Assembly: GCA_020849295.1 (NCBI GenBank)
Contig: JADLGN010000037.1
Location: 1-64,000 of the forward strand
Length of the DNA: 64,000 bases
Source of the DNA: Bacteroidia bacterium
GTDB lineage: Bacteria; Bacteroidota; Bacteroidia; NS11-12g; UBA9320
Reading direction: 5' to 3'
The notes beneath the pieces were generated by a model, which saw only the letters and a list, made by a program, of their open reading frames with translations, did not search any database and was not told the DNA's origin. Each line of letters opens with the position of its first letter. Positions within the stretch are counted from its first letter, which is position 1. The position numbers and the translations under genes are program-made. This document shows, piece by piece, positions 1-64,000 of the stretch.

Positions 1-3000
1 GCATCTTAGGGTTACTTTCATAAAAATTTTGTAACCAAATTAATTGAGAAGAATCCAATAAAGGCAATGGCATACTATCCAATTTCCATGCTTTTATTTG
101 GTTATAAAGATTGTTATAGGTGGTGTGATAGTCTGCTTCTTGGTCTGTCAAGTCTATTTGGGCAGGGATGCTGTCTAATACATTTTGATAATCGGTGTAT
201 AGACCTTGTTCAAAATACAAACCCGCTAATTGATAACGGTACATTGGGTTAGTGGGATGGGTAAGCAAGGTGTCGAGTGTGGCTAGATGATTAAGGGTAT
301 CGTCTAAATACCATCCTACCAAATCGTTAAGAAGTAAATCGTAATTGGTATTAGCCTCAGCCACTTGCCAAGCTAAGGTATCTCGGTCAGTTAAGCTATC
401 AGCATTGGCCACTATATCGGCAATATAAAAAGGCGACATAGCGGTGCTGCGATTTAGCAAGATGCTTTTTATCCAACCCGAGCGGCCGGCTTGGGGATTG
501 GCTTTAAGCACATTGCGTATTTGCAAGTCAGAAAATGCACCTTCCTTAGCTGCCAATGTGGCTAGGGCATCCATACTTAACCATGGCGAGTAACCTATGA
601 GTTGATTATACACAAAGGTGGCATTTCCGGTGGTAGCTGTTTCTATATCATTTACCACATTGGTGGGGCTATTGCCATTATCAATAACGGCTTTCCAAGA
701 GGTGTTTACCGATGACATAGCTGATTTATAAACCGATAAATCACTGCGCTTTGTTGTTGGCCACCCTGTTCCACTTTTTGTTAATTTGTCAGGGCATAAT
801 GCACCTGTTTGATTTGTATTTATTAAAGAAATATTATTGACTAGCGATGGTTTAGTTCGAGTATTAACTGAGCTATTATTTTCATCCTGATGAAAATAAG
901 TCATTTTATTGGCCTCATTATCTATATTAAGATAAAGCACAGGACTGCTATTGCCAAATAAATTATCTGCAGGTAGGGTTAATGAACCTTGATTATTAGC
1001 CATTCCCGTTAAAGAGGTAAAGTCAATATCAGGCTCTTTTAGCACCTGTAAATCTTTCATATCATCGGTATAATCATTGCACCGAAAGGTTAAACCTATT
1101 TTATCATTACCAGCATCTTTATTTTCATTCAATACTTCCGAAGCCACGGTTAAGTCTTCAAACACGCTCCTGTAAAATTCAGTAGCATTTGCTCCGGCAT
1201 CCCTTACAACTAAGCCACCGTGTCCGCCTGTTATCCAAGAAGATGTTTTTGTTCCTGTATACATGTTATGCTCCACATCAAAGGCCGTGGTAGCATCCAT
1301 GTACAGACCATAAGGGTAGGTCGTTGAGTTATACTCAAACAAATCATCTTTAATAGTAAACTGATTGTTTATTACCCTTGCATTCGTATTTTTAAGCATA
1401 TAAAAACCTTTATAGCAAGTGGTAGAACAGCCATCAATACTTGTTCGGCTGCCGCCCGGCAATGAGATGGATTGTACAGCCTGTTTTAGCTTAATAAATT
1501 TTGTGGTTGTAACGGTAATACCACTTGTAAAATTTGTTAAGTTAAATGAGGCTTCTTTAGCGTTAATACCTAAGCGTCCGTTCACTTTAGGGCTTACACC
1601 AGTCCTTTGATCTTCAAATTTGCAGCCTTGCATGTTTATATTATTGCACCATGTTAGATTGACATGTTCACCCAAATTTGCAATTTTATTATCATTCGTG
1701 GTATAAAAATTACACTTTTTAAAATAACTAATATTTGCTTTTGGTTCATGCAGAATAGACGTTGTTTTACCCCATATTACCACATCGGTGGTATTATTTC
1801 TAAAGGTAGTATTCTCGGCTTTAATAATTCCTTTGGTTGTTTTAGGATTAATAGTCCCATTGCTATACCATCCTATGGCTCTAACCCCATTGATAGCATT
1901 TTCAATTATAGACCCATTTTTCAATTCCACCACTCCTTGGTAAGCAGGAGTTTGAATTTTGCTTGAATCTCCCAAAACTACTATTCCTCCCCAAGGCCCA
2001 TCCCCACAAAGGTTGGTAAGAATTGCTCCATCAACTATAAGTTTAGCTCCGGGCTTTACTATAATTTTTCTATTAGGTGAAATAAGAATATTGTGAGTTA
2101 TCGTTAAGGTACAGCCCGATTCTAGGGTAACATCACTTGCTACATGTCGCAATTCGTTCCAAGTATGTGAGCCATATTTGCTGCCACTCTCGCCTTTAGC
2201 AAGAAAAACGGCATTATAAGCATTTACTCGTCCTGCTCCTAAGTGATTGGAGGGGATGGTGATACTGATATTTGATGAATCTAAAGAATAATCTTCAATC
2301 GCAGAATAATTCATTGGGTCGCACCCTGCCTTGAGTAAGCATTCTATTCCTGCCGGACTTAGATAGGGATTTGCTGAAAACATTAAACCGACAATTCCCG
2401 CTACCAATGCACTTGATGATGATGTACCTCCAAACCCAGTTAAACCCTCATCTTGCTGGCGATTTATCGGTGGGCTTCCTGTGGTAATTTGTCCAGGAAA
2501 ATTAGGATTAAATTGTATTTTAGTAGTAACAAAATCATAAGGTGCACAAACATCAATGTAGGTATCATGATTAAAATTTTTGCCGATTTTATCTACTGTA
2601 TCTGAAGCTGCTACGACAATTGCCCCTTCCAGTAGAATAAATTGATTAGACGGCAAGTTATATCTGTAATTATTTGGATCAGGATTTCCACCAGCCATTG
2701 TAAAAACCACCCCTCTTTTAATTCCTTCAACTACCTCGTCACCCAATAAAAATCCTGCTCTGTTTTTTGAACTTACTGGCCCGATAGCAGGACCCCAACT
2801 GCAATTTATAACTTTCACATTATCCTCAATTGCAATCATTACAGCTTCATCTAAATCCGTCCATCCAGAAATAGAGGTATCAGGGTTTGTTTTACCAAAG
2901 CCCAAAAAAGAATACCCTGCTAATTTGCAATTTCCTCCTATACCTGAAATTCCTGTACTATTATTAAAAGAAGAGGCTGCCGCACCAGCGCACATCATAC

Positions 3001-3715
3001 CGTGATAAAAAGTTCTCTTTGTATCTTTGGTATACCAATTTAAAGGCCAATTTTTTATATCTCCAGTTATATTAAATTCAGGAAGATTTAAAGTATCATT
3101 TGCTCCAAAATTCCAATGTTTCCATATTTTAAATTTTCCTCGCATATCATAATGAAAAGTATCCATATAGCTATCTACTATTCCTATCAATACATTGGTA
3201 TCACCTTTAGTAACATCCCATGCACATTCTGCCTCAATTTTATTTAGATGCCAACTCCAATCTCGTGGATTCGGATTTGGTGGATCAATCCTGCTTTTCC
3301 AATTTGAACTCCCTAAGGCATCTATAAAATTATCATTAGGATGATACATTGTTGAACACATTGGAACATCCATTCCCATAGGAACAATATCATAAATAAA
3401 TACGTCCTTTATACCTGCCATACTATCAAGTGCTGCCTCCAAAACAAATGCATTACTATCATGAAACATTTTATATTTATACTTAAGTTCACCAACATTA
3501 TCATATTCATTTGAAAATACCTTTTCGAGTTTAGTTACTTTATGTCTACTAAGCCAACCTTGAAATGCAGTATCACCGCTTATTGTTATGCTGTTAGGTG
3601 AACTTGGCCACATAGCCGGATTCATTATCTTTAATCTAATATGCAGTTTTGTTGAATCATAAGAAAATGCATTGCCAACGATAAGTAGAAGCAATAAAGA
3701 GAGTAATTTTTTCAT
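1..3715 (-). CDS. Secreted subtilisin-like (S8) serine protease, C-terminus beyond the window
   Basis: Translating leftwards from the ATG at 3715 gives an unbroken frame to the left edge, so at least 1238 residues are encoded and the C-terminus is missing. A lipid-free signal peptide (MKKLLSLLLLLIVGNAFS) comes first. The S8 triad is visible as Asp181 (GIVDS), His238 (YHGMM) and Ser432 (GGTSSSSALVAG). After the protease domain a region of about 400 residues looks like a right-handed parallel beta-helix (repeats such as 'TLTITHN..IISPNRKIIV' and 'NTTFRNNTT'), then an unrecognised region follows. A T9SS sorting domain would be expected at the missing end, but that is inference. The last 270 residues are encoded by visibly more GC-rich DNA than most of the window. 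Confidence 0.9.
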   Translation of the reverse strand, partial: MKKLLSLLLLLIVGNAFSYDSTKLHIRLKIMNPAMWPSSPNSITISGDTAFQGWLSRHKVTKLEKVFSNEYDNVGELKYKYKMFHDSNAFVLEAALDSMAGIKDVFIYDIVPMGMDVPMCSTMYHPNDNFIDALGSSNWKSRIDPPNPNPRDWSWHLNKIEAECAWDVTKGDTNVLIGIVDSYMDTFHYDMRGKFKIWKHWNFGANDTLNLPEFNITGDIKNWPLNWYTKDTKRTFYHGMMCAGAAASSFNNSTGISGIGGNCKLAGYSFLGFGKTNPDTSISGWTDLDEAVMIAIEDNVKVINCSWGPAIGPVSSKNRAGFLLGDEVVEGIKRGVVFTMAGGNPDPNNYRYNLPSNQFILLEGAIVVAASDTVDKIGKNFNHDTYIDVCAPYDFVTTKIQFNPNFPGQITTGSPPINRQQDEGLTGFGGTSSSSALVAGIVGLMFSANPYLSPAGIECLLKAGCDPMNYSAIEDYSLDSSNISITIPSNHLGAGRVNAYNAVFLAKGESGSKYGSHTWNELRHVASDVTLESGCTLTITHNILISPNRKIIVKPGAKLIVDGAILTNLCGDGPWGGIVVLGDSSKIQTPAYQGVVELKNGSIIENAINGVRAIGWYSNGTINPKTTKGIIKAENTTFRNNTTDVVIWGKTTSILHEPKANISYFKKCNFYTTNDNKIANLGEHVNLTWCNNINMQGCKFEDQRTGVSPKVNGRLGINAKEASFNLTNFTSGITVTTTKFIKLKQAVQSISLPGGSRTSIDGCSTTCYKGFYMLKNTNARVINNQFTIKDDLFEYNSTTYPYGLYMDATTAFDVEHNMYTGTKTSSWITGGHGGLVVRDAGANATEFYRSVFEDLTVASEVLNENKDAGNDKIGLTFRCNDYTDDMKDLQVLKEPDIDFTSLTGMANNQGSLTLPADNLFGNSSPVLYLNIDNEANKMTYFHQDENNSSVNTRTKPSLVNNISLINTNQTGALCPDKLTKSGTGWPTTKRSDLSVYKSAMSSVNTSWKAVIDNGNSPTNVVNDIETATTGNATFVYNQLIGYSPWLSMDALATLAAKEGAFSDLQIRNVLKANPQAGRSGWIKSILLNRSTAMSPFYIADIVANADSLTDRDTLAWQVAEANTNYDLLLNDLVGWYLDDTLNHLATLDTLLTHPTNPMYRYQLAGLYFEQGLYTDYQNVLDSIPAQIDLTDQEADYHTTYNNLYNQIKAWKLDSMPLPLLDSSQLIWLQNFYESNPKM

Positions 3716-3738
3716 GGAATATTATAAATTAATTACAA

Positions 3739-3768
3739 CAAATATAATTTGACTTATTAAAGAATAAA
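3739..3768 (-). promoter_or_regulatory. Candidate Bacteroidota promoter for the S8 protease
   Basis: On the minus strand a TATATTTG box (3746-3739) matches TAnnTTTG exactly, with TTTA (3768-3765) 18 bases upstream in place of the usual TTTG. Transcription would start near 3732, about 15 bases before the protease ATG. One of the two boxes is imperfect. Confidence 0.45.
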
Positions 3769-3916
3769 ATGTTTTTCATTATTAAAATATTTAAAAAAAA
3801 GAATAAATATGTTCATGAATTTATATAAGTAAACCTTGTTATGTTTAAATAAAAAAACTGGGAATATTCACTTTTCAAATTTTTATATTAAAATAAAATA
3901 ATAAAATTTGCAGTAA

Positions 3917-4939
3917 ATGATAATAAAAAGCAGGGCTCCATTAAGAATTGGTTTAGCAGGTGGAGGAACAGATGTTAGTCCGTATTCTGATATTTACGGT
4001 GGCTCGGTATTAAATGCAACAATTAACAAATATGCTTACGCAACAATTGAACCTTTGAGCGGCAATGAAATAATATTAAATTCTATTGATAAAAAAATCT
4101 GTTTAACATATACTACTAACGATTCTTTGCCAATAGATGGCAAACTAGATTTACTAAAAGGAGTATATAACAGAATTATTAAAGAATTTAAGAAAGAACC
4201 AAAGTCGTTCAAATTAACAACTTTTGTAGATGCACCGGCTGGAAGCGGTCTTGGTAGCAGTTCCACACTTGTAGTAGCTATAATTGGTGCTTTTGCCGAA
4301 TGGCTATATTTACCACTCGGCGAATATGATATTGCACATTTAGCTTATGAAATTGAAAGAATAGAACTTGGTATGCACGGAGGGAAACAAGACCAATATG
4401 CAGCTACTTTTGGAGGGTTTAATTTTATGGAATTTTATAAAGACGATAAAGTAATAGTAAACCCACTAAGAATTAAACCAAAATACATTGCAGAATTGCA
4501 AAACAATCTGGTTTTATTTTATACTGGTACAAGCCGCGATTCAGGAACAATTATTAAACAACAGTCAAATAATGTGGTAACAAATGATGTAACAGCTATA
4601 AATGCTACTCATATACTTAAAGAGCAATCTGTAAAAATGAAAGAAGCACTATTAACCGGTAATCTTGAACAAATCGGGCAAATATTAAATTTAAGCTGGG
4701 AGCATAAAAAACTTATGGCAAAAGGTATTAGCAATCCTGCAATTGAAAAATTATATACAACTGCAATTAATGCCGGTAGCAACGGAGGAAAAATATCCGG
4801 TGCCGGTGGCGGTGGGTATATTTTCTTTTATTGCCCCGGTAATGCCAGATATATTGTAATTGAAGCAATGAAAAAATTAGATTTAATAGCCGAAAATTAC
4901 GAATTTACTTCCAACGGCTTATATACTTACACTATATGA
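3917..4939 (+). CDS. hddA: D-glycero-alpha-D-manno-heptose 7-phosphate kinase (GHMP kinase)
   Basis: 340 residues, the usual length for HddA. The enzyme phosphorylates C1 of D-glycero-alpha-D-manno-heptose 7-phosphate, a step towards the GDP-heptose used in S-layer, capsule or LPS glycans. The N-terminus (RAPLRIGLAGGGTD) is diagnostic of HddA-type GHMP kinases, the ATP-binding loop PAGSGLGSSS lies at residues 107-116, and the C-terminal GHMP motif reads KISGAGGGGY. The stop codon overlaps the start of hddC by four bases (ATGA), so the genes are translationally coupled. The sedoheptulose-7-phosphate isomerase GmhA is not in this window. Confidence 0.93.
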   Translation: MIIKSRAPLRIGLAGGGTDVSPYSDIYGGSVLNATINKYAYATIEPLSGNEIILNSIDKKICLTYTTNDSLPIDGKLDLLKGVYNRIIKEFKKEPKSFKLTTFVDAPAGSGLGSSSTLVVAIIGAFAEWLYLPLGEYDIAHLAYEIERIELGMHGGKQDQYAATFGGFNFMEFYKDDKVIVNPLRIKPKYIAELQNNLVLFYTGTSRDSGTIIKQQSNNVVTNDVTAINATHILKEQSVKMKEALLTGNLEQIGQILNLSWEHKKLMAKGISNPAIEKLYTTAINAGSNGGKISGAGGGGYIFFYCPGNARYIVIEAMKKLDLIAENYEFTSNGLYTYTI

Positions 4940-5649
4940 TTTCAACTATGCCTGAAGTAATAATTTTGGCAGGAGGTATGGGAACAAGGCTGCAAAGTGT
5001 GATAAAAGATGTCCCAAAACCAATGGCAATGGTGGCTAACAAGCCTTTTTTGTATTGGTTGATAAATTATGTTTCTAAGTTTAATCCACCAAAAATTATA
5101 ATTAGTACAGGACATCTTAGTCAAACAATTAAAGATTTTTTCGGAACTGCATTTGGCGAAATTACAATTGAGTACAGTCACGAAGAATATCCATTAGGCA
5201 CAGGCGGAGCCATAAAAAAAGCTTTGCATAAATGTAATACTCAAAATTGCATTGTACTTAATGGTGATTCTATTTTTAAAATTGATTTTAATTCTTTTTT
5301 TAAATTCCACAAAATTCATAATTCCAATTTCAGTATGGCGCTAAAATTGGTTGATAATCCTTATAGATACGGAACTGTAGAACTTATTAAAGATAGAATA
5401 ATAGGATTTAGAGAGAAAGACAATACCCTAAAAAAAGGACTAATAAATACAGGTATTTATTTATTCAGCAAAAATATTTATGATTTGATGCCCAAAGATG
5501 AAAAGTTTTCTTTTGAAAAAGATTTTCTTGAGAAAAAATTAGATTTCATTAACTTCAAAGGATATATTTCTGACGGATATTTTATTGATATTGGAATTCC
5601 TGATGATTATAAAAAAGCAAACTATGAATTCCCTCAAATTTTCAATTAA
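4936..5649 (+). CDS. hddC: D-glycero-alpha-D-manno-heptose 1-phosphate guanylyltransferase
   Basis: A 237-residue nucleotidyltransferase. The signature LAGGMGTRLQ...VPKPM at residues 11-30 binds the nucleotide, and LGTGGAIKKA plus the LNGDS motif complete the sugar-nucleotide transferase core. Position between hddA and gmhB indicates GTP transfer to heptose 1-phosphate, giving GDP-heptose, rather than to mannose or glucose. The ATG at 4936 overlaps the hddA stop; a second in-frame ATG at 4948 is also possible. The 3' end overlaps gmhB by 26 bases. Confidence 0.9.
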   Translation: MISTMPEVIILAGGMGTRLQSVIKDVPKPMAMVANKPFLYWLINYVSKFNPPKIIISTGHLSQTIKDFFGTAFGEITIEYSHEEYPLGTGGAIKKALHKCNTQNCIVLNGDSIFKIDFNSFFKFHKIHNSNFSMALKLVDNPYRYGTVELIKDRIIGFREKDNTLKKGLINTGIYLFSKNIYDLMPKDEKFSFEKDFLEKKLDFINFKGYISDGYFIDIGIPDDYKKANYEFPQIFN

Positions 5650-6178
5650 AACAGACTCGGCACTTTTTATTGACAGAGATGGAGTAATAAATAAATTATT
5701 GCCGAATGATTATGTAAAACAGTGTTCGGAATTTATATTACTTTCATGGGTTTCTAAGTCATTTGAAATATTAAGACCTATGTTCAATAGAATTTTTATA
5801 GTTACCAATCAACAAGGAATTGGTAAAAACCTGATGATAGAAAATATTGAAACAATACATGAATATTTTTTAAATCAACTTAATAAAAATATAAGACCTG
5901 ATAAAATTTATCATTGTCCTCATTTGAAAGCAGAAATGTGTGTTTGCCGCAAACCCAAACCGGGTATGGCTTTAATGGCAAAAAACGATTTTCCTGAAAT
6001 TAATCTTAAAAACTCAATAATGATAGGCGACAGCCAAAGTGATATTGAATTTGCAATTAATTGCGGGATGATTCCGGTATTAATATCTGATGAAACAGAA
6101 AAAAATGGAAGTACAGAATATTTTACTGTCAAAAATCTGTTGAATTTTGCAGAATATTTAGTGGAAAATAAACATTAG
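5624..6178 (+). CDS. gmhB: D-glycero-D-manno-heptose 1,7-bisphosphate 7-phosphatase
   Basis: 184 residues from the ATG at 5624. A longer frame opens at 5585, but the extra residues lie before the conserved N-terminus and deep inside hddC. The HAD nucleophile motif FIDRDG holds Asp17 and Asp19, TNQQG is motif II, and GDSQSD (Asp136, Asp140) is the acidic metal motif. The zinc loop typical of GmhB is intact: Cys98, His100, Cys106, Cys108 (CPHLKAEMCVC). It removes the C7 phosphate between the kinase and guanylyltransferase steps, completing an hddA-hddC-gmhB unit. Confidence 0.92.
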   Translation: MNSLKFSIKTDSALFIDRDGVINKLLPNDYVKQCSEFILLSWVSKSFEILRPMFNRIFIVTNQQGIGKNLMIENIETIHEYFLNQLNKNIRPDKIYHCPHLKAEMCVCRKPKPGMALMAKNDFPEINLKNSIMIGDSQSDIEFAINCGMIPVLISDETEKNGSTEYFTVKNLLNFAEYLVENKH

Positions 6179-6232
6179 TTTGTAAAAAAATAAACTGGTA
6201 ATGCAACCATTTTTGAGAACTTTGCGTTAAAT

Positions 6233-9200
6233 TTGATATATAATTTGACCAAGAGATTAATAATATCAATAATTTTCGTATTTCTATTTTTGCAATTACG
6301 AGCTACACACCTTATTGGTGGCTCTATGAGCTATCAATATCTTGGTCAAAATAGTTCAGGAAATTTTAATTACAAAATTACTCTTGATATTTTCAGAGAT
6401 TGTCTTGCAGGCCAAGTAGGATTTGAAAACGAAATTGAAATAGGTGTTTATCATATTAATGCACAGCGTTCAAAACACAAAACAGTAAAGATTAAACTTA
6501 TATCAAAAAAAAATGTACTACCACCGGGATATACCAATTGTTCATTTAAACCTGATGTATGTATTGAAGAGGGATTTTATGAAGGGGTAATTGAATTAGG
6601 TGCAAGCACTTTAGGATATGAATTGCTATTTGAAAGATGTTGCCGAAATGTACAAAACAACATAGAGTCAGGCTCAAGCCAGCCAAATCAAGGTCAAACA
6701 TATTATTGCAAAATTCCTCCAACATCAGTTGTAAATAGTTCGCCGGTTTTTTCGGGAATACCATCACCGTACATGTGTATTAACGATACTATTTCTTTTT
6801 TAAATACTGCTGTTGATATTGACGGAGATTCTCTGGTTTATTACTTTGTAAAACCATGGGGCGGCGGTGATATTAATAATGCAGGCTTACCTCCTCCCCC
6901 AAATTTTCCTGCAATCAAACAAATTATTTATAAATCAGGGTATAATCAATTAATGCCATTTGGCACTACAGGTTATATAAATATTGACAAATTCAATGGA
7001 TTAACAAGCTATTTGACCAAACAAACAGGAAACTACATAGTGGCAATAGAAGTGGCTGAGTATCGCAATGGAGTTTTGCTTAGTACTGTTAGGCTTGATT
7101 TACAAATAATTTTTATCAATTGCCCCCCAAACAGACGACCAACAATATCAAGCGACAAAGGATTATCATACACAATAGAAGCAGGCAGTAAACTTTGTTT
7201 TAATGTAATAGCCTCTGATGCTGATAATAACAATCTTCAACTAACCCCCAAAGGTAATATTTTTACAGGCAAAGGAGGATGGAAAGGACCAATTGCAACA
7301 CTTTCGGCAAAAACAGGTAAAGGGTTAATAATGTCAGAATTTTGTTGGCAAACTTCATGTGAGCAGGCAAGCAAAAAACCTTATCTTTTTGCAGTACAAG
7401 TAGAAGACGATGGTTGTCCGGCAAAATACAATACAGTAAATTTTAAAATTACAGTAAATCCTTTTGTAAGCGATGCTGTTATAAATGGGAAAACACCAGT
7501 TTGCCAAAACGAAATTGCAAAATACAAAGTATCAAATGTCAAAATTGGCTCTATGTTCGAATGGGATATCGCAAACGGTATAATTTTAAGTGGAAATAGT
7601 ACTTCAGAAATAACAGTAAAATGGACAGGCAACACATCAGGCTCTATTAAATTCAGAGAAATCAGTAAATATAATTGTTTTGGCGATTGGAAATCATTTG
7701 CAGTAAATATTACCCCAAGCCCAGTTGTACCTCAAATAAGCGGGAAAGATACAGTGTGCTTGAGCGGTGGAATTGAAAATTATAATATATCAAACAATAC
7801 CACCGGCATTTCATATACTTGGTGGATTAATATAGGCAATATTTCTGCAAATAATAATAATAATATTTCAATAGATTGGAATGTAAAGGGTGACCAAAAA
7901 ATAAAGGTTATAGCTACAAATATTCAAGGATGCAAAAGTGATACAGCCTTAATGAAAATCAATGTAAGAAAACCATCTCCTATAATAATTGGAGCAAAGA
8001 CAATATGTCCAAACAGTAAAAATATTCTTTATAGTTGCATTGGCAACAATGGTTCTGTTTTCAATTGGACTGTAAACGGCGGAAATATTGTTTTGGGAAA
8101 CAATACTGATAAAATTTATATAAACTGGGGAGATGCTCAACTTGCAAAAATTACTTTAATAGAAACTGATAAATTTGGTTGCAAAAGCAACCCAGTAACT
8201 TTTGATGTTAATGTAACTTATACTCTTGATAGCGATATACCTTTTGGTGACAATTCGGTTTGCGAATACTCTAAAAATGTACCTTATTTTTTAATCCACT
8301 CAAACGGTGTAAAATATAACTGGAATATAAACGGAGGTACACTTACAGGCAAAATAGATTCGAATTTTGTATTGGCAAATTGGGGAGCGGCAGGTAATGG
8401 AAATCTTACAGTATTAAAACAAGCCTATGATTCAGTTAATAAAAAAAATTGCACAAGTTTACCTGCAATTATTGATGTAATAATAAACAAACAACCGATT
8501 GCAAATAAAATAGAAGGCTACTTTGAAATGTGTCAAAATAATGATTCAATTAATTACACAATAAATGGTTTTGCAGGTAGTATATACTTTTGGAATATTA
8601 ACGGCAATTCAAATATTTCAGGTCAAGGCACAAATACAGTAAAATTTCTACCGAATACTCCAGGTATGCATAATATAAACGTAATAGAATTGACTAAAGA
8701 CAGTTGTTTAGGGAATATTGTTGATTCAGTTATTATAGTTCATCCAAAACCAACAGCGGATTCTATTTTTGGAAAATTAACAGTTTGCGAACCTAATTAT
8801 TCTAATTACACATACAAACTTTCAGGGATTAATAATTCACAATATTATTGGAGTACAAATAACGGCAGTATAATAAGCGGAAATAATACAAATGAAATAA
8901 TTGTAAACTGGAGTAATGAAGATCCTCTTTGGATAAAAGTGGTTGAAATATCAGAATTTGGCTGCATAGGTGATACTATTTTTAAAAATATTATTACTGA
9001 CAAATTAAATCTTGAACTTCAGGTAATATCTGTTGGCTATCCTGATGACCGTATGGAAATAAAATGGAATAATAATAACTCTAAAAAATACAGTCGTGAT
9101 TATATCATAGAGAGAAGAAATGCAGGTGAAATTATTTGGCAAAATGCAGGTACTATAAAAGACTTTACAAATTACTTTGAACAACCTTTAAATACTGATA

Positions 9201-9820
9201 ATAATGCTTTTCAATATAGAATTAAGGCTTATGATTTATGCAATGTTGAAAAAACCAGTGACCAACATACTAACGTATGGCTTTATGGCTCAAAAACTGA
9301 AGATGCTTATACTGTAAAAATAGGTTTTTCGCCGTATGAAGGTTGGAAAAATGGTGTATCAAAATACGAAATATACAGAAAACTAAGTGATGGCAATTTT
9401 TTAAAATACGATTCGATTAGTATTCCTTCAGACAAAATATATAATAATGGAAGAGAAGACTACAATCAATGTTACAGAATTTTAAGCTATGAGAATGGCG
9501 GTAATAATGAAACAAGCTGGTCAAACGAAATATGTTTTAATTTTTCACCAACTATGTATATACCAAATGCATTTACCCCTAACAATGATAAAATTAATGA
9601 TATATTCGAGATATTAAGTGCTGCAATAAAAACATATAATTTATCAATTTATAGCAGATGGGGTGAAAAAATTTGGGAAACAAACAACAGTAATGAACAC
9701 TGGGATGGAACATATTCAGGTAACCCGGCTCAAGCAGGTGTTTACTTATACAATGTAATTTTTACAGATTTTAAAAATAAAAAATATACTTTGAGCGGAA
9801 CCGTTCATCTTATAAGATAA
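6233..9820 (+). CDS. Very large surface protein with tandem PKD-like repeats and a type B T9SS sorting domain
   Basis: 1195 residues with no good ATG. A TTG at 6233 or, more likely, at 6245 starts a signal peptide ending near LQLRAT. The N-terminal 400 residues hold a cysteine-rich region (ERCCRN). About six PKD-like repeats of roughly 85 residues follow, each opening with a G-x-x-x-V/I-C element (PVCQNE, TVCLSG, TICPNS, SVCEYS, EMCQNN, TVCEPN) and carrying a W-x-I/W-x-V core strand. The C-terminus (YIPNAFTPNNDKIND ... SIYSRWGEKIWE) is the gliding_CTERM/type B sorting domain found on SprB and other large T9SS adhesins. The product is expected on the cell surface; its ligand is unknown. Confidence 0.88.
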   Translation: MIYNLTKRLIISIIFVFLFLQLRATHLIGGSMSYQYLGQNSSGNFNYKITLDIFRDCLAGQVGFENEIEIGVYHINAQRSKHKTVKIKLISKKNVLPPGYTNCSFKPDVCIEEGFYEGVIELGASTLGYELLFERCCRNVQNNIESGSSQPNQGQTYYCKIPPTSVVNSSPVFSGIPSPYMCINDTISFLNTAVDIDGDSLVYYFVKPWGGGDINNAGLPPPPNFPAIKQIIYKSGYNQLMPFGTTGYINIDKFNGLTSYLTKQTGNYIVAIEVAEYRNGVLLSTVRLDLQIIFINCPPNRRPTISSDKGLSYTIEAGSKLCFNVIASDADNNNLQLTPKGNIFTGKGGWKGPIATLSAKTGKGLIMSEFCWQTSCEQASKKPYLFAVQVEDDGCPAKYNTVNFKITVNPFVSDAVINGKTPVCQNEIAKYKVSNVKIGSMFEWDIANGIILSGNSTSEITVKWTGNTSGSIKFREISKYNCFGDWKSFAVNITPSPVVPQISGKDTVCLSGGIENYNISNNTTGISYTWWINIGNISANNNNNISIDWNVKGDQKIKVIATNIQGCKSDTALMKINVRKPSPIIIGAKTICPNSKNILYSCIGNNGSVFNWTVNGGNIVLGNNTDKIYINWGDAQLAKITLIETDKFGCKSNPVTFDVNVTYTLDSDIPFGDNSVCEYSKNVPYFLIHSNGVKYNWNINGGTLTGKIDSNFVLANWGAAGNGNLTVLKQAYDSVNKKNCTSLPAIIDVIINKQPIANKIEGYFEMCQNNDSINYTINGFAGSIYFWNINGNSNISGQGTNTVKFLPNTPGMHNINVIELTKDSCLGNIVDSVIIVHPKPTADSIFGKLTVCEPNYSNYTYKLSGINNSQYYWSTNNGSIISGNNTNEIIVNWSNEDPLWIKVVEISEFGCIGDTIFKNIITDKLNLELQVISVGYPDDRMEIKWNNNNSKKYSRDYIIERRNAGEIIWQNAGTIKDFTNYFEQPLNTDNNAFQYRIKAYDLCNVEKTSDQHTNVWLYGSKTEDAYTVKIGFSPYEGWKNGVSKYEIYRKLSDGNFLKYDSISIPSDKIYNNGREDYNQCYRILSYENGGNNETSWSNEICFNFSPTMYIPNAFTPNNDKINDIFEILSAAIKTYNLSIYSRWGEKIWETNNSNEHWDGTYSGNPAQAGVYLYNVIFTDFKNKKYTLSGTVHLIR

Positions 9821-9825
9821 AAACC

Positions 9826-12099
9826 TCAAAAATCAACCCCTTCAATGGGGTCTGGTTCTTCATTAGTTGCATTCACATCAAAATCATTTCCTTCGTAATT
9901 TTCGCAGTCAAGTTCAATTGTAAATTCAATATTTGGTTTTTTAAAGGCAGATTTGCTTACAGGCAAACTTCTATCATTATAAATATCTTTCATATAATAA
10001 GCAAATACTGGCATTGCCATGTGTCCACCTTGACCAAGTGCTGTACTTCTGAAATGTACCTGACGATCTTCACAACCCACCCATACCCCTGTAACAAGAT
10101 CAGGAGTAACTCCAATAAACCATCCATCAGAATTATTTTGTGTAGTTCCAGTTTTGCCTGCAATAGGAATTTCGTATGGTATGCCATAAGTTGAACGCAT
10201 TCTTGAAGCTGTACCTCCGGGTAAAGTAGTAAGTTCCATCATTTTGCACATTGCATACGCAGTTTGTTTTCGCATTACTTCATTTCTTCTCGGAGCAAAC
10301 TCTTCTATTACATTGCCATATTTATCTTCAATTCTTGTTATAAAAATTGGCTCAATCCATTCACCTTCATTTGCAAAAGATGAATATGCTCCTACCATCT
10401 CATACACTGATAAATCCATTGAACCAAGACAAATTGAGGGATATGGCTTAATTTTTGATGAGTCAACTCCCATTTTCCCTACAAATGTTCTAACAGAATA
10501 TGGCGATTTTTCACCTAATTTTTTCATTAAAAAAGCCGTAACTGTATTGATTGACAATTTCAATCCCTGATATAAGTTTACATGTGTACTTTTTAATTTG
10601 ATTGAGTTTTTGGGAGTCCAATAACCTCCTTCAGGCAATTTAAAAGTTACCGGTGCAGTTGGTGCCACAAAACAAGGTGACAAGTCATTATCAACAGCCA
10701 ATGCGTAAACAAACGGTTTAAATGTAGAACCAACCTGACGATTAGCACTAGTATTTACATGGTCATATTGAAAATTTTTAAAATTTATACCCCCAACCCA
10801 TGCTTTTATTTCACCTGTATTTGGATCCATACTCATCATGCCTGTATGCAATAGTGATTTATAATATTTTAGAGAATCAATTGTACTCATCATTGTATCT
10901 AGTTCGCCACGCCATGTAAAAATATTTTTATTTTCTTTCTTTCTTAACCAATACATTATTGAATCTCTATTTCCATCATATTTTTTATTTAAATAATTGA
11001 ATTTGCCTGTTTTTTTAAGGTTTTTCCACAAATAATCAGGATCTTCTTTCCAGCTTTCTTTTTCAAGTCTCCATGGATTTTGTCCTTTCCACTCATTAAA
11101 AAACTCTTTTTGTAATTGCGAAATATGTTTGTTTACTGCACGCTCAGCATACAATTGCATTTTTGAATTTATGGTAGTGTAAATTTTTAAACCATCGCGG
11201 TATATATTTAGGTTTCGCGACTTACACCATTCTGACAAAAATTCTCTAAGAAAATCCCTAAAATAAGGTGCAATTCCTTCATTATGGTTTTGTACTGAAA
11301 TATTTAATTTTAATGGTATGTTGCTATATTTTTCATATTCTTCACTTGATATAAAATTGTATTTATACATTTGATTTAATACAACATTTCTTCTTTTAAC
11401 TGATTTTTCGGGATTTCTTACCGGATTATATAAAGTGCTTCCTTTTAGCATTCCTACAAGTAAGGCAGCTTCTTCGGCAGTTAAATCTATTGGTTTTTTA
11501 TTAAAAAAAGTTTTTGAAGCAGTTTTTATTCCATAAGAATTTCCCCCGAAAGGAACTGTATTAAAATAAAGCGATATGATTTCTTCTTTAGTGTATTGCC
11601 TTTCTAATTCAATGGCAATTATCATTTCTTTTACTTTTTGTAAAATTCGGGTAAGAATAAACGAACTTCTGTTGTGAAACAAATTTTTAGCTAGTTGTTG
11701 TGTAATTGTGCTTGCTCCCCCATCTTTTCCAAGAAATATTACAGCTCTTGAAAGTGCTTTTATATCTATACCTGAATGTTTGTAAAATCTAACATCTTCC
11801 GTTGCTATCAGGGCATTTACCAAATTAGACGGCAAATCTTTAAAATCACAATTTGCACGATTTTCATAATAATACTTACCTAATAAAACTTTATCGCTAC
11901 TGTAAACTTCTGAAGCAAGATTTGATTTTGGGTTTTCTAGCTCATCAATATCCGGCATTTTACCCAGCAAACCGGTTTTTACAAGTAGTATAAATGCTAT
12001 AAATAATAAAATTCCGAAAAAAAAATATATCCAAAGTTTTTTTGAAATCCTATTGTAATTTGATTGATCTGAAATTGTCTTTTTTAATTCTTTAAGCAT
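9826..12099 (-). CDS. Bifunctional penicillin-binding protein 1A family (transglycosylase/transpeptidase)
   Basis: 757 residues. A cytoplasmic tail precedes one membrane anchor at about 22-41. The GT51 glycosyltransferase shows catalytic Glu101 (ATEDVRFYKHSG) and the GGASTITQQLAKN motif near 128-139. The penicillin-binding domain has SxxK at Ser458-Lys461 (STFK), SxN at 516-518 (SIN) and KTG at 649-651 (KTGTT). It polymerises and cross-links peptidoglycan in the periplasm. The gene follows gldD by 56 bases and ends 5 bases from the convergent adhesin gene. The acidic C-terminal tail (NEEPDPIEGVDF) is a common feature of the family. Confidence 0.94.
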   Translation of the reverse strand: MLKELKKTISDQSNYNRISKKLWIYFFFGILLFIAFILLVKTGLLGKMPDIDELENPKSNLASEVYSSDKVLLGKYYYENRANCDFKDLPSNLVNALIATEDVRFYKHSGIDIKALSRAVIFLGKDGGASTITQQLAKNLFHNRSSFILTRILQKVKEMIIAIELERQYTKEEIISLYFNTVPFGGNSYGIKTASKTFFNKKPIDLTAEEAALLVGMLKGSTLYNPVRNPEKSVKRRNVVLNQMYKYNFISSEEYEKYSNIPLKLNISVQNHNEGIAPYFRDFLREFLSEWCKSRNLNIYRDGLKIYTTINSKMQLYAERAVNKHISQLQKEFFNEWKGQNPWRLEKESWKEDPDYLWKNLKKTGKFNYLNKKYDGNRDSIMYWLRKKENKNIFTWRGELDTMMSTIDSLKYYKSLLHTGMMSMDPNTGEIKAWVGGINFKNFQYDHVNTSANRQVGSTFKPFVYALAVDNDLSPCFVAPTAPVTFKLPEGGYWTPKNSIKLKSTHVNLYQGLKLSINTVTAFLMKKLGEKSPYSVRTFVGKMGVDSSKIKPYPSICLGSMDLSVYEMVGAYSSFANEGEWIEPIFITRIEDKYGNVIEEFAPRRNEVMRKQTAYAMCKMMELTTLPGGTASRMRSTYGIPYEIPIAGKTGTTQNNSDGWFIGVTPDLVTGVWVGCEDRQVHFRSTALGQGGHMAMPVFAYYMKDIYNDRSLPVSKSAFKKPNIEFTIELDCENYEGNDFDVNATNEEPDPIEGVDF

Positions 12100-12155
12100 T
12101 TTTAAGACTGTTTTACAAACCTACAATTTTTTGAATTAAAAAAATTATTATGTGC

Positions 12156-12722
12156 TTATTTAAACCTGAAAGATTTTATCATATACTTCAAGTCTTGTTT
12201 TATAAAATCAATTACAGGGCTTACAGAATCTATTGTTGTATAGTTATTAAAATACAAGGCTCCTCTAAAAAATTTTGACTTATTATCACTTATATAAAAA
12301 TTGCAAGAAGTAGCAGTTTCTCCTTTTATTTCATAAAAAATACCAGAGTTTCCGCTACTGTCTTTTATTTCAGTTTCGGGTATTTCGCTTGCTTTTATAG
12401 TATGTTTATAAACTAAATTTCGAGTATCAAAAATTAAAGAATCATATTCAAGTGGTGTTTTAAAAGTTTTATAACTTAGGTATAAAGTGGCATCAAAGGG
12501 TAATAATTCTAGATTGTACCAAAAAGATGAACTTGTATCAGCTATCAATACTGAATATTTTGGCTTATAAAATGAATATGGCACTTCGGCAATATCCCAA
12601 TATTCATATTCATGTTTTGGAAAATCAATAAATGGGTAAGCGTGCTGCTTGGGCAAATAAGGCTCTTTACACGAAGTAAGCATTATTAATAAAATAATAA
12701 TTAATACCGAATTTCTATACAT
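12156..12722 (-). CDS. gldD: Gliding motility lipoprotein GldD
   Basis: 188 residues. The lipobox MLTSC puts the acylated cysteine at about residue 18. Family features are present in order: PYSFYKPKY, WYNLELLPFDATLYLSYK, KHTIKASEIPET, IFYEIKGETATSCNFYISD and a terminal DFIKQDLKYMIKSFRFK. GldD is required for gliding in Flavobacterium and for T9SS function in related organisms; its molecular role is not settled. It lies 7 bases behind gldE, an adjacency conserved in Flavobacterium johnsoniae. Confidence 0.88.
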   Translation of the reverse strand: MYRNSVLIIILLIMLTSCKEPYLPKQHAYPFIDFPKHEYEYWDIAEVPYSFYKPKYSVLIADTSSSFWYNLELLPFDATLYLSYKTFKTPLEYDSLIFDTRNLVYKHTIKASEIPETEIKDSSGNSGIFYEIKGETATSCNFYISDNKSKFFRGALYFNNYTTIDSVSPVIDFIKQDLKYMIKSFRFK

Positions 12723-12729
12723 TTATTTT

Positions 12730-14082
12730 TTATTGATTTATTTCTACTCTTACTTTTATTACTTTTCGATTGTCTGCTTTGTCAACAGAGAAAGCAAATT
12801 TTCCAAAAATTGCTTTATCTCCTTGTGATGGTATATTTTGCGTTAATTCCATTATCAACCCTGCAATTGTTTCTGCTTCTCCTTTTATTTCGTCAAAATA
12901 GCCTGGTTCAGTATCTGAAATTTTCAATAAATCTACAATCTGTGTTTTACCTTCAAACAAATAAGTGTTTTCATTTATTTTTTTATACTCAGCTTCATCA
13001 TCATCAAATTCATCTTTTATTTCTCCAAAAATTTCTTCAAGGATATCTTCAAGAGTGACTATTCCCAGTGTTCCGCCATACTCATCAGCAACAATTGCCA
13101 TGTGTATTTTTTTTGTTTTAAATTCATTCAACAAATCGTCAATTTTTTTAAATTCGGGGACAATAAATGGTGGGCGAATTAGCGATTCCCAACTTGTATT
13201 ATTTGCACTTTTACTCACTAATGGCAAAATGTCTTTGATGTATAAAATGCCCAAAATACTGTCGAAATCATTTTCATAAACAGGTATTCTCGAATAACCA
13301 CATTCATTTATCAATTTCAATAATTCATTAAAACTTGTATTTTTTTCTACAGCAATTACATCAAGTCTTGGTTTCATTATTTGTTTTACACTTGTATTTC
13401 CAAAATTTACAAGACTTTTTAATATATTTTTTTCTTCAGACAGTTCTTTGTCTGATGTTATTTCTATGGCATGATTTAGTTCTTCTAATGAAACATCTTG
13501 TTGCTTTTTTTCAAAATATTTGTCAATAAAATTTGTACTATATACTAAAATCCAAATAAAGGGTTTTAGCAATATTTGTGAATAATAAAGAGGTATAGCC
13601 ATAAGTAATGCAACTCTCAATGCATTTTGTGTAGCATAAATTTTAGGGATAATTTCACTAATTAAAACTATTACAAATGTGATAGCAACTATTTCTATAA
13701 TAAATCCGGCAACTGGGTATTGGCTAAAATTAAAAAGGAGTGATATAAGCAATGATGAACTTATAACTACAAAAATATTTGTAAAATTATTAATCAATAA
13801 AATACTTGCAAGCAGTTTCTTGCCGGCAGTTTCCTCATTTGGTTCATTCAATAATTTAATGGCACAATTTGCCGATTTTGTGTTACTTAGGCTCAGTTCA
13901 TCTATATTGCCCGGTGTTAGCGAAAAAAATGCATTTTCTGCTGCAGATGTAATTGTAGATATAAAAAGCATTAATAATATTACAATAAAAAGTAACAATA
14001 GTAATGCAGAGTTTTCAAAAATCTCTTGATTTAAAAACTGTAATATAATATGTAATAGGTAAGTTCTCGGCTCAGGATCCAA
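12730..14082 (-). CDS. gldE: Gliding-associated membrane protein GldE (CNNM/CBS/CorC-HlyC family)
   Basis: 450 residues. The N-terminal third is a DUF21/CNNM membrane domain with about four hydrophobic segments (for example ALLLLLFIVILLMLFIST). A CBS pair follows around 205-330 (VKQIMKPRLDVIAVE, GYSRIPVYEND, MAIVADEYGGTLGIVTLED), then a CorC/HlyC-type C-terminal domain. Paralogues transport Mg2+ or Co2+, but in this genomic slot the protein is GldE, a partner of GldD in gliding. The gene sits between ssb (26-base gap) and gldD (7-base gap). Confidence 0.9.
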   Translation of the reverse strand: MDPEPRTYLLHIILQFLNQEIFENSALLLLLFIVILLMLFISTITSAAENAFFSLTPGNIDELSLSNTKSANCAIKLLNEPNEETAGKKLLASILLINNFTNIFVVISSSLLISLLFNFSQYPVAGFIIEIVAITFVIVLISEIIPKIYATQNALRVALLMAIPLYYSQILLKPFIWILVYSTNFIDKYFEKKQQDVSLEELNHAIEITSDKELSEEKNILKSLVNFGNTSVKQIMKPRLDVIAVEKNTSFNELLKLINECGYSRIPVYENDFDSILGILYIKDILPLVSKSANNTSWESLIRPPFIVPEFKKIDDLLNEFKTKKIHMAIVADEYGGTLGIVTLEDILEEIFGEIKDEFDDDEAEYKKINENTYLFEGKTQIVDLLKISDTEPGYFDEIKGEAETIAGLIMELTQNIPSQGDKAIFGKFAFSVDKADNRKVIKVRVEINQ

Positions 14083-14108
14083 TTTTATAACTTTATATAT
14101 ATAACCAT

Positions 14109-14549
14109 TTAAGAAATATCTTCATTGAAATTTTCTTCAGAAAAAGATTCGTTTATTGTATCATTTATTTCATGTTCTTCTCTTTCTTCATTTACTGAAT
14201 TTTCATTTTCAGATTTATTTTTCTCTTTATTTACAATTGTAATATTAATACCTCTTATTTTTTTCTGACTTCTGCTTATGCCTTCTTTATCTACCCATTG
14301 GTCTGTTTTAATTTTCCCTTCCAGATATATTGTAAATCCTTTTTTAAGATACTTTTCGGCTATTTTTGCAAGATTGTCCCATAATTCAATATTATGCCAT
14401 TCGGTTTGTCTTATACGATTTCCTTTTCTATCGGTATATATTTCGTTTGTTGCCAATCTAAATGTTGCAACAACTCTATTACTATCAAGATAGCGAACTT
14501 CAGGGTCTTTGCCAAGATTGCCGAGTAAAATAACTTTGTTTACAGACAT
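14109..14549 (-). CDS. ssb: Single-stranded DNA-binding protein without a canonical C-terminal tip
   Basis: 146 residues. The OB fold occupies residues 1-107, beginning MSVNKVILLGNLGKDPEVRY with the typical TEWHNIELWDNLAKIAEKYLKKG core. The tail is acidic and Glu/Asn-rich but ends ENFNEDIS; the usual D-D-x-P-F tip that recruits repair and replication partners is absent. The stop is clean and no frameshift nearby restores a tip. First gene of the ssb-gldE-gldD-PBP1A run. A TATCTTTG box on the minus strand (14634-14627) may be its -7 element. Confidence 0.93.
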   Translation of the reverse strand: MSVNKVILLGNLGKDPEVRYLDSNRVVATFRLATNEIYTDRKGNRIRQTEWHNIELWDNLAKIAEKYLKKGFTIYLEGKIKTDQWVDKEGISRSQKKIRGINITIVNKEKNKSENENSVNEEREEHEINDTINESFSEENFNEDIS

Positions 14550-14680
14550 ATTTTTATAATTTATTAAGCTTTAACTATCTATTAAAACTATTTAATTTTT
14601 ATATACAAATTAAATATTTATAAATTCAAAGATATAATTTTTTTAATATAAAGCATGGTTTAATTAAACTATTGATAAAA

Positions 14681-14716
14681 TTAAGAAAGGCAAAATTTTC
14701 ATTTTGCCTTTCTTAA
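14681..14716 (-). terminator. Rho-independent terminator after actF
   Basis: A perfect 16-bp inverted repeat (TTAAGAAAGGCAAAAT and its complement) encloses a 4-base loop. On the minus strand it is followed by TTTTAT. It lies directly downstream of actF and ends the act operon before ssb, which shows that no oxidase gene is co-transcribed after actF. Confidence 0.85.
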
Positions 14717-14737
14717 TACTTATTAAAACATTTTTTT

Positions 14738-16057
14738 TTAAACACCTACATCATAAGTTGCAGATTCTACAACGTATGGGTGTTTTTCTGGATATAAATT
14801 CGCTTTTGAAAGGCTGTATTTTACTACATAAATAAATAAACCGGCAAAAGCAATAGGCATTCCTATTTCTAACAATCCAATACCAGAAGATTCGCCCATA
14901 GTTCCGGGCATAATCATTACAAATAAATCAAGCCAATGTCCTACTAAAATACAGGTACCTGCAATTAATAAAGTTTTTGGATTTCTCTTTGCATTCTTAG
15001 TCATTAATATTAAAAAAGGAATGAAGAAATTAATAAATAGATTAATGAAAAATAATGGACGGAAATAACCATGTAATCTAACATTGTAGTAAACTACTTC
15101 TTCGTGGATATTAGCGTACCAAATTAATAAAAACTGTGCCGTCCACACATAAGCCCAAAATATACAAAATGCAAACATAAATTTACCAAGGTCGTGGAAT
15201 ATTTCAGGAGAAACAAGTTCCATATATCCTTTTGATTTTAGGTACATAGTTATAAATGCAATTACAGTAATAGAGGTTACAAACATAATACCCCAATTGT
15301 ATACTGAATAAATTGTGCTATACCAATGTGCATCTATGCTCATCATTACAATCCATGCAAATACTGAAAATGAGAATAAAAAGAACACCATAAAACCAGC
15401 TGATATTCTAATAGATTTATTAAAAAATGTTAATCCTCCTTCTTCGTCTTCTCTAAGTGATAATCTTCTTAAAATCATTCTTACGGTGTACCATATCAGT
15501 AATATAGCTGGAACTCCAAAGTATAAAAATTTGGTATTAAGAAATCCGCTTTTCCCTGCAAGTATTTCATCATAGCCTTCCATTCCTTCGCTAAGGTGAA
15601 GGTGTTCGTAATGCACCCAATGATAAATTTCACTTCCGCCAAAAACAAGTGCAATCATTAATAAAACAAGTCCTATGGGAATATAAGCACTCATAGCCTC
15701 TGCAATTCTTTTAATTAATGTTGCCCAGCCAGCATTTGCAATATAATTAAGTGCAACAAAAAACAAACCTCCTATTCCAAACAGTAAAAAATAATAACTG
15801 TTAAGTAATAAATTTGCCCAAAATCTTAATGTCCAAGATTTAGCGTGAGTTTGTGTATTTTCAGTGTGAGAATCTGTTTGAGTTGTAGTAACCTCTGTTG
15901 TTTGATGATGGTTTGAATTTGTGTGATTATTTTTAAGTTGAATTACTCCAATAATTGATAGAATTAACCCAACAGCCAAAAGAACAATACTTACAATTTT
16001 TGACTTTGAGGTAAATTCAAATTTTTCTTGTTTAATATCTATATGATGATGTGCCAT
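14738..16057 (-). CDS. actF: Alternative complex III membrane subunit ActF
   Basis: 439 residues with about ten hydrophobic segments (for example IVSIVLLAVGLILSIIGVIQL near 22-42) and a His/Thr-rich loop (HTNSNHHQTTEVTTTQTD) after the first. The protein is the second large polytopic subunit of the quinol:electron-acceptor oxidoreductase, related to NrfD/ActC. Identification rests on its place as last gene of actABCDEF and on its length and topology. It is preceded by actE with a 5-base gap. Unlike many Bacteroidota loci, no cytochrome oxidase genes follow. Confidence 0.88.
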   Translation of the reverse strand: MAHHHIDIKQEKFEFTSKSKIVSIVLLAVGLILSIIGVIQLKNNHTNSNHHQTTEVTTTQTDSHTENTQTHAKSWTLRFWANLLLNSYYFLLFGIGGLFFVALNYIANAGWATLIKRIAEAMSAYIPIGLVLLMIALVFGGSEIYHWVHYEHLHLSEGMEGYDEILAGKSGFLNTKFLYFGVPAILLIWYTVRMILRRLSLREDEEGGLTFFNKSIRISAGFMVFFLFSFSVFAWIVMMSIDAHWYSTIYSVYNWGIMFVTSITVIAFITMYLKSKGYMELVSPEIFHDLGKFMFAFCIFWAYVWTAQFLLIWYANIHEEVVYYNVRLHGYFRPLFFINLFINFFIPFLILMTKNAKRNPKTLLIAGTCILVGHWLDLFVMIMPGTMGESSGIGLLEIGMPIAFAGLFIYVVKYSLSKANLYPEKHPYVVESATYDVGV

Positions 16058-16062
16058 TTTTC

Positions 16063-16701
16063 TTAATTTTTAGATGTTGTTGTATCAGTACTTGTATTAG
16101 CATTAGTTTCTGTCTGAACAGTAAAATTATCTCCAAGACTAAGTTTTTTTACATAATTTACTACTTGCCATCTTTGGGTTGGTGTAAGCATGTGTCCATG
16201 AGCTCCCATCATATTTTTACCATAGGTAATAGCAAAATATATTTTACCCTCCGCAAGGTTTTGAATATATGCATCTTGATAATTTGGAAATGGTGGTCGA
16301 GCAAAATTTCCAACTGTAATTACAGATCCATCGTTTCCACCGGTTTTTCCATGACAAATAGAGCAATATATATTATATAATCTTTCGCCTTCTTTAAGGT
16401 TATCTTCTGATTTTGCAACAGGATTTATTGCCGCTGCAGATGCCTCATACCCTTCGGGAGTATTTGGGTAATTAAATATATAATCTAATTGACCTCTTGC
16501 TATGGTTCCTGTAACAGGTAATCTCATAGTCATTCCATTTGGATTTAAGTCCATGTGCCTGTCTTGCGAAAATGGCTCGTAAGCTTTTGACACATACATA
16601 TCGGGCATATATTCAATTCCCGTGTTGTCACCATGACTTGTACAAGCATATAATGCAGTAGCTGCAATACAAGTGTAAAATATTTTTTTAATATTATGCA
16701 T
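16063..16701 (-). CDS. actE: Alternative complex III monoheme cytochrome c lipoprotein ActE
   Basis: 212 residues. The signal sequence ends in a lipobox with Cys20 (ALYAC). One c-type heme site, CSICH, is at 113-117, and a later Met-rich stretch (GKNMMGAHGHML) could provide the axial ligand. ActE takes electrons within ACIII towards a periplasmic acceptor. The gene order actD-actE-actF is standard. Confidence 0.92.
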   Translation of the reverse strand: MHNIKKIFYTCIAATALYACTSHGDNTGIEYMPDMYVSKAYEPFSQDRHMDLNPNGMTMRLPVTGTIARGQLDYIFNYPNTPEGYEASAAAINPVAKSEDNLKEGERLYNIYCSICHGKTGGNDGSVITVGNFARPPFPNYQDAYIQNLAEGKIYFAITYGKNMMGAHGHMLTPTQRWQVVNYVKKLSLGDNFTVQTETNANTSTDTTTSKN

Positions 16702-16716
16702 TGTTCCCTCTATTAA

Positions 16717-17286
16717 TTAATTTTTGTTGGCGTATTTTCCTGAAAATTTATTAATTTCAATAGCACCGTTTTCTTTTAGTAAAATATTAAGTTCTTCAGA
16801 ATTAAACTTGTTTAATTTATCAGAATCAAATGCTATTAATAATCTGTCGTCGGTTTGTCTTATATTTAAAATGTCAGGATTTACACCATGTCCCATTTTA
16901 TTTCTTATAAAAAATAATAATGCAAGACCAAATGCTGTACATAGAATAGTACTTTCAAATACTACCGGTATCATACTTGGAAGCATTCTATATGATGTTG
17001 GTTTTCCTCCTATATTCATAGGCCAATCAAAAACCATCATATAAAACTGCAAAAGCAATCCAAGTCCAAAACCTGTAGCGCCGCTAATAAATGCAGCAAT
17101 TGATAATTTTGATCGTTTAATGCCCATTGCAGTATCTAAATGATGAACAGGAAATGGAGTAAAACAATCAAATATTTCAAATCCTTTTTCTCTAACTGCT
17201 TCAACTGTGCTTAGTAGTTTGTGTTCATCATCGTAAACTCCATACACTAAGTTTCTTTTATCTATTGATTTACTAAAGCAAAACAT
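16717..17286 (-). CDS. actD: Alternative complex III subunit ActD (DUF3341)
   Basis: 189 residues. The N-terminal cytoplasmic part (LVYGVYDDEHKLLSTVEAVREKG) and the sequence FDCFTPFPVHHLDTAMG are typical of DUF3341. Two transmembrane segments follow (about 60-80 and 100-126), then a hydrophilic tail. It is the small membrane subunit of ACIII. Only one base separates it from actC. Confidence 0.92.
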   Translation of the reverse strand: MFCFSKSIDKRNLVYGVYDDEHKLLSTVEAVREKGFEIFDCFTPFPVHHLDTAMGIKRSKLSIAAFISGATGFGLGLLLQFYMMVFDWPMNIGGKPTSYRMLPSMIPVVFESTILCTAFGLALLFFIRNKMGHGVNPDILNIRQTDDRLLIAFDSDKLNKFNSEELNILLKENGAIEINKFSGKYANKN

Positions 17287-17287
17287 A

Positions 17288-18643
17288 TTATTCTTTGTTT
17301 TTTAGGATACTTTTAACTTCTGACATATTTATAATTGGTAAAAATTTACAGAATAAGAAGAAACAAGTAAAAAATAATCCAAATGTTCCTAAAAATATTC
17401 CTATTTCTACCCATGAAGGTGAATACATAGCCCATGAAGAGGTAAGATAATCTCTATGTAAAGATGTAACAATAATTACAAATCTTTCAAACCACATTCC
17501 TACATTTACTAAAATTGAAACCATGAACAAAAACCAGGGTGTTGTTCTTGCCCATTTGAACCAGAATACCTGTGGAGCAATAAGATTACAACTCATCATA
17601 GTCCAATAAGCCCACCAATATGGTCCAAATGCTCTGTTAAGAAAAGCATATTGTTCATATTCTACCCCTGAATACCATGCAATAAAAAACTCGGTTATAT
17701 ATGCTAATCCTACGAGTGTACCTGTAAGCAAAAGAATTTTTGACATTGCTTCTAAGTGTCCTACTGTTATATATTCTTGATAGTTTAATACTTTTCTTGC
17801 AATAAGTAAAAGAGTAAGCACCATCCCGAAACCTGAAAATATAGCTCCTGCAACGAAGTAAGGCGGGAAAATAGTTGTATGCCAACCAGGTACAATAGAT
17901 GTAGCAAAGTCCATAGAAACCACAGAGTGTACTGATAATACCAGAGGTGTTGAAATACCGGCTAAAATAAGTGAAACTATTTCGTATCTTGCCCATGTTC
18001 TTACCGAGCCAGTCCAGCCCATTGAGAAAAAGTTATACCAATATTTTCTCATTTTTGATTTAGCTCTGTCTCTAACTGTAGCAATATCCGGAATTAAACC
18101 AAGATACCAGAAAATTAATGAAACAGAAAAATATGTTGAAATAGCAAATACGTCCCATAATAGAGGAGAATTAAAATTAACCCACAGTGAGCCAAATGCA
18201 TTTGGAATTGGAAATACCCAGTATATACCTACCCAAATTCTACCCATGTGAAAAAACGGAAACATTGCAGCACATATTACAGCAAAAATTGTCATTGCTT
18301 CGGCTGAGCGATTTATTGACATTCTCCATTTTTGTCTGAACAGTAATAGAATTGCTGAAATCAATGTTCCTGCATGACCTATACCTATCCAAAATACAAA
18401 GTTTGTTATATCCCAACCCCACATAACTGTTTTATTTAAATTCCAAACTCCTATACCAACCCATGTTGTATATGTTAGTGTTACTACAAGTAAAATGAAA
18501 AATAAAAAGGATAGTACAAAACCAATCCACCAAAGCTTTGTAGGCTTATTTTCTAATGGACGGCAAATATCTGTTGTAATATCATGGTAGTTTTTATCTC
18601 CATGTACAAGCGGTTGCCTTATTACTGAATCTATTACTGACAT
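17288..18643 (-). CDS. actC: Alternative complex III quinol-oxidising membrane subunit ActC (NrfD/PsrC family)
   Basis: 451 residues with about ten transmembrane segments. NrfD-family features include [28 protein letters not shown] and [32 protein letters not shown]. It holds the quinol-binding site and is thought to couple quinol oxidation to proton movement. It lies between actB (16-base gap) and actD. Confidence 0.94.
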
Positions 18644-18659
18644 TTATTTATTATTTTTT

Positions 18660-21600
18660 TTAAATTGTTGTATCTGTATTTCTAATTTTTGTCATATACA
18701 TCATTGCTGGTTTTATACCTACTTCGTCTAACATGTGATATGACCTTTCATCTCTAAATAGTTTTGAAATCTGACTGTTAGGATCGTTTTTGTCTCCAAA
18801 AACAATCGCTCCTGATGGACAAGATGATGAACATGCTGTTTGAATTTCTCCATCAACAAGTTTCCTGTTTTCTCTCTTTGCTGTGAGTTTACCTGCTTGT
18901 ATTTTTTGAATACAAAAACTACATTTTTCCATAACCCCACGATGTCTTACAGTTACATCTGGATTGATAACCATTTTGCCCAAGTCATTGTTAAAATGAT
19001 AATCAAATTTATCGTTGTCGTTATACTTAAACCAATTAAAGCGGCGAACTTTATACGGACAATTGTTTGCACAATATTTTGTTCCAATACATCGGTTATA
19101 AGTCATTTGGTTTATACCTTCACTTGCATGAGTAGTTGCCAGTACCGGACAAACTGTTTCACAAGGTGCATGGTCACAATGTTGGCACATCATTGGTGCG
19201 TTTACCACAGAAATATTGTCATAAACAGAAGCATCAACTTTGTTTAATTTCTTTTCTTTGGTTAAAATAGTGCCATCATCGTAAAAACTGTAATATCTGT
19301 CAATTCTCATCCAGTGCATTTCACGTCTTAATATAACTTCATCACGACCTACTACTGGAACATTATTTTCAATATGACAACTTACAACGCATGAACCGCA
19401 ACCAGTGCATTTGTTCAAATCTATCGCCATTCCCCATTTATGACCTTTTGTATAATCATGCTCTTCCCAAAGTGAAATAAGATTTAACTTATTTTCATTT
19501 TTAACAGCAGGATTTTTCTTATACTGACCAATACTTGCTTCTCTAATAAAATCTCTACCTTCAATTGTATGATGTGTTTGAGTTTGTGCAAGAACATAAT
19601 TTTTTCTTGTTTTTTCAAAAGAAATAGGTCCTGATATATTATATGTATATGAACCATTTTCTGTTTTTACAAATGGAAATACATTTTTTCCAAGATTTTT
19701 GCCTACTTTTCCTGACTCAGTTCTTCCGTATCCCATTGCAATAGCATAAGTCCCTTGTGCCTGCCCTGGCTGAATCAATACCGGAATTTCACTTATTCTA
19801 ATATTGTTTATTGAAATATTTACTACATCATTTTGTTCAAAACCATTTTTTTCTGCATCGCTTTTTGATATTGAAAGGTAATTATCATAACAAACTTTAG
19901 TAACCGGATCGGGTAATTCGTGTAACCAAGGATTATTAGCCATTGAACCATCACGAACTCCTACTTTCTGATAAATTATCAACTCGGGAGTATCGCTTTT
20001 TGGCAATGATGAAACTATTTTTGATACTGAATCACTAAGATTGGCAGCAAATGATGGAATAGTTACAGTTAATTCAGGCTTCAATAATACTCCATCGTGT
20101 ATTGATTTATTCCAAACATCTTCGCCAGAAGATGCCCAATTTGATTTAATAAAATTATAAGCTTTTGCATTTTCAGGCATTACAGCAGACCAAGTAAGAA
20201 GCGATTCTATTACTTGACGTGTATTGAAAACAGGTGAAATTGTAGGCTGAGTAAAAGATATTAAACCATTTTTTGGTTCTGCATCTCCCCAACTTTCCAG
20301 AAAATGATTATCAGGACATACATATCCTGCAAATTTTGAAGTTTCGTCTTTTGAAATAGAAGTAGAAATAACAAGTTCAGCATTTTTAAGCCCTTCTGAT
20401 AGTTTTGCAGAATTGTGATATGAATATACAGGATTACAATTAACAAAAACAACACCTTTAACTGTACCGGTGCTGAGATCATTAACAAATTTTTCAAAAT
20501 CTGCTTCAATAAATTTTGATTGATTTGAATAATTATCTAAATCTACTGTTGTTCCATAATTACCCAGCAACATGTTAATACCGTTAATTACTGTTTGTAT
20601 TTCAGGATTATTAGATTTTGAAACAACTAAAGATTTTCCTTTAGCATTGAAAAGTTCTTTAGCAGAATTTTTAATCTGATTTCCTGCAAGCTCAGCATTT
20701 TGAGTAACTGCAAGTTGTGCTACTCCGGCTAATTTAGCAATCTCATTATATAATGAAATTACATAAATACCTTCTTTTGATTCTTTCATTGGTACTCTAA
20801 TATCAGCATTTGAACCTGTTAAAGAAAGTATTGATTCAAATTGATAATGACGAGACATTTTACCATTTTTTGGGTCTCTGTTTTTTACCCATTTTTTAGT
20901 ATATTCCACCGGAGATATCCACGTTCCAAGAAAGTCAGCTCCAAACGAAACTATTACTTCGGCCTTTTCAAAATTGTAATTTGGAATCACTCTTTTACCA
21001 AATGATTTTTCATTGGCAATCAAAATTCCGGAATATGATACTGCATCATAGGTTACTAACTCTGTTGTAGGATATTTTTGTTTAAATAAATTTACAGCTG
21101 CTGCAAATGATGGGCTATTGTTTGTTGAAGTTACTATTCTTATTGCTCCGAATGTTGCAGCTATTGATGTGAGTTTTGATATTATTTTTTTGTCAATTTT
21201 TGCCCAATCGGTTTGTTCATCACCATTTTCCAATGGATTTGCCAATCTGTTTATATCATACATTGTTAATATTCCAGCTTGTCCGGTTGCACAAAGAGCA
21301 CCTGAAGAAACAGGCGATTCATTACTTCCGTCAAGCTTTATTGGGCGCCCTTCTCTTGTTTTCACAATCATTCCACATCCGCTATTGCAACTAGCACATG
21401 TTGATGCATAATAATTTGGATTGCCCGGAGTTACATTTTGAGGTTTTTCAATATATGGAATTGCATATTTTACTGATGCTTTGTTACATGCTGCAAGAGC
21501 AACTGCTGATACACTAAAACCAAAAAATTTAAGAAAATCTCTTCTATTTGCTGACAAATCATCGTCCAAAGTTGACAACATTTCTTCAATGGGTAACGCA

Positions 21601-21689
21601 TCGCTGAATTCGTTTCCTTTTGATTTTACAAACTCAGGATGTTGTTCTGCTTCTTCTATTCCTTTCCAATATTTATTTTTATTTTCCAT
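18660..21689 (-). CDS. actB: Alternative complex III Fe-S subunit ActB (molybdopterin-like and ferredoxin domains fused)
   Basis: 1009 residues. A Tat signal (RRDFLKFFG, 49-57) ends with Cys68 (ALAAC), so the protein is probably a Tat-exported lipoprotein. The molybdopterin oxidoreductase-like region begins with CASCNSGCG; known ActB homologues bind no molybdenum cofactor. The C-terminal third is an NrfC/DmsB-like ferredoxin with cysteine groups CTGCGSCVVSC, CQHCDHAPCETVC, CIGTKYCANNC and CSFCIQ...CSSSC, enough for four clusters. It passes electrons from ActC to the hemes. Confidence 0.95.
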   Translation of the reverse strand: MENKNKYWKGIEEAEQHPEFVKSKGNEFSDALPIEEMLSTLDDDLSANRRDFLKFFGFSVSAVALAACNKASVKYAIPYIEKPQNVTPGNPNYYASTCASCNSGCGMIVKTREGRPIKLDGSNESPVSSGALCATGQAGILTMYDINRLANPLENGDEQTDWAKIDKKIISKLTSIAATFGAIRIVTSTNNSPSFAAAVNLFKQKYPTTELVTYDAVSYSGILIANEKSFGKRVIPNYNFEKAEVIVSFGADFLGTWISPVEYTKKWVKNRDPKNGKMSRHYQFESILSLTGSNADIRVPMKESKEGIYVISLYNEIAKLAGVAQLAVTQNAELAGNQIKNSAKELFNAKGKSLVVSKSNNPEIQTVINGINMLLGNYGTTVDLDNYSNQSKFIEADFEKFVNDLSTGTVKGVVFVNCNPVYSYHNSAKLSEGLKNAELVISTSISKDETSKFAGYVCPDNHFLESWGDAEPKNGLISFTQPTISPVFNTRQVIESLLTWSAVMPENAKAYNFIKSNWASSGEDVWNKSIHDGVLLKPELTVTIPSFAANLSDSVSKIVSSLPKSDTPELIIYQKVGVRDGSMANNPWLHELPDPVTKVCYDNYLSISKSDAEKNGFEQNDVVNISINNIRISEIPVLIQPGQAQGTYAIAMGYGRTESGKVGKNLGKNVFPFVKTENGSYTYNISGPISFEKTRKNYVLAQTQTHHTIEGRDFIREASIGQYKKNPAVKNENKLNLISLWEEHDYTKGHKWGMAIDLNKCTGCGSCVVSCHIENNVPVVGRDEVILRREMHWMRIDRYYSFYDDGTILTKEKKLNKVDASVYDNISVVNAPMMCQHCDHAPCETVCPVLATTHASEGINQMTYNRCIGTKYCANNCPYKVRRFNWFKYNDNDKFDYHFNNDLGKMVINPDVTVRHRGVMEKCSFCIQKIQAGKLTAKRENRKLVDGEIQTACSSSCPSGAIVFGDKNDPNSQISKLFRDERSYHMLDEVGIKPAMMYMTKIRNTDTTI

Positions 21690-21707
21690 CTGATTGATTT
21701 AATAGTA

Positions 21708-22670
21708 CTAATAATGACATTTTGCACACTCAGTTCCACCATTTTGTTCAACTGTGTAAACTGTCTTACCTTCAAGTTTTATTTTTTTATGTAAATCCTC
21801 ATAATACTTATTGTTGGCAACATCAATACTTTTTTCACGATGACAATTTATACACCAGTCCATTTGTAATGTAGAAAATTGATATACTTTATCCATTTCT
21901 TGAACTGGACCGTGGCATGTTTGACATTCAACTTTTCCAACACTTACATGTTGTGAGTGATTAAAATATGCTAAATCAGGTAAGTTATGAATTCTAACCC
22001 ATTCAATTGGTTTTTGTTTATAATCTTTAATGTATTCGCTATTTTCAGGATCCCAGCCTACAGCTTTGTATATTTTATCTATTTCAGGTGATACTTTTCC
22101 ATCATATCTGTCACGAAGATTTACAAATTTGTGGCAGTTCATACAAGTATTTGCAGATGGAATACTCGCTTGCTTGCTATACTCTGCAGTTGAGTGACAG
22201 TATTTACAATCTATTTGCAATTTTCCGGCATGTAATTTATGCGAGTAATTTATTGGTTGAGTTGGAGAATAGTTTTGTTGTACTCCAACCTCATTCATTC
22301 CAAATTGATATGCTTTGATAAATGTAATTAAACCCAAAATTGTAGCAATAGTAAGTGCTGTAATGGTTGGATTAAGCGTTTGCAACCAAGGTCTTAGTGA
22401 TTTTTCATAATAGGTAGGCTTTTCTTTACCTGTGGTTTTCTCATGTAAAATATTATCAAGATGAGATTTAACCCTATACAGAAAGAATGCTATTATTAAA
22501 AATAATAAACATAAAAACAAAAGAATTAAAAAAGTGTTGTCTGTATAAAATAAGTTTGAATTTGAACTGTCTGAAGCCCTTTCAACAGTTTGTGCCATTG
22601 TAGCAGTTAAAAAAGAAAATATTGACGCTGAGATTGCAATATTTCTTCTGCTTATTAATTTTTTAAACAT
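21708..22670 (-). CDS. actA: Alternative complex III pentaheme cytochrome c subunit ActA
   Basis: 320 residues with exactly five CxxCH sites: 155-159, 176-180, 249-253, 273-277 and 315-319, the last only one residue from the end. Before the heme domain there are three hydrophobic stretches: a signal-like segment ending near TMAQ (26), a strong membrane span at about 47-65, and one at 103-120. First gene of the act operon, behind a well-formed promoter. Confidence 0.94.
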   Translation of the reverse strand: MFKKLISRRNIAISASIFSFLTATMAQTVERASDSSNSNLFYTDNTFLILLFLCLLFLIIAFFLYRVKSHLDNILHEKTTGKEKPTYYEKSLRPWLQTLNPTITALTIATILGLITFIKAYQFGMNEVGVQQNYSPTQPINYSHKLHAGKLQIDCKYCHSTAEYSKQASIPSANTCMNCHKFVNLRDRYDGKVSPEIDKIYKAVGWDPENSEYIKDYKQKPIEWVRIHNLPDLAYFNHSQHVSVGKVECQTCHGPVQEMDKVYQFSTLQMDWCINCHREKSIDVANNKYYEDLHKKIKLEGKTVYTVEQNGGTECAKCHY

Positions 22671-22699
22671 ATTTGTTCAACCTGTGTTTTTAGAGATTG

Positions 22700-22729
22700 C
22701 AAATATAAGAGAGTAAATCTTTACACAAA
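22700..22729 (-). promoter_or_regulatory. Promoter of the act operon
   Basis: On the minus strand TTTG (22729-22726), an 18-base spacer and TATATTTG (22707-22700) match the Bacteroidota primary sigma consensus at every defined base. Transcription would begin near 22693, leaving a leader of about 23 bases before the actA ATG. Confidence 0.7.
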
Positions 22730-22922
22730 GCAATTTTTTATCAATTAAATATAATTTATATTCATTCTAAATTGACTGATTAATAATCTATTTTTCAAAC
22801 ATTTTAAAATAAAATTTTTTATTAATACTTTATTCAACTTTGATTAAAAGTATTTTTAAAGGAATATAAAAAATATATAATTTTACCTATTAAAATTTTA
22901 CAGTTAAATCAAACTTAAAAAG

Positions 22923-23735
22923 ATGATAGTAACCGGCAACATTAGAAAAATGAAAACACAATTAAAGGAAATTGTTCACTACAGTTTACCTTTATTTAAT
23001 AACTTAATTGAAAATCACTTGATTTACTTAAACGATTACATTGGTAAAAAAATAAAAATCACTTTTGAGAATGAAATAAATTGTATTATAACCGGTAAAA
23101 AGATAAAAAAAGTTTATGGCGAAGGTATGAGTTACGATGCTTTTATTAATTCTCCGCAGGCTTCGCCAAGCATTATTAATCCTGAATTAAGCAGAATACA
23201 TGAAGGTATTGCACTTAGAGATTATGAGTGGGAAATGGAACATCATTTCAAACCGCACTATGTATATTTGAGCAATACAAGTAATATAAAAGTAGGAGTA
23301 ACAAGAGTTACACAAGTACCGAGCAGATGGATTGACCAAGGTGCAACCCAAGCTCTTGTAATTGCAGAAACACCATATAGACAAGCCGCAGGTTTGATAG
23401 AAGTTTTTTTAAAAAATCATTTTAAAGACAAAACAAACTGGCAACAAATGCTTAAATCAGATTCTAATTATATTGACTTAAGTTTTGAAAAAGATAAAAT
23501 AATTAAATTATTGCCAGATGAGTTAAAAAAATTCACATATATATATATACCTGAAACTATAATTAAATATCCAATTTTAAGGTATCCTGAAAAAATTCAA
23601 AGTATGAAACTTGAAAACACTAATATTATAGAAGGTACACTTACCGGAATTAAGGGACAATACTTAATGTTAGATTTCCTTAAAGTTTTAAATATAAGAG
23701 CCCATTCAGGCTATAAAATTTCTATTGAATTATAA
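22923..23735 (+). CDS. DUF2797 family protein
   Basis: 270 residues; a second ATG at 22950 is possible. The family core is clear: CIITGKKIKKVYGEGMSYDAF, then HYVYLSNTSNIKVGVTRV and IDQGATQALVIAETPYRQAAG. In longer homologues this region contains a zinc-like cysteine cluster; here only one cysteine is kept. Function is unknown. The gene is transcribed away from the act operon, from the 252-base spacer, and has no same-strand neighbour. Confidence 0.8.
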   Translation: MIVTGNIRKMKTQLKEIVHYSLPLFNNLIENHLIYLNDYIGKKIKITFENEINCIITGKKIKKVYGEGMSYDAFINSPQASPSIINPELSRIHEGIALRDYEWEMEHHFKPHYVYLSNTSNIKVGVTRVTQVPSRWIDQGATQALVIAETPYRQAAGLIEVFLKNHFKDKTNWQQMLKSDSNYIDLSFEKDKIIKLLPDELKKFTYIYIPETIIKYPILRYPEKIQSMKLENTNIIEGTLTGIKGQYLMLDFLKVLNIRAHSGYKISIEL

Positions 23736-23759
23736 TAAAAACTTGGTTTGTTTATATAA

Positions 23760-24002
23760 TTAGTTAAGATTTTCTTTTATATACTGTTTTCCATCCCAAT
23801 ATCCAAGATAATCACTTCCTTGAGCACTTCTCTTTAGAAGAAATAATGCTTCATTTTTAGAATTTCTACTAACCAATACATTGCTTATTGTACCTAAATG
23901 AGGATTTTTTACTACTACATTTACATAGTAAGCTTTTCTCTTTTCCACAGGTTTAGTTGATGGGCGTCCCACTTTACCTTTTTCATCTATTACTTTTGCC
24001 AT
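23760..24002 (-). CDS. Small basic protein with an AT-hook-like N-terminus, function unknown
   Basis: 80 residues. The N-terminus KGKVGRPSTKPVEKRK contains a GRP core flanked by basic residues, resembling an AT-hook that reads the minor groove of AT-rich DNA. The rest (YYVNVVVKNP, ISNVLVSRNSKNEALFLLKR, YLGYWDGKQYI) looks like a small folded alpha/beta domain. It stands alone, 113 bases downstream of rlmH on the same strand. I do not recognise the family. Confidence 0.6.
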   Translation of the reverse strand: MAKVIDEKGKVGRPSTKPVEKRKAYYVNVVVKNPHLGTISNVLVSRNSKNEALFLLKRSAQGSDYLGYWDGKQYIKENLN

Positions 24003-24115
24003 AATATTTAAATTATTCTTTTTCTATTTTTAAAATTTATCAAACGTATTAATATAACACTTTTAAAGCAATTTTGTTGCCAAAATTTTATTCATATTTT
24101 ATTAACAACTTTACT

Positions 24116-24589
24116 TTATTTATGATGATATTTTTCATTTTTAAGAATTGTAAATGCCCTGTAAAGCTGTTCTGTAAAAAATAATCTTATCATCTGATGT
24201 GAAAATGTCATTTGAGATAATGAAACTTTGTCATTACAAATATTATAAAGTTCATCATCAAATCCATAAGCACCTCCGGCAACAAATATTATATGTTTAT
24301 TACTGTTTGTCAAAATTTTTTCGATATATGTTGCAAAACTCAATGATGAAAATTCTCTGCCTTTTTCGTCAAGTAGAATTAAAAAGTAAGATTTTGGAAA
24401 ATATTTAAAAATTTCAGCTTTTTCTGCTTTCTTAATATTTAATTCAGATGTAGAAATTTTGAATTTTAAATCAGGTATTTCTATAATTTCAAAGTTAACA
24501 TAATGTTTAATCCTTTTTAAATACTCAGCAATGCCACTTTCTAACCAAACTGTATTCGTTTTACCTACAACAATAAAACTAATTTTCAA
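24116..24589 (-). CDS. rlmH: 23S rRNA (pseudouridine1915-N3)-methyltransferase RlmH
   Basis: 157 residues, the standard length. This SPOUT enzyme methylates pseudouridine 1915 in helix 69 of 23S rRNA. Features are the start MKISFIVVGKT, LLDEKGREFSS, the knot segment IIFVAGGAYGFDDE and the terminal SLSQMTFSHQMIRLFFTEQLYRA signature. Last gene of the HU-to-rlmH run; only 2 bases separate it from the OmpA-domain gene. Confidence 0.95.
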   Translation of the reverse strand: MKISFIVVGKTNTVWLESGIAEYLKRIKHYVNFEIIEIPDLKFKISTSELNIKKAEKAEIFKYFPKSYFLILLDEKGREFSSLSFATYIEKILTNSNKHIIFVAGGAYGFDDELYNICNDKVSLSQMTFSHQMIRLFFTEQLYRAFTILKNEKYHHK

Positions 24590-24591
24590 GA

Positions 24592-25590
24592 TTATTTTTT
24601 AATTATATTCAAAATTTTTTCTATGTCAGGAGATAAAATAATTTCTATTCTTCTGTTTTTCGCTTTTGCTTCTATGCTATCCGAACTATCAGCAGGGAAA
24701 AAATAACTTCTGCCTGAAGGCACTACAAATTTTGGGTCAATTTCTCCTTCTTTAATCATTATTCTTATTACTGATGTTGCTCTAAGTACGCTTAAATCCC
24801 AGTTATCTTCAAATCTGGCTGTTTTTATAGGAACATCATCAGTATGTCCTTCTACAACAATTTCAAAATCTTTAATATTTTTTATACTGCTGCATAGTTT
24901 TAATAATGCCTTCTTGCCATTTTGTGATACTTCTGTTTTTCCTGACTGAAACAATAGTTTTTCATCAACAGATACATAAACTTTACCATCTTTAATACTA
25001 ACTGAAAGTCCGCTTTCTTTGTATCCTAAAAGCTCTTTTTCTAATGTTTCTTTAAGATTTTTCACTTTTTCGTCTTTCTGTTTCAGTAATTCTTCTAATT
25101 CTTTTATTCTGTTTTCTCTTTCTTTTAGATTGTTTGCTATTGACGTAACCTCATCGCTAAGTTTGTTTACTTCCTGTTCTTTTTTTAATAGGTTTGCTTC
25201 TTTTTCGTTCAATTCTAATTCTTTTTTAACCAGTTTATCTTCAAGTTCTCGAAGACTTTTCTTTAATTCATCTTTTGACAGTGCTTCGCTTGCAAGCTTG
25301 GTTTCATATATTTCTTTAAGTTGCTCATAAGACTTTTTTATTTGATTAAATTTAGAATTAGACTCTTCGTTTTCAAATTTCAATTTATTTAAATCATTAT
25401 TTAAATTTTCTACCTGTAATTTAAAATCAATAATTTTAAGTTGATTTTCTTTATTTGTAGAATCACAATTTTTTTTATCTTTTGAAATATTATTAAAGTC
25501 ATGCTTTAGCAAGTCAAATTTTTTTTGAGAAACACATGCACTTAAAATTAAAATACAGATTGTATTTACAATTATTGATTTGTTCACCAT
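24592..25590 (-). CDS. Coiled-coil lipoprotein with a C-terminal OmpA (peptidoglycan-binding) domain
   Basis: 332 residues. The lipobox ILSACVS gives a lipidated Cys19. Residues 25-190 are charged heptad-rich coiled coil (for example ELLKQKDEKVKNLKETLE). The OmpA domain covers about 200-325: LLFQSGKTEVSQNGKK, VEGHTDDVPI, WDLSVLRATSVIR and AKNRRIEI, which bind diaminopimelate peptidoglycan. It probably tethers outer membrane and wall. It follows rng by 4 bases. Confidence 0.9.
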   Translation of the reverse strand: MVNKSIIVNTICILILSACVSQKKFDLLKHDFNNISKDKKNCDSTNKENQLKIIDFKLQVENLNNDLNKLKFENEESNSKFNQIKKSYEQLKEIYETKLASEALSKDELKKSLRELEDKLVKKELELNEKEANLLKKEQEVNKLSDEVTSIANNLKERENRIKELEELLKQKDEKVKNLKETLEKELLGYKESGLSVSIKDGKVYVSVDEKLLFQSGKTEVSQNGKKALLKLCSSIKNIKDFEIVVEGHTDDVPIKTARFEDNWDLSVLRATSVIRIMIKEGEIDPKFVVPSGRSYFFPADSSDSIEAKAKNRRIEIILSPDIEKILNIIKK

Positions 25591-25594
25591 TTTA

Positions 25595-27145
25595 TTACGT
25601 TTTAATTATTTCATCATTTTCGTCAAAAATATGAAATTCGCCATAATGTAATGACATATCAGGTACAATTTTTACCCATATATTGTACAATAATTTCCAC
25701 TTTATTCGTCTTGATAAAAATCCTTTAGTAAAATATGAAAAAAGAAAGGGATGAGTTACAATTTTAATTTTTCGAAAATTAAGATTTTGTGCAAGGTATT
25801 TTACATTATTTTCAATATCTTTTTCAATATTTTGTGAAGAACTTACAGTACCGTCTCCCTTACACATAGGGCATTTTTCTTCTGTCTCAATTAATGTTTC
25901 TGGTCTTACTCTTTCTCTTGTAAGTTGTATTATGCAAAATTTACTCATAGGCAAAATAGAATGACTTGCTCTGTCTTCTTTCATTGCATCTATTAATGCT
26001 TTTTGGATTTTCTTTTTATTATTGTTATCTTTTGTATCAATAAAATCAATAACGATTATTCCCCCCATATCTCTAAGCCTTACCTGACGAGCTATTTCTT
26101 TTGCAGCTTCGAGATTTACCTGAAGTGCATTTTCTTCTTGAGTATTTTGCTTATTATATCCCGAACCACTGTTTACATCTATTACATGTAATGCTTCTGT
26201 ATGTTCTATTACCAGATATGAGCCGGCACTAAACGAAACTGTTTTTCCAAAACTTGTTTTAAGTTGTTTGCTTATTCCAAACTGCTCAAAAAATGAAACG
26301 TTTCCTTTGTAATGCTTTAAACTACTAACAGCAGTTGATTTGGTAATTTCCAAAAATTTTGACAACTGCTTATAGGTATCTAAATCATTTGTAACTACAC
26401 TATTTAATCCAATTCCCAAATAATCTCTTACAACAGAAATTGTGTATGAAGGTTCGCCAAGAACTTTGTCCCCTTTTTTGGCGTTTTTCATATTTGAAAC
26501 CATAATATCCCATCTTGCTACAAGATAGTTTATATCGTTTAAGAGTATATTTTCATTTATGCCTTTTGCAGCTGTGCGTACTACAATACCAAAGTTTTCG
26601 GGTAAATTTTCACTTATAATATGTTTTAAACGATTACGCTCTGACCTTTCAATTATTTTTTTTGAAATACTTACAGAATTTTGAAATGGAATAAGGATAC
26701 AATATGTTCCAGCTATTGTAATTTCAGTAGTAACTCTTGGTCCTTTTGATGAAATTGGCTCTTTTAAAATTTGTACCAGAACCTGCTGATTCTTTTTTAA
26801 TACTTCAGCTACATTGCCTGTTTTTAAAGTTTCAGGTTCATTTTTTATCGCACTCAAACCCGGCTTATTTAATCCGCCTGAAAGCCCAATTCGTGATAGT
26901 TTTAAAAAACTTCTGATATTTGGGCCTAAATCTGAGTAGTGAGTAAACGCATCTTTATCAATTCCTATATCAATAAATGCTGCATTGTTCCCTGTTAAAA
27001 TTTTTTTTACTAAACCAACATAAATATCGCCTACAACTAAATTTTTACCTTTTTTTTCTTGATAAAATTCAATTAGACGCTTATCCTGTAAAAAAGCAAT
27101 TTTTTCATCCTGCGGCGTTACTTCTATGTAAAGTTCATTTGCCAC
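25595..27145 (-). CDS. rng: Ribonuclease G (RNase E/G family)
   Basis: 516 residues. An interrupted S1 domain is at the N-terminus (GDIYVGLVKKILTGNNAAFIDIG). Metal-binding aspartates lie in HVIDVNSGSG and IIVIDFIDTKD. The zinc-link cysteines CPMC are followed by KGDG. There is no long RNase E-type scaffold tail. It trims 16S rRNA and degrades mRNA. The gene sits between the 29-residue bS22-like gene and the OmpA-domain gene. Confidence 0.95.
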   Translation of the reverse strand: MANELYIEVTPQDEKIAFLQDKRLIEFYQEKKGKNLVVGDIYVGLVKKILTGNNAAFIDIGIDKDAFTHYSDLGPNIRSFLKLSRIGLSGGLNKPGLSAIKNEPETLKTGNVAEVLKKNQQVLVQILKEPISSKGPRVTTEITIAGTYCILIPFQNSVSISKKIIERSERNRLKHIISENLPENFGIVVRTAAKGINENILLNDINYLVARWDIMVSNMKNAKKGDKVLGEPSYTISVVRDYLGIGLNSVVTNDLDTYKQLSKFLEITKSTAVSSLKHYKGNVSFFEQFGISKQLKTSFGKTVSFSAGSYLVIEHTEALHVIDVNSGSGYNKQNTQEENALQVNLEAAKEIARQVRLRDMGGIIVIDFIDTKDNNNKKKIQKALIDAMKEDRASHSILPMSKFCIIQLTRERVRPETLIETEEKCPMCKGDGTVSSSQNIEKDIENNVKYLAQNLNFRKIKIVTHPFLFSYFTKGFLSRRIKWKLLYNIWVKIVPDMSLHYGEFHIFDENDEIIKT

Positions 27146-27164
27146 GGCTTTTTATTTGATTAAA

Positions 27165-27254
27165 TTACTTTTTCTTATGTCTGTTTTTTCTTAAACGTTT
27201 CTTACGTTTGTGTGTTGAAATTTTGTGACGTTTTCTTTTTTTACCGCTTGGCAT
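27165..27254 (-). CDS. 29-residue ribosome-associated bS22/mS38-like (AURKAIP1/COX24-domain) protein
   Basis: ATG at 27254 to TAA at 27165 encodes 29 residues, almost half of them Lys or Arg: it starts MPSGKKRKRHKISTHKRKK and ends RKNRHKKK. The pattern K-R-K-R-x-K-x-x-x-H-K-x-K-K is that of the AURKAIP1/COX24 domain, whose eukaryotic and mycobacterial members (mS38, bS22) are small-subunit proteins. It is 10 bases after the TPR gene and 19 before rng, in the same operon. Confidence 0.8.
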   Translation of the reverse strand: MPSGKKRKRHKISTHKRKKRLRKNRHKKK

Positions 27255-27264
27255 AATAATATTT

Positions 27265-27984
27265 TTACTTTAATTGTTGTGTTTCTATTTTTAATAATAA
27301 TTCTTTATAAAAAGAATTTTCGGGCTGCAAAGATATTAATTTTTTTAATCGTTTTACAGCTTTTTCATATTGATTGCTTTGAATTGCCAAAATCATTAGC
27401 AAATGTTGAGCTTCTATATAATTTGAGTCTAAAGTTTCAACTTCTTTCAGTAATTGAACACCTTGCATTGTTTCATTTTCAAGATATATAAGAAATGATG
27501 CTTTTTTAGTTAAAGCATTTTTGTTTTCAGGTTCTTTTTCTAAAATCAAATCACAAGATTTCTTTCCATAAAATACACAAAATTGTTGAAAATTAAGTAT
27601 TGAATCACTTGATGAAATCTCTAAAAACAAATCAGCAGCTTGCTGCAATAATATTAAATTGTTTTGATTTTTTCCTTTTAAAAAATACCCATAAGCTAAG
27701 GTATGTTTTATGTTTTGTTCAGAACTTTTGTTAATTAACTGATCAATTAAAGTTGAATTAAGCGAATCTGATTTTACTTTTTGAATTAATGAAACTATCT
27801 CTGGGTTATTTTTAGTGTATTCGTTTAAAAATTCATAAGTATTAAAATTTGAACTTGATTCAATCTGTGATTTATCAAATTTGGCTGTTTTTGAATTTAT
27901 TCCGGCAAAAGTTAAAATTAAAAGCAAAACAATAACAACCCCAAGCAGAGAATATAGTTTGAAGTTGTTATTGTTTGACACCAA
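27265..27984 (-). CDS. Membrane-anchored TPR protein
   Basis: 239 residues. One N-terminal membrane span at about 11-28 (YSLLGVVIVLLLILTFAG) is followed by tetratricopeptide-like helices. The clearest lie in the last 80 residues (NALTKKASFLIYLENE, QAYEKAVKRLKKLISLQPEN-like pairs). Probably a periplasmic or cytoplasmic-face scaffold. It lies between the HU gene and the bS22-like/rng genes. Confidence 0.75.
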   Translation of the reverse strand: MVSNNNNFKLYSLLGVVIVLLLILTFAGINSKTAKFDKSQIESSSNFNTYEFLNEYTKNNPEIVSLIQKVKSDSLNSTLIDQLINKSSEQNIKHTLAYGYFLKGKNQNNLILLQQAADLFLEISSSDSILNFQQFCVFYGKKSCDLILEKEPENKNALTKKASFLIYLENETMQGVQLLKEVETLDSNYIEAQHLLMILAIQSNQYEKAVKRLKKLISLQPENSFYKELLLKIETQQLK

Positions 27985-28006
27985 TTAATCTAATTTAAAA
28001 AACTTA

Positions 28007-28312
28007 TTATTTAGAAATAAGCTTTTTAACTTTTTCACTTTTCTTGATTTTTTCCATAAATACTTTAGCCGGTTTGAATTTTGGGATAAAGTGCTCAGGA
28101 ATGGTGATTTGAGTGTTTTTTGAAATGTTTCTAGCTATTTTTTTAGCCCTCTTTTTTAGAATAAAACTTCCAAATCCTCTGAAATAAAGGTTTTCACCAT
28201 CATTCAATCTGTTTTTTACAACTTTAAAAAAACATTCTACAGTTTCCTGAACAGAAATTTTATCTATTCCTGTTTTTTCTGCAATTTCATTAATAACTTC
28301 TGCTTTTGTCAT
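28007..28312 (-). CDS. HU/IHF-family DNA-binding protein
   Basis: 101 residues. The HU fold is evident: MTKAEVINEIAEKTGIDK, NLYFRGFGSFILKKR, ARNISKNTQITIPEH and PKFKPAKVFMEKI. The beta-arm region keeps the proline (TIPEH) that intercalates DNA. A lysine-rich extension of about ten residues follows the core. First gene of the run that ends in rlmH. A TAAGTTTG box (28349-28342, minus strand) may be its -7 promoter element. Confidence 0.92.
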   Translation of the reverse strand: MTKAEVINEIAEKTGIDKISVQETVECFFKVVKNRLNDGENLYFRGFGSFILKKRAKKIARNISKNTQITIPEHFIPKFKPAKVFMEKIKKSEKVKKLISK

Positions 28313-28494
28313 ATACTTTCAATATTAAATAGGTTTGCAAACAAACTTAATTTATTATAATTAAACAAGATTTTAGTCTAAATTTTTAAATTTTCTTAAA
28401 ATAAATTTATCGTTTCAAATTTTTTAATTTTTAATTTTTCTGATGATTTTAATAAACTATTTAATTCAAATGAATTTATTTTGCACCTTATTTT

Positions 28495-29247
28495 ATGGTA
28501 AAGCAAAATAAAATTTTATTTATATTTTTATTTTTTTCATTGTTTATCTCATGTCGTGATAGCGACCCTAAGCCATATAAACAAACAGTTTTATTAAAAA
28601 TAAATCATACTTGGAAAGATAGCAACTTAGTTCTTAATAAACAATATTTTTGGGACCGTACTTTCAGAATTGATACAATTTCGATAAAAAAAATCAGCTA
28701 CCATATAAATAACTTAAAACTTAAAACAATTGATAGTCTTGTAGTAGATGCTCAATCAACTTATTATTTGATTGACATTAACCAAAACAAAACATTTCCT
28801 CAGGATATAATTTTTAATACACCGCTTGAAGGTGTAAAGTATTATATAAGCAGTATTGAATTTACTATTGGGATTGAAGATTCTTTAACTAATTTAAATA
28901 ATAAATTGCTTTCTTTATTTAGTAATGCAATGTTTTCTGACAGCATAAAGGGATATATAAATTTTAATCTCGAAGGCTCGTCAAATGGTAGCAAAATTCT
29001 TGATTATAAAATTGGCGGTTACATTGCTCCCTATAAGAATTCAAGGAGAATTAAGTTATTTTTTTCAAAACCATTTTTACTTAACAGAAATAATGAGTTA
29101 AGTGTAAAAGCAGATATATTTAAATTTTTTAAATCAAAAAATCAAATAGATATTGAAAATGTTTATTATGTTGAAAAACCCAACAATGACAGTAAAATGA
29201 TTGCTGATAACATTGCTAAAATTTTTAACATTGAATCAATAAAGTAA
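28495..29247 (+). CDS. MbnP-like lipoprotein
   Basis: 250 residues. The signal peptide ends in a lipobox with Cys20 (LFISC). The family pattern is seen in order: ISIKKISYHINNLKL, STYYLIDI, KYYISSIEFTIGIEDSLTN and IKGYINFNLEGSS. The family is named from proteins linked to methanobactin and copper, but most Bacteroidota members have no proven function. It is the first gene of a plus-strand run and lies 24 bases before the chorismate mutase. Confidence 0.75.
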   Translation: MVKQNKILFIFLFFSLFISCRDSDPKPYKQTVLLKINHTWKDSNLVLNKQYFWDRTFRIDTISIKKISYHINNLKLKTIDSLVVDAQSTYYLIDINQNKTFPQDIIFNTPLEGVKYYISSIEFTIGIEDSLTNLNNKLLSLFSNAMFSDSIKGYINFNLEGSSNGSKILDYKIGGYIAPYKNSRRIKLFFSKPFLLNRNNELSVKADIFKFFKSKNQIDIENVYYVEKPNNDSKMIADNIAKIFNIESIK

Positions 29248-29271
29248 CTCTTTGTCTTTTTTTCTCACTTT

Positions 29272-29577
29272 TTGTGCAAACTAATTTTGAGAAAAACTAT
29301 TTATATAGATAACAAATTGGAAAATAACAGAAAAAAACTACTTGAAATTGATAAAAAAATAATTGAATTGCTTGGCAAGAGGTTTATTATTTCAAAAGAA
29401 ATTGGGAAAATAAAAATAAAGAAAAATATTGAACCACTTCAAACTGAATATTGGAATTATACAGAAGAAATTCGCCAAATTCTGGCAAATGAAAATAATG
29501 TAAACTCTAAGTTGGTGAATAAACTATTTAATTTAATAAGAAAAGAATCGCTTAAAGAACAAAAAAAAAGTAAATGA
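29272..29577 (+). CDS. Stand-alone chorismate mutase (AroQ class)
   Basis: 101 residues with no in-frame ATG near the 5' end; TTG codons at 29272, 29287 and 29317 are the candidates. The AroQ helix-1 pattern is clear (RKKLLEIDKKIIELLGKRF), with a basic residue in GKRF and the lysine in GKIKIKK matching active-site positions, and IEPLQTEYW as in other stand-alone members. It converts chorismate to prephenate. There is no fused prephenate dehydratase or dehydrogenase. The end overlaps the U32 gene by 4 bases (ATGA), so the two are translationally coupled. Confidence 0.82.
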   Translation: MCKLILRKTIYIDNKLENNRKKLLEIDKKIIELLGKRFIISKEIGKIKIKKNIEPLQTEYWNYTEEIRQILANENNVNSKLVNKLFNLIRKESLKEQKKSK

Positions 29578-30809
29578 AAAGTAAAATGGAAATAATGGCT
29601 CCGGCTGGTTCTTATGAATCATTAATGGCTGCCATTCAGGCGGGGGCAAATTCAATATATTTTGGCGTAGAGCAACTTAACATGCGTACACGTTCGAGCA
29701 ATAATTTTACAATTGATGATTTAAAAAAAATTTCGAGTATTTGCAAAGAGCATAATGTAAAAAGTTATCTTACTTTGAACACTATTGTATATGACCACGA
29801 CATTTCGTTGATGAAAAATATAGTTGATGCTGTAAAACAAAATGAAATTGATGCAATTATAGCTTCTGACCATGCGGTAATGAATTATGCAAAAAAAAAT
29901 GGAGTAAAAATTCATATCTCTACTCAATCAAATGTAACAAATATTGATACTGTAGAATTTTATGCCGAATATGCAGATGTAATGGTACTGGCTCGTGAGC
30001 TTACTCTTAGTCAAACTTCAGCACTTGTTTCAGCTATAAAGAAAAGACACATAAAAGGACCATCGGGCGAACTTGTAAGAATTGAAATATTTGCTCATGG
30101 GGCATTGTGTATGGCTATTTCGGGAAAATGTTATTTGAGTTTACATTCAAATAATGCATCGGCAAATAGAGGTGCTTGTATTCAGAATTGCAGAAAAAGT
30201 TATATAGTAACCGACAAAGAAGATGGTGTAGAACTTGAGATTGACAACGAATATATAATGTCTGCCAAAGATCTTTGTACTATTGATTTTCTTGACAAAA
30301 TAAATGAAACCGGAATTAGTATTTTGAAAATAGAAGGAAGAGGAAGAAGTGCCGATTATGTTTATAATGTAACAAAATGTTATAGAGAAGCAGTAGATTC
30401 ACTAAACGACAAAACTTATACAAAGGAAAAAATTAATGATTGGAAAGATAGACTGGCTACTGTATATAATCGCGGTTTTTGGGATGGATACTATCTTGGC
30501 AAAAAAATTGGCGAATGGAGCAATGAATATGGTTCACAGGCTACCAAAAGAAAAGTGTATGTTGGTAAAGGTGTAAAATACTATGAAGAAGCAGGTGTTG
30601 CAGAATTTTTAATAGAATCTCAAACTTTACAAAATGGTGATGAAATAATTATTACCGGACCAACTACCGGTTTTATTCAAACCATTATAGATGAAATGAG
30701 AATAAAAGACAAAGCTGCAGCAAAGGCTGTAAAAGGTGAGAATATTACGTTTTTGCTAAATAATAAAATTCGCCCTTCTGACAAGTTGTATAAAATTGTT
30801 GCATCATAA
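29574..30809 (+). CDS. U32-family protein, probable tRNA uridine 5-hydroxylase (TrhP-like)
   Basis: 411 residues. The N-terminal TIM-barrel starts IMAPAGSYESLMAAIQAGAN and continues YFGVEQLNMR. The family signature HGALCMAISGKCYLS...NRGACIQNCRK carries four cysteines spaced to hold an Fe-S cluster. The C-terminal small domain (residues 330-411) is a beta-barrel. E. coli YegQ/TrhP uses prephenate and Fe-S biogenesis to make 5-hydroxyuridine at tRNA position 34. Here the gene is flanked by a prephenate-making enzyme and a ferredoxin, which supports that role over peptidase activity. Confidence 0.82.
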   Translation: MKSKMEIMAPAGSYESLMAAIQAGANSIYFGVEQLNMRTRSSNNFTIDDLKKISSICKEHNVKSYLTLNTIVYDHDISLMKNIVDAVKQNEIDAIIASDHAVMNYAKKNGVKIHISTQSNVTNIDTVEFYAEYADVMVLARELTLSQTSALVSAIKKRHIKGPSGELVRIEIFAHGALCMAISGKCYLSLHSNNASANRGACIQNCRKSYIVTDKEDGVELEIDNEYIMSAKDLCTIDFLDKINETGISILKIEGRGRSADYVYNVTKCYREAVDSLNDKTYTKEKINDWKDRLATVYNRGFWDGYYLGKKIGEWSNEYGSQATKRKVYVGKGVKYYEEAGVAEFLIESQTLQNGDEIIITGPTTGFIQTIIDEMRIKDKAAAKAVKGENITFLLNNKIRPSDKLYKIVAS

Positions 30810-30812
30810 TTA

Positions 30813-31040
30813 ATGATAAGAATTATCTATCAAAGAGAAAAGTGTATTGGCTGCAATGCCTGTACAGAAGCTTCAAAATTCAGGTGGAGATTATCAAGAA
30901 AAGACGGAAAAAGTATTTTGATAGATAGCATAAAAAAAAGAAATTTTCATATTGCAATTGCAGGTGACGACGAATGGGAAGCAAATAAAACTGCAGCAGA
31001 AAATTGTCCTGTAAAAATAATCAAATTAGAGAAAGTGTAA
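30813..31040 (+). CDS. Single-cluster ferredoxin
   Basis: 75 residues. Cysteines 11, 14 and 17 (CIGCNAC) plus a distant Cys-Pro (ENCPVKII) form the ligand set of a one-cluster [4Fe-4S] (or [3Fe-4S]) ferredoxin. The gene starts 3 bases after the U32 stop, indicating co-translation and a likely electron-transfer role with it. Confidence 0.85.
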   Translation: MIRIIYQREKCIGCNACTEASKFRWRLSRKDGKSILIDSIKKRNFHIAIAGDDEWEANKTAAENCPVKIIKLEKV

Positions 31041-31085
31041 TTTTATATTTAATAATAAATTATTATTGACAAAAAAAATAAAAAG

Positions 31086-31961
31086 ATGAAAGCATATATA
31101 TTTCCAGGGCAAGGTTCGCAGTTTTCGGGTATGGGCAAAGACTTATACGAAAATAATTTTTATGCTAAAGAATTATTTGAAAAAGCTGATATTATTTTAG
31201 GTTTTGCAATTTCAAAAACTATGTTTGAAGGTACAGACGAAGAGCTTAAAGCAACAAGAATTACACAACCTGCAGTTTTTTTACATTCGGTAATTAAAGC
31301 CATGTGTATTGATAATTTCAATCCTGATATGGTTGCAGGTCATTCGCTTGGCGAGTTTTCTGCACTTGTTGCCAATAGATGTCTTTCGTTTGAAGATGGG
31401 TTAAAATTAGTATATAAAAGAGCTATGGCAATGCAAAAAGCTTGTGAACAAAATCCATCAACTATGGCTGCTATTCTTGGCTTAGATGATGAAATAGTTG
31501 AAAAAATATGTAATTCTATAAACGAAGAAATTGTAGTTGCCGCAAATTTCAATTGCCCTGGTCAAATAGTAATTTCAGGCAGTATTGCAGGTGTAAATAT
31601 TGCTTGTGAAAAATTAAAAGAAGCTGGCGCAAAAAGAGCTTTAATTTTACCTGTTGGCGGAGCATTTCATTCTCCTCTTATGCAGCCGGCAAAAATAGAA
31701 CTTGAAGAAGCTATAGCCACAACTTCTTTCAATACTCCCATTTGCCCAGTATATCAAAATATATCAGCTTTGCCTTTTGTAAATCCAACGGAAATTAAAC
31801 AAAATCTGATTTTACAACTAACTGCTCCCGTTCGTTGGACACAAAGTGTAAATAAAATGATTTCTGACGGTGCAACACTTTTTACTGAAGTTGGACCAGG
31901 TAATGTTTTGCAAGGTTTAGTTAAAAAAATAAATAGAGAAGTTGAAACAGCCTCAGCTTAA
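31086..31961 (+). CDS. fabD: Malonyl-CoA:ACP transacylase
   Basis: 291 residues. GQGSQFSGMGKDLYE is the N-terminal signature, the nucleophile serine lies in GHSLGEFSALV, the conserved arginine in KRAMAMQ, and the catalytic histidine in GGAFHSPLM. It loads malonyl groups on acyl carrier protein for fatty acid synthesis. It lies 45 bases after the ferredoxin gene on the same strand, so may be read with that operon. Confidence 0.95.
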   Translation: MKAYIFPGQGSQFSGMGKDLYENNFYAKELFEKADIILGFAISKTMFEGTDEELKATRITQPAVFLHSVIKAMCIDNFNPDMVAGHSLGEFSALVANRCLSFEDGLKLVYKRAMAMQKACEQNPSTMAAILGLDDEIVEKICNSINEEIVVAANFNCPGQIVISGSIAGVNIACEKLKEAGAKRALILPVGGAFHSPLMQPAKIELEEAIATTSFNTPICPVYQNISALPFVNPTEIKQNLILQLTAPVRWTQSVNKMISDGATLFTEVGPGNVLQGLVKKINREVETASA

Positions 31962-31971
31962 TCTTATAATT

Positions 31972-34383
31972 TTATAATTTTACAATTTTAAAGTTGTAAA
32001 AATTATTATTAAGTTGTAATCTTAAAATATAGTTACCGCTTTTTATACCTGACATATCTAAAGTTTGATTATTATTTACTGTTTCATTTAAAATTTGTTT
32101 TCCATTCATATCAACAATCATTGCTTTAAATTTATTGTAAGTATAATTGCTTACTTTGATTTTAATTTCATTTTGTACAGGATTAGTGTAAGTTACTTTA
32201 TAACTATTCCTTTCTGAATTTTTAACACTATTTACTTCTTTAAAATTTTTAAACTTGGCTGAAAATACGCCTCTTCCATGAGTAAAGATAAAAACTTTAC
32301 CTGTCTTAGGATGTGTTAAAATTTTTAAAACTGTAACATTTGGCAATGATGTTTCTTTGAACCAATTTTTACCTCCGTCAGAAGTGGTATAAAGTCCAAA
32401 ATCTGTTCCCGCAACAATCATATTGCTGTCTTGCGGATTCACCTCTACTGCATTTACCGGCAGTGATGACGGTAAGTTACCACTAATATTTATCCAATTG
32501 CAGGAATCTCCCAATGCTCTATTAATTTTCCATACTCTGGGTTTTGTATTAATATCAGACATTGAAATATATATAGTTGATGGATTATTATTGTCAACTT
32601 TAATACAATTTATTACTGAGCCTTTGGCTAAAGTAGGAGCTGTTGCTGATAAGTCTTTTTCAGCAAGTTTTGTTGTCGAAGCATTTTTGCATCTATATAA
32701 AGTTGTATTAGAGCCACCCGCCCAAATTGTAGGGTCTTGCTCATAGCTAATTCCCATTGATAATACTTGTTTTGCTAAAGAATTTGTAAGTTCGCTCCAA
32801 TTATCGCCTCGGTTTGTAGAAACAAGTAATTTGAATTTTGAAAGGATATAAACTTGATTTCCATTTAAGGGGTTTACTTCAAAAGGATTTATAAAATAAT
32901 ATCCATAAGAACCTGATGGTTTTATATTTTTTTCAAAATCATAATAACTGTTGAGCCTTCTTATTTCTCCATTTTGCATTGATGCATAAACATTATATGG
33001 TTCTGTATTTGAAAATGCACAATAAGAGCCATCTCCTCCAAGAATTGATCTAAAAACAATTCCGTCAAATAACTGTGTTCCGTTATCCTGCGTTCCGCCT
33101 ATTACAGCATCGTGGCTGTATTTGCTATAATTTCCTGTATAAAATTGAGTAATATTCAATCCATTGTTTAGTGAATTTGCTGTTGTAGTAAATGTATTTC
33201 TATTAAAGCTGTAAACGCCACCATCATTGCCAAGAATAAAATTTTTGCCTGATTTATAAAAGCAACCTGAGTGAAAATCAGCATGGCTTTGGGCAAGTTC
33301 TGTCCAAGATGTACCACCATTTGTACTTGCTACGCATTTTACCGATTCTGAAATTATAAAATTAGTATCTGTTGGACTTACCATAGTATTGAGGCAATAC
33401 CAACTCCATGAATATATTCCTGAAATACTCGGAGATGTAACTTTTTTCCAGGTTTTACCACTATTTGAAGTTTTATATATTCCTATCAATGATGTACCCC
33501 CGGTATTCATAAATTGACAAAAAACTACTTTAGGAAATTTTTCGCAATAGTTCATGCTTATTCTGCCAAACGATAGAGGCATACCATCAGTAAATCTTAC
33601 AAAAGTTAATGTTTTATTTTCTTTTGCTTTGATAATTCCATAAGAGTTTACACCTGCCCAAATTGTAGAATCTTTAAAAGTTAATATTTCATTTATTTCT
33701 TTTGATATAGGATAAATTTGTTCGAAAGTTTTTCCCTTATTTGTAGTTCTGTATAATCCTCCGCTTCCTGTTCCTATATAAAATGTAGAACTGTCTGTTT
33801 TTGAAAATTCAATATCCCAGATGGTAGCAAATGAGGGTATAGATGCACTTGCTGATAATTGACTAAAAGTTTTCCCACCATCGGTTGATTTAAAAATTCC
33901 TGCTCCATCAATTCCGGCTGAATTTCCTTGTCCTTCTCCTGTGCCATAATATATTTCATTTTTATTAAATGGATTTTGGGTAATACAAGATACAGCTAAC
34001 GAAATTTCATGATCTGAAACAACACTCCAAGTAATTCCTCCATTATAGCTTTGCCATAATCCTCCTGAAATTCCACCTGCAAAAATATGAAGAGAATCAG
34101 TTGCATCAATTAGTAAAGCTCTTACCCTGCCTCCTACTTCTGTCGGACCAATTTCTATAAAATTTTCAAGAGTATTTGAGCTTTTTTTATACAACAATTC
34201 GTTTTTTGCCCATGTATTTCTAATCCCAAAATACTCTACCACGTCTTTTAAGTTTTTCATCAACTTGTATTGTTCTATCCATCCGGGGTTTTGTTTTTTG
34301 ACTTCTTTATTATTAGGTAAAATAAAAGATATAGCAGCAATTAAACTAACATAAATAAGAGTAAATTTGAGTATTTTTTTCAT
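31972..34383 (-). CDS. Secreted sortilin/BNR-repeat protein with a type A T9SS sorting domain
   Basis: 803 residues with an N-terminal signal/anchor. At least six Asp-box style repeats are seen (STDGGKTF, TTNKGKTF, TSNSGKTW, STNGGTSW, STNRGDNW, TSDGGKNW), which build a beta-propeller of the VPS10/sortilin or neuraminidase type. No sialidase active-site set is recognisable. The last 80 residues (YTNPVQNEIKIKV ... GIKSGNYILRLQ) are a type A T9SS C-terminal domain, so the protein should cross the outer membrane. It converges with fabD, 10 bases away. Confidence 0.87.
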   Translation of the reverse strand: MKKILKFTLIYVSLIAAISFILPNNKEVKKQNPGWIEQYKLMKNLKDVVEYFGIRNTWAKNELLYKKSSNTLENFIEIGPTEVGGRVRALLIDATDSLHIFAGGISGGLWQSYNGGITWSVVSDHEISLAVSCITQNPFNKNEIYYGTGEGQGNSAGIDGAGIFKSTDGGKTFSQLSASASIPSFATIWDIEFSKTDSSTFYIGTGSGGLYRTTNKGKTFEQIYPISKEINEILTFKDSTIWAGVNSYGIIKAKENKTLTFVRFTDGMPLSFGRISMNYCEKFPKVVFCQFMNTGGTSLIGIYKTSNSGKTWKKVTSPSISGIYSWSWYCLNTMVSPTDTNFIISESVKCVASTNGGTSWTELAQSHADFHSGCFYKSGKNFILGNDGGVYSFNRNTFTTTANSLNNGLNITQFYTGNYSKYSHDAVIGGTQDNGTQLFDGIVFRSILGGDGSYCAFSNTEPYNVYASMQNGEIRRLNSYYDFEKNIKPSGSYGYYFINPFEVNPLNGNQVYILSKFKLLVSTNRGDNWSELTNSLAKQVLSMGISYEQDPTIWAGGSNTTLYRCKNASTTKLAEKDLSATAPTLAKGSVINCIKVDNNNPSTIYISMSDINTKPRVWKINRALGDSCNWINISGNLPSSLPVNAVEVNPQDSNMIVAGTDFGLYTTSDGGKNWFKETSLPNVTVLKILTHPKTGKVFIFTHGRGVFSAKFKNFKEVNSVKNSERNSYKVTYTNPVQNEIKIKVSNYTYNKFKAMIVDMNGKQILNETVNNNQTLDMSGIKSGNYILRLQLNNNFYNFKIVKL

Positions 34384-34422
34384 CGTATTAATTTACAACA
34401 AATTTAAAAACAAACAATAAAC

Positions 34423-34455
34423 TTTACTAATTTAAATAATATTGAAATATCTTTG
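34423..34455 (+). promoter_or_regulatory. Promoter of the tRNA-Leu gene
   Basis: TATCTTTG (34448-34455) matches TAnnTTTG exactly; TTTA (34423-34426) lies 21 bases upstream in the -33 position. The predicted start, near 34462, is a few bases before the mature tRNA. Confidence 0.55.
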
Positions 34456-34468
34456 CAGACTCATTTAT

Positions 34469-34551
34469 GCCCGGTTGATGAAATTGGTAGACATGCCATC
34501 TTGAGGGGGTGGTGGCCTATGGCCATAGCAGTTCGAATCTGCTACCGGGCA
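34469..34551 (+). tRNA. tRNA-Leu (anticodon GAG)
   Basis: Acceptor stem GCCCGGT/ACCGGGC pairs fully. The anticodon arm is CCATC-TTGAGGG-GGTGG with anticodon GAG at 34503-34505. A class II variable arm TGGCC-TAT-GGCCA confirms a leucine type. T arm AGCAG-TTCGAAT-CTGCT. Discriminator A at 34551; CCA is not encoded (the next bases are CTT). Confidence 0.97.
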
Positions 34552-34568
34552 CTTATAAAAAATAATTA

Positions 34569-35933
34569 TTACTTGTTCATCTCACTATAATATTTATAGA
34601 AATATGGTATTGTTTCAATTCCTTTATAAAAATTAAACAATCCATAATGTTCATTTGGAGAGTGAATAGCATCGCTGTCAAGACCAAAACCCATTAAAAC
34701 TGTCTTTATTCCAAGTTCTTTTTCGAAAAGTGCCACAATAGGAATACTACCGCCACCAAATGTAGGAATAGGGGATTTACCGTAAGTAGTTTCTATTGCT
34801 TTAGATGCAGCTTTGAATGCTACAGAATCTGTTGGTGTAATTGCAGCTTCACCCCCATGATGAGGTGTAACTTTTACTTTCACTCCTTTGGGGGCTATTG
34901 AGATAAAATAATCTGAAAACATTTTAGTTATCTTTTCCGACTTTTGATTTGGAATTAGTCGCATTGAAATTTTTGCATAAGCTTTTGATGGTAATACGGT
35001 TTTTGCTCCTTCACCAATATAACCTCCCCAAATTCCATTTACTTCAAAAGTTGGCCTTATACCGGTTCTTTCAAGGGTTGTATAACCATTTTCGCCCATA
35101 ACTTCTTCTATATCCAAGTCTTTTTTATAATTTTCAAGATTAAATGGTGCAGAATTAAGAGATTTTCTGTCATCCTCACTCAGTATATTCACATCATCGT
35201 AAAATCCGGGAATTGTAATATGTCTGTTTTTATCGTGCATTGATGCTATCATACTACACAAAATATTAATTGGATTTGCTACTGCACCTCCATAAACTCC
35301 TGAATGTAAATCTCTGTTTGGTCCAGTAACTTCTACTTCAACATAACTCAATCCTCTTAATCCCACATCTATTGAAGGAATATCGTTGGCTATCATACCT
35401 GTATCTGAAATAAGAATTACATCTGCCTTTAGTTTTTCATGATGACTTTTAACATATATTTCTAAATTAGTACTTCCAACTTCTTCTTCACCCTCAATCA
35501 TAAATTTTACATTACATGATAAAGTCCCTGTGTTCATCATTGCTTCAAATGCTTTTACATGCATGTACATTTGTCCTTTATCATCACATGAGCCTCTGGC
35601 ATAAATTTTACCATCTCTTATAGTTGGCTCAAATGGCGGTGTTGTCCATAATTCATCAGGCACTGATGGTTGCACATCATAATGACCATAAACCAAAACA
35701 GTTGGCAATGTATTGTCAATGATTTTTTCACCATATACAATAGGATTGCCGGCTGTTTCTTCTAATACTACATTGTCGGCACCTGCTTCTATCAATTTGG
35801 TTTTAACAAATTCGGCTGTTTTTCTTACATCTGCCGAAAATGCTTTATCAGCACTAATACTTGGTATTCTAAGCATTTCGAAAAGCTCATTTAAAAATCT
35901 GTCTTTGTTTTTATTTATATATTCTATGTGCAT
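34569..35933 (-). CDS. M20-family dipeptidase
   Basis: 454 residues, matching the CPG2/carnosinase-like subgroup. VYGHYDVQP carries the first metal ligand (His) and the adjacent Asp, RGSCDDKGQ the bridging Asp, and EGEEEVGS the catalytic Glu. The dimerisation lid domain is inserted at about 190-350 (HSGVYGGAVANP), and GGGSIPI lies near the C-terminus. It hydrolyses dipeptides in the cytoplasm using two zinc ions. Alone between tRNA-Leu and a terminator. Confidence 0.92.
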   Translation of the reverse strand: MHIEYINKNKDRFLNELFEMLRIPSISADKAFSADVRKTAEFVKTKLIEAGADNVVLEETAGNPIVYGEKIIDNTLPTVLVYGHYDVQPSVPDELWTTPPFEPTIRDGKIYARGSCDDKGQMYMHVKAFEAMMNTGTLSCNVKFMIEGEEEVGSTNLEIYVKSHHEKLKADVILISDTGMIANDIPSIDVGLRGLSYVEVEVTGPNRDLHSGVYGGAVANPINILCSMIASMHDKNRHITIPGFYDDVNILSEDDRKSLNSAPFNLENYKKDLDIEEVMGENGYTTLERTGIRPTFEVNGIWGGYIGEGAKTVLPSKAYAKISMRLIPNQKSEKITKMFSDYFISIAPKGVKVKVTPHHGGEAAITPTDSVAFKAASKAIETTYGKSPIPTFGGGSIPIVALFEKELGIKTVLMGFGLDSDAIHSPNEHYGLFNFYKGIETIPYFYKYYSEMNK

Positions 35934-35975
35934 TTTTGTATTTTATTTAATTCACGAAATTACAAATTGCAAATG

Positions 35976-36005
35976 CAAAAAAAAAGCAGGTAAATTATAC
36001 CTGCT
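35976..36005 (-). terminator. Terminator downstream of the TPR gene
   Basis: Hairpin AGCAGGTA-AATTA-TACCTGCT (35985-36005), followed on the minus strand by a run of about nine T. It ends the small TPR gene at 36034. Confidence 0.8.
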
Positions 36006-36033
36006 CTTTAATTAATTATATATGTAAATTTTT

Positions 36034-36543
36034 CTAATTACAATTTGCTGCAATAAACGAATCTGCCATTTTTAAACCATATTTGCTGGCATTGTGCATT
36101 GCTTCGCAGGCTTTATCAAATTTGTGAAGATAATAATATGCAACACCTATATTTACCCACGATTGTGCATAGGTTTGGTCTTTTTCAATTGCTTTATTAT
36201 ACCATTCCAAAGCCTCTTCATACTTGCTATCTACTGCATAAATTACACCAATATTGTTGTAATATATTGCTTTTGGATTTATATCAATACAAGTTTTGTA
36301 ATCTTTTATCGCTCCTTTTTTGTCGTTTGTTTTTTCTTTTATCAAAGCTCTTTTGAAAATATATTCTTCAGAGTTGGGTGCAGCTTTTACTGCTTTGTTT
36401 ATAAAAATTAATGCCGAATCGAATTTTTGTGATTTATAAAGATAAGTAGCTCTTTCAAACATTATTTTACCCATATCGTTTGCTTGCGAAAAGCCTAATG
36501 TTACTATTAAAAATATTGCTGTAAATAAACTTATTTTTTTCAT
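36034..36543 (-). CDS. Secreted TPR-repeat protein
   Basis: 169 residues. A signal peptide (FTAIFLIVTLGFSQA) precedes about four tetratricopeptide repeats: ATYLYKSQKFDSALIFINKAVKAAP, a second with AIKDYKTCIDINPKA, a third with EEALEWYNKAIEKDQ and a partial fourth. Likely a periplasmic scaffold; partner unknown. It has its own terminator, and another terminator separates it from the gene upstream. Confidence 0.8.
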   Translation of the reverse strand: MKKISLFTAIFLIVTLGFSQANDMGKIMFERATYLYKSQKFDSALIFINKAVKAAPNSEEYIFKRALIKEKTNDKKGAIKDYKTCIDINPKAIYYNNIGVIYAVDSKYEEALEWYNKAIEKDQTYAQSWVNIGVAYYYLHKFDKACEAMHNASKYGLKMADSFIAANCN

Positions 36544-36575
36544 TGCTGTTTTTTCTTTTTAAAATTTTCTTTTTC

Positions 36576-36605
36576 AAAAAAACCCCGGCAGAACCGGGGT
36601 TTTTA
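36576..36605 (-). terminator. Terminator downstream of the 155-residue secreted protein
   Basis: Hairpin AACCCCGG-CAGAA-CCGGGGTT, GC-rich against its surroundings, with a run of A on one side and T on the other, so it could work in both directions. It lies 23 bases after the stop of the gene at 36628. Confidence 0.85.
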
Positions 36606-36627
36606 TTGAATTTTTCTTTTTTAAATC

Positions 36628-37095
36628 CTAGTACACATACCAATTATAGTATGAACTGTAAACCTCTAACTCAAAAGTTTGATAGTTACAAGATTTAGAA
36701 ATCGGTCCCCATGTAGTTTTGCTTCCGTCATTAAACTCTGCAACTGCATAAAGTGAAGTTGTTCCATTTGATACATCAACTTGACCATTGCCCCAAGGTG
36801 CTACATAACCCTCAAGTTTTCCATCTACATAGCAGTAAATGTAATAGCTTGTGTGGTTATCAAACAAGGCTTTGCATCCTGTTCCACCTCTTGAGTTTTT
36901 GTCAACAACTCTTGATTCTTGTCCATCACCATTTTTTCTGCTTGTAACAGTAATGTTTGGGTCGGCTCCTCTTGATTTTTCCATCTTGGTTACATCGCCA
37001 GAACCACCGTCTTTTGAACTGTTCTGGGCAGAGGCTGTAAAACTAAGGCCACATATTAATAGGCCGATTGCGAATAACTGATTTAATTTTTTCAT
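36628..37095 (-). CDS. Small secreted protein of unknown function
   Basis: 155 residues. A signal peptide ends near SFTASAQ. Residues 25-72 are hydrophilic and probably unstructured (GDVTKMEKSRGADP, SRGGTG). The last 80 residues form a beta-rich domain with two cysteines that could pair (GCKALFDNHTSYYIYCYVDG and SKSCNYQTFEL gives a third). I do not recognise the family. The gene is monocistronic: it has a consensus promoter in front and a strong terminator behind, which suggests high expression. Confidence 0.7.
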   Translation of the reverse strand: MKKLNQLFAIGLLICGLSFTASAQNSSKDGGSGDVTKMEKSRGADPNITVTSRKNGDGQESRVVDKNSRGGTGCKALFDNHTSYYIYCYVDGKLEGYVAPWGNGQVDVSNGTTSLYAVAEFNDGSKTTWGPISKSCNYQTFELEVYSSYYNWYVY

Positions 37096-37142
37096 GATAA
37101 TTTCTTTTTGTTTTATTTTAAATTACAGCAATATATATTCTT

Positions 37143-37173
37143 CAAAAGTATAAGGTAAATATGATAATACAAA
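37143..37173 (-). promoter_or_regulatory. Promoter of the 155-residue secreted protein
   Basis: On the minus strand TTTG (37173-37170), a 19-base spacer and TACTTTTG (37150-37143) match the Bacteroidota consensus at every defined position. Start near 37136 gives a leader of about 41 bases. Confidence 0.7.
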
Positions 37174-37254
37174 TTTTTTTTTATTTCCATATAATTTTAA
37201 AATAAATCACTGAAAATCAAACATTGTATAATTATATTTTTTTTCAATTCTTTA

Positions 37255-38163
37255 CTAAAAGCCTCTAAAAACTATACCTACACATGCTGTATTTACATTC
37301 GGACCTTTGTCTTTTTTAAAAGTTGACTCTGGAAAATATCTGAAATAAAAGTTTATATCATTAGAACCTAAATATAATGAATACCCTATTCTTAGTTCGT
37401 CAATGTTATAATCTCCCTTTACTTTTGTTTTTTGTTTTCCATTGCTTTCCCATTTTCTTTTTTGATAGCTGTTTAATAAATAACCTATTTGTGGTCCAAA
37501 AGCTATTTTAAATGAATCATTTTTCTTCGACTTACCAAATTTCATTTTTATCAAAATCGGTACTGTAAGATAATTAGAAACTAGCTTATTTTTCTTGTAA
37601 TCTATATTTGTATTTAGTGTGTATTTTAGTATTGAAGAATCTTTTAGTAAATCAACATTATTTTTAAATCTGTAATTGTTCCAATCAACACCTACACCAT
37701 ATACTAATGACATATTGTTTTTCACAAGGCTTACCTCTTGTTCGAAAATACGTAAGTTAAATTCGCATCCTTTGCCATTATCAAGATCAAGTTCTTTGTA
37801 ATTTTCAGGCATGTCAAGTGTTTTATTGTATTCAAGAAAATTTAAACCCCAATCAAATGCAAACCAGTGTGATTTTACTTTAGGTTCATTTTTGCTTTCC
37901 TTTTTATGTTTTTTTTCCACTTTTTTCTTGTTTGATTCTTTGTTCTTTTCAGGAACATGGCCTATTTTTAGCGTATCATCTTTTATTATAATTTCTGTGT
38001 TTTTGTTTTTGTCATGGGTCTCTTTGGTATCAATGGTTATTTTAATTTTTTTTCCATTGATGATTACAGGTTTATTTGCCTTTGATGAGTCTGATTGGGC
38101 ATTAGCAATGATTACTGCTAATAATAATGAAATAAATGTTGTTTTTAATTTTAATGATTTCAT
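37255..38163 (-). CDS. Outer-membrane beta-barrel protein (PorT-like) of an ECF sigma operon
   Basis: 302 residues. A signal peptide ends at ANAQS. Residues 25-100 are a soluble, Lys/Glu-rich linker (KKKVEKKHKKESKNE). From about 100 on, alternating beta strands typical of an 8-stranded barrel run to a C-terminal aromatic (GIVFRGF), including NYLTVPILIKMKFG, AFGPQIGYLLNS and INFYFRYFPE. It lies 7 bases after the anti-sigma gene, third in sigma / anti-sigma / barrel order. A counterpart fused to its anti-sigma occurs at 62241-63587. Confidence 0.75.
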   Translation of the reverse strand: MKSLKLKTTFISLLLAVIIANAQSDSSKANKPVIINGKKIKITIDTKETHDKNKNTEIIIKDDTLKIGHVPEKNKESNKKKVEKKHKKESKNEPKVKSHWFAFDWGLNFLEYNKTLDMPENYKELDLDNGKGCEFNLRIFEQEVSLVKNNMSLVYGVGVDWNNYRFKNNVDLLKDSSILKYTLNTNIDYKKNKLVSNYLTVPILIKMKFGKSKKNDSFKIAFGPQIGYLLNSYQKRKWESNGKQKTKVKGDYNIDELRIGYSLYLGSNDINFYFRYFPESTFKKDKGPNVNTACVGIVFRGF

Positions 38164-38170
38164 ATCTTTT

Positions 38171-38959
38171 TTATTTTAATTCTATTAATGCATTTGCATA
38201 AATTGTTTCTCCTTTAATAGTAATATCAACTGCCGGGCGATGATTTTTGATTTTTGGGTTTAGACTTATTTTTACATTCGGCAAGTCTTTCAATAATTTA
38301 TTAAATTTAAAGGTATTTGCCAGAATATATTCTCTAACTTTTTTTGTTTTAATAGGATATTTCTCTATTGATAAATTTTTTAATTCTTTAACACTTTCTT
38401 CTTTTGTTGTATTATAACCGATTTTTTCGGCAGTTAAAGATTTTATGATTATTTCATCAAATATTTTTATAGTTTGTGATAATGTGTCAACTTTAGCAGT
38501 TTGCTCTATTGTTTTTATTTCAGTTTTAAGTTGATTACTTGGCTTTGATACAAGTATTTCTTTATTCTCGATTTTAGTTTGCTTTGTTCTCTGTTTTACT
38601 ATTCCATTTCTATTCAATTCAATATTTTCACTTTTTATATTTGCAAACATGTTTTTATCTGTTCTTTCAATCTTCATTAGAAACATTGAAATTAAAATTA
38701 ATGTAGCTGCTATACTTACTGAAATATAAATTTTAAATTGTTTTGATAAACCAATCGGTTTTATCAATGCTTCTTTTCCAGAGTAAGTTTCATTTAAATC
38801 TGGTATTAATATAGTTTGTTGAAACAGATTCCACTCATGCTTATAAAATTCGTCATCATTTATTTGTTCTATTAAATTACTTTTTAAAGGTTCTTTTATA
38901 TTTCCTTCAAGTAAATCAAACATTATTATTTCATAATTTTCTTTGTTTATCACAATCAT
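38171..38959 (-). CDS. Probable membrane-bound anti-sigma factor
   Basis: 262 residues. The cytoplasmic N-terminus (NYEIIMFDLLEGNI ... EWNLFQQTILIPDL) has the pattern of Bacteroidota anti-sigma domains, followed by one membrane span at about 76-95 (FKIYISVSIAATLILISMFL) and a periplasmic part of about 165 residues. Its start overlaps the stop of the ECF sigma gene by 4 bases, and the barrel gene follows directly. Identification rests on position and topology as much as on sequence. Confidence 0.72.
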   Translation of the reverse strand: MIVINKENYEIIMFDLLEGNIKEPLKSNLIEQINDDEFYKHEWNLFQQTILIPDLNETYSGKEALIKPIGLSKQFKIYISVSIAATLILISMFLMKIERTDKNMFANIKSENIELNRNGIVKQRTKQTKIENKEILVSKPSNQLKTEIKTIEQTAKVDTLSQTIKIFDEIIIKSLTAEKIGYNTTKEESVKELKNLSIEKYPIKTKKVREYILANTFKFNKLLKDLPNVKISLNPKIKNHRPAVDITIKGETIYANALIELK

Positions 38960-39444
38960 AACAATATATCAATTTTCCCGATTTTTTCTTTTATAATTTG
39001 TCTTGCTCTAAAAATATTAATTTTTACTTGCGATTCTGATAAACCTGTAATTTCACTTATTGTTTTATAATCGTACCCTTCGTAATCTCTTAGCAAAATA
39101 ACACTTTTATATACTTCGGGCAGTTTACCAACAATTCTATCAACTGTTGCTTTAATTCCAGTAAATTCAGTATTATTATCTTTAATATTATTGAGTTTTT
39201 TTTCGTCTATATAAGAATGTCGTTTTGATGCTCTGATAACATCAATCATGTTTCTGTATGCAACTGTAAAAATATAACTTTTTGCTTTTTCAATATCAAC
39301 AGTATTGCGTTTTATCCAAAGTTTTTCAAAAGTATTTTGAGTAATGTTTTGTGCTTCGTCTTTATTTTTAATACTTTTCATTATAAATCTATACACTCCG
39401 TCAGCATATTGTTTTACACAATCATTATATTGCGATGGGGTCAT
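38956..39444 (-). CDS. ECF RNA polymerase sigma factor
   Basis: 162 residues. Region 2 (YADGVYRFIMKSIKNKDEAQNITQNTFEKLW ... YRNMIDVIR) and region 4 (LPEVYKSVILLRDYEGYDYKTISE followed by GLSESQVKINIFRARQ) are both complete. The target promoter cannot be read from here. First of three coupled genes: sigma, anti-sigma, outer-membrane barrel. Confidence 0.92.
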   Translation of the reverse strand: MTPSQYNDCVKQYADGVYRFIMKSIKNKDEAQNITQNTFEKLWIKRNTVDIEKAKSYIFTVAYRNMIDVIRASKRHSYIDEKKLNNIKDNNTEFTGIKATVDRIVGKLPEVYKSVILLRDYEGYDYKTISEITGLSESQVKINIFRARQIIKEKIGKIDILL

Positions 39445-39590
39445 TTAATAATAGTATTACTTATTTAAAGAAATTTTGTTACAAAAATTATACATATTTT
39501 TACTTCAATTAAATTAAACCATTGAAAATCTTAGATTTTAGTTCAATTAAAAAAACTAAATAATAAATTTTTATTTTTTTAAAATATAAA

Positions 39591-39621
39591 TTGGCAAAAG
39601 TTTAATAAAATACTATTTTTG
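39591..39621 (+). promoter_or_regulatory. Promoter of the tRNA-Lys gene
   Basis: TTG (39591-39593) lies 20 bases before TATTTTTG (39614-39621), which matches TAnnTTTG. A start near 39628 is 16 bases before the mature tRNA. Confidence 0.55.
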
Positions 39622-39643
39622 CACCACTTTTTTAAAAAAAGTA

Positions 39644-39716
39644 GATTCCGTAGCTCAGTTGGTAGAGCATTACACTTTTAATGTAGTGGTCCTGGGTTCG
39701 AGTCCCAGCGGGATCA
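39644..39716 (+). tRNA. tRNA-Lys (anticodon TTT)
   Basis: Acceptor GATTCCG/CGGGATC, D arm GCTC...GAGC, anticodon arm TTACA-CTTTTAA-TGTAG with anticodon TTT, and T arm CTGGG-TTCGAGT-CCCAG. Discriminator A at 39716 is followed by CAT, so CCA is not encoded. Confidence 0.97.
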
Positions 39717-39725
39717 CATCAAATA

Positions 39726-39754
39726 AAAAACCCTCAAGATTGAGGGTTTTTTTT
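39726..39754 (+). terminator. Terminator of tRNA-Lys
   Basis: Hairpin ACCCTCA-AGAT-TGAGGGT followed by a run of eight T, ten bases after the tRNA. Confidence 0.9.
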
Positions 39755-39817
39755 ATTATTAAATAAATTTTTAACTAAATATTTAATCCTTAGTTTTATT
39801 TTGCCTTATATAATTAA

Positions 39818-40270
39818 ATGAAAGCTGTAATACAACGTGTAAAGTGGTGCAAAGTAAAATCAGAAGGAAAAACAATTGCTGATATTGCAGCAGGCATGTT
39901 AGTATTGTTAGGTATTGAGAATTCTGATAGAATAAATGATATTGAATGGCTAAGTTATAAAATTGCCAATATAAGAATATTTAATGATATTGAAGGAAAA
40001 ATCAATCTTGATTTAAATAGTATTAATGGAGAAATAATTATAGTAAGTCAATTCACGCTTCACGCAAGTACCGCAAAGGGAAACCGACCTTCATTTATTA
40101 ATTCGGCAAAACCTAATGTTGCTGAAAATTTATACTTAGAATTTGTAAAAAAAATTCAACTTCAAATTAACTCAAAGATTAAAACCGGCATATTCAGGGC
40201 TGATATGCAAATTGAACTATGTAATGATGGGCCTGTTACTATCATTATTGATTCAAAAAACAGAGTATAA
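39818..40270 (+). CDS. dtd: D-aminoacyl-tRNA deacylase
   Basis: 150 residues, standard DTD length, starting MKAVIQRV. The catalytic motif SQFTL is at 77-81 with the active threonine, and the cross-subunit GPVT motif (NDGPVTI) is near 138-141. It removes D-amino acids (and Gly from tRNA-Ala) from mischarged tRNAs. Alone between tRNA-Lys and a convergent T9SS cargo gene, 3 bases away. Confidence 0.95.
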   Translation: MKAVIQRVKWCKVKSEGKTIADIAAGMLVLLGIENSDRINDIEWLSYKIANIRIFNDIEGKINLDLNSINGEIIIVSQFTLHASTAKGNRPSFINSAKPNVAENLYLEFVKKIQLQINSKIKTGIFRADMQIELCNDGPVTIIIDSKNRV

Positions 40271-40273
40271 TTA

Positions 40274-42796
40274 TTAATTCGTATCTATAAAAATTTTAGT
40301 AGGCTTGACATTGTTTACATATATTATATATAATCCATTCTTAAAATCTGCCAAGTTTATTACATAATGATTAAAAAAATTGCTATGAAAAATTATTTTT
40401 CCGGTAAAATCTGTGATTGAAATAAAATTTTTTGTAAGATTAGTATTTATATAAAGTTTATTTTCATATATAAAATAATTGCTATTAAAAGAATCAGACT
40501 CATATAATTTTTTTATAGATGAAAAAGAGTTTTTACCATCATAGTCAATCTGTTTTATCCTATAAAATTTATAATTCAAATTATTTTCAAAATACGAAAA
40601 CTTGTAATTCAAGTTTTGAAAGCTGTTACCATTTTTTGACTTTGAATTAACAAAAGCAATTTTTGTAAAATTAAAACTGTCAACTGACTTTTGAAGTTCA
40701 AATCCGACATTATTAATTTCTGTTGCTGTAGTCCAAATCAATGTTCTACTGAACTTGTCTGTATTATTTACTGTAAAATTTAAAAATTTTACAGGCAGAG
40801 GATTTTGATTATTTGGCGAAGCAAAAGTAAAATTACCCCAACCTGAAATAGTTGCCGAAGTTACATATCCGGCTGATGAAGTTCCTGAAGAAGCTGTATT
40901 ATCATCACTTTCCCAATTTGAACCATCATAATGAGCAACAACAAGATGTGATGCAGCTAAATTTGTAATTCCGCTATTTGTACTGTTCCAATACAAAGTA
41001 ACCTTAGCAGATTGAGAATTATTAGGATTAATATCCCAATATTCAACTGAACTTACAAGACCTCCTGTAAGACTTGATCCTAAATTACTCCTATTTGAAG
41101 GTGCTGAATTAAAATACTCTGCTGTAAAATAATCTGACGAACCTCCTGAATTTGATGACAAAGTTATAGGTGAGTAATTATTTGATTTCCCAATGGCAAA
41201 GGTAAAATCAGCAGAACCTTCTTTGCGTAGTGGACCTGAAACAAATGAATTGACTGACCCCCCTGAAATTGTAGCACCTGATTTTAATACAAGTAAATTA
41301 GAATTTGAACTTGTAATTTTTCCAGATGTCAAAGTCAAAACACCATTTACGGTAGTTGTAGAATTCAAAGTAAGACCGTTGGTATTGTTTATTGTTAAAT
41401 TATTTAATACACTTGAAGATGTCGGTATTTCGTTCCCTGATGTAATTGGACTTGTGCTTTGATTGTAAGTTACTTTAACTGATGTCCCAAAATTTGGAGC
41501 TGAATTTATACTGCCATTAGCTATAATAATTTCTGAAGAATTTCCCAAAGTTAAATTTGAGCCATTTGAAAATGTACCGGAAATCAAATATAAATTACCT
41601 GAAAGTGTTCTTGAAAAACCGGACATTGAAACACCTGCAGAATTATCAATTTTAAGATTTTGAAAATCCGAATTCCACACAGTAGAAGTTATTGATTGTG
41701 ATGTTGTGCCACTATATATTAAAGTAGTATTTGTTGTACTTACGTTTAAATTACCACCTGAACCTATTAACAATGTTCCTCCTTTAATTGTTAATGAACC
41801 ATCAGATAACACACTTGTTGTTTTACTTGCAAGAGTTGTTTTACTACCACTACCCGAAATTATTATATTTTTATAATTTAATAATTCTGAAGCTCCAGTA
41901 AATGAAGAATTAATAAAACTTTGCGGTCCTGAAGCACTGTATTCTATAGTGCCATTATTTCCAATATTTATAGTTGCAGATTGAATATAAGGACTGTACC
42001 CCGAAGTTTTAATTGTACCGTTTAACGTAAGAGTACCACAAGCGTCAGTTCCTGTTCTTTGAATAATTGAATTACTAGTTCCTGTACCTGATGAAATTAA
42101 TACTGCACCTTCATTAATTGTAACATCTCCTTGTCCAAGTGTACCATTATCTGCAGAAATAGTACTTGATCCAATATTAACTGTGCCTGATGTTATAGTC
42201 CAATTACAAGATTTAATTGTAGTTTTAATTTCAATTGTTTCTCCTGTGTTTAAAGCAATTTCAATATCAAATAAATCAGTTGACCCTGTTCCTGCCCCCC
42301 ATTCTCCAATGTTAGTTAAAATTCTTGAATTGCCAACAATTTTTAAAACTCCACCAGAAGATTTTGAAATTCCTAATGATGGTACAACAGTACTAATTGT
42401 AACTGTGAGAAGTGAAGTTGAACCGTTCGTAGTATTAACTGTCCCATAATAACAGCATAACTTCCCATTTACACTTAATGTATAAGATTGTAATTCTATT
42501 AATGCATTTGAACCGGCAGTAGGACTTGTTTCTCCTGTGCTTAAAAAAATTGAATTACAGCTTACGTTTGAAGATAGTGTAGCAGTATGCCCTGACTGTA
42601 TATATACATCATTTGAAGATGAAGGTGCAGTTGCAGCAGTACTCCATGAGGATCCATCCCAAACTTGCCAATGTGATGCATTAGTCCATGTTACAGAACT
42701 CTGTGCAGTACGATAATCTCCTACAGAAGCCGAATATAAAAAATTATTTATTAGTAATAATCCAAAAACAGTAAGTATAAAAGAAAATTTATTCAT
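40274..42796 (-). CDS. Large secreted Ser/Thr/Asn-rich protein with a type A T9SS sorting domain
   Basis: 840 residues. Signal peptide (ILTVFGLLLINNFLYSAS). Residues 25-520 are Ser/Thr/Gly-rich and repetitive, like parallel beta-helix adhesins: the unit 'L-x-I-x-x-G-x-L-x-I/L' recurs (GSLTIKGGTLLIGSGGNL, GVLTLTSGKITSSNSNL). A module of about 150 residues (PLPVKFLNF...WTTATEINNVGFELQKS) and a C-terminal sorting domain (GKIIFHSNFFNH ... FKNGLYIIYV) follow. Expected on or outside the cell surface. The module also occurs in the divergent neighbour at 43054. Confidence 0.85.
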   Translation of the reverse strand: MNKFSFILTVFGLLLINNFLYSASVGDYRTAQSSVTWTNASHWQVWDGSSWSTAATAPSSSNDVYIQSGHTATLSSNVSCNSIFLSTGETSPTAGSNALIELQSYTLSVNGKLCCYYGTVNTTNGSTSLLTVTISTVVPSLGISKSSGGVLKIVGNSRILTNIGEWGAGTGSTDLFDIEIALNTGETIEIKTTIKSCNWTITSGTVNIGSSTISADNGTLGQGDVTINEGAVLISSGTGTSNSIIQRTGTDACGTLTLNGTIKTSGYSPYIQSATINIGNNGTIEYSASGPQSFINSSFTGASELLNYKNIIISGSGSKTTLASKTTSVLSDGSLTIKGGTLLIGSGGNLNVSTTNTTLIYSGTTSQSITSTVWNSDFQNLKIDNSAGVSMSGFSRTLSGNLYLISGTFSNGSNLTLGNSSEIIIANGSINSAPNFGTSVKVTYNQSTSPITSGNEIPTSSSVLNNLTINNTNGLTLNSTTTVNGVLTLTSGKITSSNSNLLVLKSGATISGGSVNSFVSGPLRKEGSADFTFAIGKSNNYSPITLSSNSGGSSDYFTAEYFNSAPSNRSNLGSSLTGGLVSSVEYWDINPNNSQSAKVTLYWNSTNSGITNLAASHLVVAHYDGSNWESDDNTASSGTSSAGYVTSATISGWGNFTFASPNNQNPLPVKFLNFTVNNTDKFSRTLIWTTATEINNVGFELQKSVDSFNFTKIAFVNSKSKNGNSFQNLNYKFSYFENNLNYKFYRIKQIDYDGKNSFSSIKKLYESDSFNSNYFIYENKLYINTNLTKNFISITDFTGKIIFHSNFFNHYVINLADFKNGLYIIYVNNVKPTKIFIDTN

Positions 42797-43053
42797 AGGC
42801 TATATTATATGACAAAGTAAAAAAAAATAATTTAAATAAAACAAGAAATTTTTAAATTATAATTTTAAGCCAAAATTCCCATTTTATATTTTAATTCCCA
42901 TTTTTAGACTTTATTTGCATTTTAAAAACAATAAATATATTACAAATTTTATCTTTTCTTATTGATTTTATGATATTTATCTAACAACTAAAATAGATTT
43001 TAAAAATCTTGGCATACGAATTGAAAGTGATAAATCAAAAATATAATTAAAAA

Positions 43054-44310
43054 ATGACAATTTTTACAAAAACAAAAAAAACAGTATTTGCAATAGCGAT
43101 TTTACTTTTAGCAAATTATTCATTTAGCCAAATTAAACTTACATATTCTGGTTCATATTCAGTAAGTGGAACTCCCGGTGCAGTTGGAACAATTTATACT
43201 TGGGGTAATGTAGGGACTCAAAATGGTGTGACTATAAAATCAAAAATTGAAATAATTAGTAAAACAGGTGGTGCAGTATTAGAAACAATGGACAATAGTA
43301 ATGATGGTTCGTCTCGTGCTTGGCAACCAATTATAAATGGATCGCAAAATAATGGAGGATGTTGGGGTATTGAATTCAAAATAAGCTTTTATAATGCTTC
43401 TAATAATAATGCATTAACTTTATCATCTTTCAGATCAAGTGGAATTGATATAGATGGAGACGGAGATAAAATAAGAGAGTATAATAGATTTGATGACCCT
43501 ACTAATTACACTCTAGAATCCAACACTAAATTGTCAGTTAACAGCAGTAATGGACAATATACTTTTAATTCTCCACAATCTGTAATAGATGGTATAGATA
43601 TAACTCAAACTAGATACATAGTAAGTTGTTACTATGAAAATAAACAATACATTACTGTTAAACTTGGGGGATGTTGTGTTGGTGGCAGTTGTCAAACAAT
43701 TGGTGGTAATAGATTACATTCTGTAAATTTTTATGATGTAATTTGTTTCACTGATGCAAAAGTATTACCTGTAACTTTACTGTATTTTAAAGCAAATAAA
43801 ACAAATTCGAAATCTGTATCAATGAAATGGGCAACTACTGCTGAAATAAACAATGACTTTTTTTCAATTGAAAGATCAACTAACGGCAAGGACTGGACAG
43901 TAATATCTACAATAAAAGGTGCTGGAAATAGCTCACAAATTATTAATTATTCATATACTGATAATAATCCACTAAATGGCACATCTTATTATAGACTAAA
44001 ACAAACTGACTATAATGGAGAATACGAATATTTCCAGTCAAGAGCAGTAATTATGGATGCTAGAGGAAAATTAAATTTAGATATATTCCCAAATCCAGCA
44101 AAAGAAAACACAACAATTAAGCTAACAACTTTATCAGAAAGTAAAGCTGTTGTAAAACTAATAAACACTAATGGCCAAATTGTAATAAATGAAACTGAGC
44201 TAAGCGGCAACTCTATACAAATTGAAACTACTACTTTACCAAAAGGATTATATATTGTAGAAATCAAACAAGATGAAAATATAATTCGTAAAAAATTGAT
44301 TATTGAATAG
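43054..44310 (+). CDS. Secreted protein with Fn3-like module and type A T9SS sorting domain
   Basis: 418 residues. Signal peptide ends at NYSFSQ. The first 230 residues form an unrecognised beta-rich domain with a Cys-rich site (GGCCVGGSCQ). The LPVTLLYFKANK...MKWATTAEINNDFFSIERS module is followed by a clear type A CTD (NLDIFPNPAKENTTIKL ... LPKGLYIVEIKQ). Divergent from the gene at 40274 across a 257-base AT-rich spacer in which I see no convincing promoter. Confidence 0.85.
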   Translation: MTIFTKTKKTVFAIAILLLANYSFSQIKLTYSGSYSVSGTPGAVGTIYTWGNVGTQNGVTIKSKIEIISKTGGAVLETMDNSNDGSSRAWQPIINGSQNNGGCWGIEFKISFYNASNNNALTLSSFRSSGIDIDGDGDKIREYNRFDDPTNYTLESNTKLSVNSSNGQYTFNSPQSVIDGIDITQTRYIVSCYYENKQYITVKLGGCCVGGSCQTIGGNRLHSVNFYDVICFTDAKVLPVTLLYFKANKTNSKSVSMKWATTAEINNDFFSIERSTNGKDWTVISTIKGAGNSSQIINYSYTDNNPLNGTSYYRLKQTDYNGEYEYFQSRAVIMDARGKLNLDIFPNPAKENTTIKLTTLSESKAVVKLINTNGQIVINETELSGNSIQIETTTLPKGLYIVEIKQDENIIRKKLIIE

Positions 44311-44344
44311 AAAACCATTTTAAATTTTAATGCTTATAAAATAA

Positions 44345-44370
44345 AAAGGCAGAGCTTTTGCTCTGCCTTT
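44345..44370. terminator. Bidirectional terminator between converging genes
   Basis: Perfect 11-bp inverted repeat AAAGGCAGAGC with a TTTT loop, A-rich on the left side. It sits between the T9SS cargo gene (ends 44310) and the minus-strand lipoprotein (ends 44418), so may serve both. Confidence 0.75.
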
Positions 44371-44417
44371 AGTAGTTTAGCATTTACTTATAGAAAATTA
44401 AAAAATAGGTCTCTTCT

Positions 44418-44987
44418 TTAATACTTTAATTTACCCTTTAAATCAACTGTGAATTTCCCTTCAAACAAGTAATTTACTATGTCACATTCAAAACCCCCAC
44501 TTGCATTTTCATATTTACCAGTTCCTCCATTAAAATAAAATTTTGCTGTTCCGCTTACAACACCTTCACTGATAAAATACAAATCATAAGGATCATTTGA
44601 TAAATATATCAAATCTCCATTTGGTGCTTTAAAATTGGTTGTTTGACTTCCTTCAATACTAACTCCAATCATGTTGTAATTTTGATCTAAGATAATTCCA
44701 TAACAACCTACAGTTTCTGAAACAACTTTGCCAAGATGAGAAATATTACCGGTTGCAAGGTAATTGCCGGTTGAATACGTACCTTCACCACAAGAATTAT
44801 TAGCAGGGGAAGAGTAATAATAGGTCAATGTTCCTTTAATGTCTTTTGCTCCATTAGAATCTTTTTTATAAAGAAGACCTGTATGGTCGCTACTTTCATT
44901 GTTTAATAAAAGTTGGTCATCTGTTTTACTACAAGAAGCAAATAACAGAGTAAAAAATAATGCTAGTAATAATAATTTATTTTTCAT
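44418..44987 (-). CDS. Lipoprotein with a beta-barrel-like domain, function unknown
   Basis: 189 residues from the ATG at 44987. A longer reading to a TTG at 45011 is unlikely because that codon lies inside a TATCTTTG promoter box (45016-45009). Lipobox LLFASC. The body has the pattern of a widespread family of small secreted barrels: GNISHLGKVVSE, APNGDLIYLSND, then GGTGKYENASGGF. I know no function for the family. It converges on the terminator at 44345. Confidence 0.7.
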   Translation of the reverse strand: MKNKLLLLALFFTLLFASCSKTDDQLLLNNESSDHTGLLYKKDSNGAKDIKGTLTYYYSSPANNSCGEGTYSTGNYLATGNISHLGKVVSETVGCYGIILDQNYNMIGVSIEGSQTTNFKAPNGDLIYLSNDPYDLYFISEGVVSGTAKFYFNGGTGKYENASGGFECDIVNYLFEGKFTVDLKGKLKY

Positions 44988-45286
44988 TTTTTTATCATTT
45001 AATGAAATCAAAGATAAATAACATGATAAAACAAATTACTTTAAATAAATAACGAAACTGTATTAATGTCTATTATTTTGTAAATTCATTAGAAAAAAAA
45101 TTAGTACACCCTTAGTATTTACAACTATTTACAACAGTTTTTTTAAAAAACCTTTTTTAAATGTGTATATGTATATTTTGACAGATGCTTGATTGAAGTC
45201 AACATTTTTGAAAAACATTAAATTTGAATTAAAAATACCTGATTTTAAAAATGTATCTATAAAATTTATAAAAAATACAGGTTATA

Positions 45287-48200
45287 CTAAAACAATTTTT
45301 TAATTACTTTACCTGCTTTCTGTTTAGTTTTTGCAGAAATTAAAATCATTGCAGGTACAAGTAACAATGTTAAAAAAGTTGAAAAACTTAAGCCATATAT
45401 CATTGCCCAACTTAATGGTCCCCAAAATGCAACACTGTCGCCTCCGAAAAATATATGTGGATTAAGTTCTGTAAACATTTTTACAAAATCAATATTCATA
45501 CCTACTGCAAGAGGAACAAGTCCTAAAATAGTTGCTGAAGCTGTCAATAATACCGGAGTCATTCTTATTCTGCCTGCCTCTATTATTGCATCTTTCAATT
45601 TCCATCCTTGAGCTACAAGATGGTCAGTAAATTCAACTAATAAAATTCCATTTCGCACTACAATTCCCGCAAGTGCTACAATTCCCACACCTGACATTAC
45701 AATTGAAAAATCCATCCCGAATATTGCTATTCCAAGAAAAACACCTATTATACTAAATATAATTTCTGTTAAAATAATAATAGGTCTGCTTATTGAATTA
45801 AATTGTATTACTAGAATTAAAATTATCAATCCGATTGAAGATAACATAGCTCCCATTAAAAATTCGCCTGTTTCTTTTTGTTCTTCTTGTTCTCCACCCA
45901 TCTTAATTGTTACATTTTCAGGTTTGGGGAACGAAGAAACCGCCTCACTTACTTTGGCTACTACATTGTTTGCATTATAATCACTTAGAACATTTGAAGA
46001 TATTGTAACTAATCTTTTTTGATTTTTGCGTTTTATCCCTCCATAAGTATTGCTGTAATGAATATTAGCAACAGAACTAAGAGGAACCTGTCGTACCATA
46101 CCTCCCATATTCATATCGCGGTATGAAATTTTTAAGTTTAACAACTGATTAATATTTGTTCTTTGATCTATATTGTATCTAAGCTGAATAGGATATTCAT
46201 CATTATTATCTTTGAATTTTGAAATTTCTTTGCCATAAACTGCATTTCTAATTTCAGATCCGATTTGACCCGTGCTTATTCCTTCCCTATTGGCTCTTTC
46301 GCGATCAATTTCAATAACAATTTCAGGTTTATTATTTACAAGATCTGATTTTAATTCTTCAACTCCTTCAATATTTATACTATCTAGATAATGTTTCATG
46401 CTTGTACTAACATTTATCAATTCATCAAAATCATCTCCGGCTATTTCTATACTAATGGGCTTGCTTGTAGGCGGACCATTACTTTCTTTGCTTACTGTAA
46501 TTGCTGCACCTGGAATACCCTTAACGGCTTCTCTAATTTTTTCAAGATATTTTTGGGTAGAAACTCCTTTTCTTTTACTAAATTCGACAAAAGAAACAGA
46601 AACTTTAGCTTTGTTGCTTGCTATGCTTCTGTCATTTTCCTGTGGGTCAGATGCTCCAAGAGCTACATTAGAAATTACTGATTCTACAATCGGATTATTT
46701 TTACCTAACACTTTGTAAATTCGTCTTTCTACTTCTTTAGTTATTTCGTCAGTATGTTTCTGGTCTGTACCAACGGGTAATGTAATATATGTATATACAA
46801 AATGCGGCTCAGAACTTGGGAAAAAAACCACATTTGGTTTTGATACTGTTAATAAAACTATTGAAAATATAAACAGTCCCAAAGTTGCAAAAAGTAATTT
46901 TACAGGTCTGTATCCTACAAGACACCAAGTTAAAATTCTTGCGTAAAAGTTTTGAAATGCAGGCCAAGTTTTCTCTTGAAACTTCTTTATTATACCAGAC
47001 AGAATATATTTGTTTAGAAAGAATAATAAAAGTAATGTTATTATAAAATTACCTCCCCCAAAATTGCCTGTAATGTACATAATTACTGCCAGTAAAATAA
47101 AAATTACTGAAACCATTTTAGTGCCTTTTTTGCTTTTTCGCTTCACATTAGGATCATCAGGATTTTCGTGTGGTTTCATAAATTGCACTGCAAATACAGG
47201 GTTAATTATATATGCTACAACAAGTGATGCGAGTAATGTAACAATAAGTGTAACCGGTAAAAAGTACATAAATTTGCCTATAATTCCTTGCCAAAATGCT
47301 AGTGGCACAAATGGAGCTAAAGTAGTAAGTGTACCTGATAATACAGGTATAAAAACTTCGCCTGTTGCTTTTTTTGCAGCTTCTTTTATTGGCACTCTGC
47401 CATTATCAAAAATTCTGTGAGTATTTTCTATTACTACTATTGCATCATCAACCACTATACCTAAGGCAAGTAAAAATGAAAACAACACAATCATATTAAG
47501 GCTAAAACCGAGTGATGGAAATACAAGAAATGCAATAAATGTAGAAAGAGGTACTGATAGTGCAACAAATATTGCGTTAGTAGTTCCCATAAAAAACATT
47601 AAAATGATTGTTACCAAAATAAATCCTATAACTATAGTATTTATGAGGTCGTGTAAGGTATGGCGTGTATCTGTGCTTTGGTCGCCTGTGAGTATTATAT
47701 TTAAGTCTTTAGGATAATTTGATTTTTCCAAATCTGCAATAATAGCTCTGCATTTATCACTTGCTTCTATTAGATTTTCTCCTGATCGTTTTATTACATT
47801 TAATGTTATTACATTTTTATTATTCAATCTGGCAAAGCTTTCTTGCTCTTTATATGAATCGTTAATTTTAGCAATATCTCTCAGGTAAACTGTAGCACCA
47901 GTCATACCTTTAACAATAATATTTTTTATTTGCTCAATATTTTTAAATTCTCCCGAAACACTTAATGAACGCTGCATATTGTCCATTTTTACATTGCCGC
48001 CTGCAATTCTTAAATTTTCATAAGCAATTGCCATTTCAATATCTCGTAATGTGATATTTGAAAGTTCCATTTTGTACATATCAACATCTATCTGAATTTC
48101 GCGGTCTAAAGCTCCAACAATATCAACTCTTGTAATTTCAGGCATTGCTTCAATTTTTTCCTCTGCCATTTCAGCATATTTTTTTAATTGATTTAGATCA

Positions 48201-48673
48201 TAATCTCCCGAAATATTTATATAAAGAATTGGCATTTCGCTAATGTCGAATTCCATTACAGTAGGCTCTTTGGGTAAATCTGAAGGCAAATCTGCTCTTG
48301 CTTTATCAACAGCATCTTTTACTTTTCTTTTGGCTTCTGCCACATCTGTTTCGGTATTAAACTCTACAGTTATCATAGAAAAATCTTGAACAGAATTACT
48401 TATTAGTTTCTTAACTCCATTTATTCCTTTTAGCTGATTTTCCAAAGGTTTGGTAACAAGATTTTCAATATCTGCAGGTGCCGAACCCGGGTATATCGTA
48501 TTTACCATTATTGTTGGTATTACTATATCCGGAAATTTTTCTTTGGGTAATTTTATGTATGATAATATACCTGCTACTGTAAGAAAAATAGTTAATATAA
48601 ATATTGTTACTTTATTGTCAATAGCCCAACTACTGCCCCAAAATTCTTTTGAATTTTTTTCTGAATTGCTCAT
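45287..48673 (-). CDS. RND efflux transporter, inner-membrane permease
   Basis: 1128 residues, the AcrB/MexB-like length with twelve membrane spans in two groups. The first span is NKVTIFILTIFLTVAGILSYI, followed by LPKEKFPDI and PGSAPADIENLVTKPLE. The proton-relay aspartates are in LGIVVDDAIVVIENTHR. The second half has GIVALAGIVVRNGILLVEF. It exports substrates across both membranes with the adaptor and TolC encoded upstream. Substrate unknown. A Lys-rich cytoplasmic loop (DPNVKRKSKKGTK) lies at about 500-515. Confidence 0.93.
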   Translation of the reverse strand: MSNSEKNSKEFWGSSWAIDNKVTIFILTIFLTVAGILSYIKLPKEKFPDIVIPTIMVNTIYPGSAPADIENLVTKPLENQLKGINGVKKLISNSVQDFSMITVEFNTETDVAEAKRKVKDAVDKARADLPSDLPKEPTVMEFDISEMPILYINISGDYDLNQLKKYAEMAEEKIEAMPEITRVDIVGALDREIQIDVDMYKMELSNITLRDIEMAIAYENLRIAGGNVKMDNMQRSLSVSGEFKNIEQIKNIIVKGMTGATVYLRDIAKINDSYKEQESFARLNNKNVITLNVIKRSGENLIEASDKCRAIIADLEKSNYPKDLNIILTGDQSTDTRHTLHDLINTIVIGFILVTIILMFFMGTTNAIFVALSVPLSTFIAFLVFPSLGFSLNMIVLFSFLLALGIVVDDAIVVIENTHRIFDNGRVPIKEAAKKATGEVFIPVLSGTLTTLAPFVPLAFWQGIIGKFMYFLPVTLIVTLLASLVVAYIINPVFAVQFMKPHENPDDPNVKRKSKKGTKMVSVIFILLAVIMYITGNFGGGNFIITLLLLFFLNKYILSGIIKKFQEKTWPAFQNFYARILTWCLVGYRPVKLLFATLGLFIFSIVLLTVSKPNVVFFPSSEPHFVYTYITLPVGTDQKHTDEITKEVERRIYKVLGKNNPIVESVISNVALGASDPQENDRSIASNKAKVSVSFVEFSKRKGVSTQKYLEKIREAVKGIPGAAITVSKESNGPPTSKPISIEIAGDDFDELINVSTSMKHYLDSINIEGVEELKSDLVNNKPEIVIEIDRERANREGISTGQIGSEIRNAVYGKEISKFKDNNDEYPIQLRYNIDQRTNINQLLNLKISYRDMNMGGMVRQVPLSSVANIHYSNTYGGIKRKNQKRLVTISSNVLSDYNANNVVAKVSEAVSSFPKPENVTIKMGGEQEEQKETGEFLMGAMLSSIGLIILILVIQFNSISRPIIILTEIIFSIIGVFLGIAIFGMDFSIVMSGVGIVALAGIVVRNGILLVEFTDHLVAQGWKLKDAIIEAGRIRMTPVLLTASATILGLVPLAVGMNIDFVKMFTELNPHIFFGGDSVAFWGPLSWAMIYGLSFSTFLTLLLVPAMILISAKTKQKAGKVIKKLF

Positions 48674-48710
48674 TTTAATTTGATTTTATTTGTTAATGAT
48701 TTTATTAAAA

Positions 48711-49850
48711 TCAAAACATGATTTCTGTACCGTTTTCCAAATCTTGATATCCTACAATGATTAACTTATCACCTTCTTTCAGTCCATCTGTAATTTCGGT
48801 AATGCCGTTATAAGTGGCTCCAATTTTCACTTTTCTTTTTATTGCTTTAAACTTATTCTTTTCTTTTGATTCGGCAAGCAATACAAAATTTTCTTCTCCT
48901 GATGTTCTTATTGTTCCAATGGGAACACTTATTGATTTTGGATTAGAATAATCAATAATTTTAATTTTAACCATCATGTTTGGTTTATATTCGCCATTTG
49001 CTTCAAGTGGAATTTCAATTTTGAATGACCTGTTTATTGGGTCTATTACTTTTGAAATAAAGTTGATATAGCCTTCTGTCTTTTTGTTTATATCAGGAAT
49101 TTCAATCTCTACCTTATTTCCATTTTTAACTTTTCCTGCAAAAGATTCTGCAATATCTGCTTTAATTTTTAGCATATTAGAATTTACTACTCTAAAACAC
49201 GGAACACCAGGTGCTACAGTTTGACCTGTTTTAACATAAATGTCATCAATTATCCCATTTATTGGAGACTTTATTCTCGACATACCAATTTGTTGATTCA
49301 TAGTAGCAAGTCTTTTTTGTAAACTTTCGTAATTGTTTTTTGCTGAAAGGTACTGTACTTCAGAACCTATTTTTTGTTCCCATAGATTTTTCTGTTTCTC
49401 ATACATCGTTTTGGCAAAATCAAGTTGTTGTTTCAGTTCATTCAATGCAACTGAAGATACAGTATTGTCAATCTCACCAAGAGTTTGACCTATAGTAACA
49501 GATTGCCCGGTTTTAACATAAATTTTCAATAGTGTTCCCGGAATTTCGGGGCTAACTACTGTATTTTGCTCAGCGTCAATTTTACCCATTATCTCAATAT
49601 AATTAGTAAATACGCCATATTCAAGTAACTGAACTGAAACTAATTTAGCTTTTGAATTCTGTTTTCTACTTGAATCAATTTCTGCTAATTTCAATTCAAT
49701 TTTTCCTATTTTTTCATCAAGTTGCTGTCGCTTTTCTTTTAATTCGCTAAGTTCGGCTTTTAATTTTTCAATTTTATTTCCGCTTTTGCCACATGAAGCT
49801 ACAATGGTAATAATTAATGCTAAAATTGTGATTTGTTTGATTGCTTTCAT
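48711..49850 (-). CDS. RND efflux periplasmic adaptor lipoprotein
   Basis: 379 residues. Lipobox TIVASC. An extra coiled coil at 25-60 (KLKAELSELKEKRQQLDEKI) precedes the standard adaptor fold: lipoyl half (VVSPEIPGTLLKIYVKTGQSV), hairpin (LNELKQQLDFAKTMYEKQKNLWEQ), second lipoyl half (ARIKSPINGIIDDIYVKTGQ-like) and beta-barrel. It bridges the RND pump and TolC. 37 bases before the RND gene, 32 after TolC. Confidence 0.92.
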   Translation of the reverse strand: MKAIKQITILALIITIVASCGKSGNKIEKLKAELSELKEKRQQLDEKIGKIELKLAEIDSSRKQNSKAKLVSVQLLEYGVFTNYIEIMGKIDAEQNTVVSPEIPGTLLKIYVKTGQSVTIGQTLGEIDNTVSSVALNELKQQLDFAKTMYEKQKNLWEQKIGSEVQYLSAKNNYESLQKRLATMNQQIGMSRIKSPINGIIDDIYVKTGQTVAPGVPCFRVVNSNMLKIKADIAESFAGKVKNGNKVEIEIPDINKKTEGYINFISKVIDPINRSFKIEIPLEANGEYKPNMMVKIKIIDYSNPKSISVPIGTIRTSGEENFVLLAESKEKNKFKAIKRKVKIGATYNGITEITDGLKEGDKLIIVGYQDLENGTEIMF

Positions 49851-49882
49851 TTAATTTTATATTTAATTGCTATTTTGTGTTT

Positions 49883-51193
49883 TTATAAATTTCCGTATGC
49901 TTTTTTAAGTTCGATTTGAGCATTCAACAAATCATATATTGCATTAAGATAATTAGTTTGAGATGTTTTTAACTCTTGTTGAGCATTAGTAATTTCGATA
50001 TTTGAACCAACTCCTTCTTTCAATTTTTTTGATGTTATTTCAAGAATTTCATTTGCAAGTTGAAGATTTTTCTTTTGAATTTCTATTGTTTTAATACTTC
50101 TCAAATATTTAACTTTAGCTTGATTCACTTCTAACTTTGAAGCATTTTCAAACATTTTTATATTATTAAGATTTTGTTCAATTGTAATTATTTTTTTTCT
50201 ATGTTGTGCTTTGTTTGATAAACCTGAAAAAATAGGTACTCCAATTTTAAATCCCCAAAATGCACTACCAATCCAGTTATTAAATTCGAGTTTATCGTTT
50301 AGTTGATTTTGTTGATAGGTACTAAAAAAAACAAGGTTAGGATAGTAAATCATTTCGTATCTTTTTTTATCAAGTTTATTTAAATTTAACTGAGCATTCA
50401 GCAATTTGTACTCAACCCTGTTTTTAGGGTCAAAAGTCGTTTCAATTTCGCTCAAAACTTTGTTGTAAATTGATTCAAGATTATCAGTAAGTGTAATGGG
50501 GGTTTCTATCGGCATTCCGATATTAAACTTTAATAATTGTTCGGTAATAGCTGCTTGTTCTACTAAGCTTTCAAGCTGAACTTTTAAGTTTGACAATGTA
50601 AGATTCAATCTGTCAATATCAAGTTTTTCAGCAAAACCATTCTTATAATATCCCTCTGTTTGAAATAATATTGATTCGAGAGTTTTAATATTTTGTTTTA
50701 AAAGTTCAATATTTTCTTTAGTAATTAAAACTAGGTAATACGATTTAGTAACATTTACTGTTATATCATTTTTGCTAAGATTTGTTTGTAGTTTTGATAC
50801 ATCAACATAAGCTTTTGATGCCTTTAATCCTAAAAAATAACTTGCATCTAATGCAAGCCAAGAAGCATTAATTGATGCGGTAGTAGAATAATTTGTACCT
50901 ATACTTATAGGTTTATTTTTCCCTGTTACAAAATCCGGAAAAGCAAAAACCTGTTTTTGAATATTGTTTACAAACTGAATACTTCCATTCACCTGCGGTA
51001 TTCCAATAGCTGTTGTCTCATCAACTTGTGCTTTTGCAAATTTTTCACCCAATATTTTATTCTGAATATCCGGATGATTGCTCATTGCATAGTTTACTGC
51101 ATCTTGTAATGATAAATTTTGTGATTGCCCATTACCTATTATATAAAGCAATGAGAGGATTGGTAAAATTATGTATTTTAGATATTGTATCAT
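49883..51193 (-). CDS. TolC-family outer-membrane efflux protein
   Basis: 436 residues. Signal peptide ends near GNGQSQ. The OEP pattern is duplicated: LSLQDAVNYAMSNHPDIQNK at the start of the first half, and LNKLDKKRYEMIYYPNLVFFSTYQ in the second, with a long helix carrying NEILEITSKKLKEGVGSNIEITNAQQEL. It forms the outer-membrane channel of the pump. No lipobox. Confidence 0.92.
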   Translation of the reverse strand: MIQYLKYIILPILSLLYIIGNGQSQNLSLQDAVNYAMSNHPDIQNKILGEKFAKAQVDETTAIGIPQVNGSIQFVNNIQKQVFAFPDFVTGKNKPISIGTNYSTTASINASWLALDASYFLGLKASKAYVDVSKLQTNLSKNDITVNVTKSYYLVLITKENIELLKQNIKTLESILFQTEGYYKNGFAEKLDIDRLNLTLSNLKVQLESLVEQAAITEQLLKFNIGMPIETPITLTDNLESIYNKVLSEIETTFDPKNRVEYKLLNAQLNLNKLDKKRYEMIYYPNLVFFSTYQQNQLNDKLEFNNWIGSAFWGFKIGVPIFSGLSNKAQHRKKIITIEQNLNNIKMFENASKLEVNQAKVKYLRSIKTIEIQKKNLQLANEILEITSKKLKEGVGSNIEITNAQQELKTSQTNYLNAIYDLLNAQIELKKAYGNL

Positions 51194-51213
51194 TTTGTTT
51201 GTTTGTTTTTTTC

Positions 51214-51798
51214 TTAATTATTTAAAAATTTTAAGCCTTTAGGCGTACATATCCCGTGAAAATGGTATCTGACAATTTCATTATAAACATGACTGAAATC
51301 GTAATCAAGACTTGAAAATTTTTCGTAATCTGTTACTACCCCTACCATTGATATGTAAACTTTTGAAATTATATCAGGGTTTAAATCTTTTCTATAATAT
51401 CCTCTCTCGATACCTTTTATTAAATTACTCTTTATTTTTTCATAAATAAAACCATTTGAAAAATTATTGAACATATCCCATGATTCGGGATGATATTTTT
51501 TTAAGTCATAAAAAACCGAACTGTTGATTCCTTGCAAATGCTGCGAAACTTCACGGGTTATTAGTATAATTTCTTCAATAGGGTTTTTTGATTCTATCTC
51601 AAGTATTGTACATTTATGTTTATTACAATCGAGTGTGTGGCTAAATGTTTTCAAAACAAGATCATTTTTATCAGCTACATACTGGTAAATTGTTTTTTTA
51701 CTCATTCCCAACTCTCTTGCAATATCATCCATACTTAGGCTTTTTATACCATAGCGTCGAAACAATTTTTCACAACCTTCTATAATTTTATCTAACAT
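51214..51798 (-). CDS. TetR/AcrR-family transcriptional regulator
   Basis: 194 residues from the ATG at 51798; a TTG at 51837 would add 13 residues that do not look part of the domain. The N-terminal TetR helix-turn-helix is typical: IIEGCEKLFRRYGIKSLSMDDIARELGMSKKTIYQYVADKNDLV. The C-terminal ligand domain is not assignable. It is first in the efflux operon, 20 bases before tolC, so it probably represses its own operon. Confidence 0.9.
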   Translation of the reverse strand: MLDKIIEGCEKLFRRYGIKSLSMDDIARELGMSKKTIYQYVADKNDLVLKTFSHTLDCNKHKCTILEIESKNPIEEIILITREVSQHLQGINSSVFYDLKKYHPESWDMFNNFSNGFIYEKIKSNLIKGIERGYYRKDLNPDIISKVYISMVGVVTDYEKFSSLDYDFSHVYNEIVRYHFHGICTPKGLKFLNN

Positions 51799-51829
51799 TT
51801 TTCGCTGCGAAATTAAAATTGGAAACTTT

Positions 51830-51858
51830 GGAAACAAATAAATATGTTTTTCGTTTCC
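51830..51858. promoter_or_regulatory. Candidate operator upstream of the TetR gene
   Basis: Inverted repeat GGAAAC-N17-GTTTCC (51830-51835 and 51853-51858), with a nested AAACA/TGTTT pair. It lies 32-60 bases before the TetR ATG, where an autorepressor would bind. AT-rich chance palindromes are common here. Confidence 0.35.
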
Positions 51859-51928
51859 TATGTTTTCGACTAAATGACAATTTTTAAAGATTAATTTATT
51901 TTCTAAACTAAATTTTTAAAATTCTTAA

Positions 51929-53050
51929 ATGATTTGTTTTTTTGCTACAATGAATGTTGAAGAATCTTTGTATTACAAAATAAAGCCCGATGAACTTGAA
52001 AGGTTTATGAATACTGTTTTCGGTAAAATAGGTTGTAATAAAACAGATTCTGCTTTAGCGTCAGACGTGTTACTTTCTGCAGATTTGCGAGGGATTGACT
52101 CTCATGGAGCTGCCAGACTAAAGGGCTACATAGCGCTATGGGAAAAAGGTAGAATAAATACAACTCCAAACATTAAAATAGTAAGAGAAAAAAAATCTAC
52201 AGCAACAATAGATGCTGACGGAGCTTTAGGTTTGATATCAGCTCCGAAAGCAATGGAAATAGCAATTGAAAAAGCTTCAAATAATGGTTCAGGCTGGGTT
52301 TCGGTTTGTAATTCAAATCATTTTGGCATAGCAGCATATCACGCTATGAAAGCAATAGAAAAAAATATGATTGGTTATGCACTTACAAATGCAAGTCCAC
52401 TTGTAGCACCAGCATATTCAAAAGAACGGATGCTTGGAACAAATCCGATTTGCTATGCTATACCTGCGGGCAAATACCAGCCAATAGTTGTTGATATGGC
52501 AACATCGGCAGCAGCAAACGGGAAACTTGAAATTGCCCAAAGAAAAAATTTGCAAGTAACCGAAGGTTGGGTACAAACAAAAGATGGAATTTCAAGCAAT
52601 GACCCTGATATTTTAAAAAAAGGTGGTTCGCTGTTACCTCTCGGCTCAAATGCAAATCTTGGTTTTCACAAGGGATATGCATTATCTTCAATGGTTGATA
52701 TTTTTTCAGGGGTACTTTCGGGTGCCAATTATGGACCTTGGGTACCTCCTTTTGTAAGTTTTATTAATTTACAACCAGATTTGCCGGGCAAAGGTATAGG
52801 TCATTTCTTAGGGGCTTGGCAAATTGATGGATTTAGAGACATTTCAAGCTATAACAAAAATATTGAGAAATGGATTGAAAGATTTAAAAAGTCAGAACCT
52901 TCAGACAATTCTAATTCTGTACTAATACCGGGCGAACCCGAATACAACTGTTATAATGAAAGAATTAAAAATGGAATTCCTATAATAGAGAATGTAGTTA
53001 ATGACTTAAAAGAAATTGCTTTTAAGTTTAATTTAGAGCATCCTTTTTAG
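51929..53050 (+). CDS. Malate/L-lactate/ureidoglycolate dehydrogenase family oxidoreductase
   Basis: 373 residues; the ATG at 51950 (MNVEESLY) is an equally good start. The Ldh2/type-2 malate dehydrogenase fold is recognised by DLRGIDSHGAARLKGY with the catalytic histidine, CNSNHFGIAAYHA, MLGTNPICYAIPAG and DMATSAAANGKLEIA, and the late HFLGAWQIDGF. It uses NAD(P)H to reduce a 2-oxoacid; the substrate cannot be told from sequence. First of a plus-strand run with the small membrane protein, ung and DUF3127. Confidence 0.88.
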   Translation: MICFFATMNVEESLYYKIKPDELERFMNTVFGKIGCNKTDSALASDVLLSADLRGIDSHGAARLKGYIALWEKGRINTTPNIKIVREKKSTATIDADGALGLISAPKAMEIAIEKASNNGSGWVSVCNSNHFGIAAYHAMKAIEKNMIGYALTNASPLVAPAYSKERMLGTNPICYAIPAGKYQPIVVDMATSAAANGKLEIAQRKNLQVTEGWVQTKDGISSNDPDILKKGGSLLPLGSNANLGFHKGYALSSMVDIFSGVLSGANYGPWVPPFVSFINLQPDLPGKGIGHFLGAWQIDGFRDISSYNKNIEKWIERFKKSEPSDNSNSVLIPGEPEYNCYNERIKNGIPIIENVVNDLKEIAFKFNLEHPF

Positions 53051-53055
53051 TTTTT

Positions 53056-53196
53056 ATGATAAAAAAACCTCAAATTATTAAACTGATTGTATTAATAGTT
53101 TTTTCACTAATAATATTGCTTTCCTTATGGTTTGTGTACTACAAGGTAGTTAAGAAAAACAGTTTTAAGCCTTCTCAGTTTCATAATGTCAGATAG
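53056..53196 (+). CDS. 46-residue single-span membrane protein overlapping ung
   Basis: ATG at 53056 to TAG at 53196. One hydrophobic span (LIVLIVFSLIILLSLWFVYY) sits between two short basic ends (MIKKPQ and KVVKKN), giving an N-in or N-out bitopic microprotein. It starts 5 bases after the dehydrogenase stop and overlaps the ung start by 11 bases, which suggests translational coupling. Family not recognised. Confidence 0.55.
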   Translation: MIKKPQIIKLIVLIVFSLIILLSLWFVYYKVVKKNSFKPSQFHNVR

Positions 53197-53869
53197 TATA
53201 AAACTTGAACAGAGCTGGCTTGAAAAACTCGTTGACGAATTTTCAAAACCCTATTTTGCAAAAATTAAAACTACATTAATTGATGAGAAACAAAAAGGGA
53301 TTATTCATTATCCACCATCACAACTAATTTTTTCAGCCTTTAATAAAACTCCACTAAGTAAAGTAAAGGTAGTAATAATAGGGCAAGACCCATATCACGG
53401 GCAAGGTCAGGCAAACGGATTATGTTTTTCTGTAAACAAAGGAATTTCAATTCCTCCTTCGCTTATTAATATTTATAAAGAATTACAAAATGATTTAAAT
53501 ATTAAATCTCCTGCTCACGGTGATTTATCATCATGGGCAAAAGATGGCGTTTTACTGATTAATGCAGTGTTAACAGTAAGAGCAAACGAGGCAGCTTCTC
53601 ATAAAAATACAGGTTGGGAAAATTTCACTGATAAAATAATTGAAACAGTAAATTTATACAGAGAAAATGTGGTTTTTTTACTTTGGGGAAATTTTGCAAA
53701 AAACAAAAAACACCTGATAGACCAAAGTCGTCATTTGGTATTGGAAGCAGCACATCCATCACCGTTTTCTGCTAATAATGGCTTTTTTGGTTGTAAGCAT
53801 TTTTCAAAAACAAATGAATTCTTAAAATCAAAAAATATAGAAGTCGTAAATTGGGAATTGAACGATTAA
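53186..53869 (+). CDS. ung: Uracil-DNA glycosylase, family 1
   Basis: 227 residues. The water-activating motif GQDPYHGQ is at 66-73 (catalytic Asp68), the uracil pocket LLINAVLTVRANEAASH is intact, and the DNA-intercalating loop reads HPSPFSANNGFFGCKHFS. It excises uracil from DNA to start base-excision repair. ATG at 53186 lies within the last codons of the preceding microprotein. Confidence 0.96.
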   Translation: MSDSIKLEQSWLEKLVDEFSKPYFAKIKTTLIDEKQKGIIHYPPSQLIFSAFNKTPLSKVKVVIIGQDPYHGQGQANGLCFSVNKGISIPPSLINIYKELQNDLNIKSPAHGDLSSWAKDGVLLINAVLTVRANEAASHKNTGWENFTDKIIETVNLYRENVVFLLWGNFAKNKKHLIDQSRHLVLEAAHPSPFSANNGFFGCKHFSKTNEFLKSKNIEVVNWELND

Positions 53870-53881
53870 TTATTCACATTA

Positions 53882-53912
53882 TTTGCATTGATTAAACCAG
53901 ATATTAATTTTG
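53882..53912 (+). promoter_or_regulatory. Promoter of the DUF3127 gene, possibly leaderless
   Basis: TTTG (53882-53885), 19-base spacer and TAATTTTG (53905-53912) match the consensus exactly. A start 6-7 bases downstream would fall on or next to the DUF3127 ATG at 53919, so the message would have almost no leader. Confidence 0.55.
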
Positions 53913-53918
53913 TCACTT

Positions 53919-54293
53919 ATGGAAATTCAAGGTAAATTAATTTCAAAATTGCCCGAACAAACTGGTGCAAGTTCAAAAGGAGAATGGAAAAAGCAAGATG
54001 CGGTTTTCGAAACTTTAGAGCAATATCCCAAAAAAATATGTATCACTTTTTGGAGTGAACGTGTTGATGAACTTAAAAAAATAAGTGAAGGTGAAACCAT
54101 TAAGATTTTTTTTGATATTGAATCACGCGAATATCAGGGCAAATGGTACACTAATCTTAAAGCATGGAAAATGGAAACAGGAAATATTAGCAAACCCGAA
54201 AACAACAGTTCAGTACCTGAAACCCAATCGGTAATTGAAGAAAGTCCAGATTTGAACCCGACAGACAGCACCATAGACGATTTACCATTTTAA
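53919..54293 (+). CDS. DUF3127 protein with an OB-like domain and an SSB-type C-terminal tip
   Basis: 124 residues. The ATG at 53919 gives the family start MEIQGKLISKLPEQTGASSKG followed by EWKKQDAVFE; an upstream TTG falls in the promoter. Residues 1-88 look like the OB-fold-type DUF3127 domain (ITFWSERVDELKKISEGE, IESREYQGKWYTNLKAW). A flexible Asn/Ser/Pro tail ends in TIDDLPF, closely resembling the SSB tip that docks on repair proteins. Encoded 49 bases behind ung. Function not established. Confidence 0.82.
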   Translation: MEIQGKLISKLPEQTGASSKGEWKKQDAVFETLEQYPKKICITFWSERVDELKKISEGETIKIFFDIESREYQGKWYTNLKAWKMETGNISKPENNSSVPETQSVIEESPDLNPTDSTIDDLPF

Positions 54294-54325
54294 TAGTTAA
54301 AAATTAATTTACCTGGCATTTTCAA

Positions 54326-55858
54326 TCAATTTATTTTATCAGCACATGCCATACCATCAATAGCTGCTGAAACAATTCCTCCTGCATATCCTGCTCCTTC
54401 GCCGCATGGGAAAAGCCCTGCTATTTCAGGATGTTGAAATGTAATTTTATCTCTTGGTATTTTTACGGGGGATGAAGTTCTGCTTTCTACCCCCACAAGC
54501 AATGTATCAGCCGAATTATATCCTTTCATTTTTTTAATATTTTGCTGTAATCCTTGTTTTAGAGCTTCATTTATTTGCTTTGGTAATATTTTAAGCATTT
54601 CGGCAGATTTTATCCCAGGCAAATAAGAACAATCGGGCAAATCGCTACTTTGTTTATCTTTAATAAAATCTTCAAGTTTCTGAGCAGGTGCTGTAATATT
54701 ATTGTTTACGTTCAAAAAAGCATTCTTTTCTACATGTTCTTGATATTTTAAAGCAGAAAGAGATCCTGCATTGTTAAACTTTTGCCAGTCAGATTCATTT
54801 ACAGAAACAACTACACCCGAATTTGCAAAATACCCGTTTCTATTTGAAGGCGACCACCCATTTACAACTATTTCGCCTATATCTGTAACAGCAGGAGCTA
54901 TTATACCACCAGGGCACATACAAAATGAAAAAACACCTCTGCCATTAGCTTGCTCGGTAAAACTATAACTTGCCGGAGGCAGATAAATTCCTTTTTGATT
55001 AGTGTGATACTGAATTTGGTCAATTACATATTGAGGATGCTCTACTCTCACACCCAGTGCAAATGGTTTTGGAAAAATTAATATTCCTTTTCTATTTAAT
55101 AAATAAAATATATCGCGTGCAGAATGACCTGTGGAAAGTATTAATTCTGATGTTTCAATTATTTTGCCTGAACATAAAATTACTGATTTTACTTTATTTT
55201 GGTTGATTTCAAAATCTGCAAGTTTTTCTTCAAACAAAATTTCTCCACCATAGCTAGTTATTGTGTTTCTTATTGATTCAATAATTCCCGGCAGTTTATT
55301 AGTGCCAATATGAGGATGTGCTTCATACAATATTCTGCTATCGGCACCGTGATATACAAGTATTTCTAAAATCTTGTTTATATCTCCCCTTTTATTACTT
55401 CGTGTATATAATTTTCCGTCACTAAATGTACCTGCACCGCCTTCACCAAAACAATAGTTAGATTCACTGTTTACTTTGCCAAGTTTGTTCAAAGTTGCTA
55501 TATCTCTCCTTCTATCCCTTATCTGCTTTCCTCTTTCTAATATTATTGGTTTTATTCCCTTTTCAAGTAATTTTATTGCAGCAAACATTCCGGCTGGACC
55601 AAAACCTGCAATTACCGCATGTCTATCTTTGATTAATGTTTTAAATTCGGGTTTCCATTTTCTGTTAATTAATTCTTCACCCTCATTATAAATTTCTGCA
55701 TAAATCCGATACTTAACTGAACGGTTTCGGGCATCGAGTGATTTTTTTAGAATTACTGAATTTGTATTTCTGCCAAATTTATCTTTTAAAACCTCATTAA
55801 TGCTTTGCTCTGTAAATGCTTCCTTTGGAGTAAGGAATATTTCAACTTTTCTAGACAT
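54326..55858 (-). CDS. COG2509-type FAD-dependent dehydrogenase
   Basis: 510 residues. An N-terminal ferredoxin-like extension of about 80 residues precedes an FAD-binding Rossmann motif (AVIAGFGPAGMFAAIKLLEKG ... ILERG). The family signature CFGEGGAGTFSDGKLYTR follows, then SGHSARDIFYLLN, FALGVRVEHPQ and the C-terminal PCGEGAGYAGGIVSAAIDG. Substrate unknown for the family. Its ATG overlaps the previous stop by one base (TAATG). Confidence 0.9.
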   Translation of the reverse strand: MSRKVEIFLTPKEAFTEQSINEVLKDKFGRNTNSVILKKSLDARNRSVKYRIYAEIYNEGEELINRKWKPEFKTLIKDRHAVIAGFGPAGMFAAIKLLEKGIKPIILERGKQIRDRRRDIATLNKLGKVNSESNYCFGEGGAGTFSDGKLYTRSNKRGDINKILEILVYHGADSRILYEAHPHIGTNKLPGIIESIRNTITSYGGEILFEEKLADFEINQNKVKSVILCSGKIIETSELILSTGHSARDIFYLLNRKGILIFPKPFALGVRVEHPQYVIDQIQYHTNQKGIYLPPASYSFTEQANGRGVFSFCMCPGGIIAPAVTDIGEIVVNGWSPSNRNGYFANSGVVVSVNESDWQKFNNAGSLSALKYQEHVEKNAFLNVNNNITAPAQKLEDFIKDKQSSDLPDCSYLPGIKSAEMLKILPKQINEALKQGLQQNIKKMKGYNSADTLLVGVESRTSSPVKIPRDKITFQHPEIAGLFPCGEGAGYAGGIVSAAIDGMACADKIN

Positions 55859-57696
55859 TATTTATTAAAATCTTTACTTAATACTTGTAAATATGCTTTA
55901 CCATAATCTCCGTTTTCTCTCTTATTGCATGTATTGTTCCAGTATCTTAGCGATACATTATCAAAAACAGAAACACAATTATTTCTTAAAAAACCAAATC
56001 CGTTGTTGAAATAGTATGTAGCAAATGGAACAGCCCAATTTCTGAATATGGGATTAGAAAATTTATAGTTTTCTTTTGGTTTAATTCCACACTGGTCTAA
56101 CAACATAAGTGGGATATCTGTTTGACTGCATATTTTGTCAATTACTACTTGTTTTTTTATTGCTCCTCCGGTCCAAATCATTGGGATATGAAATTTACTC
56201 GGAACCTGCATTTCATTTATCCCAAGTTTTGTTACACCATGGTCTGCTGTAATTATTACAAGAGTGTTTTTCCATAGTGTAGTTTTTTTAAGGGAATCAA
56301 TAAATTTTCCAATATAAATATCGGTATATTTTGCCGAACTTAAATATTCTAGCTCCCCATTACCTTTACCAAAAAAATAATCGCCCGGAATATCATAGGG
56401 CTCATGATTGCTAAGAGTAAAAAGGCTTGTAAAAAAAGGTTGTTTGCTAATTTTAATATCATTAAAAAATCTATCAAGTGTAAACTCGTCATGCACTCCC
56501 CATTTGCCTTTTGCTAATTTACCTTTAAAATCATTTTCTGTTATAATTTTACAGACTTTTGCTGCAATAAAGTATGATCGCAAATTTGCAAAATCTAAAT
56601 TTCCTCCATAATAAAATGATGTAATATAATTATTGTTATCAAAATCTTTAAACAATGAAGGCAAGCTTGAAAACTTATTTGGATATTGAACAATTGCAGA
56701 TTTTGGCATTGCCGGATATGCACTAAAAATAGAAACTAAGCCTTTGTCGCTTCTGTCGCCACTTGCATAAAAGTTAGTAAAAAAAATGCTCTCAGCGGCT
56801 AATTTGTTAAGTTTAGGTATAACTTCTGTGTTTTTATATTTATAGTTGAATAAATCAAATAAAAAACTTTCGAGAATTATTAAAACCACATTAGGCTTAT
56901 GAGTATTAAGTAATTTTTTGCTTTCATTTATTTCACCTGATTTAGTAAATAAAGATTTAAATTTTTGCTCAGCCTGTTTGTCACTCATAAATTTGTAGTG
57001 GTTTTGTTTGCTTAAATTTGTTAGCGAAAACAAAACATTCCAAATAGGATTATAGGCTGCATGATTAGGATAAATTTCTTTGAAAAAATAAACTCTGCTT
57101 AAATTTACAGGAACTATTCCTACTCCTCCTCTTATAGGTAAAATAAGGAGTAAGCAAATTATACATAAAATTACAAACTGTGAGATATTGTAACCCAAGC
57201 TATGCCTATGTTCTACTGAAATTTTAATTTTTAATTTTTTAAATAAAAATGAAAACAAAAACCAAAAAAATAAACAAAGTATAATAGGCAATAAAATATT
57301 CAATATGTTAATTGAAGCAAGTGCTTCAGTAGGGGTTTTCAAGTATTTTAAGGCGTTATAATCAAGTGGTGTAGCCCAATAGGTATATAAAATTGCATTA
57401 GTACAAACAATCAAAGTACTAAATATTAATAAAACATAATTTGAAACTAAGTATATCCTATTTGCCAATGTTGAAAAAAATATTTCAACTATATTGAGTA
57501 TTGCAAAAAGCAAAGTAAAATATCCGGCAACAGACAAATCGAGCCACATTCCGTATTGCATTGATTTTATCAAAACATAAATTGAAAATTTTGATGAATG
57601 GCCATTGGTAATAATAAAAAACAGTAGTCTTGCTACCTGAAAATAGATAATCCAGAATACGAAATATTTTAAAATATTTATTACTCTATTCTTCAT
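55858..57696 (-). CDS. LtaS-like membrane phosphotransferase/sulfatase-fold protein
   Basis: 612 residues. Five membrane segments occupy the first 200 residues. The extracytoplasmic alkaline-phosphatase-fold domain starts at PNVVLIILESF (metal-binding Glu). The expected nucleophile lies in GDRSDKGLVSIFSAYPA, here Ser where many relatives have Thr. ITADHGVTKLG and KFHIPMIWTGG provide further metal ligands. Relatives transfer phosphoglycerol or phosphoethanolamine to glycans or lipids; the donor and acceptor are not known here. It overlaps both neighbours, so all three are one translational unit. Confidence 0.85.
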   Translation of the reverse strand: MKNRVINILKYFVFWIIYFQVARLLFFIITNGHSSKFSIYVLIKSMQYGMWLDLSVAGYFTLLFAILNIVEIFFSTLANRIYLVSNYVLLIFSTLIVCTNAILYTYWATPLDYNALKYLKTPTEALASINILNILLPIILCLFFWFLFSFLFKKLKIKISVEHRHSLGYNISQFVILCIICLLLILPIRGGVGIVPVNLSRVYFFKEIYPNHAAYNPIWNVLFSLTNLSKQNHYKFMSDKQAEQKFKSLFTKSGEINESKKLLNTHKPNVVLIILESFLFDLFNYKYKNTEVIPKLNKLAAESIFFTNFYASGDRSDKGLVSIFSAYPAMPKSAIVQYPNKFSSLPSLFKDFDNNNYITSFYYGGNLDFANLRSYFIAAKVCKIITENDFKGKLAKGKWGVHDEFTLDRFFNDIKISKQPFFTSLFTLSNHEPYDIPGDYFFGKGNGELEYLSSAKYTDIYIGKFIDSLKKTTLWKNTLVIITADHGVTKLGINEMQVPSKFHIPMIWTGGAIKKQVVIDKICSQTDIPLMLLDQCGIKPKENYKFSNPIFRNWAVPFATYYFNNGFGFLRNNCVSVFDNVSLRYWNNTCNKRENGDYGKAYLQVLSKDFNK

Positions 57697-58727
57697 TTTA
57701 CTCTTTTAATATCACATTCTGTTGGAATTTTTACATTCTCTGAAATATATAAAATAAAAATATCAGAAAGGTAAGGTACAAGCGAAACTCCTTTGCTTCC
57801 CATACCACCAAAAATATAAACATTAGCATAATCAGGATGTTTGCCCAAATATGGTCTTCTGTCATTTGTTGATGGTCTTATGCCAGCATAGTGAGATATG
57901 GTTTTGTATGGTAACTTTAGCAGATTGTTTAATTTTTTTTCAAGTTCACTTCTACCTTTTTCGGTAATTATTGCTTCTTTTATGCTCCAATTGTATGTAG
58001 ATCCTACAATATATTTATTGTCACTTTTAGGAATTATAAATATTCCCTTGTTTATCATTCTGTCATCATAAAAATTATCAATTTCCACCTCGAGTACTTC
58101 TCCATGAACCGGTTTATGTGGCAAATTTTTAAAATAATAATTTTCTGCGACAAAAGTCCCATCACAATATATTATAGCTTTTGCTTCATTTTCTTTTATT
58201 TTTATTACAGTTTCTGTTTGATAAATTTCTTCAATTTTGCAATATTCCAAAACATTTCTTTCAATAAAAAATTTATGAATAGAATCTAAATATTTTAATA
58301 CATCAAGTTTGGCAGTTTCTTTTATAAGTAAAGCTCCGTAAGGATTTTCAATTTTTTTTTCATCTAATTTTACAGGTTTATTATCAAAAAAACGATTATA
58401 TTCTCTTTCGGCACTTTTATTGAGCCATTCATTTTGTTCAAAAGCACTTTCAAACAACTTGTAAGTAGGCATTAGTTTAAAAAAACTCTCATTTAACTTA
58501 TTTTCTACATAAGGATAATAATAGTGGAGTGCATCAAAAATTTCATTTGCTTTCCAGGTTAATGCAGTTCTTTTGCCGGTAAGCGGATTTACAATACCTC
58601 CTGCTATCCTGCTCGAAATATTTGAGTTTTTGTCATCAAATACTTTTACTTTAAATCCTTTGCAGTACATCTTATAAGCAAGTGTACTCCCTGCTATACC
58701 TCCGCCTATAATAAAATAGTCATACAT
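57693..58727 (-). CDS. DAO-family FAD-dependent oxidoreductase
   Basis: 344 residues. The FAD motif FIIGGGIAGSTLAYKMYCKG opens the protein. SRIAGGIVNPLTGKR, HGEVLEVEI and the C-terminal HYAGIRPSTNDRRPYLGKHP with GGMGSKGVSLVPYLSD place it near glycine-oxidase/MnmC C-domain-like DAO proteins. MnmC-type tRNA modification is possible but the methyltransferase half is absent. First of three overlapping minus-strand genes (ATGA overlap with the LtaS-like gene). Confidence 0.82.
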   Translation of the reverse strand: MYDYFIIGGGIAGSTLAYKMYCKGFKVKVFDDKNSNISSRIAGGIVNPLTGKRTALTWKANEIFDALHYYYPYVENKLNESFFKLMPTYKLFESAFEQNEWLNKSAEREYNRFFDNKPVKLDEKKIENPYGALLIKETAKLDVLKYLDSIHKFFIERNVLEYCKIEEIYQTETVIKIKENEAKAIIYCDGTFVAENYYFKNLPHKPVHGEVLEVEIDNFYDDRMINKGIFIIPKSDNKYIVGSTYNWSIKEAIITEKGRSELEKKLNNLLKLPYKTISHYAGIRPSTNDRRPYLGKHPDYANVYIFGGMGSKGVSLVPYLSDIFILYISENVKIPTECDIKRVK

Positions 58728-58744
58728 TGCTGCGAAATTAAGTA

Positions 58745-58775
58745 TTTAGTAATTGAAGTCTTCACAATATATTTG
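58745..58775 (+). promoter_or_regulatory. Promoter of the Porin_10 gene
   Basis: TATATTTG (58768-58775) matches TAnnTTTG; TTTA (58745-58748) lies 19 bases upstream. The start would fall near 58782, five bases before the TTG at 58787. Confidence 0.5.
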
Positions 58776-58786
58776 CAAATGAAAAT

Positions 58787-60694
58787 TTGAAAATTTATAA
58801 ACTTACTATAATATGTTTTTTACTGGCTTCAAAAGGCTATTCTTCAGTTTTTCATGATTCATCTTTTTCAAAACCTAAAAAAAGACCACTTTTTATTTAC
58901 ACAAAAGATATTGAAAATTTCAGGCAAACTGCAAACACTTTTGATACAACTTTACACAACTTTCAATTTATAAATCCAATAAGAAAAAGAAATTTATCAT
59001 TTCAAAATTTGGGATTACCAGGTACGCCTCAAAAAAACTATTTTATTGATAAACTCAAAGACCCCGGATTTGATTTAGGTTTTAATAATATGGATATATG
59101 GCTTATAAACTGCAATGAAGAAAATGACAAAATTGTTTATTCGCCTACTCCTTATTCTTCGTTAAATTATTCACAAGGAGAAAAAGACTTAATTTTTATT
59201 GAAGCTTCACATACCCAAAATATTAATAGTAGAATAAATGCAGGTATTGACTATCGAAGAATTAAAACAAATAATTATTTATACTTTAATTTCGACAATC
59301 AGGAATATAACAGAGTAAGAATACCTAATATTTACAATCTTAAACTATATTCGAGTTATCATGCAAAAAATGATAAAATTTACATTATAGGAAATATTAT
59401 TTTTAATAAATCTACTCTGCGTGAAAGTGGCGGGCTGAAGTATCCTGAGATGTTTGATACAACTTCGGGCAAACTTAGAGCATTTGAAAATAACCTTAGA
59501 AATGCTAACAATTCAATAAAGCAATATGCCACAAATATCAAAACGTATTACAGATTTGGAAATACTAAATTTATAATTAATCAGAAAAATTCAAGTTTGA
59601 AAGACACCACGGGACTAATGTTTATACCCAAAAGCTATTTGTTTCATAATATTTATATTTCGCATTCACGCTATTATTATACAGACCCAAATGCTGACAC
59701 CCCTTATTACTCAGTTAGCTATTTTGGCAAAGGAGTATCAGATTCAATAGTGTTCAAAGAAATAAGCAATTCACTTGGTTTGGCTTTTAAAAGCAAAAAT
59801 CTTATATTAAAAACCAATGTTGTTCTGAGCAATTATGGAGTTTATAATAAATTTTACGGACAACAAGTTTTTCAAAATATAGCTGTAAAATGCGATTTAT
59901 CATTTGCAAAAGATAATAAAAACTTAAATTTTTATTATGGTATTAACACACATTATTTTTTAAATGGAAATAATAAAAATGACTATTTGATTAAAGCCTT
60001 TATTGACATAAGTAAACAACGGTATTTCGGTGCAATTGCTGAAGTTTTCAGTCAACAAAATTCACCTGATTATGTTCAAAATTTATATTTTAGTAATCAT
60101 GCCATTTGGAATCAAAAACTTGACAAAACCCTTAGAAACGGGTTTAACTTAAATATTAAAATAAATAAACTGAACACTACAATTGATTTTTCAGTATGCA
60201 ACTTTAATAATTATATTTTATATTATAAAAATACGTCTCCTTCAAGTATTGATTTTACTTATATAAGTGCTGACATTGAAAACAAACTAAAGTTAAAAAA
60301 AATCAAATTTGAAAATAGAATAGTTTTTCAAAAAACAAGCAAAACATATAATGTCCCCTTATTAATTTTAAACGGACAACTATTTTATGAAAATTTTCTT
60401 TTCAAAAAAAATATGTTTGCAAGAATAGGAATTGATTACAATTGGAATTCTAAATTTTTTGCAGATTATTATATTCCGTATTTAAGACAATATGTGTGGC
60501 AAAATGAAATTAAGACTGGTAACTATCCTTATGTGGGTTTATTTTTTAGTGCCAGTGTACAAACTGTAAATTTCTTTTTCAAATTTGAGCATATCAATCA
60601 GGGGATTGTTGGATCAAATTATTACAATACATATTTGTATCCCGAAGTGCCAAGATTTTTTAGAATGGGCATAAAATGGAGATTGTTTTACTGA
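58787..60694 (+). CDS. Putative Bacteroidota porin (Porin_10-like)
   Basis: 635 residues. The start is a TTG: the nearby ATG at 58779 stops after three codons. Signal peptide (LTIICFLLASKGYSS). The protein is rich in alternating Tyr/Asn/Phe beta strands across its whole length and ends in an aromatic residue (KWRLFY). N-terminal landmarks typical of this family are QNLGLPGTPQKNYF and LGFNNMDIW. Probably a large outer-membrane channel; substrate unknown. It converges with and overlaps the uspA-type gene by 7 bases. Confidence 0.8.
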   Translation: MKIYKLTIICFLLASKGYSSVFHDSSFSKPKKRPLFIYTKDIENFRQTANTFDTTLHNFQFINPIRKRNLSFQNLGLPGTPQKNYFIDKLKDPGFDLGFNNMDIWLINCNEENDKIVYSPTPYSSLNYSQGEKDLIFIEASHTQNINSRINAGIDYRRIKTNNYLYFNFDNQEYNRVRIPNIYNLKLYSSYHAKNDKIYIIGNIIFNKSTLRESGGLKYPEMFDTTSGKLRAFENNLRNANNSIKQYATNIKTYYRFGNTKFIINQKNSSLKDTTGLMFIPKSYLFHNIYISHSRYYYTDPNADTPYYSVSYFGKGVSDSIVFKEISNSLGLAFKSKNLILKTNVVLSNYGVYNKFYGQQVFQNIAVKCDLSFAKDNKNLNFYYGINTHYFLNGNNKNDYLIKAFIDISKQRYFGAIAEVFSQQNSPDYVQNLYFSNHAIWNQKLDKTLRNGFNLNIKINKLNTTIDFSVCNFNNYILYYKNTSPSSIDFTYISADIENKLKLKKIKFENRIVFQKTSKTYNVPLLILNGQLFYENFLFKKNMFARIGIDYNWNSKFFADYYIPYLRQYVWQNEIKTGNYPYVGLFFSASVQTVNFFFKFEHINQGIVGSNYYNTYLYPEVPRFFRMGIKWRLFY

Positions 60695-61494
60695 TAATGA
60701 ACCACCATAATAGGTAGTAGCTGGTGTTGAAGTATTTCAGAAAAAATATTTCGATGAAACAATTGTTCAACTAATCCATAATTTCTTTTAATAATTATCA
60801 AAAGTTCAATATCGTGGTTTTTGCAATACTTTGTTACTCCTTTTTCTACTGACTCTGACTCTATAATTTCAATTTCAATTTTTTTTCCGTCATCCAATGA
60901 AAAACTAATAGGCTCTTGTTTTGATTTACCGTTATTCACATAAAACCAATTAACTTTAGCATCAAAATTATTAGCAAAATCAACAATTTTTCTTACTACA
61001 CTATGTAGTTCGTTAAATTTATATTTTATATCAACCGGTACAGCAATTTTTTTAATTGGTTCAAAGTTTTGGTCACCTTCAACAATAATAACAGGACATG
61101 GAGAATGTTTTGAAACACTTTCTGCTACACTGCCAAACAAAAACCTGTCAGCTCCAGTGGCACCTCTGGTTCCCATAACAACAAAAGTAAACTTATGAGA
61201 TTCGAGATATTCTTTAACGGTAATTGATGGAATACCAAACGAAAAATGAGTTGAGATTTTTAAATTATTGTACTTGTTTTTAATTTCATCATGTATTACT
61301 TTAAGCCGTTCTCTTGATGTTTGCTCAATGCTTTTTATTAGTTCTACAGCCATACTTGCATCATCATTTGCCGGCAAGCTTTGAATATTGAGCAGAAATA
61401 TTTCGCTATCTGTTTTTAATGCAATCTGACATGCGTAATTCAAAGCATTTTCAGAAACTTTTGAAAAATCAGTTGGAACTAAAATTTTTTTCAT
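60688..61494 (-). CDS. Universal stress protein with two UspA domains
   Basis: 268 residues. Domain 1 (1-145) starts MKKILVPTDFSKVSENALNYA and has the ATP-binding G-x2-G-x9-G-S motif (GTRGATGADRFLFGS). Domain 2 (150-268) keeps the fold (KKIAVPVDIKY ... LLIIIKRNYGLVEQLFHRN) but lacks that motif, so it probably does not bind ATP. Such proteins respond to starvation or redox stress. Confidence 0.9.
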   Translation of the reverse strand: MKKILVPTDFSKVSENALNYACQIALKTDSEIFLLNIQSLPANDDASMAVELIKSIEQTSRERLKVIHDEIKNKYNNLKISTHFSFGIPSITVKEYLESHKFTFVVMGTRGATGADRFLFGSVAESVSKHSPCPVIIVEGDQNFEPIKKIAVPVDIKYKFNELHSVVRKIVDFANNFDAKVNWFYVNNGKSKQEPISFSLDDGKKIEIEIIESESVEKGVTKYCKNHDIELLIIIKRNYGLVEQLFHRNIFSEILQHQLLPIMVVHYQ

Positions 61495-61657
61495 AAATAA
61501 TATATAATTTTTATTACAAATGTCTTATTAGTATTGAACTTATCAAATCTTTTTTTTATACAAAAAAAAAAGATATTTGCACTTTACACATATTCTTTAA
61601 AATAAAACAAATCGAGCAAATTTTAAAATAATTAAAAATTGATGCAACATATTTAGA

Positions 61658-62257
61658 TTGATAAAAGTCTTGAAACTGAACAATCCAATAAATAAAAATG
61701 AACAATTAAAATTGATGAGTGATGAAGAACTTATTAAAGGATGTATTAAAGGTAAAGAAAACTATCAATATGAAACTTATAAAAGGTTTGCACCAAAGAT
61801 GTTCGGAGTTTGTCTTAGATACTGTGCAAACAGAGATGAGGCACAAGACGTACTTCAAGATGGATTCATTAAGGTTTTTAATAAAATTGACACATTCAAG
61901 TTTACAGGTTCATTTGAAGGTTGGATACGAAAAATTATGATAAATACAGCATTAAGAAATAAATATATACATTTCAGGACTCACGAGTTGAACAATTTAG
62001 AATTTGTAGAACACCCGTCAGTAGATGAAAAAATAACTTCAGACTTGTCGTATTCATATCTGATGAAACTTGTAGATGAATTACCACAAGGTTATAAAAT
62101 AGTGTTTAATATGTTTGCCATCGAAGGCTATTCACATAGAGAAATAAGTGAAATGCTGAATATTCAGGAAGCTACTTCGAGGTCACAATATTTAAGAGCG
62201 AGAAAAATGTTAAGAGATAAATTAGAAAAGATAAAAAGAAATGAGTTTAAAAGTTAA
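61658..62257 (+). CDS. ECF RNA polymerase sigma factor
   Basis: 199 residues from a TTG at 61658; TTG 61670 or the ATG at 61715 (MSDEELIKGC) may be the true start. Region 2: KRFAPKMFGVCLRYCANRDEAQDVLQDGFIKVF. Region 4: LPQGYKIVFNMFAIEGYSHREISEMLNIQEATSRSQ. It belongs to the Bacteroidota ECF group whose partner gene is usually adjacent. It overlaps the next gene by 17 bases. Confidence 0.92.
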   Translation: MIKVLKLNNPINKNEQLKLMSDEELIKGCIKGKENYQYETYKRFAPKMFGVCLRYCANRDEAQDVLQDGFIKVFNKIDTFKFTGSFEGWIRKIMINTALRNKYIHFRTHELNNLEFVEHPSVDEKITSDLSYSYLMKLVDELPQGYKIVFNMFAIEGYSHREISEMLNIQEATSRSQYLRARKMLRDKLEKIKRNEFKS

Positions 62258-63587
62258 TAAAGATATAGAAAAAATACTTGCAGAAGGTGCTCAAAATTTT
62301 GAGGAAATACCTTCAGAGCAGGTTTGGTTGAATATAAAGAAAGGCAAAAACAGTAAGTTTATTTTTCTTTTTAATTATCACAAATGGCGTATTGCTTCTA
62401 CAATTGCCTTGCTTGCAATAGTAAGTATAGTAGTTTATTATTTTTTAAATACCAAAGACCAACAATCTGTAGTAAAAGAAAATTCAATTGAAAATAAATC
62501 ATTTATTCCTCTACAAAAAAATTCAATACCAGAAAACGAAGATTTAATAATTGATAATAAAAATACCGGTATTGAAAATGCAGAAGAAAATATTTCAAAC
62601 AATTCTAATAATAATAATAAATCTGGCAAACAATCAGAAAAAATATTAAAGAAAAATATTGCCAAATCAACTGAAAGAAATGACAAAGAAATTATTTCTG
62701 GAAATGAAAATTATAATTCTGATTTCAAAATAGAAATTATTGAAATTCATTCAAAATTAAACCCCACAATTAAATATATTGACAATATTGTATTTGAGAA
62801 ATATACCCCTGTATCTAAGAAGTTTAAAAAGAATTATATAAAAAACAAAGAAAAGGAGCAGCAAAAATACAAAAACTCAAAAGGTACTTATTCATTAGAA
62901 ATAGGAGGCGGACCTTCATATCTTTACAGAAAATTATCAGGCGGAAATTATCTATTAAGAAATGAATCTGAAAAACCATTGATATCATTCCAAACCAATT
63001 TTAAAGTTAATTATCATATAAATAATAGCTTTTCAATACAATCAGGTTTAATAGTAGAAACAAGAAATGAAAAACTTAACTACAATCATGCAGAATTAAG
63101 AAAAAAACTTACTCAAACTCCTAAAATTGTAACTGTATATCATCCTATTTTACCACCTAAAAATATTACAGTAATAGATAGTACTTATACTAATGAAACA
63201 GTAAAATACGATTTTGAAAACATAAACAAATACACTTCGTTTAATATTCCATTAATTTTGGGTTACAATTTTGGTAACAGTAAACAACAATATAGAATTT
63301 CAGCAGGTACATTAGTAAATATTTTTTCATCTAATAATGCAAAAATTATTGAAAAATCAGGACACGAAACAGTGTTGACATCATACAAAGAGCCACATAA
63401 AATTAACCCTTCAATATATTCTGCAGTAGCATACAGCAAGATTATAAATAATCATTATAGTTTAGTTTTTGAATTATCATACTATAAAAATTTATTTAAT
63501 AGATTTGATAGCGAATCAATAACTAAACAAATTAATTCTGGTATTAATTTTACTTCAGCAATTAAATACAATATTATTAAAAAATGA
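62241..63587 (+). CDS. Anti-sigma factor fused to an outer-membrane beta-barrel
   Basis: 448 residues. Residues 1-49 are cytoplasmic (KDIEKILAEGAQNFEEIPSEQVW), like the short Bacteroidota anti-sigma peptides. One inner-membrane span is at about 51-69 (IASTIALLAIVSIVVYYFLN). A polar, Asn/Lys-rich linker runs from 70 to about 213. The remainder is an outer-membrane barrel like PorT (SLEIGGGPSYLYRKL, TSFNIPLILGYNFG, YSLVFELSYYKNLF). No signal peptidase site is evident, so one polypeptide may span both membranes. Co-translated with the ECF sigma gene (17-base overlap). Confidence 0.75.
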   Translation: MSLKVNKDIEKILAEGAQNFEEIPSEQVWLNIKKGKNSKFIFLFNYHKWRIASTIALLAIVSIVVYYFLNTKDQQSVVKENSIENKSFIPLQKNSIPENEDLIIDNKNTGIENAEENISNNSNNNNKSGKQSEKILKKNIAKSTERNDKEIISGNENYNSDFKIEIIEIHSKLNPTIKYIDNIVFEKYTPVSKKFKKNYIKNKEKEQQKYKNSKGTYSLEIGGGPSYLYRKLSGGNYLLRNESEKPLISFQTNFKVNYHINNSFSIQSGLIVETRNEKLNYNHAELRKKLTQTPKIVTVYHPILPPKNITVIDSTYTNETVKYDFENINKYTSFNIPLILGYNFGNSKQQYRISAGTLVNIFSSNNAKIIEKSGHETVLTSYKEPHKINPSIYSAVAYSKIINNHYSLVFELSYYKNLFNRFDSESITKQINSGINFTSAIKYNIIKK

Positions 63588-64000
63588 AAAACCTGTTGCT
63601 CATATTGATTTTATCTTTTAGTTTAGGTAGCATAGCCCAAACAGGAAATTCTATTTTAAAATCAGGTAAAATGAATTTGAGAATAAATGCAGACGGACAA
63701 CTTGCAATTTATAACTCTGAGGCTTCATCAGAATATATTGAAGGAAGCGGAAACCATTTGTTTAGTTTTATCAATATATGGATTTCTGCTTTTGACAATG
63801 CAGACAACTTATATATATCAACAGTAAATACATATAGCGGAAAAAACGATTACAGCCCTGGTCCTATTGACAGCCTTACATACGTTGGTGCAGAACCAGA
63901 CACATTCAATAAAATTTGGCAAATTAGTTCGAGCAACATTTATGAACATATAAAAAATTATAAAAACATCGGTTATAATCCAATTGATGCTATTAAAACA
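63584..64000 (+). CDS. Secreted protein, C-terminus beyond the window
   Basis: ATG at 63584 overlaps the preceding stop (ATGA); the frame is open to the right edge for 139 codons. Signal peptide (LLLILILSFSLGSIAQ). The opening motifs IWISAFDNADNLYIS, then SGKNDYSPGPIDSL and FNKIWQISSSNI, resemble the N-termini of large Bacteroidota secreted proteins that end in a T9SS sorting domain; that end is not visible here. It may be the third gene of the sigma operon. Confidence 0.7.
   Translation, partial: MKNLLLILILSFSLGSIAQTGNSILKSGKMNLRINADGQLAIYNSEASSEYIEGSGNHLFSFINIWISAFDNADNLYISTVNTYSGKNDYSPGPIDSLTYVGAEPDTFNKIWQISSSNIYEHIKNYKNIGYNPIDAIKT

Follow-up and report, generated by a model that had tools for sequence, protein, structure and literature searches.

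The window, that is, the whole 64,000-nucleotide stretch of Bacteroidia bacterium DNA that was analyzed, contains a single open reading frame (ORF) of 448 codons in which an anti-sigma-like segment appeared to be joined to an outer membrane barrel. This raises the question of whether one polypeptide reaches from the cytoplasm across both membranes and, if so, which genes it would control. The ORF begins within the gene for an ECF sigma factor, overlapping the 3' end of the sigma ORF by 17 nt (Table 1). Its product gave no Pfam match at cut-off and none in NCBIfam or PHROGs, and a search of plasmid sequences found no match to it. In the genome-mode search, the outer membrane barrel family PF13568 scored 24.1 bits, just under the cut-off of 27.

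Table 1. Coordinates of the features discussed, with the evidence for each
Feature	Coordinates	Strand	Evidence
Barrel protein with signal peptide, separate gene	37255..38163	-	PF13568, 37.5 bits
Single-span anti-sigma candidate	38171..38959	-	Homologues in 22/39 relatives; no Pfam match
ECF sigma factor, split locus	38956..39444	-	Pfam Sigma70 r2/r4; NCBIfam sigma_PG0214, 111.9 bits, under cut-off of 130
ECF-type promoter GCAAC-N17-AGTCTT, probably autoregulatory	61644..61671	+	Same elements and spacing in six congeners; genome scan
ECF sigma factor, likely true CDS, 180 aa	61715..62257	+	Sigma70_r2, r4_2; ORF opens at TTG 61658
Putative Dma-type trans-envelope anti-sigma factor, 448 aa	62241..63587	+	Single uninterrupted ORF; homologues, topology, model
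N-terminal cytoplasmic anti-sigma-like domain, residues 1-50	62241..62390	+	Two helical segments; conservation; hhalign to Bacteroidales Dma set
Inner membrane span, residues 51-69	62391..62447	+	Kyte-Doolittle 2.38; basic N side; model helix 26-69 unbroken
Disordered periplasmic linker, residues 70-213, including short helix 198-211 ahead of the barrel	62448..62879	+	Low pLDDT; low identity
8-stranded outer membrane barrel, residues 214-448	62880..63584	+	pLDDT ~95; OmpA Z 18.2; Bacteroidales Dma barrels by hhalign, 99.6%
T9SS type A cargo protein, 501 aa, 5' part	63584..64000	+	TIGR04183, 27.5 bits, cut-off 23; gene runs to contig position 65089

The architecture was examined first by structure prediction. 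An AlphaFold2 model built with 55 homologues (mean pLDDT, 77), with which a first model from 21 sequences was concordant, contained a helix at residues 4 to 18 and a long helix at residues 26 to 69 that includes the membrane span. Model confidence was moderate in the N-terminal domain (pLDDT of ~60 to 83) and mostly <50 across residues 73 to 183 of the linker, while residues 216 to 446 formed the eight strands of the barrel at a pLDDT of ~95. The membrane domain of OmpA matched the modeled barrel with a Z score of 18.2 and a root mean square deviation of 2.7 Å over 172 residues. The turns between strands 2 and 3, 4 and 5, and 6 and 7, on the periplasmic side, were short and the remaining loops, on the outside, were long, a pattern that fits an outer membrane protein with a periplasmic N terminus.

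Hydropathy analysis placed the span at residues 51 to 69, with a net charge of +3 in the flank on its N side. Across 62 fused homologues (window protein included, and one of them, L055, an orphan without the N-terminal domain), the span started at a median residue of 49.5, and the N side was the more basic in 57. Linker length, estimated by counting the final 235 residues of each homologue as barrel, had a minimum of ~106 residues and a median of 165, compared with ~144 here. Within the genus, identity was 40 to 62% in the N-terminal domain, 17 to 36% in the linker, and 47 to 74% in the barrel; conservation of the N-terminal domain next to a variable linker is what a functional domain in the cytoplasm followed by a spacer would show and does not fit a signal peptide. 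Hence, the order of parts given in the original prediction, with an anti-sigma-like segment, a span at residues 51 to 69, a linker of about 144 residues, and a barrel in one chain, was recovered by the model and hydropathy and agrees with the conservation. A trans-envelope fusion of anti-sigma factor and barrel is well supported.

The fusion is not peculiar to this genome. Among 58 close genomes, 20 had a match, giving 21 loci, and all 21 encode a single fused ORF; such retention of the arrangement goes beyond chance. The original prediction had also paired the protein with the second ECF sigma factor, and the gene order agrees with this pairing, the sigma gene adjoining here and lying directly upstream at 20 of the 21 loci, the remaining one of which sits at a contig end. 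In a sample of the phylum, the profile matched in 120 of 392 genomes, a count that mixes fused proteins, short proteins, and some weak or spurious matches. The best-scoring loci (L024 to L052) comprised 27 fused and 2 short forms, with an ECF sigma gene adjacent in all. The weak profile matches L108 and L109 were not counted; they resemble unrelated proteins that begin with a DNA-binding-like segment. One fused protein of 562 residues (L026, positions 1489 to 3177) gave profile matches suggesting three tandem N-terminal domains, the first at 1.2e-4 and the second weak. The organism's own genome encodes three further matching proteins, two with a sigma gene and one orphan. A paralogue on contig C9 of that genome (L078, positions 3424 to 4662) has the span, linker, and barrel and lacks both the N-terminal anti-sigma domain and a sigma neighbor, making it a candidate orphan two-membrane protein.

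In FecA-FecR-FecI signaling, the components are separate proteins, and the receptor is TonB dependent and 22 stranded, with a plug and a signaling domain. The window system resembles it in combining an outer membrane barrel, an inner membrane anti-sigma factor, and an ECF sigma factor but differs in that one chain with an 8-stranded OmpA-type barrel takes the place of a separate anti-sigma factor and 22-stranded receptor. The TonB, STN, and FecR Pfam domains were absent from the window protein and its 20 aligned relatives, and assignment to FecR/FecA-type signaling was rejected on this ground and on the type of barrel.

Closer relatives were sought in Bacteroidales-like genomes, which were picked by a 16S probe that we take to be specific for Bacteroidales and whose loci were then read. 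These loci encode fused proteins with sigma factors, some of them near small ...SCLGD lipoproteins resembling NigD by eye. A single-protein scan of named genomes gave three loci, and one of the Bacteroidales loci belongs to Bacteroides pyogenes according to its public record. The barrel of the window family aligned with that of the Bacteroidales set at an hhalign probability of 99.6% (E = 7.3e-24). The N-terminal domain aligned with the set including B. pyogenes at 97.9% (E = 3.8e-13) when compared alone; in the full-length profile comparison, only the barrels aligned. Between the window sigma factor and those encoded beside the Bacteroidales proteins, E values ranged from 1e-30 to 6e-56. Two loci (L129, positions 151 to 1854, and L132, positions 1489 to 3132) encode an ECF sigma domain, span, linker, and barrel in one ORF with no separate anti-sigma domain, which is the layout of Dma3.

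The Dma proteins of Bacteroides thetaiotaomicron are anti-sigma factors with domains reaching all the way from outer membrane to cytosol, encoded beside ECF21 sigma factors (PMC13088901), and in Dma3 the sigma factor is the N-terminal domain of the same chain (PMC13088901). The family includes the pairs Dma1-Das1 and Dma2-Das2 of that species (PMC13088901 and, as cited there, PNAS 10.1073/pnas.2321910121). A sigma factor and a barrel-bearing anti-sigma factor from P. vulgatus were reported in 2022 (PMC9308784), and when such anti-sigma factors are lost in B. thetaiotaomicron or P. vulgatus, the cognate sigma factor exerts its effects unchecked (PMC13088901, PMC9308784). The architecture itself is thus not new, having been published between 2022 and 2026 for the Dma family and the P. 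vulgatus pair. On the strength of N-terminal domain and barrel homology to Bacteroidales proteins of the same layout, the window protein was filed as a putative Dma-type member, a comparison made through the Bacteroidales set with B. pyogenes standing in for B. thetaiotaomicron Dma1, Dma2, and Dma3.

The original prediction had taken a second locus in the window, at 37255 to 39444, to hold the same three functions as separate genes and had read the fused protein as a Rosetta-stone link between them. The layout stood, in that the locus encodes a sigma factor, a single-span protein, and a barrel with a signal peptide, but the homology to the fused parts did not. In profile comparisons, the alignment between the single-span protein and the fused N-terminal domain was confined to the membrane segments (58%), and the two barrels aligned at only 3.9%. 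As no match was found for either anti-sigma domain or barrel, the Rosetta-stone link was not sustained; as far as profiles can see, the two loci appear alike in layout and not in descent.

The survey of homologues showed that both fused and split forms of the N-terminal domain exist and that the true split relatives lie elsewhere than at 37255 to 39444. The split set consisted of 20 regions selected because a short ORF matched the N-terminal domain, together with L044 and L048; for the profile comparison, 20 loci were used, L061 and L071 being left out. The split loci encode a sigma factor, a short anti-sigma candidate, and then, nearly always, a signal-peptide gene. Their N-terminal domains matched that of the fused family (hhalign, 98.8%; E = 1.2e-16), whereas their barrels did not (1.2%). 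The third-gene barrels instead matched the barrel at 37255 to 38163 (hhalign, 100%; E = 5.9e-40). Five of the third proteins were scanned for PF13568: three were above cut-off, L060 was below it, and L044 gave no match. The broader claim that anti-sigma factor and barrel work together therefore drew support from a different source than the one proposed, namely, the presence of the same N-terminal domain in short anti-sigma candidates nearly all beside a signal-peptide gene, and not from homology at 37255 to 39444.

To define what the sigma factor might transcribe, its upstream region was compared among congeners. The ORF at 61658 to 62257 contains Sigma70_r2 (48.8 bits) and r4_2 (50.4 bits) by Pfam. 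The elements GCARC-N17-AGTCTT were found upstream of the sigma gene in all six congeners (window genome included), with diverged spacers between them. As the TTG start lies inside this conserved promoter, the sigma factor most likely starts at ATG 61715, with a predicted length of 180 residues. A spaced-dyad search run without guidance on the regions ahead of 28 sigma genes did not clearly exceed shuffles (top 10 versus 6 to 9), so that support for the promoter comes from the six-congener alignment and a genome scan. A universal stress protein gene at 60688 to 61494 lies divergently upstream of the sigma gene and keeps this position in the congeners.

The exact GCAAC/AGTCTT scan of seven genomes returned 15 sites, versus 4 for the reversed pattern. 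Five of the 15 were the operon's own, and five others (L165, L168, L169, L171, and L172) precede a second giant protein, ending ~20 nt upstream of the gene start in five of the seven congeners. This protein belongs to the same family as the giant protein of the operon, with 53 to 57% identity where compared. The pattern was derived from the operon sites, and therefore only the second-giant set is independent, with orthologous descent among close species also contributing to it. The predicted regulon of the window sigma factor would thus consist of the operon and the second giant. A promoter-like site was also seen ~20 nt ahead of a gene for a different exported protein in another genome (L174, positions 1501 to 1528, contig C35 of G003), a possible further target.

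The genes downstream encode proteins with type IX secretion system (T9SS) domains. The start codon of the type A cargo gene overlaps the stop codon of the dma gene (ATGA), and the gene order in six congeners, counting the window genome, is sigma, Dma, a protein of ~500 residues, and a giant protein. Across the window family and the order, two own-genome paralogue loci included, 20 of the 21 proteins encoded beside Dma had a T9SS type A domain at E values up to 0.01. The CHU_C type IX domain was present in all 14 giants scanned, which include the second giant protein of both G004 and G006, and 12 of the 14 also had PKD. In the organism's own genome, with 115 type A matches, all three sigma-Dma pairs have a type A neighbor; the rough probability of this by chance is ~1e-4, assuming independence, ~5% of genes, and no selection of loci. 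A T9SS neighbor was not seen at the six more distant Dma loci examined. By gene order and domain content, the predicted operon of sigma, Dma, T9SS type A, and giant T9SS type B protein is conserved across the order. Both own-genome giants (L176, positions 358 to 1788, and L022, positions 7117 to 8532) are truncated by contig ends at one segment that they share, probably because the assembly broke at a repeat.

This context separates the window system from its published counterparts. Dma1-Das1 and Dma2-Das2 share with it an anti-sigma domain, one span, a periplasmic linker, and a barrel in one chain, with the ECF sigma gene adjacent, but their targets are different genes (nigD1 in the case of Dma1), whereas the window operon encodes T9SS type A and type B cargo. 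Similarly, the P. vulgatus pair M0N98_03760/03761 and the similar B. fragilis EcfO pair combine an ECF sigma factor with a large anti-sigma factor that is predicted to span the periplasm and to end in a barrel, but the P. vulgatus regulon includes an LPS-glycan glycosyltransferase and nigD genes (PMC9308784), whereas the predicted targets here are T9SS surface proteins. What is new with respect to the published family is a conserved operon and an ECF-like promoter, which point to secreted surface proteins as probable targets.

Architecture, fold, family homology, and operon and promoter conservation have computational support, and from them we infer sigma binding, the signal, cleavage, and the regulon, with capture and release of the sigma factor modeled on the Dma family. 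The N-terminal ~50 residues would bind the co-encoded ECF sigma factor in the cytoplasm, residues 51 to 69 would cross the inner membrane, a disordered linker of ~140 residues would cross the periplasm, and the C-terminal barrel would be embedded in the outer membrane, exposing its loops on the outside of the cell. The trigger may be disturbance of the barrel or the outer membrane, or binding of something by the barrel. Release would most likely proceed via cleavage of the exposed linker, a plausible protease substrate, followed by intramembrane cleavage by RseP, which is encoded in the genome (262 bits). The freed sigma factor would transcribe its own operon from the promoter at 61644 to 61671, yielding more sigma factor, Dma, T9SS type A protein, and giant type B protein, and would also raise the second giant protein elsewhere in the genome. 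The reading that we hold to be likely is that of a Dma-type anti-sigma factor, attached to both membranes at once, that releases its sigma factor on a barrel or outer membrane signal to drive the T9SS operon.

The chain may be cut when its barrel misfolds on the way through BAM or is disturbed, in which case it would act as a sensor of assembly, and the signal would be outer membrane stress rather than a ligand. The relative in P. vulgatus responds to an envelope-damaging toxin (PMC9308784), and across the phylum, conservation is lower in the surface loops (L2, 0.28; L3, 0.27) than in the strands, but within the genus, the long L2 hairpin (0.79) is conserved similarly to the strands (0.75 to 0.86), which would also suit ligand recognition. 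We regard stress sensing of this kind as a serious possibility, at somewhat less than even chance; since it is compatible with proteolysis and is a variant of the preferred explanation, the confidence placed in the two is not mutually exclusive.

It is less probable, and on balance doubtful, that the chain remains whole across both membranes and that a change in conformation or tension loosens the sigma factor directly. Such uncut signaling accords with a single polypeptide whose linker is always periplasm-long, at least ~106 residues in the 62 homologues. A linker that is predicted to be disordered and is poorly conserved would, however, make a poor rod for a conformational change, and RseP is present. 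In the Dma3-type ORFs, moreover, the sigma factor is covalently joined to the span and would need either cleavage or membrane-bound transcription; these fusions suggest cleavage in that variant. Finally, the original prediction had set against itself a reading in which residues 51 to 69 are a cleaved signal peptide and the mature protein lies only in the outer membrane. This reading, which would leave the first 50 residues without a role, would follow the usual export route of outer membrane proteins behind an N-terminal hydrophobic segment but is highly improbable, given an n-region of ~50 residues that is far too long, is better conserved than the linker, has a basic N side in most homologues, and matches other anti-sigma candidates, and given a sigma gene that always precedes it where the contig allows.

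One further proposal is speculative and rather unlikely: that the Dma barrel reads T9SS cargo on the cell surface, either the co-translated type A protein or the giant type B protein, and that cargo which arrives or fails to arrive would set the transcription of more cargo through a single polypeptide crossing both membranes. In Porphyromonas gingivalis, PorA, a protein with a T9SS-type C-terminal domain (CTD), has been proposed to relay a surface signal to SigP (PMC7712824), and a cargo-sensing role for Dma is for this reason worth testing. The PorA-PorXY-SigP pathway resembles the window system in that a CTD surface protein influences an ECF sigma factor, linking T9SS cargo to a sigma factor, but it runs through a two-component system, and the abstract on it describes no fused barrel anti-sigma factor (PMC7712824).

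Taken on sequence and model, the window protein appears to be a real, well-formed trans-envelope anti-sigma factor of the published kind in a new operon and predicted regulon context. This extends the recently described Dma signaling proteins to another order of Bacteroidota and provides a testable output for them, namely, surface proteins that T9SS would export and whose genes lie under a predicted sigma promoter. By homology, the same anti-sigma domain is joined to a barrel in some proteins and apart from one in others, so that the role of the physical link can be tested. If the link to cargo is true, surface secretion would be tied to transcription without a two-component system.
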